Of a stretch of DNA of 34,291 nt, positions 1 to 34,291 are shown piece by piece (position 1 is the stretch's first letter; every line of letters begins with the position of its first letter). The stretch is from an uncultured Pseudomonadota bacterium (GTDB taxonomy: Bacteria; Myxococcota_A; UBA796; SXON01). A model generated the notes under the pieces. That model searched no databases, was not told where the DNA came from, and worked only from the letters and a program-made list of their open reading frames with translations. The position numbers were made by a program, and so were the translations under genes. The stretch covers positions 1-34,291 of the forward strand of contig CAJBVW010000181.1 in assembly GCA_903959175.1 (NCBI GenBank), read 5' to 3'.

Positions 1-92
1 GGCGAGCGTGTGTTCGCGTCACCGCTTTGTCACGGTGGCCCGCGGGGGCGGCGCTCCGCGGCGAGAACCGGCCACTCGGAAAGGATCGGCGC

Positions 93-1421
93 CTAACCTA
101 GTGCCTTCTCCAACCCTGCGACCGCCGCGGCGATGGGCACATGCTCGTGGACGCTCTGTCGCATCCACGCACGGATCGGCTCGATCCGGGCGATTGCAGC
201 GTCTACTTCTGCGCTCGCACCGGCCCGATATGCACCGAGGCGTACCAATTCTTCATTTTCCGCCCACGTCGCGAGCAGGCGACGGGCGCGGGTCGCGACC
301 TCGACGTGCGCGCGGGGCGCGACCGTCGACATGACGCGGCTGATGCTCTGGAGCACGTCGACCGCGGGGAACTGCCCCTGGGCGGCGATGCGGCGCGAGA
401 GCACGATGTGCCCGTCCACGATGCCGCGCACGGCGTCGCCGATGGGGTCCTGCATGTCGTCCCCGTCCACGAGCACGGTGTAGAGCGCCGTGACGCTGCC
501 TCCACCCTTCCCAGCCGCGCTCTCACCCTCGATCCCGGGCCCCGCGCGCTCGAGCAGACGGGGGAGCAACGCGAAGCAGGACGGCGTGTAGCCTTTGGTG
601 GTCGGCGGCTCGCCGGCGGCGAGGCCGATCTGGCGCTGCGCCATCGCGAGGCGGGTGACGCTGTCCATGAAGAGCATGACGTCCTGGCCCTGGTCTCGCA
701 GCCAGTCCGCGATCGTGGCGGCGACGAACGCACCGCGCACCTGGAGGACCGGCGCACGGTCGGACGTGACGCACACGACGATCGAGCGCGCCAGGCCCTC
801 GGGTCCGAGCACGTCCTCGAGGAACTCGCGCACCTCCCGACCGCGCTCGCCGATGAGGGCGATGACGTTCACGTCCGCGTTGGATCGACGGGCGATCATA
901 CCCATCAACGTGCTCTTTCCGACGCCGGAGCCGGCCATGAGGCCGACGCGCTGGCCGCGCCCGAAGGTGAGCATCCCGTCGAGGAGGCGCACGCCGGTCT
1001 CGAGCGGCTTGCGGATCAGACCGCGGAGGAGCGGGTCGGGCGGCGGGGCGTGGAGGGGCCGGCGGGGGAGGGGACCGAGGGGGCCCTTCCCGTCCATCGG
1101 CTGGCCGAAGCCGTCGATGACGCGCCCGCGCAGGGCCCATCCGACGGGCACCTCCGGCATCTCGCCGGAGGTGCGTACGCTCGCGCCGAAGCGCACGCCG
1201 TCCACCGATCCGAAGGGCATCAGGAGCGCGTGGTGCTCGCGGAAGCCCACCGTCTCGGCGGGGCCGACGCCGTCTACGTGGCACACTTCGCCCATGCGGG
1301 CGCCGGGCAGCTCGGCCTCGATGAGGGTGCCGACGAGCTTGACGACGCGCCCGCTGCGCACGCGCACGGGGGCTTCGCGGATGGCGTGGCCGAGGCCGGC
1401 GAGCCCGAGGGTGGCGGTCAT
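93..1421 (-). CDS. fliI: Flagellum-specific ATPase FliI
   Basis: This 442-residue protein is the ATPase that powers and orders flagellar protein export at the cytoplasmic base of the basal body. The Walker A loop GSGVGKST lies at residues 164-171, and the Walker B strand DVMLFMDS lies at 247-254. The GERGRE stretch (191-196), the export-ATPase signature PTTKGYTPS (273-281) and the SRRIAAQGQFPAVD segment (342-355) are all present, and the length is normal for FliI. The ATG at 1421 was chosen because it overlaps the fliH stop as ATGA and because homology begins there, although the frame stays open far upstream. It is the last complete gene of the fliF-fliG-fliH-fliI run. The next expected gene, fliJ, would lie off the left edge; the remaining 92 bases hold no recognisable gene or strong terminator. 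Confidence 0.97.
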   Translation of the reverse strand: MTATLGLAGLGHAIREAPVRVRSGRVVKLVGTLIEAELPGARMGEVCHVDGVGPAETVGFREHHALLMPFGSVDGVRFGASVRTSGEMPEVPVGWALRGRVIDGFGQPMDGKGPLGPLPRRPLHAPPPDPLLRGLIRKPLETGVRLLDGMLTFGRGQRVGLMAGSGVGKSTLMGMIARRSNADVNVIALIGERGREVREFLEDVLGPEGLARSIVVCVTSDRAPVLQVRGAFVAATIADWLRDQGQDVMLFMDSVTRLAMAQRQIGLAAGEPPTTKGYTPSCFALLPRLLERAGPGIEGESAAGKGGGSVTALYTVLVDGDDMQDPIGDAVRGIVDGHIVLSRRIAAQGQFPAVDVLQSISRVMSTVAPRAHVEVATRARRLLATWAENEELVRLGAYRAGASAEVDAAIARIEPIRAWMRQSVHEHVPIAAAVAGLEKALG

Positions 1422-2125
1422 GCGCCATCCCGCCAGCGGTCGAGCACGGCGCGCACCGCGGACACCGCCGAGCCGAGGGACGCGTCGATACGGCCCGCAG
1501 GCCCGACGCAGACGCAGCCAGCGGCGATGCTGAAGTCTTCGACGAGGGCGAGCGAGGGGAGGCGCGCGCGGAGGGCGTCCGCGTCCACCGGGGCGACCCG
1601 CACGACGAGGCCCTCGCGGCCGAGCGCGTCGGCGCCCTCGTTCACGAGCGCGTCGAGCAGGGCGGGGTCTGCGTGCAGGGCGTCTCCGGCGATGTGCGAC
1701 GCGGCCTCGAGGATGATCGCGGCCGCGTGGGCGCGCACCTCCGCGATGGCGTCGGCGCGGGCATCTTCGAGGGCGCCCACTAACGCTGCGAGTTGATCGG
1801 CCTCCGCCCCGAGGCGCGTGGCCTCGGCCGCAGCCCGCCCCGTCTCCTCCTTCAGGCGCGCCGCCTCCTCGTTGAGCCGGGCGGTCGCCGCCTCCTGCCG
1901 GGCGGTCGCCGCCCCCTGCCGCGCGGTCGCGGCGTCGGCGGCAGCCTTCGCGCACCGGAGCTCCTCGAGCGCCGTCAGCTCTGCGGGGGGCGGTCCCTGG
2001 CTGCCCGCACGGCCGTCGGGGTCGGCGTGCGAGGGGCCGAGGCCCTGGCGGAACGGGGCGTCCGAGACGGGTTCGCTCGGGCGCGATCGGTCGGCGAGGA
2101 GCGAGACGAAGGAGGAGGGGGTCAA
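1418..2125 (-). CDS. fliH: Flagellar assembly protein FliH (stator of the export ATPase)
   Basis: The protein has 235 residues. Residues 1-50 are poorly conserved. Residues 50-115 are an Ala/Glu/Arg-rich helical stretch typical of the FliH coiled coil, with the repeated pattern TARQEAATARLNEEAARLKE. A compact C-terminal domain (about 115-235) follows, in which ILEAASHIAGDAL and the VVRVAPVDADALRARLP strand match the FliH/HrpE/V-ATPase E-subunit fold. FliH holds FliI at the C-ring and controls its ATPase activity. The identification rests on this architecture plus the position between fliG (3-base gap) and fliI (ATGA overlap). FliH sequences vary widely, so the local alignment is weaker than the synteny. 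Confidence 0.9.
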   Translation of the reverse strand: MTPSSFVSLLADRSRPSEPVSDAPFRQGLGPSHADPDGRAGSQGPPPAELTALEELRCAKAAADAATARQGAATARQEAATARLNEEAARLKEETGRAAAEATRLGAEADQLAALVGALEDARADAIAEVRAHAAAIILEAASHIAGDALHADPALLDALVNEGADALGREGLVVRVAPVDADALRARLPSLALVEDFSIAAGCVCVGPAGRIDASLGSAVSAVRAVLDRWRDGA

Positions 2126-2128
2126 GCG

Positions 2129-3136
2129 CTACCTCTCCTGTTCGAGGTCGAGGGTGCCTTCGTCGGCGAGGCGGCGCGCCACGGCGACGACGCGATCCTG
2201 CGCCTCGCGCATCGCCGTGCGGCGGATGCCGGCGCCCATCTCGATCTCCTCGAGGAGGTCCGCGCCCGCGCGGCTGGAGAGCGCGCCGACAACCTGCGCG
2301 CGCATCGCCGGGGTCGCGCCCTTGAGGGCCGCGACGAGGTCGGCGCGGTCCACGGCGCGGAGGAGGGTCTGCAGGCCGCGGGGGTCGAGGCGGGAGAGGT
2401 CCTCGAAGGTGACCATGCGGCGCTCGAGGTCGTCCGCGAGGGACTCCTCCACCGCGCGCACCTCGCCGAGCACGTCGGTGTTGTGTTCGCGGCTCATGCG
2501 CCCGAGGATGCGGGCGGTCTTCTCGACCCCGCCGAGCGCGAGCTGATCCTCGCCGGTCGCGAGCACGCGGCGCAGCGTCGCCTCCACGTCGTCGGCGAGC
2601 TCGGCGGACACCGACTCCGCGCGCACCATGCGGACGACGAGAGCGGCCTCCTCCTCGGGCGGGAAGCATGCGAGCACGCGGGCGGCGTTCTCGGGCCCCA
2701 TGCGGAGCAGGGCGACGGCGCGGATCTGCGGGTGCTCCTCGGACAGCACGCTCGCGATGGAGCGGGCGGGCCGCGCGGTGACGAACGCCTCGAAGTCGTT
2801 CGTCGTGCCGCGGCGCAGCGCCGAGGTGACCCGGGCGCGGCGGTCATCGTCTACCAGTGTCGGTAGGATGTTCCTTACGAATTCGGCGCCGCTCGTCGGG
2901 AGTACGGCCACCTGCTTGAGCGCGGCGACGAAGTCGGAGACCACCTCCTCCACGGTCCCCTCGTCGGCGTCGCCCATGATGGCGATCGCCTCGCCGACCA
3001 GCGCCACCTCCGCGTCCGTCATGCACTTGAGGAGCGCGCGGGCGGCCTCGCGGTCGAGGTACATGATGAGGACTGCGGCCTTCTGGGGGCCGGTGAGGGA
3101 CGGCGCGTTCGGTACGGCGCGGAGAGCGGCGGGCAT
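2129..3136 (-). CDS. fliG: Flagellar motor switch protein FliG
   Basis: FliG is the C-ring protein that touches the MotA/MotB stator and transmits torque. The 335-residue length matches the family. The N-terminal domain begins at LTGPQKAAVLIMYLD (14-28). The middle-domain motif EEHPQ is at 133-137. The C-terminal torque domain is recognised from MVTFEDLSRLDPRGLQ (241-256) and SSRAGADLLEEIEMGAGIRR (287-306), the region that carries the charged stator-facing residues in other FliG proteins. The gene starts 9 bases after fliF ends. Its product binds the C-terminal tail of FliF, so the gene order matches the assembly order. Confidence 0.97.
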   Translation of the reverse strand: MPAALRAVPNAPSLTGPQKAAVLIMYLDREAARALLKCMTDAEVALVGEAIAIMGDADEGTVEEVVSDFVAALKQVAVLPTSGAEFVRNILPTLVDDDRRARVTSALRRGTTNDFEAFVTARPARSIASVLSEEHPQIRAVALLRMGPENAARVLACFPPEEEAALVVRMVRAESVSAELADDVEATLRRVLATGEDQLALGGVEKTARILGRMSREHNTDVLGEVRAVEESLADDLERRMVTFEDLSRLDPRGLQTLLRAVDRADLVAALKGATPAMRAQVVGALSSRAGADLLEEIEMGAGIRRTAMREAQDRVVAVARRLADEGTLDLEQER

Positions 3137-3145
3137 CCTGATCTC

Positions 3146-4714
3146 CTACGAGCTGTGCAGCCAGCGACGTACGACCTCGGCGGAGTTCGAAGACTCCAGC
3201 CGGACGAGGTCGCTCACTTCGCGGGGCGTGTGGGATTCGAGGCGGTTGAGATGGGAGCGGAGGCGCGCGGCCAGGTCGATCGGGGCGGGCGGCTCTTCGG
3301 CGTCAGCGGCGGCGCCCGGCAGCGGGGCGGCCATGGGCTCCGCGGTGGCCTTGCCCTTGAGGAGCGTGCGGCCGACCAGCGCGAGGACGACCACCAGGGC
3401 GGCGATCCCGACGGCGATCAGGGCGTACGGGGGCTCCGCGACGACGGGGGCGACGATAGCGCTCGTGGCCGCGGCCTCGGCCTCGGTCACGAAGGGGAGG
3501 AAGGTCACGACCACCTCGTCAGTGCGTTTGGCGTTCGAGCCGAGGGCGGCGCGTACGGCGCTCTCGATCTGGGCGCGCAGCACGGCCTCGTCGCCGGGCT
3601 TCCCGTCCGCGCCGCTGACGGCCACCGCCTTGGCGAAGGCGGCGCTGTCGATGATGACGGACGCGGAGAGGCGACGGATGTCCCCGGCGGGGGTCGTCGT
3701 CGTCGTCGTCGTCGTGAACTGGTAGGTCGTCTGCGTGGACTCGCGGGTGTGCGTGCCGCCGGTGCTGCTGCTGGACGCGCGCTCCGGTACGTTGCTGTCG
3801 GTGCCGGGCACGCCGCCGTTGCTCAGACCGCGGGTGTCGTTCTCCGTCTCGACGCGCTCGGTCTGTGTCGCCGACGAGAGCGGATCCACGGCGTTCACCG
3901 TCGTCTGCACCGCGGCCGTCTCGAGCTCGACGCGCACCGTGACCGCGGCGGCGTCGGCGCGGCCGAGGAGCTGGGCGAGGGCCGTGCGGACCCCGGACGC
4001 CAACGAGGCCTCCCGCGCCGCGGCCTTCGCGGAGAGATCACCGTCCATCCCGGCGTCTCCGCTGCTTCCGCCGCCCCAGAGGGTGCGGCCGGAGCTCGCG
4101 TCCACCACCGTCACGTCCTCGGTCTCCATCCCGGAGACCGCGTGCGACACGAGCTGGGCGATGCTGCGCGCGGTGCGGGAGTCGATCTCGGTGCCGGGGT
4201 CGGGGCGGATCGTCACCGCCGCCCCCGCCCTCGCTACGTCGCGCAGGAACGCGGAGGGCTCGGGCAGATCGAGGTGCACCGTGCTCGACTGGACGCCGGC
4301 GATGCCGTCGATCGTGCGCACGAGCTCGCCCTGGATCATGCGCTGGCGGTGCAGCTGCTCCTGGAAGGGCGTGACCCAGGGGTCGATCTTCTCGAGCCCC
4401 TCGAGGCCGACGATGCCGTCGTCTCCGGAGGCGGCGCGGCGTGCGTCGACCTCCTGGAGGGAGGGCACGCGCACGGTGCGGCCGTCGCTGTCCACGGTGA
4501 AGGGCACACCCGCCGCGGAGAGCGCCTGCGTCACCGCGGCGGCCTCGTCGGCGTCCCCGGCGCGCGTGAGCACGACGTAGGACGGGGCGCTCGCCCAGAA
4601 GCCCACCCCGGCGATCGCGGCGAGCGAGAGCGCACTGGCTCCCCACAACACGCGTCGACGGGTCGCGTCGAGGCCGCTGTAGAAGGTGCGAAGTTGGTCG
4701 AGCAGGTCCGCCAC
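3146..4714 (-). CDS. fliF: Flagellar MS-ring protein FliF
   Basis: FliF forms the inner-membrane MS ring on which the rod, export gate and C-ring assemble. The 522-residue protein has a first membrane segment at about 24-42 and ring-building motifs in the periplasmic part (VRTIDGIAGVQSSTVHLDLP and TARSIAQLVSHAVSGME). A low-complexity Ser/Thr linker includes eight consecutive Thr. A second membrane segment is at about 430-450, and the FliG-binding tail ends in SNSAEVVRRWLHSS. The start is a GTG at 4714; the frame is closed upstream by a TAA. No clear Shine-Dalgarno sequence is visible. A sigma-28-type promoter ends 20 bases before the start codon, so the leader is predicted to be only about 14 bases. 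This gene heads the fliF-fliG-fliH-fliI operon. Confidence 0.96.
   Translation of the reverse strand: MADLLDQLRTFYSGLDATRRRVLWGASALSLAAIAGVGFWASAPSYVVLTRAGDADEAAAVTQALSAAGVPFTVDSDGRTVRVPSLQEVDARRAASGDDGIVGLEGLEKIDPWVTPFQEQLHRQRMIQGELVRTIDGIAGVQSSTVHLDLPEPSAFLRDVARAGAAVTIRPDPGTEIDSRTARSIAQLVSHAVSGMETEDVTVVDASSGRTLWGGGSSGDAGMDGDLSAKAAAREASLASGVRTALAQLLGRADAAAVTVRVELETAAVQTTVNAVDPLSSATQTERVETENDTRGLSNGGVPGTDSNVPERASSSSTGGTHTRESTQTTYQFTTTTTTTTPAGDIRRLSASVIIDSAAFAKAVAVSGADGKPGDEAVLRAQIESAVRAALGSNAKRTDEVVVTFLPFVTEAEAAATSAIVAPVVAEPPYALIAVGIAALVVVLALVGRTLLKGKATAEPMAAPLPGAAADAEEPPAPIDLAARLRSHLNRLESHTPREVSDLVRLESSNSAEVVRRWLHSS
3693..3713. repeat. Trinucleotide microsatellite inside fliF
   Basis: Seven perfect copies of gtc (plus a partial copy) lie in the fliF periplasmic linker and encode the run of eight threonines on the minus strand. 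Slippage would change length in steps of one residue without shifting the frame. Confidence 0.85.
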
Positions 4715-4734
4715 GAAACCCGGGGGTTAGTCCG

Positions 4735-4761
4735 GTGTCGGTCGCGGGGCGGGGAAGTTGA
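4735..4761 (-). promoter_or_regulatory. Sigma-28-type promoter of the fliF operon
   Basis: Read on the minus strand, a -35 TCAA (4761-4758, in the context CCGCTCAACTTCC) is followed by a 15-base spacer and a -10 ACCGACAC (4742-4735). A run of six A lies at 4772-4767, just upstream of the -35. The -35 and -10 match the shape of the FliA consensus TAAAGTTT-N11-GCCGATAA. The spacing is identical to six other minus-strand sites in the window. The fliF GTG lies 20 bases downstream. Confidence 0.75.
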
Positions 4762-4776
4762 GCGGATTTTTTCGGG

Positions 4777-4796
4777 GCCCGCGAATTCACGCGGGC
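4777..4796 (-). terminator. Inverted repeat between the lipoprotein gene and the fliF promoter
   Basis: A perfect 7-bp stem (GCCCGCG at 4777-4783 and CGCGGGC at 4790-4796) with a 6-base loop sits just after the lipoprotein stop and before the fliF promoter. It has no following U-tract on the minus strand (an A-run follows), so it is not a classical intrinsic terminator. It could slow transcription, or simply insulate the two units. Confidence 0.35.
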
Positions 4797-4822
4797 TCGC
4801 CGCTCGGCGGGGGCTCAGACGG

Positions 4823-5506
4823 TCAGTTCTCGCACGCGAGGCTCAGGCGGAAGTTGGTCGCGGCCTCATCCGGCGTGTCGACGATGACCAGGAAGCGGTC
4901 GTCCGGGAAGGCGTCGATCACGACCGTGTCGTCTCCGCTGTCCGTGCCGGCCTCGCATTCGATCACGCTGTTGGCCTCGGTGGGGCAGTAGTCCTCGTCC
5001 CAGTCCACGATGAAGAGGTCGACGTCTTCGCACGGGGCGTCGAGCGTGGCCGTGACCCGCGTGCGCTCGGTGAAGAACATCTCGTAGACGCGCTCCGTGC
5101 CCGCGTAGTCGGTGGGGAAGGGGTCGCAATACCAGGAGAGCAGCGCGTCGCCGTTGATCACGTCGGTGCCGCCCTCGGTCGTGCCCTCCAGCGTGTCGCC
5201 GCACGTGATCGCCTCGCTGACGCAGTCCGGCCCGGAGCTGGGTGAGGGGAGCGAGGCATCGCAGAAGGTGGGGTCGGTGTCGGTGTCCGAATCCGTGTCG
5301 GAGTCGGTGTCCGTGTCGGTATCGGTGTCCGAATCGGTGTCCGAATCGGTGTCCGAATCGGTGTCGGTGTCCGCGGCGTCGTCGACGACGCAGGTGCCAT
5401 CCTCCTCATGCGTGCCCTCTCCGCACGCGAGGGTGTCGTCGTCATCCGAGGACTTGGAGAAGGCGCAGGCCGCGAGGAGGGAGAGCAGGGCGAGGGAAGC
5501 GCGCAC
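4823..5506 (-). CDS. Putative lipoprotein with Thr/Asp/Ser repeat linker
   Basis: I do not recognise a family for this 227-residue protein. A short signal sequence ends in the lipobox LAAC (Cys14). An Asp-rich and Cys-containing segment and then a linker of TDTDSD repeats (about 46-78) follow. The C-terminal domain (about 80-227) is rich in Cys and beta-strand, with GDTLEGTTEGGTDVING, RVTATLDAPCEDVDLFIV and DDRFLVIVDTPDEAATNFRL. That layout resembles a bacterial pre-peptidase C-terminal (PPC) type beta-sandwich, but this is only an inference. Such linkers are common in myxobacterial secreted proteins. The start is GTG; an upstream sequence TATACT at about 5532-5527 could be a -10 element, but I see no matching -35. 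It lies 64 bases after fliE and before fliF, so it may be the last gene of the fliC-flgB-fliE operon. A role in motility is not shown. Confidence 0.8.
   Translation of the reverse strand: MRASLALLSLLAACAFSKSSDDDDTLACGEGTHEEDGTCVVDDAADTDTDSDTDSDTDSDTDTDTDTDSDTDSDTDTDPTFCDASLPSPSSGPDCVSEAITCGDTLEGTTEGGTDVINGDALLSWYCDPFPTDYAGTERVYEMFFTERTRVTATLDAPCEDVDLFIVDWDEDYCPTEANSVIECEAGTDSGDDTVVIDAFPDDRFLVIVDTPDEAATNFRLSLACEN
5274..5371. repeat. Degenerate hexamer array encoding the TDTDSD linker
   Basis: The sequence consists of imperfect tandem units such as tcggtgtccgaa and tcggtgtcggta. On the minus strand these read as GAC/ACC/TCC codons (Asp, Thr, Ser). The repetition is explained by the protein linker and could vary in copy number between strains. 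Confidence 0.8.
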
Positions 5507-5570
5507 GGAGAACCTGGGGAAGGAGCAGAGTATAGGCGACGCGCGAACGACGCGCGCGGGGCCGCCGCGG

Positions 5571-5900
5571 TCAGATCTGCATGTTCCAGACCGTCTGCCA
5601 GCCGTCCACGAGCTTGTCGCGCACGCTACCCATCGTCCGGAGTGAGATGTTGGCCTCCTCCAGGGCGATCATGGTGCCGTGCAGGTCCGTCCCCTGGCCG
5701 GACGCGAGCGCCCGCAGGCCGTCGTCCGCCTTGGCCTGGGATCCCTCTACGGAGCGCACCGCCGTCTGGAGCGCCTCGGCGAAGCCGCCGCCCTCGCCGC
5801 CGCTCCCGGCGATGCCGCGTACGGGGCCCGCGCCGCCGATGCCGCCGAGGCCTTCGCCCCCGGTGATGTTCTCGAGCCCGCCGCCGACGATGCGCATCAT
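5571..5900 (-). CDS. fliE: Flagellar hook-basal body adaptor FliE
   Basis: FliE joins the MS ring and export gate to the proximal rod. The 109-residue protein has a Gly-rich N-terminus followed by the conserved helical C-terminal half. The family signature is clear in DLHGTMIALEEANISLRTM and in the tail VRDKLVDGWQTVWNMQI, which corresponds to the usual VRNKLVEAYQEIMNMQV. Two adjacent ATG codons (5900 and 5897) are possible starts; a GGAG at a suitable distance upstream supports the first. It follows flgC by two bases, in the common order flgB-flgC-fliE. Confidence 0.95.
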   Translation of the reverse strand: MMRIVGGGLENITGGEGLGGIGGAGPVRGIAGSGGEGGGFAEALQTAVRSVEGSQAKADDGLRALASGQGTDLHGTMIALEEANISLRTMGSVRDKLVDGWQTVWNMQI

Positions 5901-5902
5901 GG

Positions 5903-6328
5903 CTATCTCCCGATCTCGAGCGCGCGAAGCGCCATGTCGCGTGTGGCCTCGACCACGGAGGTGTTGGCCTCGTACGCGCGGGTTGTGGACATCAGATCCA
6001 CCATCTCCTGCATCACGTTGATGTCCGGGTAGGACACGTAGCCCTCCGGGTCGGCGTCGGGGTGGCCGGGGTCGTACACGCGCACCGGCGGGCGGCCGTC
6101 GCTGCGCACGTCCGTCACGACGACGGAGGAGGCGGCGCGGTCGAGCTCGGAGCCGAACGGGTCGAGCGTCTTCGACTCGAAGACCGGCACCTTGCGCTGA
6201 TAGGGGCCGCCCTCGGCGGTGCGCGTCGTTCGAGCGTTCGCCATGTTGGCAGCGATCGTCTGGAGACGGGCGCGTTCGGCGGTGAGTCCCGACGCGGCGA
6301 CGTTGAAGGTATCGATGAGATCGGCCAT
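5903..6328 (-). CDS. flgC: Flagellar proximal rod protein FlgC
   Basis: FlgC is a proximal rod subunit in the periplasm. The protein has 141 residues. The N-terminal rod motif reads FNVAASGLTAERARLQTIAA followed by NMANARTT. The C-terminal part carries YVSYPDINVMQEMVDLMSTT and RAYEANTSVVEATRDMALRAL, both diagnostic for FlgC. The length is normal. Its ATG overlaps the flgB stop by one base, so translation is probably coupled. Confidence 0.97.
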   Translation of the reverse strand: MADLIDTFNVAASGLTAERARLQTIAANMANARTTRTAEGGPYQRKVPVFESKTLDPFGSELDRAASSVVVTDVRSDGRPPVRVYDPGHPDADPEGYVSYPDINVMQEMVDLMSTTRAYEANTSVVEATRDMALRALEIGR

Positions 6329-6699
6329 CAGGACTTCCCGTCGCTCGCGGCGTACCGTAGCATGCTGAGGTGGCGCGACAAGCCCTGGGACAGGGCGTTG
6401 TACATCACCGAGTTCACCGTCATCTTCACGGCCTCCCGCTCCGCGTCGACGGAGTTGCCGTCGAGGCGCCCTGACGGCGCGTCCATCCAGCGGGCCTCGG
6501 GGGCGGGCCCGGCCTCGCCCCGCTCGGCTGCGGCCATCGTGTCGCCGAGGAGCTCGTCGAAGGGAATCTCGCGGGCGAGGTAGCCCGGAGTGTTCGCGTT
6601 CGCGAGGTTGGCGGCGGTGAGCGTGTGCTGCTCCCGGCGCATGTCGAGCACGCGCTGGAGGCCGTCGGAGAGGCCCCCGGTGAGGCGGAAGTCGGACAT
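6328..6699 (-). CDS. flgB: Flagellar proximal rod protein FlgB
   Basis: FlgB is a proximal rod subunit. The 123-residue protein has the rod/hook N-terminal motif TAANLANANTPGYLAREIPF. The C-terminal helix contains VKMTVNSVMYNALSQGLSRH, matching the family's end region. It starts one base after the stop of the TPR gene upstream and overlaps flgC by one base. This places a non-core periplasmic TPR protein in the same transcript as the proximal rod genes. Confidence 0.95.
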   Translation of the reverse strand: MSDFRLTGGLSDGLQRVLDMRREQHTLTAANLANANTPGYLAREIPFDELLGDTMAAAERGEAGPAPEARWMDAPSGRLDGNSVDAEREAVKMTVNSVMYNALSQGLSRHLSMLRYAASDGKS

Positions 6700-6700
6700 G

Positions 6701-8848
6701 TCAGGTTCCTCCGGCGGCGGGTGCGGCGGTGGGCGCGGGCGTGGCGGTGGCGGTGGCCCGGGCCGGTGCGGGCTGACCGAGGCGGGCGCGCAGGACGGCG
6801 TCCGCGGTGTCCTCGTCGGCGAGGCGGCGCCAGGCGCCGGCGTCCGGGGTGGCGGCGACCGAGCGCGCCCAGGCGATCGAGGCCGGATCGATCAGGGTCG
6901 TGGCGGCGACTGCGGCGGCGGCGCGGGCCTCGTCGAAGCGCCCGAGCTGCACGAGGCAGGCGGTGCGCGCGGCGTCCAGGCGGCCGGGAGAGAGGTCCTC
7001 CGGGAGCGGGGCGGTGGAGGCGGCGGTCAGCAGGTCGACCCCCGCGCAGGCGCCGGACTCGGCGTTCGAGAGCGCGACGCGGAGGCCGGCCTCCGCCTTG
7101 GCGGCGGGCGGGCCGGCGATGGCGGTCCACGCGACGCGGGCGGCCGTGGGGTCGCCGCCGTCGAGGAGCGTGCGGCCGCGGAGGAGGGCGATGCGACCGT
7201 CGAACTCGGGGGTGCGGGGGCGGGTGGCGAGGAAGGCGAGGGCTTCGAGCGCCTCGGAGGTGCGGGCCGTGCGCCGGTAGGTGTCGGCGATGGCGAAGAC
7301 GGTCTCGCGATCGTCGAGCCTCTGACGGCCCTCGATCGTGGCCACGGTTCCGAGCGTAGCGAGCGCCTCCTCGTCGAGAGCGGAGTTGCGCCACAAGGAC
7401 GCTATCTCGACGAGGGGCGCAGGATCGAGGAGGTGATGTTCGAGGCCGGGGCGCCACGCGGCCACATGGGCGGCGAGGGCCTCCACCGGGCGCTTCGCGT
7501 CGAGCAGGCCGCCGGTACGGCGCGCCCATGCGGCGACGAGGCGGCTGCCGGGGTCGCCGTCGAGGAGACGGCGGCGGCGGTCCACGAGCAGACCGAAAGA
7601 GTGGATGGCGATGTCGTCGTCGCCGAGCTGCGTGCCGATCTGGCCCAGCAGGTAGAGGGCCTCGAGGGCCTCGTCGCTCGCCGCGTGGTCGGCGCCGGTG
7701 CCGTCCGCGCGGCGGGCGTTGCCCATGCGCTCGAGGGTCGGCACGAGGGCGGGCCAGGCGTCAGGTGACTGGCGCAGCACGGACACGAGCTGGAGCCGCG
7801 AGCGGGAGAGGCGACGGACGCGGTCGGGGAGCGTCTCGGGGAGGCGGCCGAGCGCCTCCTCGGCGCCGTCGAAGTTTCCGGCGAGGAGCTGGGCGTCCGC
7901 GAGGAGGAGGCGCGAGTAGGGGGCGAGCGGACCGTCCGCGGCTGCGGCCCGGGTGAGCGGCACGATGGCTTCGGTCCAGCAGTCGGCGCGCAGCAGCGTG
8001 GCGCCGGCGAGGAGCGAGGCGAGCGGCCCTTCATGGGGGGACAACGCGCGGGCGAGGTCGACGCGCACCGGGGGAGGGGGCCCTTGGGGAGGGCGGTCGT
8101 CCTGGAGGCGGCCCAGCGCGACCGTGGCGAGGACGACGAGCACGTTGCGCTGGGAGGCGCCGCCCTTGCCGGCCTCCTCCGCGGCGAGCTCGGCGCCGTC
8201 GAAGTCGCCGAGGGCGAGGAGGGCCTCAGCGCGCTGCAGGCTCGCGACGCCGGTGGGGGCGCCGAGCGCGGCGGCGCGGCCGAAGTAGAACGCGGCCTCG
8301 CGGAGGTGACCGAGGTCGCGGTGGAGGGCCCCCATCTCGTAGAGGCCATTGGCGCTCGGGCGATCGGCGCCGAAGAGGTTGGCGCGCAGCGTCGCGATGC
8401 GCTCCCAGCTCGGCGTCATCGGCTCGGCGGTGCCCCAGCGCGGCAGGTCGAGCGAGATGTCCTCGAGGGCCAGGAGCTGGTCGGCGCCGTGGAGCGGGAA
8501 GAGCGCCGTCGAAGGGGAGTCGGTGCAGTGGAGGTCGGGGCCCGGGACGACGCGGGAGATGGGCACGGGCGTCGCGATCCAGCCGTCTTCGACGCGCGAG
8601 ACGACGAGGGTCGTGTCGGACTTCCTCATCCACGCGGTCACGACGTGGTGGCCGCCGAGGTCGGTGACGCGGCCGGCGCGGACGCCGTCCCACGGGGCGT
8701 CGTGGAAGAGGCCCCGGAGGTCGCCGGCGCCGTGCACGAGCAACTCGACGCGCCCGCGCTCGACGAGCGGGAGGACCTCGACCGTCGCGTCCGGTGGGCC
8801 GGAGAGGTAGAGGGGCGCGGCCCATGCGGAGAGGGGGAGGAGCATCAT
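6701..8848 (-). CDS. Periplasmic TPR protein in the flagellar operon (candidate motor scaffold)
   Basis: The 715-residue protein begins with a short hydrophobic signal-like sequence (MMLLPLSAWAA, 1-11). A beta-rich domain follows (about 12-135; for example ATVEVLPLVERGRVELLVHG and KSDTTLVVSRVEDGW). From about 165 to 690 it is a helical array of tetratricopeptide-like repeats, such as NGLYEMGALHRDLGHLREAA, LLALGDFDGAELAAEEA and LLADAQLLAGNFDGAEEAL. An Ala/Thr/Pro tail ends it. Two ATG codons are adjacent at 8848 and 8845. The gene overlaps its upstream neighbour and is one base from flgB. Signal peptide, beta-domain and long TPR superhelix recall the layout of Campylobacter PflA, a periplasmic scaffold of the flagellar motor. 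That is an architectural analogy, not demonstrated homology. A general assembly factor is the alternative. Confidence 0.85.
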   Translation of the reverse strand: MMLLPLSAWAAPLYLSGPPDATVEVLPLVERGRVELLVHGAGDLRGLFHDAPWDGVRAGRVTDLGGHHVVTAWMRKSDTTLVVSRVEDGWIATPVPISRVVPGPDLHCTDSPSTALFPLHGADQLLALEDISLDLPRWGTAEPMTPSWERIATLRANLFGADRPSANGLYEMGALHRDLGHLREAAFYFGRAAALGAPTGVASLQRAEALLALGDFDGAELAAEEAGKGGASQRNVLVVLATVALGRLQDDRPPQGPPPPVRVDLARALSPHEGPLASLLAGATLLRADCWTEAIVPLTRAAAADGPLAPYSRLLLADAQLLAGNFDGAEEALGRLPETLPDRVRRLSRSRLQLVSVLRQSPDAWPALVPTLERMGNARRADGTGADHAASDEALEALYLLGQIGTQLGDDDIAIHSFGLLVDRRRRLLDGDPGSRLVAAWARRTGGLLDAKRPVEALAAHVAAWRPGLEHHLLDPAPLVEIASLWRNSALDEEALATLGTVATIEGRQRLDDRETVFAIADTYRRTARTSEALEALAFLATRPRTPEFDGRIALLRGRTLLDGGDPTAARVAWTAIAGPPAAKAEAGLRVALSNAESGACAGVDLLTAASTAPLPEDLSPGRLDAARTACLVQLGRFDEARAAAAVAATTLIDPASIAWARSVAATPDAGAWRRLADEDTADAVLRARLGQPAPARATATATPAPTAAPAAGGT

Positions 8849-9426
8849 GGGAGCACCATGGTCGCGCCGAGGGAGAGGCGGAGGGCGCCGAAGTTCAGGC
8901 CGCACGGGGCCTCGACCTCGCAGGAGGAGACGGTGCGGAGCGTGGCGCGGCCGCCAGCGCGGGCGACCAGGAAGAAGTCGGCGGGGCCGCGGTCGTGCAT
9001 CACGCGGGTGAAGACGCGGGGGTCGAGGCGGGCCTCGGCCTGCCCGAGGACGCCCCACTTGCCGCCCTCGTAGCCGGCGGTCGGATCGGTGCCGGGCTTC
9101 TCCGCCCACACGATGGCGGTGGGGCCGAGCGAAGCCGCGGCGGTGAAGGCGCCGAAGCTGACACGCGGGCCGATGGTCACGGCGAGGGGAGCGTACCAGA
9201 GCCAGCTGCCTTCGCCGCTGGTGACGCCGTCGGCGAGGGTCTCTCCGCCGAGGCGTCGGTAGCCCGCGGAGACGCCTGCTTCGAGGAAGGGGAGGACACG
9301 CACGCGCGCCTCGAGCTCTCCGCCCAGGGAGCCGCTGCCGTACGCACGCGTGAGCGTCTCGTCGCCGATGGCCTCGGCCACCGCGTGCAGCCCCACGCTC
9401 ACCTCCATGTGCGCCGCGGCGGTCAC
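8845..9426 (-). CDS. Small beta-barrel-like protein of the flagellar operon
   Basis: I do not recognise the family. The 193-residue product has alternating polar/hydrophobic strands separated by turns, for example ELEARVRVLPFLEAGVSAGY, WYAPLAVTIGPRVSFGAFTA and LNFGALRLSLGATMVLP. This pattern is typical of small 8-stranded outer-membrane barrels. Odd points are the absence of any hydrophobic signal peptide and of a terminal aromatic residue. The GTG at 9426 was chosen because it overlaps the preceding stop (GTGA); an ATG six codons later (9408) is the alternative. The end overlaps the start of the TPR gene. Co-translation with a periplasmic TPR protein suggests a shared envelope role, which is inference. 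Confidence 0.7.
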   Translation of the reverse strand: MTAAAHMEVSVGLHAVAEAIGDETLTRAYGSGSLGGELEARVRVLPFLEAGVSAGYRRLGGETLADGVTSGEGSWLWYAPLAVTIGPRVSFGAFTAAASLGPTAIVWAEKPGTDPTAGYEGGKWGVLGQAEARLDPRVFTRVMHDRGPADFFLVARAGGRATLRTVSSCEVEAPCGLNFGALRLSLGATMVLP

Positions 9427-9716
9427 GGTGCAGCGCCCGCGTAGGCGCGCGAGGCCCGGCGGCCGATGTTCGTGGCGGTGAGGCGCTCGCGGATGCGGGC
9501 GCTGCTGGCCGCGAGCGCCTCTCCGACGCGCGCGACGGCGTCGGAGAGGCGCGCGCGTTCGGCGTACGACAGGTCGGGCCCCAGGGCGCTGGCCTCGGCG
9601 GCGAGGCGCTCCATCTCCTCGCCGGGAGGGCACTCCCCGCGATCGAGCCGGAACGCCAGGCCGTGGAGGCGCGCGAGCAGGCTCTCGAGGTTCGCGTTCG
9701 GGAGGACGGCGCTCAC
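9423..9716 (-). CDS. Small helical protein after fliS (FliT/FlgN-like chaperone candidate)
   Basis: The product has 97 residues and is predicted to be entirely helical, with heptad-like leucines (NLESLLARLHGLAFRLDRG, EEMERLAAEASALG, RLSDAVARVGEALAASSARI). The tail NIGRRASRAYAGAAP loosely resembles the end of FlgN-type export chaperones. Its place directly after fliS, where fliT usually lies, is the main argument. The GTG start at 9716 overlaps the fliS stop (GTGA), and the stop overlaps the next gene in the same way. No signature motif proves the function. Confidence 0.65.
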   Translation of the reverse strand: MSAVLPNANLESLLARLHGLAFRLDRGECPPGEEMERLAAEASALGPDLSYAERARLSDAVARVGEALAASSARIRERLTATNIGRRASRAYAGAAP

Positions 9717-10144
9717 GAGGCCCACCCGACCGGCTCGTCGGAGATGTCCTCGGCGAGCGGGGTGGACTCCGCACCTTCGCGGTGGATGCTCACTGCGCGG
9801 CTCCAGGTGTCGTGTACCGTCGTCGCGACGCGACGAACCTCGCCCATCCGCTCCCGGTCGCCGGTGCGCCCGGCCTCGGTGAGGTGGTGAAGGAGCCAAC
9901 GGTAGGTGTCGCGCATTGCGTTGATGGCGTTCGGCGCCGCGGTCGGATCGAGCGCCTGGAGCAGCTCGAGGTAGATCGCGCGGGCGACGTGGATCTCGCC
10001 GAGCCACGCTCCACGGTCGTTGCGCTCCATGGCCGCGTCGGCCCTGTCGGCGCGCATCACTGCGGCTTCGCAGAGCAGCACCACGAGCTCTTCGTTGGGA
10101 GCGCTCTCGATTGCGGTGCGCTTGTAGGAGGCGATGGCGCGCAT
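9713..10144 (-). CDS. fliS: Flagellin export chaperone FliS
   Basis: FliS binds the C-terminal D0 helix of unexported flagellin and keeps it from polymerising in the cytoplasm. The protein has 143 residues and is helical. It starts with the family pattern ASYKRTAIESAPNEELVVLL, corresponding to the usual 'Y...V..ASP..L..ML'. Later comes the segment ARAIYLELLQALDP, then NAMRDTYRWLLHHLTEA, which matches the FliS core. It follows fliD by one base, as in most flagellar operons. The C-terminal 20 residues are variable. Confidence 0.92.
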   Translation of the reverse strand: MRAIASYKRTAIESAPNEELVVLLCEAAVMRADRADAAMERNDRGAWLGEIHVARAIYLELLQALDPTAAPNAINAMRDTYRWLLHHLTEAGRTGDRERMGEVRRVATTVHDTWSRAVSIHREGAESTPLAEDISDEPVGWAS

Positions 10145-10145
10145 G

Positions 10146-11489
10146 TCAGGAGTCCTCGTTCGTGGAGAACAGAGCGGTGAGCGCGGACTGGGTCGACTGG
10201 AACCGCGACATCGCGATCTCCATCGCCGTGAATTGTTTCTCGAGGCGCTTCTTGTAGGCTTCGAGGCGATCGTTGAAGGCGGTGATCCGCTCCTCCATGA
10301 CCGTGATCTGCTCCGCCAGGGAGTCCTTGCGCCCGGTGATCGAGCCCGACTCCTCGTCGACGAAGCCGTCGATCGCGGCAGTTAGCACCTTGAAGGCGCC
10401 CGTGTCGCCGGTCATGACCCCGACCACGTCGTCGAAGTTGTCATCGAGCGCGCCGCGGAGCACGTCCTCGTCGAGCTCGAGGTCGCCGTCCTGCGTGGTC
10501 TTGATGCCGAGGGCGCCCAGCGACGTGAGGGTCCCCGAGCCGAAGCTGGCCGAGAGCTTCCCCTGGAGCGAGGTGAGCACGTTCTTCGGGACGCTCTCCC
10601 CGATGAAGGCGCCCTTGATGTCCTCGTCGGGGTTCCATGTGGACTGCGCGCGCACATGGCTCATGACCGCGTTCCAGGCGGTCACGACGGAGTTCAGCTT
10701 CGTGACCATCGAGTCGTCGTCGCGCGCGACGTTCACCTCGACGGTGCTCGTCGTCACCTCGTTCGCGTGGAACGTCACGCCCAGGATGGCGCCTTCGATG
10801 TCGTTGTCGTCGTCCGTGACGAGCACGCCGTTCACCTCGATCTCGGCGTCTGACGCGGCGGTCACCTCGGTGAACGTGGGGAGCTCCCCGGTCATGCTGT
10901 CGAGGCCCGAGGTGTCGAGCGACACCGCGTTGGCCTCCCCCGTGTCCTGCCCCGCGACCACGAGGCGATAGGGGGACGTTGCGTCGCCCGTCTCCATCAC
11001 GTAGGCCGTGACGCCGGCCACCTGGTCGTTTATCGCCGCGGCGAGGTCGTCCAGCGAGTCGGTCGTGCTGTCGACTGTCACGTTGGTGGTCGTCGTGCCG
11101 ACCGTGATGCCGAGCGTCCCTGTCGCGAGCACACCCGTGTCTCGGGTGGTCACGCCGGTCGACACGGACATCGACGCGCTCGCGAGCGTGTTCACCTTGA
11201 TCTGGAAGCGGCCGACCACCGCCGTGCCGCCCACCGTCACACCGAGCGCGCTCTCGTCCTTCGATGAACCCGACACGGAGCGGAGCTCCGTGGGCGTGTC
11301 CAGGGCGGCGAGCGCCGAGGACAGGGAAGTCAACCGAGCGCCGAGGGTCCCGTAGGCCGTCTCGCGCTTGGACATCGCCTCCTGCTGGGAGGTCATCACA
11401 TCCCGGGTCCTCGCCGAGGCTGCGACGAGCGCGTCGACGATGGCGCCGGTGTCGATCCCGGATGCCATCCCGCCGATTGCATTTCCCAT
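10146..11489 (-). CDS. fliD: Filament cap protein FliD (HAP2)
   Basis: FliD caps the growing filament and folds arriving flagellin. The 447-residue protein opens with AIGGMASGIDTGAIVDALVA, the family's N-terminal signature. The centre is a Thr/Val/Asp-rich beta region. The C-terminal coiled coil is conserved, notably RLEAYKKRLEKQFTAMEIAM followed by SRFQSTQSALTALF. A strong ribosome site (AGGAGG) precedes the ATG at 11489. The gap to the flagellin gene upstream is only 31 bases and has no evident terminator, so part of its expression may come from the flagellin promoter. Confidence 0.97.
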   Translation of the reverse strand: MGNAIGGMASGIDTGAIVDALVAASARTRDVMTSQQEAMSKRETAYGTLGARLTSLSSALAALDTPTELRSVSGSSKDESALGVTVGGTAVVGRFQIKVNTLASASMSVSTGVTTRDTGVLATGTLGITVGTTTTNVTVDSTTDSLDDLAAAINDQVAGVTAYVMETGDATSPYRLVVAGQDTGEANAVSLDTSGLDSMTGELPTFTEVTAASDAEIEVNGVLVTDDDNDIEGAILGVTFHANEVTTSTVEVNVARDDDSMVTKLNSVVTAWNAVMSHVRAQSTWNPDEDIKGAFIGESVPKNVLTSLQGKLSASFGSGTLTSLGALGIKTTQDGDLELDEDVLRGALDDNFDDVVGVMTGDTGAFKVLTAAIDGFVDEESGSITGRKDSLAEQITVMEERITAFNDRLEAYKKRLEKQFTAMEIAMSRFQSTQSALTALFSTNEDS

Positions 11490-11520
11490 GGAGTCCTCCT
11501 AGAACGTTGGCGAGCGACCA

Positions 11521-12366
11521 TCAGCCCTGGAGGAGGGTGAGCGCGGACTGGTTCAGGTTCTTCGCCTGACCGAGCACCGACACGCCCGCCTGCTGCAGGA
11601 CCTGGTTCTGGGACAGCATCGCCGTCTCCTTCCCGAAGTCCGCGTCGCGGATGCGCGCCTCGGCCTCGACCGTCATCTGCTCGAAGGTCTCGAGGTTGGT
11701 GAGGGCGTTGGTGAGGCGGTTCTCGGTGGCGCCGTACCCGGCGCGGTAGCTGCTCACGATGTCGATGGCGGCGTCGATGTCGGTCAGCGAGGCGGAGGCG
11801 CCGGTCGCCGTGGACATGTCGATCGACGCGGTGTCGATGCCGAGGGTGGACGACCGGAGGTCGCCGAGGGTGATGTCGATCTGGTCGTTCACCGTGTTCT
11901 GGATGCCGACCTGCACGCCGATGACGCCGGTGCCGCCGCCGCCGGAGCCGTCCACGAGGGTGGAACCGTTGAACTCGGTGACCGCGGAGATGCGGTTCAC
12001 TTCGTCCGACAGCGAGACGTATTCCTGCTGGATGTACGCGCGCTCGTCGGTTCCGAGGGTCTCGGAAGCGCCCTGGATGGCGAGCTCGCGCATGCGGACG
12101 AGGATGTTGCCGACCTCGGACGACGCGCCTTCCGCCACCGCCACGATGCTCATGCCGTCGTTGGTGTTACGGGCCGCGACCGCCGCGGACTTGTGCGAGG
12201 CGCGGAGGTTCTCCGCGACCGCGAGGCCGGCGGCGTCGTCGGCCGCGCGGGCGATGCGCAGGCCGGAGGAGATCCGCTCGAAGGACCGCGACAGGGCGCG
12301 CGTCGTGCGGTTGAGCTGGGTCAGCGAGTTGAGGCTCGCAGTATTGGTCTTTACGTCGATCGCCAT
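11521..12366 (-). CDS. fliC: Flagellin 1
   Basis: This 281-residue filament subunit consists of the conserved D0/D1 regions only, with almost no variable centre. N-terminal landmarks are NRTTRALSRSFERISSGLRI and AADDAAGLAVAENLRAS, then NTNDGMSIVAVAEGASSEV and ILVRMRELAIQGAS, the D1 segment that TLR5 contacts in enterobacterial flagellin. The centre has a short Gly-rich loop (GSGGGGTG). The C-terminal end EARIRDADFGKETAML and QAGVSVLGQAKNLNQSAL is canonical. The ATG at 12366 is supported by GGGAG upstream and by homology starting there. Its own sigma-28-type promoter lies at 12420-12446. A second flagellin gene sits directly upstream. Confidence 0.97.
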   Translation of the reverse strand: MAIDVKTNTASLNSLTQLNRTTRALSRSFERISSGLRIARAADDAAGLAVAENLRASHKSAAVAARNTNDGMSIVAVAEGASSEVGNILVRMRELAIQGASETLGTDERAYIQQEYVSLSDEVNRISAVTEFNGSTLVDGSGGGGTGVIGVQVGIQNTVNDQIDITLGDLRSSTLGIDTASIDMSTATGASASLTDIDAAIDIVSSYRAGYGATENRLTNALTNLETFEQMTVEAEARIRDADFGKETAMLSQNQVLQQAGVSVLGQAKNLNQSALTLLQG

Positions 12367-12393
12367 GTGCGTGTCTCCCGGGGGGGTGTGTGA

Positions 12394-12411
12394 CACGGGC
12401 TCCGACCCGTG
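12394..12411 (-). promoter_or_regulatory. 5'-terminal stem-loop of the flagellin 1 mRNA
   Basis: A perfect 6-bp stem (CACGGG at 12394-12399 with CCCGTG at 12406-12411) and a 6-base loop lies just inside the predicted transcription start (about 12413). A hairpin at the extreme 5' end can protect a message from decay. The equivalent hairpin precedes flagellin 2. Confidence 0.5.
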
Positions 12412-12419
12412 CCCCCACA

Positions 12420-12446
12420 GTGTCGGTCGGTCTCTCCGGGAGTTTA
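12420..12446 (-). promoter_or_regulatory. Sigma-28-type promoter of flagellin 1
   Basis: On the minus strand, -35 TAAA (12446-12443, context CTAAACTC) is followed by 15 bases and -10 ACCGACAC (12427-12420), the same -10 octamer as at fliF. An A-rich tract (AAAAGAAAAA) lies upstream. The predicted leader is about 47 bases and contains a hairpin and the GGGAG ribosome site. Confidence 0.8.
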
Positions 12447-12699
12447 GTTTTTCTTTTAGGCTCCGCGCATGGTTTCCGCGCTCAATGTCCGGGGGAGGCG
12501 ACCGAAGGCGCAATTCACGGCCTTCTGCCCCCTACACAGCCCTCGCGGACGCTCCAGCGCGCCGCCGGTTGCCGGCATGGCGGCCCGCCGCGCCGCGCCG
12601 CCGGCGGCGCGCTCGACCCAAAACGCGAAAGCGCCGGGGTTGCCCCCAGCGCTTGGTGCCCCTGGTCTCCCCAGGGCGCGATCTCCCTCTATACGAGGG
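12447..12699. other. Non-coding spacer between the two flagellin genes
   Basis: No credible gene is seen here. The spacer holds the flagellin 2 terminator (12617-12653), a second stem-loop at 12659-12676, a perfect 16-bp palindrome at 12595-12610, a GCCGG-TTG-CCGGC hairpin at 12564-12576, and the A-rich tract upstream of the flagellin 1 promoter. Confidence 0.7.
12617..12653 (-). terminator. Intrinsic terminator after flagellin 2
   Basis: On the minus strand AGCGCTGGGG pairs with CCCCGGCGCT around a GCAA tetraloop, followed by TTCGCGTTTT. All ten pairs form in minus-strand RNA, one of them a G-U pair. The same position would be a C-A mismatch in plus-strand RNA, so the structure favours transcripts from flagellin 2. 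It lies about 50 bases past that gene's stop. Confidence 0.75.
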
Positions 12700-13530
12700 T
12701 TACTGGAGCAGCGAGAGGGCCGCCTGGTTGAGCCCCTTGGCCTGGGCGAGAACAGACGTGCCCGCCTGCTGAAGGATCTGGTTGGCCGACAGCTCGGTAG
12801 TCTCCTTGCCGAAGTCCGCGTCGCGGATGCGGCTCTCGGCCTCCGTCGAGGACTGCAGGGAGGTCTCAAGGTTGTTCAGGGCGTTCCCGAGGCGGTTCTC
12901 GGTGGCGCCGTATCCGGCGCGGTAGCCGTTGACCGTGTCGAGCGCGGTGTCGATCGAGTCGAGCGCGGTCTGCGCGCCCGCGGCGGTGGCCATGCTGATG
13001 GTGGCGGTGTCGACGCCGATCGTGGCGGCCGTGAGATCGCCGAGGCTGATGGAGATCCGGTCGTTCGCCGTGTTCTGGATACCGACCTGCACGCCGATGC
13101 TCGTGGTCGTGCCGTCCGCGAGCTTCTGGCCGTTGAACTCGGTGACGCTGGCGATACGATCGACTTCCGCCGTGAGCGACACGAACTCGGTCTGGACGTA
13201 GGCGCGCTCGTCGTCATCGAGGGTCTCGGAAGCGCCCTGGACCGCGAGCTCGCGCATACGGACCAGGATGTTGCTCACCTCGGAGGTGGCGCCTTCCGCG
13301 ACGGACACGATCGACATGCCGTCGTTCGTGTTGCGCATGGCGACCACCGAGGAGGCGGAAGCCGCACGAAGGTTCTCCGCCACGCCCAGGCCTGCGGCGT
13401 CGTCCGCGGCGCGGGTGATGCGCTCGCCGGAGGAGATGCGCTCGAACGAGCGCGACAGAGCGCGGGAGGTCCGGTTGAGGTCCTTGAGAGCGTTGTTCGC
13501 GGTAGAGTTGTTCTTTACGGTAATCGCCAC
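12700..13530 (-). CDS. fliC: Flagellin 2
   Basis: The 276-residue protein is a close paralogue of flagellin 1. It shares TSRALSRSFERISSGERITR, AADDAAGLGVAENLRA, NTNDGMSIVSVAEGATSEV, ILVRMRELAVQGASETL, YRAGYGATENRLGNALNNLE and the end QAGTSVLAQAKGLNQAALSLL. It too lacks D2/D3-like insertions. The start is a GTG at 13530. The gene has its own sigma-28-type promoter (13614-13640) and its own terminator, so it can be expressed independently of flagellin 1. The two copies differ mainly in the short central region, consistent with an old duplication and a filament of two subunits. Which one dominates cannot be told from sequence. Confidence 0.97.
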   Translation of the reverse strand: MAITVKNNSTANNALKDLNRTSRALSRSFERISSGERITRAADDAAGLGVAENLRAASASSVVAMRNTNDGMSIVSVAEGATSEVSNILVRMRELAVQGASETLDDDERAYVQTEFVSLTAEVDRIASVTEFNGQKLADGTTTSIGVQVGIQNTANDRISISLGDLTAATIGVDTATISMATAAGAQTALDSIDTALDTVNGYRAGYGATENRLGNALNNLETSLQSSTEAESRIRDADFGKETTELSANQILQQAGTSVLAQAKGLNQAALSLLQ

Positions 13531-13582
13531 TTGGGTTCCAGTGCCCGTCGAGCGGGCGTTTGTTGTCTTGCTCGAGTGGTTC

Positions 13583-13601
13583 CGCGTCTGGGGGAGACGC
13601 G
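13583..13601 (-). promoter_or_regulatory. 5'-terminal stem-loop of the flagellin 2 mRNA
   Basis: A perfect 7-bp stem (CGCGTCT at 13583-13589 with AGACGCG at 13595-13601) closes a loop of five G/C bases, about six bases inside the predicted transcription start (about 13607). A second, 5-bp hairpin lies at 13543-13557 nearer the start codon. Confidence 0.5.
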
Positions 13602-13613
13602 CTACCTGAACCC

Positions 13614-13640
13614 TCTTCGGCCAAACCGGCCTCGGGTTTA
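13614..13640 (-). promoter_or_regulatory. Sigma-28-type promoter of flagellin 2
   Basis: On the minus strand, -35 TAAA (13640-13637) is followed by 15 bases and -10 GCCGAAGA (13621-13614). This is one of the closest matches in the window to the FliA -10 consensus GCCGATAA. It starts ten bases after the flgL stop, so flagellin 2 can be read from this site or by run-through from the flgI operon. Confidence 0.85.
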
Positions 13641-13649
13641 GGTCGAAAG

Positions 13650-14525
13650 TTACAGATAATCGAGCAGCGACTTGCTGGACGCCGAAGCAATCACTTGCAA
13701 AGTGGCCTCGTACGCCGATTGCAGTTCGTTCATGCGCGTGTAGGTTTCGACGGGGTCCGCCGTCACGAGTACGGACAGACGCTCGTTGTATACGACGCTG
13801 AGGGACTCCGCGAGCTCGCCCGCGTCCTCGGCGGCGAGGGTCTCCAGACCAATCTCCCCGCGTACGTTCACGATTGCGCGGGAAGCGCTGTCGACGTCGG
13901 TGAGCGCGGTGCCGATGCCCGTCGCGTCGTTCGTTTCGAGCGCGGTGGCGAGATCGTCGATCGACGCAAAGACGTCGGCGGCTCCGTTGAACACCTGGGA
14001 CCCGTCGAAGGCGGTGCGGACGTAGCGGCTCTCCGCCACGCGGGCCTCCGGCTCGTCGGTGCTGCCCGAATAGGTGCCGTCGGCCGCGAAAGGCTCTGTG
14101 TTCCAGGTCGTGCCGGAGAACAGGTAGCGGTCGCCGTACCTGGTGTTGGCCAGGCCGAGGAGCTCCTCCCCGAGCGCGCGCACTTCCACGGCGGCGATGG
14201 TGCGCATGTCCGCGGTGGCGGTGTCACCCGCCATCGCGACGGACAGCTCGCGCGCGCGCACCATCAGGTCGCTCACGCGCGCCAACGCCTCGTCGGCGGT
14301 CGTGAGGGGGCCGACCGCGGAGGCCGCGTTCGCCACGTACACGTCCTGGTCGAGCGCCACGGAGTTGAGGCCCTGGGCCACCGCCATCGCCACCGGCGCC
14401 TCGGACGCGCGCTGGAACGCGAGCCCGGTGACGGCCTGGTTTTGGACCTTCGACAGATCCAGCTTCTGCGACGCGACCCGGTTGAGGGAGAGCTCGAGGA
14501 ACCCGGTTCGGGTGGCGCGGATCAT
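13650..14525 (-). CDS. flgL: Hook-filament junction protein FlgL (HAP3)
   Basis: FlgL is the junction subunit next to the filament. The 291-residue protein has a flagellin-like fold. The N-terminus FLELSLNRVASQKLDLSKVQ with VTGLAFQRASEAPVAMAVAQ follows the FlgL pattern, then ADEALARVSDLMVRARELSV and LGEELLGLANTRYGDRYLFS GTTWNTEPF, a typical FlgL stretch. The C-terminus has QSAYEATLQVIASASSKSLL DYL. The start overlaps the flgK stop (ATGA), so the pair is translationally coupled at the end of the flgI operon. Confidence 0.95.
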   Translation of the reverse strand: MIRATRTGFLELSLNRVASQKLDLSKVQNQAVTGLAFQRASEAPVAMAVAQGLNSVALDQDVYVANAASAVGPLTTADEALARVSDLMVRARELSVAMAGDTATADMRTIAAVEVRALGEELLGLANTRYGDRYLFSGTTWNTEPFAADGTYSGSTDEPEARVAESRYVRTAFDGSQVFNGAADVFASIDDLATALETNDATGIGTALTDVDSASRAIVNVRGEIGLETLAAEDAGELAESLSVVYNERLSVLVTADPVETYTRMNELQSAYEATLQVIASASSKSLLDYL

Positions 14526-15892
14526 CCGCCGACCGTCTGGAGGAGGGTGCGCAACATCTCGTCTCCCACGGAGAGGACGCGGGCTGCGGCCTTGTAGGCG
14601 GTCTGGTACTCGACGAGGCGGATGGCCTCTTCGTCGGTGTCGACGGAGGCGAGCGCGTTGCGCTGGGTCTCCGCGTCGCTGAGCTGCGCATCGAGCACGT
14701 CGGCGTCGCCGCCGGCCGCGGAGACGTCGCTGCCGACGCCGCTGCTGAAGTCGCTGAGCGCCTGACCCGCCGTGCGGGTCGAGCTCGAGAAGATCGCGGA
14801 GGACTCGAGGGTCAGCATCGAGGCGAGGTTGTCGCCGTCACCGGGGGCCGCCGTGGCCGCACCGGCGACCGCGAGCAGGCTTGGGTCCTCCAGGGCGGTG
14901 GAGACGGTGATGGACGCCCCGGGAGAGGTGGGGTCGAAGCTGAACAGATCCCCGCCGGCGGCGCCCGTGGCGTCGAAGCCGGCGGCATGCGCGGCGTTGA
15001 GCGTGGTGGCGAAGGTGGTCGTGAACTGGTCCAGCTCGTCGATCCACCCGGAGATGGTCGCGTGCGCCGTGAGGACGCCGCCGAGCTCGCCGCCCACATC
15101 GTTGGTGACGTGCATCGAACCGACGCTGATCTCCGGGGAGCCGTCCGCCGCGGTGCCGAGGGTGAGGGGGCGCGCGGCCGCACCGTTCACGACGGCGTGC
15201 CCGCCGATGAACACGGTGGCCTGGCCGTCCGCCTGGAGGTCCACGGTGGCGCCGACGGTCTCGCCGAGCTCGCGCACGAGCTGGTCGCGGCGGTCGAGGA
15301 GGTCGGCGGGGCCGGTCTCGTCGCTGGAGCGGCCGATGGCCTTGTTGAGCGAGCCGATCTCCGCGATCTTGGCGTTGGCGAGCTCGAGCCGCGTGGTGAG
15401 GCCGTCCTCCACGCTCGTCATCGTGGCGGAGAGCCCGGTGGCGATGCGGGAGATCGTGGAGGCGAGGTCGCCGGCGGCCTGGATGGTCGTCCGGCGCGCG
15501 GTGAGGTCGGAGGGGTTCGTCGTGAGCTGGGACATGCTGTCCCAGAAGGCGTCGTTCGCGTCGGAGAGCGTGGTGCTGCCGGTGTCGCCGAGCTGCCCCT
15601 CCGCGATCGCGAGCGTCTCGTGGAGGGAGCTGGCCTGGGCCGCGACGCCCGCGCTGGCGACGAGCCGAACGCCGAGGAGCCGGTCGGTCGCGCGCGAGAC
15701 GCTGGCGGCCTGCACCCCTGTGCCCATCCAGAGCCCGCGGCGCTGGATCGGGTCCGTGGTGGTCTGCACCAGCTTGCGTCTGGAGTACCCGGTGGTGCCG
15801 ACGTTCGCGATGTTCTGCGCGGTGACGTCGATGCCGGCGGAGGCGGCGGCGAGGCCGCGGCGGCCGACCTGGATGGTGTCGAGGAGGCCCAT
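14522..15892 (-). CDS. flgK: Hook-filament junction protein FlgK (HAP1)
   Basis: FlgK is the junction subunit next to the hook. The 456-residue protein starts with IQVGRRGLAAASAGIDVTAQ and NIANVGTTGYSRRKL, the axial-protein motif with the FlgK-specific YSR. The middle includes ANAKIAEIGSLNKAIGRSS and DLLDRRDQLVRELGETVGAT, both typical for FlgK. The C-terminal helix is EYQTAYKAAARVLSVGDEML. It directly abuts the flgN-like gene, whose likely product is its export chaperone, and overlaps flgL. Confidence 0.96.
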   Translation of the reverse strand: MGLLDTIQVGRRGLAAASAGIDVTAQNIANVGTTGYSRRKLVQTTTDPIQRRGLWMGTGVQAASVSRATDRLLGVRLVASAGVAAQASSLHETLAIAEGQLGDTGSTTLSDANDAFWDSMSQLTTNPSDLTARRTTIQAAGDLASTISRIATGLSATMTSVEDGLTTRLELANAKIAEIGSLNKAIGRSSDETGPADLLDRRDQLVRELGETVGATVDLQADGQATVFIGGHAVVNGAAARPLTLGTAADGSPEISVGSMHVTNDVGGELGGVLTAHATISGWIDELDQFTTTFATTLNAAHAAGFDATGAAGGDLFSFDPTSPGASITVSTALEDPSLLAVAGAATAAPGDGDNLASMLTLESSAIFSSSTRTAGQALSDFSSGVGSDVSAAGGDADVLDAQLSDAETQRNALASVDTDEEAIRLVEYQTAYKAAARVLSVGDEMLRTLLQTVGG

Positions 15893-16207
15893 CTAGATCC
15901 CCCTCATCTGGCCGCGGCGGCCGTAGGTTCGGGGTCCGGCGTCCGGGAGGACGCGATCGAGGGCGGCGAGGACGGTGGCGCCGCACGCGTGGATGCGGAG
16001 GTCGAGCGCGCGGATCTTGCGGGCGACGCCGGCGGCGTGCGTGCGGGTGTCTACGTCGAGCGCGGCGAGGGGGGTGCGCGAGAGCTCTTCCTGGATGGCG
16101 CGGCGCGCCGCTGTCGTCTTGACGAGCGCCTCGGGGTCCACGCGCCGGGCGGCGTCGAGCTGCCCCTCTGCCGCGAGGAGCCAATGATCGAAGCGCTCGC
16201 GGGACAT
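15893..16207 (-). CDS. flgN: FlgN-like export chaperone
   Basis: The 104-residue helical protein lies between flgM and flgK, the usual place of flgN. FlgN binds FlgK and FlgL before export. The tail RTYGRRGQMRG resembles the common end of FlgN proteins (a Tyr-Gly followed by a basic Gly-containing stretch). The body has regular leucines and alanines consistent with a helical hairpin. The ATG overlaps the flgM stop by one base, and the stop abuts the flgK start. Family sequences diverge widely, so synteny carries much of the call. Confidence 0.8.
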   Translation of the reverse strand: MSRERFDHWLLAAEGQLDAARRVDPEALVKTTAARRAIQEELSRTPLAALDVDTRTHAAGVARKIRALDLRIHACGATVLAALDRVLPDAGPRTYGRRGQMRGI

Positions 16208-16497
16208 TACAGCTCCTGGAGGAGGGCGTCGATGGCGCGCTCCACGTCGGCGGGAGAGCCGAGGCGGCCCGCCTCGATCTCGGCCTTCATTTCGGCCACG
16301 AAGTCAGGGCGGATGTCGCCCTGGGTTCCGTGCTCCGCGGCCTTGGCCCGCAGATCGGACGCCACCGAGCCGACGGCGGAGAGCGTACCCGCGGAGCCCG
16401 CCGCGATGTCCGCCGCGACGTTCGCCGTGGCCTTGGGTAGAGAGATGCGCTCGAGACGCGCGACGGCATCGGCGGCGCGGGGGGGAGAGATTTTCAT
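16207..16497 (-). CDS. flgM: Anti-sigma-28 factor FlgM
   Basis: FlgM binds FliA and blocks it until the hook-basal body is complete; it is then exported through the flagellum. The 96-residue protein has a flexible Ala/Ser-rich N-terminal half. The FliA-binding C-terminal segment is RPDFVAEMKAEIEAGRLGSP ADVERAIDALLQEL, which fits the family pattern 'R...V...K..I..G.Y......A..LL'. It overlaps flgJ (ATGA) and the flgN-like gene. Because its own operon carries a sigma-28-type promoter, FlgM would be made under control of the factor it inhibits. Confidence 0.9.
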   Translation of the reverse strand: MKISPPRAADAVARLERISLPKATANVAADIAAGSAGTLSAVGSVASDLRAKAAEHGTQGDIRPDFVAEMKAEIEAGRLGSPADVERAIDALLQEL

Positions 16498-17270
16498 GGT
16501 TGACGCTCGGTTGAGGAAGTACCAGCCCGAATACCATAGCTCTCGGGTTGTCCGATCCGACCCAGAACTTTCGTGACGTCCTGTTGCGGGTCGACGGCGT
16601 GGCCGTCCGACCGCAGCTCGAAGTGCAGGTGGGGCCCGGTCGACCTCCCCGTGGACCCGACGGTCGCGAGGCTCTCGCCCGCGCGCACCACCTGGCCGGC
16701 CTTCACGCCGAGGGTGTCACAGTGCGCGTAGCGGGTCTCCACGCCGTCTCCGTGATCGAGCACCACGACGTTTCCGTACCCGCCGCGCTTCCCGGCGAAG
16801 CGAACGACGCCGTCGCGCGCGGCCATGATGGGGGTGCCGGTCCGCGCGGCGAGGTCGATGCCGTCGTGCCGGCGCGTGCCGCCCTCGATGGGGTCCGTGC
16901 GCAGGCCGAAGCCGCTGGTGACGCGGTGGCCCTCGGGCGCAACGTGGTGGAGCCCGTGGTTGCCGAGGTCGACGCCCTGCCCGGCGAAGGCGCTGCTGTC
17001 GCGCGCCGCGCTCCGCTCGAGCGCCTCGCGGACCTGATCCGCGAGCCCGATGCCGCGGCCCTCCGACGCGCGGCGCCCGATCTCCTGGGTGAAGTAGTCG
17101 GAGAACACGTCGGCGGCGCCCCCGGAGAGCGGCCCCCCACCGATCGAGTCCTGCATCTGTTCGGCGAGGAAGCCGATGAACCAGCCCTCGAAGGCCTTGG
17201 CCGCCTTGGCGGGGTCGTTCGGGAGCGTCGCTTGGGGAGCGGGCGAGGGGGTGGCGCCGGAGACCCGCAT
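16494..17270 (-). CDS. flgJ: FlgJ-type rod-binding protein fused to an M23 (LytM) peptidase domain
   Basis: The 258-residue protein combines a rod-binding FlgJ N-terminal domain (AKAFEGWFIGFLAEQMQDSI, 25-44; VFSDYFTQEIGRRASEGRGI, 55-74) with a C-terminal M23 metallopeptidase domain (about 110-233). The zinc-site motifs are complete: H135-x3-D139 in RRHDGID, H183 in RYAHCD, and H214-x-H216 in GPHLHFEL. The product would scaffold the rod and cut peptide cross-links in peptidoglycan so that the rod can pass. In gamma-proteobacterial FlgJ the second domain is a glucosaminidase instead. No signal peptide is visible, as expected for a protein exported through the flagellar channel. The ATG at 17270 overlaps the flgI stop by one base. 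Confidence 0.93.
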   Translation of the reverse strand: MRVSGATPSPAPQATLPNDPAKAAKAFEGWFIGFLAEQMQDSIGGGPLSGGAADVFSDYFTQEIGRRASEGRGIGLADQVREALERSAARDSSAFAGQGVDLGNHGLHHVAPEGHRVTSGFGLRTDPIEGGTRRHDGIDLAARTGTPIMAARDGVVRFAGKRGGYGNVVVLDHGDGVETRYAHCDTLGVKAGQVVRAGESLATVGSTGRSTGPHLHFELRSDGHAVDPQQDVTKVLGRIGQPESYGIRAGTSSTERQP

Positions 17271-18352
17271 CACATCGTCTCGATCTCGGCCTGGAGGCCG
17301 CCGGCCGCGTGCATGGCCTGGAGGATGACGATGAGATCGCGGGGGGAGACGCCCATCTTGTTCAGCGCGCCCACGACCTCGCCGACGGTCACGCCCTCGA
17401 TGAGCTCGAGGCGGCCCTGCTTCTCGTCCACCTTCACCGTGGTCTTGTCGGCGACGACGGTGCGGCCGCCGGAGAGCGCGCCGGGCTGGGAGAGGACGGG
17501 GTCGTGGTCGACCTGGATGGTGAGGCCGCCGTGCGCGATCGCGACGGGGCGCACCGTCACGTCCGCGCCCATGACCACGGTGCCGGTGCGCTCGTTCACG
17601 ACGACCTTGGCGACCTGGTCGATCTTCACGTCGACGGCCTCGAGCGTGGCGATGAGCTGGGCCTGTTTGCCGAGGAAGACGTCGGGGACGGAGACGCGCA
17701 CCGTGCCGCCGTCGATCGCCTGTGCGTACTCGCCGCCCAGCGTCGTGTTCATCGCGAGGGCGAGGCGCGTAGAGTTGGTGAAGTCGGGGGTGGCGAGCAC
17801 CCAATCGAAGCTCACGGCGCCGCGCACGTCGAGCGCGTTCGGGATCTCGACCTCGACCGCCGCGCCGCGGGGGATGAGGCCCACGGTGAGGTGGTTCTTG
17901 GTGGTGGACGCGCCGCCGCCGCCCGCGGAGAAGCCGCCGACGAGGATGGCGCCCTGCGAGCTCGCCACCGCCATGCCGTTCGCGGCGTAGAGCGGCGTCA
18001 TCAGGAGCACGCCGCCCTCGAGCGAGCGCGCGTCACCGACGCTCGAGACCTGCACGTCGAGCGGGCTCCCGGGGCGCGTACCCGCGGGTAGCTTGGCGGT
18101 GACCATCACGATCGCCACGTTGCGAGCCTTGATATCGTCCTCCGACATCGTCATGCCGAGGCCCTTGAGGCGGCTGGCGAGCGCCCGCACGGCGGCAGCG
18201 TTCTGGCCGGAGTCGCCGGTGCGCGCGAGGCCGACCACGAGGCCGTAGCCGACGAGCGCGTTGTCACGCACTCCGTACAGGGCCGCCACGTCCTTCACCC
18301 GCGCGGCTTCGGCCGGGGCGGACAGGGCGAGCAGGAGGGCGAGGAGCTGCAT
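17270..18352 (-). CDS. flgI: Flagellar P-ring protein FlgI
   Basis: FlgI builds the P ring in the periplasm. The 360-residue precursor has a Sec signal peptide (1-16, ending SAPAEA) and then the family motifs ARVKDVAALYGVRDNALVGY GLVVGL and RNVAIVMVTAKLPAGTRPGS. Further on are GGVLLMTPLYAANG, VVVNERTGTVVMGADVTVRP and EGVTVGEVVGALNKMGVSPR, ending in LIVILQAMHAAGGLQAEIE, all typical. The ATG at 18352 lies exactly seven bases after the -10 element of the promoter at 18359-18385, which predicts a leaderless transcript. It heads the operon flgI-flgJ-flgM-flgN-flgK-flgL. Confidence 0.97.
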   Translation of the reverse strand: MQLLALLLALSAPAEAARVKDVAALYGVRDNALVGYGLVVGLARTGDSGQNAAAVRALASRLKGLGMTMSEDDIKARNVAIVMVTAKLPAGTRPGSPLDVQVSSVGDARSLEGGVLLMTPLYAANGMAVASSQGAILVGGFSAGGGGASTTKNHLTVGLIPRGAAVEVEIPNALDVRGAVSFDWVLATPDFTNSTRLALAMNTTLGGEYAQAIDGGTVRVSVPDVFLGKQAQLIATLEAVDVKIDQVAKVVVNERTGTVVMGADVTVRPVAIAHGGLTIQVDHDPVLSQPGALSGGRTVVADKTTVKVDEKQGRLELIEGVTVGEVVGALNKMGVSPRDLIVILQAMHAAGGLQAEIETM

Positions 18353-18358
18353 GGCCTC

Positions 18359-18385
18359 GCATCGGTCGCTCCCCTCCGGAGTTGA
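18359..18385 (-). promoter_or_regulatory. Sigma-28-type promoter of the flgI operon
   Basis: On the minus strand, -35 TCAA (18385-18382, context CTCTCAACTCC) is followed by 15 bases and -10 ACCGATGC (18366-18359). An AT-rich segment (GATAAAACC) lies between the motB stop and the -35. The predicted start site coincides with the A of the flgI ATG. Confidence 0.75.
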
Positions 18386-18406
18386 GAGGTTTTATCGAGG
18401 CCGCGC

Positions 18407-19135
18407 TCAGCCCGGGAGCAGCTTCTCGCCGACCTCCGCCGCCGAGCCGGGCACGTCGACCCGCACCCGGATGGTCACCGCCCGGGCCTCGGGCGCCACG
18501 TCGGGCGAGAGCTTCGCGGTCGCGGAGAGCGCAACCTCGGCCACGCCCTGGCGTTGGAGGTAGCGGGTCGTCGTGAGCGCACGGGCGCTGGCGAGCTCCC
18601 AGTTGTCCACCCACTTGCTGCCGGGGGGCATCGGCGCGCCGTCCGCGTGGCCGATCACCTCGACGAGAGCGGGCGTGCCGCTCACGGCCTCCGCGATCTT
18701 GGTCAGGTTCGCGAACGCCGCCGGGTGCAGCTCGGCGCTGCCGGGCGCGAAGAGCAGCTTCTCGGGGAGGGTGAGGATGAGCGAGTTGTCCATGAATCCG
18801 AGCTGAACGACGTTGTCGGAGAGGGACCCGACGAGCCCGTGCTTGATCGAATGTATGATCGACGGCGCCACTTCCAGCGAGAGGGGGTTGGTCGCCATCT
18901 CGGAGAGGTTCGCGCTCTTGTCCGGGCTGAACGAGTCGTTGACGATGCCCGGCATGCCGCCCTCGAACGCGGCGTTCATGCCGCGCATCACGTCCTCCAG
19001 CTGCTTGGCGTTGGAGTTGGCCATGACGTACAGCACGGTGAAGAGCGCGAACAGGAGCGTCATGAAGTCGGCGAAGGAGACCAGCCACCGTTCGTGATTT
19101 TCGTGCTCTTCGGCATGTTTGTTCTTCTTGCTCAT
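18407..19135 (-). CDS. motB: Flagellar stator protein MotB
   Basis: MotB anchors the stator to peptidoglycan and carries the ion-conducting Asp. The 242-residue protein has a basic N-terminus, one membrane helix (about 18-39, SFADFMTLLFALFTVLYVMA) with Asp23 in the conserved position, a linker/plug region, and an OmpA-like domain (about 125-235). That domain keeps GHADGAPMPPGSKWVDNWEL and ASARAL, including the Asp and Arg that bind diaminopimelate in the family. It lacks the usual GYGE and NRRVEI blocks (ATAKLSPDVAPEARAVTIRV instead). The ATG overlaps the motA stop (ATGA). The ion, H+ or Na+, cannot be decided from this. Confidence 0.95.
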   Translation of the reverse strand: MSKKNKHAEEHENHERWLVSFADFMTLLFALFTVLYVMANSNAKQLEDVMRGMNAAFEGGMPGIVNDSFSPDKSANLSEMATNPLSLEVAPSIIHSIKHGLVGSLSDNVVQLGFMDNSLILTLPEKLLFAPGSAELHPAAFANLTKIAEAVSGTPALVEVIGHADGAPMPPGSKWVDNWELASARALTTTRYLQRQGVAEVALSATAKLSPDVAPEARAVTIRVRVDVPGSAAEVGEKLLPG

Positions 19136-19929
19136 GCGGCCTCCTTGGCTCCGCCGCCGCCCGCCCCGGGCTCGGCGTGCCCGCCCCCGTGGCCGGTGTA
19201 GGGCCCGAGACGCTCGCTGATCTGGCGGCCGTTGGCGCCGGCCACCACCGCGATGAGGCCGGCGAGCACCATCGCGCGATCCTCGGCCTCGGCCTCCACG
19301 ATCTTGCGGATGCGCGCGCCGACCGGGAGGAACACGAGGTTGGCGAACCCGACGCCGTAGAGCGTGGCGACGAACGCCACGGCGATACCGGAGCCGAGCT
19401 TGGTCGGGTCGTTGAGGTTGGACATGACGTGGATGAGCCCCATGACGGCGCCGAGGATGCCGACCGTCGGCGCGAAGCCGCCCGCGGAGTCGAGGATCTT
19501 GGCGGCGGACTTGCTGTGGTGCTCCTCCATGTCGGCCTCGAGCTCCAGCAGCGCCTGAACGTCCTCCGCGGCGTTCCCGTCCACGAGGAGCTGCAGGCCG
19601 CGCCGCAGCGTGGGGTCGCGCAGCTCCGCGAGCAGCGGCTCGACTGCCAACATCCCGTCGCGGCGCACGACGCCGGACACCTTGAGGAGGTCCTCGACGA
19701 TGAGGGCGCGCAGCGCCAGGCCAGGGAAGATGACGCGCTTGGAGAGCTTGAACAGCTTCTTCACCTCGGCGGGGGTGGCCGAGAGCCAGGTCGCGGCGAG
19801 CGTCCCGCCGAGCACGATCATCGCCGCGGTCGGCTGGATCAGCGCGGACAGGTGCCCGCCCTCCATCGCGTTCCCGCCGAGAATGCACCCGAGGGCGAGG
19901 GCGAGCGCGATGATCGGTGTCACATCCAT
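19132..19929 (-). CDS. motA: Flagellar stator protein MotA
   Basis: MotA forms the pentameric ring around MotB and contacts FliG. The 265-residue protein has four membrane segments (about 4-22, 33-50, 147-167 and 180-202) and the large cytoplasmic loop with the charged helix VKKLFKLSKRVIFP. The TM3 motif GGFAPTVGILGAVMGLIHVM holds the conserved Pro, and TM4 reads GSGIAVAFVATLYGVGFANL. The tail is Gly/His-rich and unconserved. It follows flgH by 28 bases, so it is probably co-transcribed with flhA through flgH. The sequence is of the PomA/Bacillus-MotA type rather than the longer enterobacterial form. Confidence 0.96.
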   Translation of the reverse strand: MDVTPIIALALALGCILGGNAMEGGHLSALIQPTAAMIVLGGTLAATWLSATPAEVKKLFKLSKRVIFPGLALRALIVEDLLKVSGVVRRDGMLAVEPLLAELRDPTLRRGLQLLVDGNAAEDVQALLELEADMEEHHSKSAAKILDSAGGFAPTVGILGAVMGLIHVMSNLNDPTKLGSGIAVAFVATLYGVGFANLVFLPVGARIRKIVEAEAEDRAMVLAGLIAVVAGANGRQISERLGPYTGHGGGHAEPGAGGGGAKEAA

Positions 19930-19957
19930 GAGAGGCCTCGGGTGGCGCGAGTGCGCG

Positions 19958-20632
19958 TCAGAATGGCCAGACGGTGTCGGCGAGGCGGGTCGCCCAGCCG
20001 GGGCCCTGCTTGTCGGCGAGCACGCCGGCGCCGGTGAACTCGATGCGCGCCTCCGCGAGGAGCTCGGACTGCACGGTGTTGTCGACGAGGATGTCGCGGG
20101 GGCGCAGGATGCCCTCGAGCGTCAGGAATTGGGTCTCGCGGTTGACACGGATCTCTTTGGTGCCACGGATGCGGAGGTTCCCGTTGGAGAGCACCTCCAC
20201 CACCTGGCACGTCAGCGTCGCGGCGAGGGTGCCCTCGCGCGTGGTGCGCCCCGTGCCGGCCATCTCGGTGCCCTGGCTGCCCGAGATCTCGATCTTCCCG
20301 CCCATGTTGGGGTTCGCGGCGGTCATGCTGGTCTCGAGGCCGAGGAGGGCGCCGATACCGTACGTCGACTCGGAGTCGCGGGACGTGGTCGTGTCCGCGC
20401 CGAGGGAGGTGGAGGAGGTGTCCGCCACGCGCACCGTGATCAGGTCGCCGACGCGGCGCGCGTTGCCGTCCATGCCGATGAGGGCGCGGGCCTCGGCCTC
20501 GCTCCAGAGCGAGCCGGGTGTCGTCGGCGTGGCGATGGGGGAGACGGTCTTGACCGGAGCGGTCGTCGGCGCGGGCGCGATCGATCCGGTCGCGAGGTAG
20601 GCGGCGCAGCCGAGCAGGAGGAGGAGCGTCAT
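19958..20632 (-). CDS. flgH: Flagellar L-ring lipoprotein FlgH
   Basis: FlgH forms the L ring in the outer membrane. The 224-residue precursor has a very short lipoprotein signal (lipobox LLGC, Cys9). Conserved blocks are GSLWSEAEARALIGMD, RVGDLITVRVADTSSTSLGA, TLTCQVVEVLSNGNLRIRGT, EIRVNRETQFLTLEGILRP and DNTVQSELLAEARIEFTGAG. The tail is close to the usual LADKQGPGW. The presence of both FlgH and FlgI shows a Gram-negative envelope with L and P rings. The ATG overlaps the flgA stop (ATGA). Confidence 0.96.
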   Translation of the reverse strand: MTLLLLLGCAAYLATGSIAPAPTTAPVKTVSPIATPTTPGSLWSEAEARALIGMDGNARRVGDLITVRVADTSSTSLGADTTTSRDSESTYGIGALLGLETSMTAANPNMGGKIEISGSQGTEMAGTGRTTREGTLAATLTCQVVEVLSNGNLRIRGTKEIRVNRETQFLTLEGILRPRDILVDNTVQSELLAEARIEFTGAGVLADKQGPGWATRLADTVWPF

Positions 20633-21264
20633 GGGGTCCCCAACGTGACGACGCTGTCGCCGGCGTAGACGCCTTCGAGCACGGTGCGGGTGGAGAGGTT
20701 CAGGACGCTTACGGGGCGGCCGTGCCAGCCCTCCTGGAGCAGCTCGCCGTCCGCGGTGATGCGGAGGCCGTTGCCGCCGGCGACGAGGCGCACGGGGCTG
20801 CCGCGCTCGAGGTCGGGCGCCGGGCGGACGCGGGTGGTGGTGAGCGGGGCGCCGGCCTCGAGGTCCACGCGCGCGGTCCACGCGCCGACATCGGCGACGG
20901 GCTCCTCTCCGTGCAGGCGGTAGCTGGAGACGCGCTCGGTGCGGACCTCCACGCGCTCGCCGGCCCGCGTGTCCGCGACGGCGACGGGCACCGAGCGCCA
21001 CACCTCGACGTAGGCGTGGGTCTGCCAGCGGCCCGCGCCGCAGTGGAGCGTGACGGGGACCAGCCCCGTGACGGCGCCGACGCGCGGGAGCTGAACGGCG
21101 CAGGTGTCGCCGTCGGGGAGCCCGGCCACGGTGCCGACGCTGCGGACCTCGACGTCCGCCTCGTCCACGCCGAGCTGGGCGGCGACGGCCGCGCGGATCG
21201 GGTCCGCGGTGCCGGCGGCCGAGGCGAGGGCCGAGAGGGAGAGCAGGCAGAGGAGGGAGAGCAT
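20629..21264 (-). CDS. flgA: P-ring assembly chaperone FlgA
   Basis: FlgA is the periplasmic chaperone for P-ring formation. The 211-residue precursor has a signal peptide (1-17) and a variable N-terminal half. The C-terminal SAF domain carries RAGERVEVRTERVSSYRLHG, DLEAGAPLTTTRVRPAPDLE and LVAGGNGLRITADGELLQEG, followed by GRPVSVLNLSTRTVLEGVYA, the classical FlgA end. It lies two bases after flgG and overlaps flgH. Placing flgA between flgG and flgH is common outside the enterobacteria. Confidence 0.92.
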   Translation of the reverse strand: MLSLLCLLSLSALASAAGTADPIRAAVAAQLGVDEADVEVRSVGTVAGLPDGDTCAVQLPRVGAVTGLVPVTLHCGAGRWQTHAYVEVWRSVPVAVADTRAGERVEVRTERVSSYRLHGEEPVADVGAWTARVDLEAGAPLTTTRVRPAPDLERGSPVRLVAGGNGLRITADGELLQEGWHGRPVSVLNLSTRTVLEGVYAGDSVVTLGTP

Positions 21265-21266
21265 GA

Positions 21267-22034
21267 CTACCTCCGCAGCGAAGCAGCGGTCTGGAGCATC
21301 TCGTCCGCGGCCTGGATGACCTTGGAGGAGAGCTCGTACCCGCGCTGGGCCGTGATCATCGAGATGAGCTCCTCCGCCACGTCCACGTTGGACCCCTCGG
21401 TTGCGTACTGTAGCACGCTTCCCGCGCCGTCCTGTTGCGGGCTCGTTCGCGTAGCCTCGCCGGCGCCGTCGGTGGCGCGGTAGAGGTTCCCGCCCGCGGC
21501 GGAGAGGGCCTCGGGGTTGGCGAACACGGCGACCTCGAGCGTCCCGAGGGACACGGTCTCCACGCCGCTCTCGGTGGTGACCTCCGCGCCGAGCGAGCCG
21601 TCGCTGCCGACGATCAACGTGCCACCTTCGGGGATCTGCACGCCGGGGGAGACGCGGAAGCCGCCCTGGGTCGTGAGGTTGCCCTCGGCGTCGGTGCGGA
21701 AGTGGCCGTCGCGGGTGTAGAAGGTCTCGCCGGTCGGGGACTCGACGACGAAGAAGCCGGGCCCGTCGAGCAGGATGTCCGTGGGGCTCGAGCTCGTGAG
21801 CGTGTCGCCGTTGCGGAAGTCGCGGTTCAGGCCCGCGAGCCGCGTGCCGCTCCCCACTTGCATGGCGTCGCCGGAGGCGCCGCGCCCGCCGACCTGCTGG
21901 TACACGAGATCCTCGAAGGACTCCCGTACCTTCTTGAAGCCGGTGGTGTTGCCGTTCGCGATGTTGTTCGCGATGTTCTCGATCTTGACCTGGTTGGCCG
22001 CCATGCCGGTGGCGGCGGTGTAGAGGGCGCGCAT
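21267..22034 (-). CDS. flgG: Flagellar distal rod protein FlgG
   Basis: FlgG forms the distal rod. The 255-residue protein starts MRALYTAATGMAANQVKIEN and continues with IANNIANGNTTGFKKVRESF EDLVYQQ, which is diagnostic. The middle has GPGFFVVESPTGETFYTRDG HF, and the end is NVDVAEELISMITAQRGYEL SSKVIQAADEML. The length is normal. It follows flgF by three bases, in the common order flgF-flgG. Confidence 0.97.
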   Translation of the reverse strand: MRALYTAATGMAANQVKIENIANNIANGNTTGFKKVRESFEDLVYQQVGGRGASGDAMQVGSGTRLAGLNRDFRNGDTLTSSSPTDILLDGPGFFVVESPTGETFYTRDGHFRTDAEGNLTTQGGFRVSPGVQIPEGGTLIVGSDGSLGAEVTTESGVETVSLGTLEVAVFANPEALSAAGGNLYRATDGAGEATRTSPQQDGAGSVLQYATEGSNVDVAEELISMITAQRGYELSSKVIQAADEMLQTAASLRR

Positions 22035-22037
22035 TGG

Positions 22038-22694
22038 CTACTCCTGCATCCGGTTGAGGCGGGCGGAGGCGTCGTCGCTCGCCTGCATTGCCTTCTGTTG
22101 GGCCTCGAACGAGCGCGTGGCCTCCATGAGGTCCACGAGGCAGCGCATCGGGTCGACGTTGGATCCCTCACGGGAGCCCTGCACCACCTCGCCCGTGACC
22201 TTGGTGGCGCTCGCCGCCGACCACAGGTTGTTCCCGAGCGGCGTGCCGCCCGAGAGGCTCACGATCTTGAGCTGGCCGAGGTCGCCGGACTCCGAGCCGC
22301 GCACGGTGCCATCCTGGTCGACCCGCAAGGACTCACCGGGCGAGAGTTGGACCGTCCCGCCGTCCGTGAGGACGGGCACGCCGCTCGCGGAGACCAACTG
22401 GCCGTCCGCCGCCATCTTGAAGCTGCCGTCCCGTGTGTAGGTGCCGTCGGACAGGGCGAAGAAGCCCTCACCGCGCAGCGCCAGGTGGGTGTCGATCCCG
22501 TCGGGGATCAGCGCGCCGTCGGAGCTGTCGTAGCCGCCGCCGGAGGCCTGCACCATGCCGGCGACCTCCTCGTACCGCACGCGCTCCGAGCGGAAGCCGG
22601 TCGTGCTCGCGTTCGCGATGTTGCTCGAGATGACCTCGAGGTTCTTCCACGCGGCGTTGGCGCCCGACCAGGAATTGTAGAGCTCGCTGCTCAT
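22038..22694 (-). CDS. flgF: Flagellar rod protein FlgF
   Basis: FlgF is a rod subunit. The 218-residue protein begins with NLEVISSNIANASTTGFRSE (axial motif) and contains LALRGEGFFALSDGTYTRDG. The C-terminal block NVDPMRCLVDLMEATRSFEA QQKAMQASDD matches FlgF/FlgG. It is a little shorter than usual, and its N-terminal helix (MSSELYNSWSGANAAWK) is more divergent than FlgG's. The ATG at 22694 overlaps the fliA stop (ATGA), which couples a sigma factor gene to a rod gene. Confidence 0.9.
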   Translation of the reverse strand: MSSELYNSWSGANAAWKNLEVISSNIANASTTGFRSERVRYEEVAGMVQASGGGYDSSDGALIPDGIDTHLALRGEGFFALSDGTYTRDGSFKMAADGQLVSASGVPVLTDGGTVQLSPGESLRVDQDGTVRGSESGDLGQLKIVSLSGGTPLGNNLWSAASATKVTGEVVQGSREGSNVDPMRCLVDLMEATRSFEAQQKAMQASDDASARLNRMQE

Positions 22695-23479
22695 GCGGCG
22701 TCCTCCTGAAGCGGTGCGAGCACGTCGGGGCAATGGAAGTCGCGCCCGAGGGCCTTGCGCAGGTGCTCCCGCGCGCTGGTGAGGATCTGGCTGATCCGCG
22801 AGGGGGTGACCTCGAGGATCGCGGCGACCTCGGCCAGGGAGCAGTCGCGTGCGTAGTAGAGCAGGATGACGTTCCGCTCGCGCTCGGACAGGCGGGCGAT
22901 GGCCGCGCGGAGGAGCTGGCGGGCGTCGTGCGCGTCCATGCGTGCCGGGGCTTCCGCGGCTTGGGTGTAGTCGTCGGCGTCCTCGGACTCCTCCTCGGCG
23001 AAGGGGAGCGGCACGAAGACGTGGGGGGTGGTGTACCCGCGCAGACGCCAGTATTCGTCGAGGTCCACGCCGAGGGAGTCGGCGATCTCCGCGTTGGTCG
23101 GCTCGCGGCCGAGCGCCTCGCGGGCCTTGGTGGTGGCGGTGGCGACGGCGCGGGTGGCGTTGCGGTCCCGGCGGGTGGTGGCGGTGACGCCGCGTACGGC
23201 GTCGAGCATGCTGCCGGCGATACGGGTGGCCGCGTAGGTCGCGAAGTCCACGCCGCGGGAGGCGTCGAAGCGGTCGAAGGCCTCGAGGAGCCCGACGACG
23301 CCGTAGGCGACGAGGTCCTCGGGGGTGAGCGGGCACGCGGAGCCGGCCTGCTCGGCGGTGCGGCGGGCGAGGTGGAGCACCTTGCGGGAGAAGCGGACGC
23401 ACGCCTCGTCTCGGGTCATGCCCTCGACCCGCGACTCCGGAGGTGGCGCGGCAGCGGTGTGGTATGCGCGGAGGTGCAA
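22691..23479 (-). CDS. fliA: RNA polymerase sigma-28 factor FliA
   Basis: FliA directs RNA polymerase to late flagellar genes and is held by FlgM. In this 262-residue reading, region 2 is at about 50-96 (LTPEDLVAYGVVGLLEAFDR and SRGVDFATYAATRIAGSMLD), region 3 at about 115-155 and the region 4 helix-turn-helix at about 213-244 (SLAEVAAILEVTPSRISQIL). The start is uncertain: TTG at 23479 has a GGAG five bases upstream, whereas ATG at 23419 (residue 21) has only a weak site but is closer to where homology begins. A sigma-28-type promoter lies at the 3' end of flhA (23553-23579), so fliA looks self-activating. The flgF start overlaps its stop. Confidence 0.95.
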   Translation of the reverse strand: MHLRAYHTAAAPPPESRVEGMTRDEACVRFSRKVLHLARRTAEQAGSACPLTPEDLVAYGVVGLLEAFDRFDASRGVDFATYAATRIAGSMLDAVRGVTATTRRDRNATRAVATATTKAREALGREPTNAEIADSLGVDLDEYWRLRGYTTPHVFVPLPFAEEESEDADDYTQAAEAPARMDAHDARQLLRAAIARLSERERNVILLYYARDCSLAEVAAILEVTPSRISQILTSAREHLRKALGRDFHCPDVLAPLQEDAA

Positions 23480-23552
23480 GGGGTCTCCGGTCGGTTGGCA
23501 CCGAGGAGGAAGAGGAGGAGAGAGCGGGGGAGGGCGGCAGGGCGGTGTCCCG

Positions 23553-23579
23553 AGGTCGGTCAGCCTGCGCTTGCCTTTA
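23553..23579 (-). promoter_or_regulatory. Sigma-28-type promoter of fliA inside the flhA 3' end
   Basis: On the minus strand, -35 TAAA (23579-23576) is followed by 15 bases and -10 ACCGACCT (23560-23553). It is preceded by the AT-rich segment TTAGATAAGAAACC. It overlaps the last codons and stop of flhA. The predicted leader to the TTG start is about 67 bases. Confidence 0.65.
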
Positions 23580-25686
23580 GCGGTTTCTTATCTAATGAGA
23601 GCTCGGCTTCGCGCGAGAGGCCGGTGCCCGGCACGATCTCGCCGGGCGAGAGCACGGGGACGCGTGGGAGGGCCTTCTCGAAGAGGCGGCGGATCGGGCC
23701 GCGGGCCAGGGGGGGCACGAGGAGCACCAGCTCGCCCGCGCCGTTCCAGGCATCCGACTGTTGCCGCATGCCGACGATGAGCTTGCGGGTCGCTTCGGGC
23801 TCGAGCACCAGGGTCATGGCGCCGCCCTCTCCGCCCTGGAGGCCGCGCAGCACGGCGTCCTCGGCGTCCGCGGCGAGGCCGACGTAGTGGAGCACGTTGT
23901 CCTCGCCCACGAAGCGCGCGGTGACGGCGCGGGCCATGCGCTGGCGGACGAACTCGGTGAGCACGTCCGGGTCGCGGGTGCGGGGAGCGTACTCGGCGAG
24001 GGCCTCGAGGACCGCCTGGGTGTCGCGCACGCCCACGCCCTCCTGGATGAGGTTGCGGAAGACGCGGAGGACGGCGGCGCGGGGGAGAGGGTCCGGCATC
24101 AGCTCCTCCACGAGGCGCGGGTTGTCGGCGCTCACGCGCTCCAGGGCGTCCGCGAGCTGCTGACGGCCGAAGATCTCGTGCGCGTGGCGGCGGAAGAGAT
24201 CGTCGAGGTGCGTCGTGAGCACGGTCGGCACGTCGACGACGGTGTAGCCGAGCGCCTGGGCGCGCAGGCGCTGGGTGTCGGGCACCCACCAGCCGCGCAA
24301 GCCGTAGACGGGGTCCATCCCGGGCGTGCCCTGGAGGGGGCCGCTCGCGGTGCCGGGGTCGAGGGCGAGGACCTGGCGGGCGACCACCTTGCCGCTGCCG
24401 ATGGCCTCGCCGCGCAGGAGCACGCGGTACTGGCCGGTGCCGAGCCGCACGTTGTCGCGCAGGTGCACGGGCGGGAGCAGCACGCCGAGCTCGCTGGCGA
24501 CCTGCCGGCGGATGCGCTGGATGCGCTCCACCAGGGCGCCGCCGCGCTTCTCGTCGACGAAGTGGACGAGGTCGAGGCCGACCTCGAACACGAGGGCATC
24601 CACGCGGAGGAGCTCCTCTGGGCGGGGCTCGGCGGGCATGCCGTTGGCCGTGACTCCGCCGGGGCCCGCCGTGGCGACGGCGGCGGCGTCGACGGCGGAC
24701 TGCCCGCGGAGGGCGTAGGCGAGGCCGCCCAGGCCGGCGGAGAGGACGGCGAAGGGGAGGCGGAGGCCGGGAATGGCGATGAAGCCGCTCGCGAGCACGG
24801 CGAGCAGGCCGAGGGCGCGCGGGTTGCCGAGGAGCTGGTCGGCGAACTGCGCCTCGAGGGGCTTGTCCGCCGGGTCGGAGACGCGGGTGACGAGGAGGCC
24901 CGCGGAGGCCGAGATGATGAGCGCGGGGATCTGGGAGACCAGCCCGTCGCCGATGGTGAGGATCGTGTAGTTCGTGGCGGCCGTACGGAGGTCGAGCCCC
25001 TCCATGAACATGCCGATGACGATGCCGCCGACGATGTTGACGACCATGAAGACGATCGCCGCGATGGCGTCGCCCTTGATGAACTTGCTCGCGCCGTCCA
25101 TCGCGCCGTAGAAGTCCGCCTCCTGGCCGACCTCGGCGCGGCGCTTCTTCGCCGCCTTCTCGTCGATGAGGCCGGCGTTGAGCTCGGCGTCGATCGCCAT
25201 CTGCTTGCCCGGCAACGCGTCGAGGGTGAACCGCGCGGCCACCTCCGCCACGCGCCCGGCGCCTTTCGTGATGACGAGGAAGTTGATGACGAGGAGCAGG
25301 CAGAAGAGGATGAAGCCGACGACGTAGTTGCCGCCGACGACGAACTGGCCGAAGGCCTCGATGACGTGGCCGGCCGCGTCCGTGCCCTTGCTCCCGTTGA
25401 GGAGGATGAGGCGCGAGCTCGCGACGTTGAGCGAGAGCCGGAGGATCGTCGTGATCAGCAGGAGGATCGGGAACGACGAGAACTCGACGGGGCGCCGCAC
25501 GTAGAGGGAGACGAGGAAGATGAGGAGCGAGATGGTGATCGACGCCGCGAGGCAGAGGTCGAGGATCAGCGGCGGCAGCGGCACCATCAGGATCGCGAGC
25601 ATCCCGAACACGCCGAGCGCGAGCGCGATGTCGCCGTTCTTGCGGAGCAGGGCGACGGTGCTGGTGATGGGGGAGGGGCGGGCCAC
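23560..25686 (-). CDS. flhA: Flagellar export gate protein FlhA
   Basis: FlhA is the large export-gate component. From the GTG at 25686 it has 708 residues. The N-terminal half has the usual set of membrane helices, starting LLRKNGDIALALGVFGMLAI. The loop signature PGKQMAIDAELNAGLIDEKA with EADFYGAMDGASKFIKGDAI (about 159-207) is nearly identical to the family pattern. The cytoplasmic ring domain includes PPVHLRDNVRLGTGQYRVLL and ends LSPGEIVPGTGLSREAELSL. The GTG lies seven bases after a sigma-28-type -10 element, implying a leaderless mRNA. A TTG at 25725 would extend the frame by 13 codons but lies upstream of that -10 and has no ribosome site. Confidence 0.95.
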   Translation of the reverse strand: MARPSPITSTVALLRKNGDIALALGVFGMLAILMVPLPPLILDLCLAASITISLLIFLVSLYVRRPVEFSSFPILLLITTILRLSLNVASSRLILLNGSKGTDAAGHVIEAFGQFVVGGNYVVGFILFCLLLVINFLVITKGAGRVAEVAARFTLDALPGKQMAIDAELNAGLIDEKAAKKRRAEVGQEADFYGAMDGASKFIKGDAIAAIVFMVVNIVGGIVIGMFMEGLDLRTAATNYTILTIGDGLVSQIPALIISASAGLLVTRVSDPADKPLEAQFADQLLGNPRALGLLAVLASGFIAIPGLRLPFAVLSAGLGGLAYALRGQSAVDAAAVATAGPGGVTANGMPAEPRPEELLRVDALVFEVGLDLVHFVDEKRGGALVERIQRIRRQVASELGVLLPPVHLRDNVRLGTGQYRVLLRGEAIGSGKVVARQVLALDPGTASGPLQGTPGMDPVYGLRGWWVPDTQRLRAQALGYTVVDVPTVLTTHLDDLFRRHAHEIFGRQQLADALERVSADNPRLVEELMPDPLPRAAVLRVFRNLIQEGVGVRDTQAVLEALAEYAPRTRDPDVLTEFVRQRMARAVTARFVGEDNVLHYVGLAADAEDAVLRGLQGGEGGAMTLVLEPEATRKLIVGMRQQSDAWNGAGELVLLVPPLARGPIRRLFEKALPRVPVLSPGEIVPGTGLSREAELSLDKKPLKASAG

Positions 25687-25692
25687 GTCCGG

Positions 25693-25719
25693 AGTTCGGT
25701 CGCCCCGCCCCGAAGTTGA
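25693..25719 (-). promoter_or_regulatory. Sigma-28-type promoter of the flhA operon
   Basis: On the minus strand, -35 TCAA (25719-25716, context GCGCTCAACTTCG) is followed by 15 bases and -10 ACCGAACT (25700-25693). The flhA GTG begins seven bases further on. The segment upstream of the -35 is less A-rich here (GCAGATTGCG) than at the other sites. Confidence 0.75.
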
Positions 25720-25743
25720 GCGCAATCTGCGCGGGGCCGCGGA

Positions 25744-26643
25744 TCAGGCGGCGGCGTGCGCCCCGACCTCGGTGGCGACGAGCTTGCAGAGGTCCCCCAG
25801 CTTCTGCCCCGTCAGGTCGAGGCGCAGCAGGACGGGGTCGTCCTCCATCTTGCCGGTCGGGGGCTCGACGGGGCCGATCCCGAGCGAGTCGCACACGCGC
25901 AGCGCGGCCGCGACGACGTAGGCCATGAGCACGCCGGCGCCGGCGTCCGCGGGGCGGTGGTGGTAGCCGATGGCGGCGGTGACGAGCGGCGGGAGGTTCC
26001 AGGCGATGGCGAGGGCCTCGCCCACCTCGGCGTGGAGGTGCATGCACACCTCCTCCACCCGGTTGCTGTCGCGGAACTCGGGCGGCAGGTTGGACGTGCC
26101 GCGCGAGGCCATGCCGAAGATGACGGCCCAGCCGATGTCGTGGAGCAGCCCGGCCATGAAGGCGGAGTCGGCGTCGGTGCCGTAGATGCGGGCGATGTGG
26201 GAGGACGCGGAGGCCACGGCGCCCGCGCGGAGCTGGAGGCGGGACGTGAGCTCGGGGCGGGCGCGCACCATGAGCACGCGGTTGGCCGAGACGGTGAGGA
26301 GGAGCTGGCGGAGCCCGCGCGTGCCGATACGGAGGAGCGCCTCATGCAGGCCCGCGATGCGACGGTTCCCGCCGTAGAGCGGCGAGTTTGCCGCCTTCAG
26401 GAGCTGCGCCGCGAGCACCGGATCCCGGCCGAGCACCTGCACCACGCGCCCGATGGGGAGGCTCGGGTTGTTGGTGAGCGTCATCACCTCGCGGGCCACC
26501 GGCGGCAGGAGCGGCACCTCGGCGAAGTGCCTGAGCTCGAGCAGCAACAGCGGGCGGGCGACCGCGTAGACCCAGCCGGTGTTGGGGGCGGTGGGGTCGG
26601 GGAGGAGGGCGACGGGCGGCCGCGGGGAGCGGTGGAGCATCAT
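25744..26643 (-). CDS. HDOD-domain signalling protein
   Basis: The 299-residue cytoplasmic protein has an HDOD domain at about 38-250. Markers are LRHFAEVPLLPPVAREVMTL (37-56), LGRDPVLAAQLLKAANSPLY (71-90) and AFMAGLLHDIGWAVIFGM (161-178), which retains the His-Asp of the HD superfamily. Also present are HLHAEVGEALAIAWNLPPLV and IGYHHRP. HDOD proteins generally act as signalling adaptors, and several influence motility or c-di-GMP responses; a catalytic role is usually absent. The ATG overlaps the stop of the giant surface protein, and the gene lies 24 bases upstream of the flhA -35. It is therefore the last gene of the surface-protein operon and a plausible link between that operon and motility. 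The target is unknown. Confidence 0.9.
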   Translation of the reverse strand: MMLHRSPRPPVALLPDPTAPNTGWVYAVARPLLLLELRHFAEVPLLPPVAREVMTLTNNPSLPIGRVVQVLGRDPVLAAQLLKAANSPLYGGNRRIAGLHEALLRIGTRGLRQLLLTVSANRVLMVRARPELTSRLQLRAGAVASASSHIARIYGTDADSAFMAGLLHDIGWAVIFGMASRGTSNLPPEFRDSNRVEEVCMHLHAEVGEALAIAWNLPPLVTAAIGYHHRPADAGAGVLMAYVVAAALRVCDSLGIGPVEPPTGKMEDDPVLLRLDLTGQKLGDLCKLVATEVGAHAAA

Positions 26644-29600
26644 TTGATGATCTCGGTGGGGAGAGTGATCTGGCGGGCGTCTGCGGGGATGTCTTCGACG
26701 CGGACGACGCGGAACTCGACCCGTCGGTTCAGGGCGAGGGCGCCGTCATCGTCTCCGGGGGCGAGGGGGCGGGTCTCTCCGTAGCCCTTGGAGAGGAGGC
26801 GGTCGTAGGGCACGCCGTGCTCGACGAGGAAGCGCATGACGGAGAAGGCGCGGGCGTCCGAGAGGCGGAGGTTGTAGGCGTCCGGCCCGTTCGTGTTGGC
26901 GTGCCCCTCGATGAGGAACCACGGCAGGTCGGTGTGGGCGCGCATGATCTCGCTGACCGCGGTGAGCACGCGGGCGCTGCTCGGCAGGAGCTCGGCCTGG
27001 TCCTCCTTGAAGTGGACGGTCTCGGTGATGACGATGCGGTCGCCGGCGAACTCCGCCACCTTGGGGCAGCCGTCCGACCAGCGCGGGTCCTGCTCCGGGC
27101 GGATGGGCTCGCGGGGGCACACGTCCTTCTCGAAGGCGACGCCGTCGCCGTCGCCGTCGAGCTCGGGGCAGCCGTCGTCGTCGGTGAAGCCGTCGAGGGT
27201 CTCGGCCTGGTCGGGGCACTTGTCGAGCGCGTCGGGGAAGCCGTCGCCGTCGCGGTCGGCGGTGGGATCGACGGGCGGCGGCGGCGGGGCAGGCTCGGGC
27301 GTGACGCGGGAGAAGCCGATGCCGACGTACGCGCGCCAGCGGCTCGCGCCGACGCCTTCGCCGATGCCCGCGGCGGCGCCGAGGGAGGCCCAGGCGCCCA
27401 TCGGGAGGCGGGCGCGCGCGCCGAGGGAGGCCTCAAGGGGGACCTGGGGAAGGTCGGAGGCGGTGGAGAGCTCGAACGAGGCGGAGATGGCGTCCGTCGC
27501 GCGGTAGGCGACCCCGAGCCCGGCGACGGGGCCGAGGCCGGAGGAGAGGTTGCGCGACTTTTCGGGGAAGGCCGCCATGGCCCCGGCGAGCGCGACGACG
27601 CCGATCTTGCCGAACTCCTTGGTGCCCGAGAGGGCGACCATGGCGCGGGGGCCGAGGCTCCCGACCCAGTGGGCCTCGGCGCCGGTCGGCGCCCAGATCG
27701 CGGTGCGCACGCCGAGCGCGGGGCCGACCTTGAGGCGGATCGGCACCTGCGCGCCCACGCGCACGTCGCCGAGCGTCGTGAAGCCGCCGCTGCTGTCCTG
27801 CCCGAAGAGGTGGACGGGCGCGACGAGATCGACCTGGAGGCCGCCGAAGGAGTAGGCGGCGGCGACGTTGGCGGTGGCGAGCGCGCTCAGCACCGGCACG
27901 CGGCCGTCGGGGAGCTGCTCGGCGAGCGGGTCGTCCGCGTAGTCCACGGTCACGCCGGCGTCCCAGGAGCCCTTGCGGTCCACCTCGGGGCAGCCGAGCC
28001 GCGTGTAGCAGAGGGGGTCGCCCGTGGTGGCGCCGAGCACGAAGCCGTGGGCGTCGATGGCGAAGGCGGGGCCCGCCGCGAGGAGGGCCGCCGGGGCTGC
28101 CGCGAGGGCCGCCGCCCGCCGGTTGCGCCGAAGCGAGCCGAAGAAGGCGCCGGCGAAGAGGAGCCCGGCCCAGCCGCCGCCGCAGCCGCCTCCGACGAGG
28201 CCGCCCTGGTAGTCGAGGAAGTCGGGGAGGCCGTCGTTGTCGAGGTCCGCCGTCCCCTCGTCGCGGTCGAGGTAGCCGTCGCCGTCGCTGTCGGGGTCGT
28301 GGGCGTTGAGCACGCCGTCCCCGTCCACGTCGGTGTCGTACACGCCGTCGCCCTCGCCGTTCTCCGCGCCGAGGTCCACCGTGAGCTCGTCGCGCGTGGG
28401 GATGCCGTCGCCGTCGTCGTCGGTGTCGAGGGCGTCGAGGATCTGGTCGCCGTCGTGGTCCGTCAGCTCGTCGCCGTCGGAGAGCGTGTCGTCGTCGGTG
28501 TCGGCGTCCTCGTAGTCGGTGCCGAGGTTCCACTCGAGCAGGTCGGCGAGGCCGTCGCGGTCGCGATCGTCGCTCTCGGCCCAGCCGTCGCAGTCGTCGT
28601 CGAGGCCGTTCTCGCGCTCGGCGGCGTCGGGGTTCACGGCGGGGTCGAGGTCGTCGCAGTCCTGGGCGATCTCCCAGCCGTCGCCGTCCTGATCGTCGTC
28701 ACGGCCGTCGCAGTCGTCGTCCACGCCGTCGTACCAGACCTCTCTCGCGCCGGGGTTGATGGCCGCGTCGTCGTCGTCGCAGTCGTCGCCCGCACCGAGC
28801 TCGTTCAGGTAGCCGTCGCCATCGCGATCCCACTCGGAGTAGCCGTCGCAGTCGGTGTCCTGGCCGTCGTCGGGGTCCTCCTCGGCGCCGGGGTAGGCGC
28901 CGGGATCCCCGTCGTTGCAGTCCGTGCCGCCCGCGCCCTCGCCCACCCAGCCGTCCCCGTCGACGTCCACGAGGTCCGCGCCGGAGCAGTCCTGGTCGAC
29001 GCTGTCGTAGGGGATCTCGGTGTTGCCGGGGAAGCGCGCGGCGGAGAGGTCGTCGCAGTCGTCGCCGCCGTAGAAGGACGCGTCGTGACCGTCGCGATCG
29101 CGGTCGTAGTCGGAGCGGCCGTCGCAGTCGGAGTCGACGCCGTCGTACCAGGTCTCGGGGCGGGTGCCGTAGACGGTGGGGTCGTCGTCGTCGCAGTCGT
29201 CGCCGCCCCCGAAGGTGGCGTCGTGGCTGTCGCCGTCGCGATCGTAGTCGGAGTCGCCGCTACAGTCGGCGTCGATGCCGTCGTACCAGGTCTCCGCCGC
29301 GCCGGGGAAGATCGTGGGGTCGGTGTCGTCGCAATCGCCGCCGTACACGCTGCCGTAGCCGTCGCCGTCCACGTCGTCGAGATCGGCGCCGTCGCAGTCC
29401 TGGTCGATGGCGTCGTAGGCGGTCTCGGGGGCGCCGGGGTAGACCGAGGCGTCCCCGTCGTCGCAGTCCACGTTGTCGAACCAGCCGTCGCCGTCGCCGT
29501 CGAGCACGTCCGCGTCGGTCCCGCCGTAGGCGCCGATGTCGGAGCGGGTCGCGTCCACGTCGAAGAGGGCGGGGCTGCCGGCGTCCACCGCGGGGCTCGT

Positions 29601-31588
29601 GGCGGCGAGGGAGAGATCGTCGTCGCGCTCGTCGCCGTCGGCGGTGTAGCTGACCAGCTGCGGCTCGACCGCGAGGTTGCCGCTGGTGCCGGTGGCGTCG
29701 CTCCACCCGCCGACCCAGCCGCCGCCGGAGTCGAGGTACGTGAGGTTGTAGAAACGATCCGAGCCGGTCGCGGTGGCGCCCCACACCCCGCCGCCGTCGA
29801 GCGCCTGGGTGAACAGGTCGTTCACGAGGCGCACCGGGCCGCCCGCGTAGAGGTGCCCGCCCTCGTCCGCGGCGTCGTTTCCCGCGAAGGTGCAGTTGGT
29901 CACCGCGACCTGCGCGGGGCCGCTCGTGTAGAGGCCGGCGCCGTCCGTCGCGAGGTTGTCGGTGACGCGGAGGTTGGTGAGCGCGGCGGCGCCGGGCGAG
30001 CGGAGGCGGATGGCCCCGCCGTTCGCGCCGGCGTTGCCGTGCAGGTAGGCGCGTGAGAGGTCGACGTCCGCGACCGAGTCCGCGTAGACGCCGCCGCCGT
30101 CACCGCCCGCGGTGTTGCGGAAGAAGGTGGCCTCGCGCACAGTGAGCGCGTCGCCGGAGGCGAAGATGGCGCCGCCGTCGTCGTCCGCGGTGTTGTCGGT
30201 GAAGCGCGTGCCGTCGAGGTCGAGCGCGCCCTCGCCGGCGATGGCGCCGCCGTTGCCGAGCGTCGCGTCGTTGCCGTCGAAGGTGCCGCCCTCGAGGGTG
30301 ACCGGCGCGGTAGACCAGACGGCGCCGCCGTCGCCGAGGATGGCGCGGTTGAGCTGCGCCGAGATGTCGACGAGCGCGAGGGCGCCGGTGCCCGCGTGCG
30401 CGATGGCGCCGCCCGAGGTGCGCGCCTGCCCGGCGTCGAAGACGGTGCCGTCGAAGCGCGCGGTGGCCGAGCCTTCCATCGCGACCGAGCCGCCGTTCGC
30501 GGCGGTGTTGTCCTGCCAGGTGCCGTCGAGGTCCTCCCAGGAGGAGCCGGTGGCGAGGAGGAGCGCGCCGCCGTCGCCGGTGGCCACGTTGCCGCTGTAG
30601 ACGCACGCCTCGCAGGTGGCCGCCGAGGTGCCGAGGAGGCGCACCGCGCCGCCCTCCGCCGCGGTCCCGTCCAGCACGGAGAAGGTGGTGAGCGTGGCGC
30701 TCGTGTCTTCGAGGTCGAGGGCGCCGCCGCCGTCCGTGGCGCGCGGGTCACGGATCACGACGTCGTCGAAGGTGATGACGCTGCCGTCGTCCGCCCACAC
30801 GGCCCCGCCCGCGGTGGCGCGGGTGTCGGAGATCGTGGCGACGGTGAGCGTGAGCGCGGCGTGCCCGGTGAGGTAGAAGGCGCCGCCGTCGCCGGTGCCG
30901 CCGCCGGAGGCCGCGTCGGTCCCGTCGAGGGAGAGGTCGGTGAAGGCGAGGTCTCCGCCGTCGACGTAGGCAAAACCGCCGTCGCGCGTCGCCGCGGCGC
31001 CGGTGACGAGCACGTTCGTGAGCGAGACGCTGGCGCCGCCGTCCACATGGAGGGCTCCGCCGTAGGTCGCGGTGCCGCCGGAGAAGACGACGTTGGTGCC
31101 GGTGACGGTGGCGGAGCGCCCGGCGTGGAGCTGGCCGCCCCAGGTCGCGCTGCCGCCGGAGAAGGTGACGCCGGAGAGGTCGAGCGTGGCGTCGTCCACC
31201 GCGAGGGCGCCGCCGGTGAGGCCGAGCCCGCCGGCGTCCTGGATGACGAGGTCCACGGCGGTGAGGGCGCCGCCGTCCACCGTGACGGCGCGGGCAGCGG
31301 TCGGCGTGATCGTGAAGCCGTCGAGCGTCGCGACCTCGTCCCGTGTGGCGACGAAGGCGGTCGAGCCGGAGGGCGGCGCGAGGAAGGTGACCGTGGAGCC
31401 GCCGGTCGAGCGGATCGTGAGGTCCTTCCCGCCGAGATCGAGGGCCTCGGCCCAGGCGCCGGGGGCGACCGAGATCGTGTCGCCGTCGCTGGCGGCGGTG
31501 ATCGCGCTGGCGATCGTCGTGTAGGGGCCGGCGGTGGAGACCGTGAGGGTCGCCGCGTGCGCGGGCATGGCCAGGGCGACGAGGAGGT

Positions 31589-31592
<4 letters not shown>
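26640..31592 (-). CDS. Giant fusion: Pmp-like beta-helix, MopE/TSP3 repeats, anchor-like segment and OmpA protein
   Basis: The predicted product has 1650 residues, and the parts below read in one frame without a stop. A short signal peptide (1-14) precedes a right-handed beta-helix (about 15-690) with a dozen or more GGAI/GGAV/GGAL and F-x-x-N motifs, like chlamydial Pmp repeats. MopE-type Asp/Cys repeats (about 694-1010; CDDGD, DQDCDGAD, WYDGVDSDCDG) and TSP3-like DxDGDG repeats (to about 1128) follow. Then comes GGGCGGGWAGLLFAGAFFGS with LRRNRR (1134-1159), resembling a MYXO-CTERM anchor, and at once a signal-like AAALAAAPAALLAAGPAFA (1160-1178). The last part is a barrel-like region (1180-1430), a Pro linker, two TSP3 repeats (1445-1511) and an OmpA domain (about 1515-1640; GYGETRPL, LNRRVEF). 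It looks like an anchored adhesin fused to an OmpA protein. The ATG at 31592 overlaps the preceding stop. Confidence 0.85.
28059..28193 (-). other. Junction of C-terminal anchor-like and signal-peptide-like segments
   Basis: This segment encodes residues 1134-1178 of the fusion. A Gly-rich motif with Cys1137, a hydrophobic stretch and LRRNRR form what would normally be the C-terminus of a surface protein. The next 19 residues look like the N-terminal signal of a separate OmpA protein. No stop and no ATG or GTG lies between the two in this frame. Confidence 0.75.
28209..29513 (-). repeat. Asp-rich MopE/TSP3-type repeat region
   Basis: About 435 codons dominated by GAC, GGC and TGC encode tandem D-x-D-x-D-G metal-binding units. 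These include at least eight copies of a longer unit with a CDD...P..YPGA.E..YDG.D.DCDG pattern. The DNA repetitiveness (gtcgtc and tcgccgtc runs on the plus strand) is explained by this protein region. Calcium binding is the usual property of such repeats. Confidence 0.85.
29838..31220 (-). repeat. Pmp-like GGA(I/V/L) repeats of the beta-helix domain
   Basis: Residues about 125-585 of the fusion carry repeated units with GGALHVDG, GGAVWADD, GGAVRLLG, GGALLLAT, GGAIAHAG, GGAVWSTA, GGAIAGEG, GGAIFASG, GGGVYADS and GGAIRLRS. These alternate with FDGNDAT, FTDNTAD and FFRNTAG. Each unit is one coil of a right-handed beta-helix, as in polymorphic outer-membrane proteins. Confidence 0.8.
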
Positions 31593-33040
<1,448 letters not shown>

Positions 33041-33041
33041 G

Positions 33042-33167
33042 TCACGCGACTCCGAGGAGCGGCGTACGACCGCGAGAGAGGGACGCCGTCGGCCGCGGAG
33101 TCACCCGCCGCCCTCCACCCCGCGTGAGGAGCATCCAAATGCGACGAGGGGGCGAAGGGGCGTCCAT
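33042..33167 (-). CDS. Possible leaderless 41-codon reading frame before the anchored protein
   Basis: An ATG at 33167 lies seven bases after the -10 element at 33174-33181, the same spacing as at flgI and flhA. The frame runs 41 codons and stops one base before the ATG of the propeller-like protein. The product is Arg/Pro-rich, resembles nothing I know, and its third codon positions are less GC-biased than in neighbouring genes. It may be a regulatory leader frame or coincidence. Confidence 0.25.
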   Translation of the reverse strand: MDAPSPPRRIWMLLTRGGGRRVTPRPTASLSRGRTPLLGVA

Positions 33168-33173
33168 GCGTCC

Positions 33174-33200
33174 GGTTCGGCCGCCTGCCGCGGAAGTTGA
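33174..33200 (-). promoter_or_regulatory. Sigma-28-type promoter of the surface-protein operon
   Basis: On the minus strand, -35 TCAA (33200-33197, context CCGCTCAACTTCC) is followed by 15 bases and -10 GCCGAACC (33181-33174). A GAAAAAACC tract lies upstream. The 13-base -35 context is identical to that at fliF. This ties the anchored protein, the giant fusion and the HDOD gene to the flagellar promoter set. Confidence 0.75.
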
Positions 33201-33254
33201 GCGGTTTTTTCGCCGCGCCGGCCCGCGCGAAGGGCGCTTCGAGGGCGGAATCCT

Positions 33255-33282
33255 TCAAGCCGCCTACGACCGCCGCCGATTG
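33255..33282 (+). promoter_or_regulatory. Sigma-28-like promoter facing the plus-strand lipoprotein
   Basis: -35 TCAA (33255-33258) is followed by 16 bases and -10 GCCGATTG (33275-33282), which matches six of eight consensus bases. The spacing is one base longer than at the minus-strand sites, and the upstream A-run is missing (GGAATCC instead). The ribosome site AGGAG starts eight bases further on, so the leader would be very short. Confidence 0.5.
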
Positions 33283-33300
33283 TGATGTCAGGAGCACACG

Positions 33301-34017
33301 ATGACCTTCTTTCTTCTCTTGGTTGGATGTGACGAGATTGACGCGCTGCTGGGAGGGGTGACGAACCCCGACGTGGCCGAGGGCCTGGTGCTCGGGATGC
33401 AGGTGGATCCCGGCCTCGACCTCACGAACACCGCCTTCGCGGGGGGTGGCCGCGGCGCCGCCTACCTGTCCACCATCGGCGGCGCGCCGCCCGAGACGGC
33501 GGACCTCACGCTCGTCTCCACCTCCAACGGCATCCTGCCGCTCACCGGTCGAGGCGACGGCGTCTGGACCACGAACCCGGACGGCGGCCTCGCCTACGTG
33601 CCCGGGGAGACCTGGACCCTCAAGCGCGACGGCTCCGAGATCCTGCGCGCCGAGGCCGCGGGCCCCGCCTCCCTCAACCTCCTGCGCACGATCACCGAGG
33701 GTGACGAGTTCACCATCGACATCGGCGACCAGGACTACGACGGCCTGCTCGTCTCCGTCGTCGACCTCGCCGACGGCACGCAGAAGTGGTCCAACTTCCC
33801 GGACACCGCCGGCATGGTCTACGACATGCTGCTCTCCGAGCCCGTCCTCGACGTGGAGGTGCCCGCGGAGGCCCTCACCCCCGGCGAGTACGCGGTCGGC
33901 TTCGCCGCCCTGCGCGCCAACGAGTCCGTCCAGACCACGGACGTGAACGCGCTCGCCTCCCTCATGGCGACCGGCGTGCTCGAGTTCCGCGCCCTGACCG
34001 TGGAATCCGCTGAGTAG
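33301..34017 (+). CDS. Putative lipoprotein, function unknown
   Basis: This is the only plus-strand gene in the window. The 238-residue precursor starts MTFFLLLVGC, with the lipobox LVGC (Cys10). The rest is acidic and beta-rich (for example RTITEGDEFTIDIGDQDYDG and LLVSVVDLADGTQKWSNF); I recognise no family. A good ribosome site (AGGAG) lies six bases before the ATG. A sigma-28-like promoter lies upstream, divergent from the surface-protein operon. By that context it could be a motility-linked surface lipoprotein, but nothing in the protein itself shows this. Confidence 0.85.
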   Translation: MTFFLLLVGCDEIDALLGGVTNPDVAEGLVLGMQVDPGLDLTNTAFAGGGRGAAYLSTIGGAPPETADLTLVSTSNGILPLTGRGDGVWTTNPDGGLAYVPGETWTLKRDGSEILRAEAAGPASLNLLRTITEGDEFTIDIGDQDYDGLLVSVVDLADGTQKWSNFPDTAGMVYDMLLSEPVLDVEVPAEALTPGEYAVGFAALRANESVQTTDVNALASLMATGVLEFRALTVESAE

Positions 34018-34046
34018 TGAAGTTTGGACGGTGATCGCAGACGGGT

Positions 34047-34080
34047 GGGGAGCGCGAGCTCCTCGCCCTTTTACCGTTTT
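34047..34080 (+). terminator. Probable terminator after the plus-strand lipoprotein
   Basis: A 7-bp stem (GGGAGC-type arms at 34047-34053 and 34058-34064, one G-U pair) with a GCGA loop is followed by two short T runs (cccttttaccgtttt). It lies about 30 bases after the stop codon. Confidence 0.5.
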
Positions 34081-34102
34081 GGGGGGTGCTGATTTTTGGG
34101 GG

Positions 34103-34193
34103 CCCCACCGCCCGGCCCCACCGCCCGGCCCCACCGCCCGGCCCCACCGCCCGGCCCCACCCCCGGCCCCACCGCCCGGCCCCACCCCGGGCA
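34103..34193. repeat. 13-bp GC-rich tandem repeat
   Basis: About seven head-to-tail copies of ccccaccgcccgg occur; the fifth is one base short and the last is degenerate. The minus strand carries repeated runs of three and four G and could fold into a G-quadruplex. No gene is seen from the lipoprotein terminator to the right edge. Confidence 0.85.
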
Positions 34194-34291
34194 CCGACGC
34201 GAGGCCCCACTCCGCGCCGGGGACGCCCCTCCCGACCCCGCCCGCCAAAAACGCGGACGGCGCCCGATCGCTCGAGCGCCGCCCCGGTCCC

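Follow-up and report, generated by a model that had tools for sequence, protein, structure and literature searches.

A Myxococcota reading frame joining a tagged adhesin-like protein to an OmpA-barrel protein through a conserved hinge: a candidate secreted polyprotein

The window analysed here, 34,291 nucleotides of contig CAJBVW010000181.1 (assembly GCA_903959175.1) from an uncultured bacterium of the Myxococcota_A, carries on its minus strand a single open frame of 1650 codons that begins with ATG at 31592 and ends with TGA at 26640 (Table 1). The ATG shares four bases (31589–31592) with the stop of an upstream gene for a 483-residue protein, and the TGA end shares four bases (26640–26643) with a downstream HDOD gene. 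A flagellar cluster fills the remainder of the window and encodes FliI, FliG, FliF, FliD, flagellin, FlgK, FlgI, MotB, FlgH, FlgA, FlgG and FlhA. Synteny places flhA downstream of the adhesin/OmpA module in genomes belonging to families f1 and f6. This setting hints at a possible link to motility. The product of the upstream gene ends in a divergent Cys/TM/Arg tail, GGWGCETATAPGFPAWILALALLFRRHA, which scores 8.7 bits against MYXO-CTERM.

Table 1. Coordinates of the fused gene, its parts and its neighbors in the window
Feature	Position	Strand	Basis or remark
Whole fused gene	26640..31592	-	1650 aa
N-terminal signal peptide MNLLVALAMPAHA, 13 aa, short, without basic residue	31554..31592	-	Sequence; hydropathy
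Right-handed beta-helix, best Pfam stretch, aa 462-605	29778..30209	-	PF13229, 41.3 bits, cut-off 25.9
MopE-type metal-binding repeats, 6 Pfam stretches	28581..29501	-	PF11617, 174.7 bits; limits from repeat motifs
TSP3-like D-rich stalk ahead of the tag	28212..28568	-	Sequence motifs
Internal sorting-tag-like segment GGGCGGGWAGLLFAGAFFGSLRRNRR, aa 1134-1159: Cys (28182-28184), hydrophobic stretch, Arg cluster	28116..28193	-	Conservation in relatives
Second signal-peptide-like segment AAALAAAPAALLAAGPAFA, aa 1160-1178, predicted signal peptidase I site after AFA, without start codon	28059..28115	-	Sequence, hydropathy
Outer-membrane beta-barrel, about 12 strands, FapF/COG4313-like fold	27303..28058	-	AlphaFold2 and Foldseek
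TSP3 repeats between barrel and OmpA	27063..27257	-	Sequence motifs
OmpA peptidoglycan-binding domain, aa 1528-1618	26739..27011	-	PF00691, 59.2 bits, cut-off 27.2
Upstream partner gene, 483 aa, own Cys/TM/Arg-like tail	31589..33040	-	In many relatives linked with the adhesin gene
HDOD-domain gene, overlapping the fused-gene end; flagellar cluster begins here	25744..26643	-	Pfam, synteny
flhA	23560..25725	-	PF00771, 773 bits

The initial annotation had described one frame joining an adhesin-like half to an OmpA half, and both the frame and the Pfam domains (Beta_helix, MopE and OmpA, all above cut-off) confirm this. Beta-helix repeats span most of residues 14–690 of the N-terminal half. They had been called Pmp-like; in this copy they match Pfam Beta_helix, and the Chlam_PMP model matches only some of the relatives. 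Scans with Pfam and NCBIfam found beta-helix and MopE and no PA14 in this half; identity with TraA was considered and rejected, as neither a PA14-like variable domain nor Cys-rich repeats were found. Very short predicted signal peptides (about 10–16 residues) without basic residues recur in this lineage, being seen in the fused gene, in FlgI (17270–18352), in FlgA (20629–21264) and at the starts of the second genes (B) in L040–L055.

The C-terminal half (B), taken in its predicted mature form with 12 relatives, was modeled by AlphaFold2 as a barrel of about 12 strands (pLDDT mostly 75–93) that a linker of low confidence connects to an OmpA domain (mean pLDDT 72.7, pTM 0.55). Together with the TSP3 motifs and PF00691, the model bears out the barrel-like region, TSP3 repeats and OmpA domain previously proposed to follow the join. 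The top Foldseek matches were FapF (5o67, E 6.9e-9) and the COG4313 channel (4rl8, E 5.6e-8), followed by OmpA/Pal domains; at the sequence level no solved structure matched the profile of the hairpin and barrel of this protein family (family I). With its barrel and an OmpA domain above cut-off, this half fits the OmpA-domain outer-membrane anchors. A type V autotransporter was rejected, there being no Pfam Autotransporter match and the TSP3 repeats and OmpA domain coming after the barrel. All the parts of TraB (barrel, TSP3 repeats and OmpA domain) are present; however, the TraB model NF033763, whose cut-off is 700 bits, matched the TSP3-OmpA region with 166.5 bits, so this half is TraB-like in build and is not a TraB.

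Between the two halves lies a hinge that reads, from 28193 to 28058 onward, GGGCGGGWAGLLFAGAFFGSLRRNRR-AAALAAAPAALLAAGPAFA-IDAHGF. This locates the anchor-like tail and the second signal-like segment that had been noticed to follow one another without a stop. Third-position GC is 0.93 in the hinge and 0.97 on both flanks, as expected of continuous coding, and hence the frame is coding throughout. From the tag up to mature B the frame contains no ATG, GTG or TTG, the earliest being a GTG at 28040 within mature B, and the Leu that precedes RRNRR is encoded by CTT. With no usual start codon before mature B, the second half cannot initiate alone at a usual start.

The tag of the fused protein, GGGC ... 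RRNRR, has a single Cys and a weak hydrophobic segment (15-residue mean 1.46), and 491 residues follow it. The MYXO-CTERM models TIGR03901 and TIGR03382 gave no match to this tail at E<=10, and it is also omitted by the scan of the genome. The invariant Cys, hydrophobic segment and Arg cluster of a MYXO-CTERM tag are present; the extreme C-terminal position and the curated score are lacking. That such tags normally end a protein, as previously stated, holds in this same genome: of its best 30 canonical tags 29 were located, and every one of these is terminal and at most 31 residues from the stop. About 55 MYXO-CTERM tags in the genome score above cut-off. A myxosortase gene had been suggested as something to look for, and a protein of that family (L125) was found; it reaches 110.5 bits with Mrt_core (cut-off 100), has EExxxR as EEFFYR and HxxxN as HAWAN, and falls below the cut-offs of MrtX, MrtC and MrtP. 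The secretin gene gspD is present as two contig-end pieces on two contigs.

Orthologues of the second half were sought in 58 relatives and then in an order-wide set of 63 genomes, and both fused and separate genes occur, so that the join is neither an isolated artefact nor a lone exception among relatives that all have two genes. Fused family-I orthologues that retain the tag, the Arg cluster and the second signal were found in G001, G004, G029, G041, G031, G046, G032, G026, G039 and G059, covering five families of the order; the one from the same genus (G001) is 72% identical. G041 and G031 run into a contig end close to the junction, and G004 and G026 are cut in the same way at their 5' ends; the junction is visible in all. 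Among 11 fused family-I proteins the tag G, the tag C and one Arg are invariant, and the mean column identity of the hairpin is 46%. One fused family-I protein (L122, 3985–8859; G060:C103) is without the second hydrophobic segment (LLVGRRAAAQEVEGLDAHNF). In most other genomes of family f1 there are two adjacent genes instead: A closes with an Arg-rich tail followed by a stop, and B starts with a signal of its own; they overlap by 4 (ATGA), 1 (TGATG), 10 or 13 bases, or are separated by gaps of 2–3 bases. At L044, L045 and L058 the split A and B genes are not directly adjacent. That split genes overlap or nearly touch in sister lineages argues that the two halves are partners. At least four changes between fused and split states are required by the unrooted tree, counted on its supported (starred) branches. 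The presence of fused members in each of the five families suggests that the fused state may be old. Strong family-I matches outside the order were absent from a 379-genome sample of the phylum.

The same genome encodes a further fused protein, C102 (L157), whose barrel sequence is distinct (...NAQRF...) and whose tag reads HYTGGACS...RRRRR. Equivalents of it were found at L069, L207–L215 and L217, and GG-C and RR are invariant in 12 proteins of this family II; the tail of L069 passes TIGR03901 with 23 bits. Split versions of family II (C239, C472) are found in the same genome as the fused gene. C102, C70, C456, C239, C177 and C472 carry further pairs of a tagged protein and an OmpA protein, either fused (C102) or adjacent, which suggests a large paralogous set of TraAB-like modules in this genome. 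Fused frames with the same hinge occur across the phylum (L252–L260, L262–L264, L266 and L276–L278) and represent nine further families; the hinge of L263 begins with TGGC and has the same design. In each of the 36 catalogued hinges, whose AxA ends were chosen by eye, there are a Cys and two hydrophobic stretches, with a basic cluster (median 4 Arg/Lys) between the stretches and an AxA-type end after the second. Some fused proteins of this design in other families are very large, with frames of 3122 residues (L260, 2261–11626, G112) and 2283 residues (L258, 1830–8678, G164).

By the positive-inside rule an Arg loop is cytoplasmic, which is the normal topology for a MYXO-CTERM tag and for a signal peptide alike. 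We infer that the hinge is a hairpin with its Arg loop in the cytoplasm; as the tag and the signal peptide each normally place their Arg side there, their fusion should create no topological conflict. The gene product is probably a secreted polyprotein whose hinge is cut twice, giving an adhesin at the surface and, in a 1:1 ratio with it, a barrel partner bound to peptidoglycan. Led by its N-terminal signal, the chain would enter Sec, and export of the adhesin half would proceed until the hydrophobic segment of the tag halts translocation and leaves the Arg cluster as a short cytoplasmic loop. The second hydrophobic segment would then restart translocation, making the hinge a TM-Arg-TM hairpin. 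Myxosortase would cut at the tag, and signal peptidase I would cleave after AFA, releasing the OmpA-barrel half for insertion into the outer membrane; the two products, at a fixed 1:1 ratio, would cooperate like TraA and TraB. The topology, the two cuts and lipidation are predictions here, and so are the location at the surface, the pairing of the two products and any role in adhesion. The main doubt lies with the non-canonical single-Cys tag, the cleavage of which is a prediction. Against two cuts stand the one Cys of that tag, given that TraA needs its conserved cysteines for cleavage (PMC11980579), the failure of both MYXO-CTERM models to find the tag, its weak hydrophobic segment, the hinge of L122 and the scores of L125 under the MrtX, MrtC and MrtP cut-offs.

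A rival reading is that the tag is vestigial and signal peptidase I the sole cutter, in which case the OmpA-barrel half would be freed and the adhesin half would be kept in the inner membrane by the hairpin or shed. The unscored family-I tag with its weak hydrophobic stretch and the retention of the second signal with AxA are consistent with this reading. A dead tag, however, should lose its Cys and Arg, and the fused proteins of families I and II keep both without exception while the hairpin otherwise varies; the myxosortase-family gene in the genome also speaks against it, and we consider a vestigial tag unlikely. The initial annotation had offered cleavage into adhesin and anchor or, alternatively, one uncut chain reaching from peptidoglycan to the cell exterior. 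Cleavage is the better fit to the invariant Cys, the Arg loop and the second signal with AxA found in nearly every fused relative. The uncut chain would agree with the single frame and with the missing second signal of L122; however, it would set two hydrophobic segments and an Arg loop, that is an inner-membrane hairpin, almost directly before an outer-membrane barrel, and both predicted cut sites are conserved and relatives encode two separate proteins. We give the uncut chain little credence.

Production of two proteins by separate initiation or frameshifting is suggested by the relatives with overlapping genes and ATGA or TGATG junctions. The lack of an in-frame ATG, GTG or TTG before mature B, both here and in L121, and the coding-like third-position GC in one frame all along make it very improbable. 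The genome is a draft of 611 contigs with a GC content of about 75% at the junction, where an assembly or sequencing error could in principle have deleted a stop and a start. Independent assemblies covering five families of the order nevertheless show this join, and the second family is phylum-wide; recurrence in independent relatives argues that it is not an artefact, for which we see hardly any chance. Returning to the doubly cut polyprotein, we lean slightly towards extending it to Myxococcota at large, with the tag and the signal peptide built around a common Arg loop in a hairpin that is cut twice, adhesin and anchor being co-exported 1:1, and lineages switching between one gene and two overlapping genes.

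In the published view internal MYXO-CTERM tags are rare and atypical, with one named case (PMC11980579). The design described here is common and conserved, and in evolution it is exchanged with split genes. This argues for a tag that functions within a chain, and for partnerships of adhesins with barrel-OmpA proteins well beyond TraA/TraB. The questions that can now be put to experiment are whether a myxosortase cuts in mid-chain and whether bacterial polyproteins serve to fix the ratios of partners. A literature search on polyproteins and sorting signals returned nothing.

Among known systems, FapF and the COG4313 channels have the same barrel fold at about 15% identity and are without the TSP3-OmpA tail or a fused adhesin. 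Canonical MYXO-CTERM tags share the Cys motif, hydrophobic segment and Arg cluster, and differ in having GCGC and a terminal place, as against the internal single-Cys GGGC. TraB consists of a barrel, TSP3 and OmpA and forms a 1:1 complex with TraA (PMC12045341); cleavage of TraA depends on its conserved cysteines, and traA and traB overlap (PMC11980579), by four bases (PMC3325183). The likeness to the fused protein lies in an adhesin with a Cys/TM/Arg tag and a barrel-TSP3-OmpA partner, and the four-base overlap is also seen in split relatives; on the other hand, TraA and TraB are separate genes and TraA has PA14 and Cys-rich repeats, which the fused protein does not have. The closest description is that of MXAN_5598 of M. 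xanthus, an atypical ORF with an adhesin, an internal MYXO-CTERM, a barrel and OmpA, for which a fusion origin and N-terminal processing were proposed (PMC11980579, mBio 2025) and which appears in a table of vesicle proteins identified by mass spectrometry (PMC4158809). The architecture was therefore already known from one case. As far as the literature searched shows, what is new is how widely it occurs, that it has changed repeatedly between one gene and two, that tag and signal are both conserved where the halves meet, and the flagellar-linked family; the split sisters and the breadth are absent from PMC11980579. When a family-II match near ftsZ was looked for in one genome, the nearest lay 34 kb away. 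Compared by description, MXAN_5598 and the fused gene both place a large adhesin region, an internal tag, an outer-membrane beta-barrel and OmpA in one ORF. They differ in that MXAN_5598 lies among ftsA/ftsZ and its tag counts as MYXO-CTERM, whereas the fused gene lies in a flagellar cluster and its tag is unscored.

What the first reader, a model, noticed from the sequence alone, without database searches (positions are those of the whole stretch)
25744..33200. Surface-protein operon wired into the flagellar regulon
The anchored propeller-like protein, the giant fusion and the HDOD regulator form an overlapping three-gene run whose promoter shares its -35 context with fliF. This links surface display with motility. 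The products might coat or brace the cell or flagellar base, or mediate attachment when cells are motile.
Basis: inference. Interest (0 to 1): 0.6.

Follow-up and report, generated by a model that had tools for sequence, protein, structure and literature searches.

The report
Flagellar-regulon TraAB-like surface polyprotein operon
In a group of flagellated, uncultured lake bacteria, an operon for large surface proteins built like the myxobacterial contact receptor TraA/TraB carries the same promoter as the flagellar genes, and its two main proteins are sometimes made as one chain with cutting signals in the middle.

Summary
Three overlapping minus-strand genes (propeller 31589-33040, fusion 26640-31592, HDOD 25744-26643) follow a promoter with a sigma28-type -35 and -10 (TCAA-N15-GCCGA). 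The same motif precedes fliF, flhA, fliA, flgI and two flagellins. In relatives it precedes the operon in 20 of 28 testable genomes, including nine in which the operon lies away from flagellar genes. Within the family, 19 of 19 flagellated genomes have the operon and 0 of 3 non-flagellated ones do.

The "giant fusion" is a MYXO-CTERM-tagged beta-helix/MopE surface protein joined in frame to a TraB-like outer-membrane barrel-OmpA protein. In 18 relatives these are two genes, mostly overlapping; in 11 genomes (four families) they are one ORF. All 11 keep the Cys motif, a hydrophobic segment and an Arg cluster at the joint. I read it as a polyprotein cut by myxosortase and signal peptidase into a TraAB-like pair.

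Best explanation: a flagellum-co-expressed, peptidoglycan-anchored contact adhesin. The regulon link is well supported by sequence; the adhesive function is inferred. HDOD is not a conserved member. An internal MYXO-CTERM adhesin-OmpA fusion (MXAN_5598) is already published, so this is a new variant of a known kind.

The parts
33177..33200 (-). sigma28-type promoter of the operon, TCAA-N15-GCCGA, 160 nt upstream of the first gene
31589..33040 (-). gene 1: signal peptide, beta-sandwich, five-bladed GH43/GH130-type propeller, Asp/Thr-rich linker, MYXO-CTERM-like tail
31592..31675 (-). MYXO-CTERM-like tail of gene 1 (GGWGC, hydrophobic, RR)
   Evidence: 8 of 12 family members match TIGR03901, the window copy does not
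26640..31592 (-). gene 2: 1650-aa fusion of a MYXO-CTERM surface protein and a TraB-like outer-membrane/OmpA protein
28212..29468 (-). stalk of MopE (DVDGDG-type, PF11617, 7 stretches) metal-binding repeats after the beta-helix (approximate limits)
28059..28193 (-). internal joint: GGGC motif, hydrophobic segment, RRNRR, second hydrophobic segment ending AFA; no in-frame start codon inside
27306..28058 (-). predicted 12-stranded outer-membrane beta-barrel of the TraB-like part
27063..27305 (-). calcium-type TSP3-like linker (approximate limits)
26694..27056 (-). OmpA-type peptidoglycan-binding domain
25744..26643 (-). gene 3: HDOD protein (not a constant member)
25696..25719 (-). sigma28-type motif upstream of flhA, separating it from gene 3
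22691..23479 (-). fliA (sigma28 family) gene, TIGR02479 168 bits
23556..23579 (-). sigma28-type motif upstream of fliA
18362..18385 (-). sigma28-type motif upstream of flgI
13617..13640 (-). sigma28-type motif (TAAA form) upstream of a flagellin gene (12700-13530)
12423..12446 (-). sigma28-type motif (TAAA form) upstream of a second flagellin gene (start about 12367)
4738..4761 (-). sigma28-type motif upstream of fliF

Best explanation
The operon makes a flagellum-co-expressed contact adhesin built like TraA/TraB. SHOWN by sequence: a sigma28-type promoter shared with flagellin, fliA, fliF, flhA and flgI genes and kept in relatives; surface proteins with MYXO-CTERM-type anchors; a partner with a predicted outer-membrane barrel, calcium-type linker and peptidoglycan-binding OmpA domain; the tagged surface protein and this partner encoded either as two genes, usually overlapping, or as one ORF. 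INFERRED: myxosortase cuts after the internal Cys and signal peptidase cuts after the second hydrophobic segment, so the fused form is a polyprotein giving the same two mature proteins as the split form. The beta-helix is displayed on the MopE stalk, the barrel-OmpA protein ties it to the cell wall, and the GH43/GH130-fold propeller protein adds glycan binding. Cells therefore carry this adhesin when they make flagella, so that a swimming cell can hold a surface, particle, prey or sister cell.
For: Motif upstream of the operon in 20 of 28 genomes, reversed motif 0 of 28, opposite strand 1 of 28, random windows of the same loci 88 of 9595; G007 makes 21 when its short first gene is recognised. 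In eight loci it is the only match in the fetched 13.6-20 kb. All 7 coding-strand motifs in the window lie upstream of genes, two of them flagellins. 7 of 44 genome-wide sites fall in this 34 kb, 0.2 expected. Co-occurrence: 27 of 29 order genomes with the TraB-like barrel have FlhA, the other 2 have flagellins; without it 12 of 34 have FlhA. In f1, 19 of 19 flagellated and 0 of 3 non-flagellated. Fused ORF in 11 genomes, two genes in 18; GGGC, hydrophobic segment and Arg cluster kept in 11 of 11, second hydrophobic segment in 10 of 11. Fused/split state needs 6 changes on the tree, at least 3 forced by starred branches. In the window no in-frame start codon lies in the joint. MYXO-CTERM model TIGR03901 hits 8 of 12 propeller homologues and 8 of 26 tails. 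Folds: barrel like FapF Z 23.0, OmpA domain Z 15.6; propeller GH43-type Z 23.6. TraA/TraB overlap, barrel-TSP3-OmpA layout and 1:1 complex: PMC3325183 and PMC12045341, passages read.
Against: No expression, processing or localisation data. 7 of 28 operons show no motif even with G007 counted (G006, G029, G032, G036, G047, G053, G054). The window's own propeller tail and internal tail do not hit TIGR03901. The genome's MrtX-like protease scores 115.6 bits, under the 180-bit cut-off. G043's joint lacks a second hydrophobic segment. The genome holds further FliA/WhiG-like sigma factors, so which sigma reads the promoter is not shown; non-flagellated G002 has some too. Adhesion is inferred from domain type and the TraAB parallel only. 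No hypervariable recognition region was seen in five close pairs.
Confidence: 0.6

Rival explanations
1. The products are accessory parts of the flagellum itself: the OmpA-anchored barrel and surface proteins brace or ring the outer-membrane exit of the basal body, or coat the filament or sheath.
For: sigma28-type promoter; next to flhA in 8 loci; the OmpA domain resembles MotB-type periplasmic domains at the fold level.
Against: Strong barrel matches (E up to 1e-30) fall only inside one order in a sample of 377 phylum genomes, and 12 FlhA-bearing order genomes score below the threshold, so it is no core part. MYXO-CTERM and GH-type propeller point to surface display. In genus g4 the operon mostly lies away from the flagellar cluster.
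Confidence: 0.15
2. A true TraAB system: contact receptor plus fusogen that drives outer-membrane exchange between swimming kin.
For: Same layout (tagged receptor followed by overlapping barrel-TSP3-OmpA gene); TraB model NF033763 matches the C-terminal part at E 3e-48 and 2 of 17 barrels at best E 3e-4.
Against: 164 bits against a 700-bit cut-off; Pfam shows a beta-helix and MopE repeats and no PA14 in the first protein; no hypervariable domain in five close pairs.
Confidence: 0.12
3. A split autotransporter: the 12-stranded barrel exports the beta-helix protein across the outer membrane, and the OmpA domain only positions it.
For: Beta-helix passenger in front of a 12-stranded barrel in one ORF; fold matches to FapF Z 23.0 and NalP Z 19.5.
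Against: A MYXO-CTERM tail plus signal peptide between passenger and barrel, and two-gene versions in 18 genomes, do not fit one-chain autotransport; MYXO-CTERM proteins are reported to use type II secretion (PMC11980579, passages read).
Confidence: 0.1
4. The fusion is a sequencing or assembly artefact of two overlapping genes and the motif is chance.
For: Draft metagenome assembly in 611 contigs; most family members have two genes.
Against: Eleven genomes from four families (f1, f3, f5, f6) have the in-frame fusion with a kept joint; motif 20 of 28 against 0.9% background.
Confidence: 0.03

Closest known systems
MXAN_5598 of Myxococcus xanthus (PMC11980579, discussion passage read)
   Same: Described as a large adhesin region, an internal MYXO-CTERM motif, then an outer-membrane barrel and OmpA domain in one ORF; the authors propose fusion of two genes and processing at the internal motif.
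   Different: Reported beside ftsA/ftsZ in a bacterium without flagella (the latter recalled). Here the operon is tied to the flagellar regulon, has a propeller partner, and occurs in fused and split forms. I had no MXAN_5598 sequence to compare.
TraA/TraB outer membrane exchange receptor pair
   Same: Surface protein with MYXO-CTERM followed by an overlapping gene for a barrel-TSP3-OmpA protein (PMC3325183, PMC12045341, passages read).
   Different: Beta-helix/MopE instead of PA14-type variable domain and Cys-rich stalk; TraB score 164 of 700 needed; no hypervariable region found in five pairs; flagellar promoter.
FapF / COG4313 (Phenol_MetA_deg) 12-stranded outer-membrane channels
   Same: Barrel fold: FapF Z 23.0, COG4313 Z 22.7; PF13557 hits 10 of 17 barrels, best 5.7e-6.
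   Different: Carries a TSP3 linker and OmpA domain at its C-terminus; the partner is a tagged beta-helix protein, not an amyloid.
GH43/GH62/GH130 five-bladed propellers
   Same: Propeller fold Z 21.5-23.6; GH130-type mannobiose phosphorylase model hits 5 of 12 homologues, best 7e-8.
   Different: Anchored by a MYXO-CTERM-type tail; the Asp of the Asp-Pro motif (recalled as catalytic in GH43) varies (Ser, Glu, Gly, Asp) in alignment A3, so activity is doubtful in the window's branch.

Membership tests
sigma28/FliA flagellar regulon | FliA-type promoter (TAAA/TCAA-N15-GCCGATAA-like) upstream | tested here: met
   Window 33177-33200; 20 of 28 genomes. Consensus recalled; local support is its presence at two flagellins, fliA, fliF, flhA, flgI.
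sigma28/FliA flagellar regulon | FliA-dependent expression | not testable with these tools
   No expression data.
MYXO-CTERM proteins | Cys motif, transmembrane helix, Arg cluster; match to TIGR03901 | tested here: met
   Tripartite tail in 26 of 26 aligned tails of the first part and 12 of 12 propeller homologues by eye; TIGR03901 hits 8 of 26 and 8 of 12, not the window's own copies.
MYXO-CTERM proteins | Myxosortase (MrtX family) in the genome | tested here: inconclusive
   MrtX-like in 36 of 38 genomes, own 115.6 bits, below the 180-bit cut-off in all; control genomes ring in 4.
TraAB outer membrane exchange system | TraB equivalog score (NF033763, 700 bits) | tested here: not met
   164 bits, C-terminal part only; barrel alone 2 of 17 weak.
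TraAB outer membrane exchange system | TraA with PA14-like variable domain and Cys-rich repeats | tested here: not met
   Pfam shows beta-helix and MopE repeats; no hypervariable stretch in five pairs.
TraAB outer membrane exchange system | Overlapping gene pair, tagged receptor then barrel-TSP3-OmpA | tested here: met
   Two genes in 18 genomes, fused in 11; barrel, linker and OmpA domain predicted. In G013 and G015 an insertion separates the two genes.
Type V autotransporter | Passenger and barrel in one chain without a membrane segment between | tested here: not met
   Hydrophobic segment and Arg cluster in all 11 fused joints, second segment in 10; two genes in 18 genomes.
MXAN_5598-type internal MYXO-CTERM fusion | Adhesin, internal MYXO-CTERM, barrel, OmpA in one ORF | tested here: met
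   Window layout against the published description; homology to MXAN_5598 itself not tested.

The most novel reading that the evidence does not exclude
A swimming-coupled contact receptor: a TraAB-like adhesin (possibly able to promote outer-membrane contact or exchange) made only with the flagellum, as a polyprotein that two unrelated membrane proteases cut at an internal sorting tag and an internal signal peptide, with the fused and split gene forms interconverting in evolution because processing erases the joint.
Probability: 0.3. Interest if true: 0.8.

Novelty: new variant of a known kind. Interest (0 to 1): 0.6.

Why it matters
It ties the myxobacterial MYXO-CTERM/TraAB-type surface machinery, studied in gliding cells, to flagellar gene control in swimming relatives, and offers a natural series of fused and split genes for testing how a sorting tag works inside a polyprotein. 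It also gives a promoter motif and a marker operon for the flagellar regulon of an uncultured order.

Tried and rejected
Artefact of assembly for the fusion: rejected, 11 in-frame cases. Chance promoter: rejected. HDOD as a core member: rejected, beside the pair only in G000, G007, G032 and G047 among the loci mapped; no HDOD visible in the G004 gap by reading its frames on one strand. TraAB orthology: not met. A TraA-like hypervariable domain: looked for in five close pairs, not seen; the propeller protein evolves fastest, the barrel protein is among the slower. Foldseek and VIA-align lists show no single-family match for the whole propeller protein; absence there proves nothing. Sigma70-type promoter scan upstream: none. 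A GDGD filter kept only 5 of 20 rows and was removed.

Rows dropped before counts: the motif count of 28 leaves out G004, G018, G026 and G038, whose operon 5' end runs off the contig. The fused/split count (11 versus 18) leaves out G031 (contig edge), the paralogues G008p and G010p and the weak hits G041 and G045; the tree drops G041 and G045 but keeps the paralogues, counted there as split. The ortholog threshold was placed after seeing the gap between 149.9 and 112.7 bits per genome. G030, G035 and G036 fall below it but carry the first protein (contig edge in G030 and G035, divergent barrel beside flhA in G036), so the 12 FlhA-bearing genomes without a strong barrel hit include G035 and G036.
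Full report
WHAT IS THERE. The window is a flagellar gene cluster on the minus strand (fliH at 1418 up to flhA at 25725), with fliA at 22691-23479 (TIGR02479, 168 bits). Upstream of flhA lie three genes that overlap by four bases each: a propeller-like protein (31589-33040), a 1650-aa fusion (26640-31592) and an HDOD protein (25744-26643).

PROMOTER. The elements upstream of the propeller gene and of fliF share both a -35 and a -10. The strict pattern occurs three times in the window and never in 100 shuffles. The slightly looser pattern occurs five times in the 7.2 Mb genome, three of them here, reversed control none. The general form T(C/A)AA-N15-(G/A)CCGA has seven coding-strand sites in the window, all just upstream of genes: propeller, flhA, fliA, flgI, two flagellins, fliF. 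With the next base fixed to A or C, the form has 44 sites in the genome against 30 for the reversed control (so most genome sites are background), but 7 of the 44 lie in this 34 kb, 0.2 expected. The flagellin sites and the N15 spacing identify it as sigma28-type (consensus recalled).

CONSERVATION OF THE PROMOTER. In the window and relatives, 20 of 28 operons with a readable 5' end have the motif within 300 nt of the first detected gene; reversed motif 0, opposite strand 1, random windows 88 of 9595. G007 makes 21 once its short first gene is seen, a remnant with only linker and anchor, motif 85 nt upstream. G006, G029, G032, G036, G047, G053 and G054 show none. Nine of the positive genomes carry the operon outside the flagellar cluster as far as the fetched stretches reach (G001, G005, G009, G011, G013, G015, G017, G020, G021). 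In G013 and G015, where an insertion separates the two main genes, each gene has its own motif.

CO-OCCURRENCE WITH FLAGELLA. With a barrel-only profile, 29 of 63 genomes of the order score 149.9 bits or more; 27 of these have FlhA and the other two have flagellins. Of the 34 below, 12 have FlhA. Fisher p = 1.6e-6, which ignores relatedness. Within the family, all 19 flagellated genomes have it and the three without FlhA and flagellin lack it. In a sample of 377 genomes of the phylum, matches at E up to 1e-30 occur only in this order. The pair lies beside flhA in G000, G004, G007, G008, G010, G012, G026 and G036.

THE FUSION. Its first part has a beta-helix and MopE repeats and ends in GGGCGGGWAGLLFAGAFFGSLRRNRR, a MYXO-CTERM-like tail; it runs straight into a signal-peptide-like stretch ending AFA and then the TraB-like part. 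In 18 genomes these are two genes, mostly overlapping or adjacent; in 11 they are one ORF. All 11 joints keep the Cys motif, a hydrophobic segment and an Arg cluster; 10 of 11 keep a second hydrophobic segment, G043 does not. The window's joint has no in-frame ATG, GTG or TTG, so the second part cannot be started there by a usual codon; each of the other ten joints holds at least one such codon, so internal starts are not excluded there. On a tree of the barrel-OmpA part, fused and split need six changes, at least three forced by well-supported branches. Repeated switching fits a joint that processing removes. Guo, Haft and Wall (PMC11980579; first part and passages read) already describe MXAN_5598 as an internal MYXO-CTERM fusion of this build, and propose processing at the internal motif.

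THE PARTS. The TraB-like part is predicted as a 12-stranded barrel plus OmpA domain (pLDDT 74, pTM 0.50); barrel matches are FapF Z 23.0, COG4313 Z 22.7, NalP Z 19.5, and the OmpA domain Z 15.6. NF033763 (TraB) matches at 164 bits against a 700-bit cut-off, C-terminal part only. The propeller protein (pLDDT 78) has a GH43/GH62/GH130-type propeller at about residues 103-358 (Z 23.6), a disordered linker and a MYXO-CTERM-type tail; TIGR03901 hits 8 of 12 homologues, not the window copy. It was found only in family f1. A MrtX-like protease is in 36 of 38 genomes, below its cut-off in all.

ORGANISM. Named relatives are mostly lake metagenome bins labelled Deltaproteobacteria or Proteobacteria, some with clearly wrong labels (the lake origin is my reading of the isolate names); placement in Myxococcota is my inference from the MYXO-CTERM and MrtX-like content.

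READING. I take this as a TraAB-like, wall-anchored contact adhesin under flagellar control. The regulon link and the architecture rest on sequence; processing and adhesion are inferred. Searches for prior description (listings only apart from the three papers named) showed no paper linking MYXO-CTERM or TraAB-type operons to flagellar control; the three papers that hold both 'MYXO-CTERM' and 'flagell' were seen as listings, one of them also by TraB passages. The library holds open-licence papers only.

Noticed in passing
window 33301-34017 (+): Divergent gene for a possible outer-membrane lipoprotein (MTFFLLLVGC start), no Pfam or NCBIfam match; shares the intergenic region with the propeller promoter.
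   Followed up: no
L054 6685 onward (G007): The first gene of the operon is reduced to linker plus MYXO-CTERM tail, without the propeller, yet keeps the sigma28-type motif 85 nt upstream.
   Followed up: partly
G001:C159:9631-10281 (in L035): A FliA/WhiG-like sigma factor (210 bits) lies about 0.9 kb upstream of the operon in G001.
   Followed up: no
L195 (G008), L200 (G010): Paralogues of the barrel-OmpA gene with MopE/beta-helix neighbours and no sigma28-type motif anywhere in the fetched stretch.
   Followed up: partly
L053 6622-7281, L237 9062-9646: HDOD-like genes close downstream of the TraB-like gene also in G032 and G047 (another family), so HDOD may be an old neighbour lost in many.
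   Followed up: no
window 16207-16497 (-): FlgM-like protein (PF04316, 18 bits, below cut-off), a candidate anti-sigma28 factor within the cluster.
   Followed up: no
window 6701-9109 (-): 802-aa TPR protein inside the flagellar cluster, between fliS and flgB, no specific family.
   Followed up: no
window 4823-5506 (-): 227-aa protein between fliE and fliF without a credible family match.
   Followed up: no
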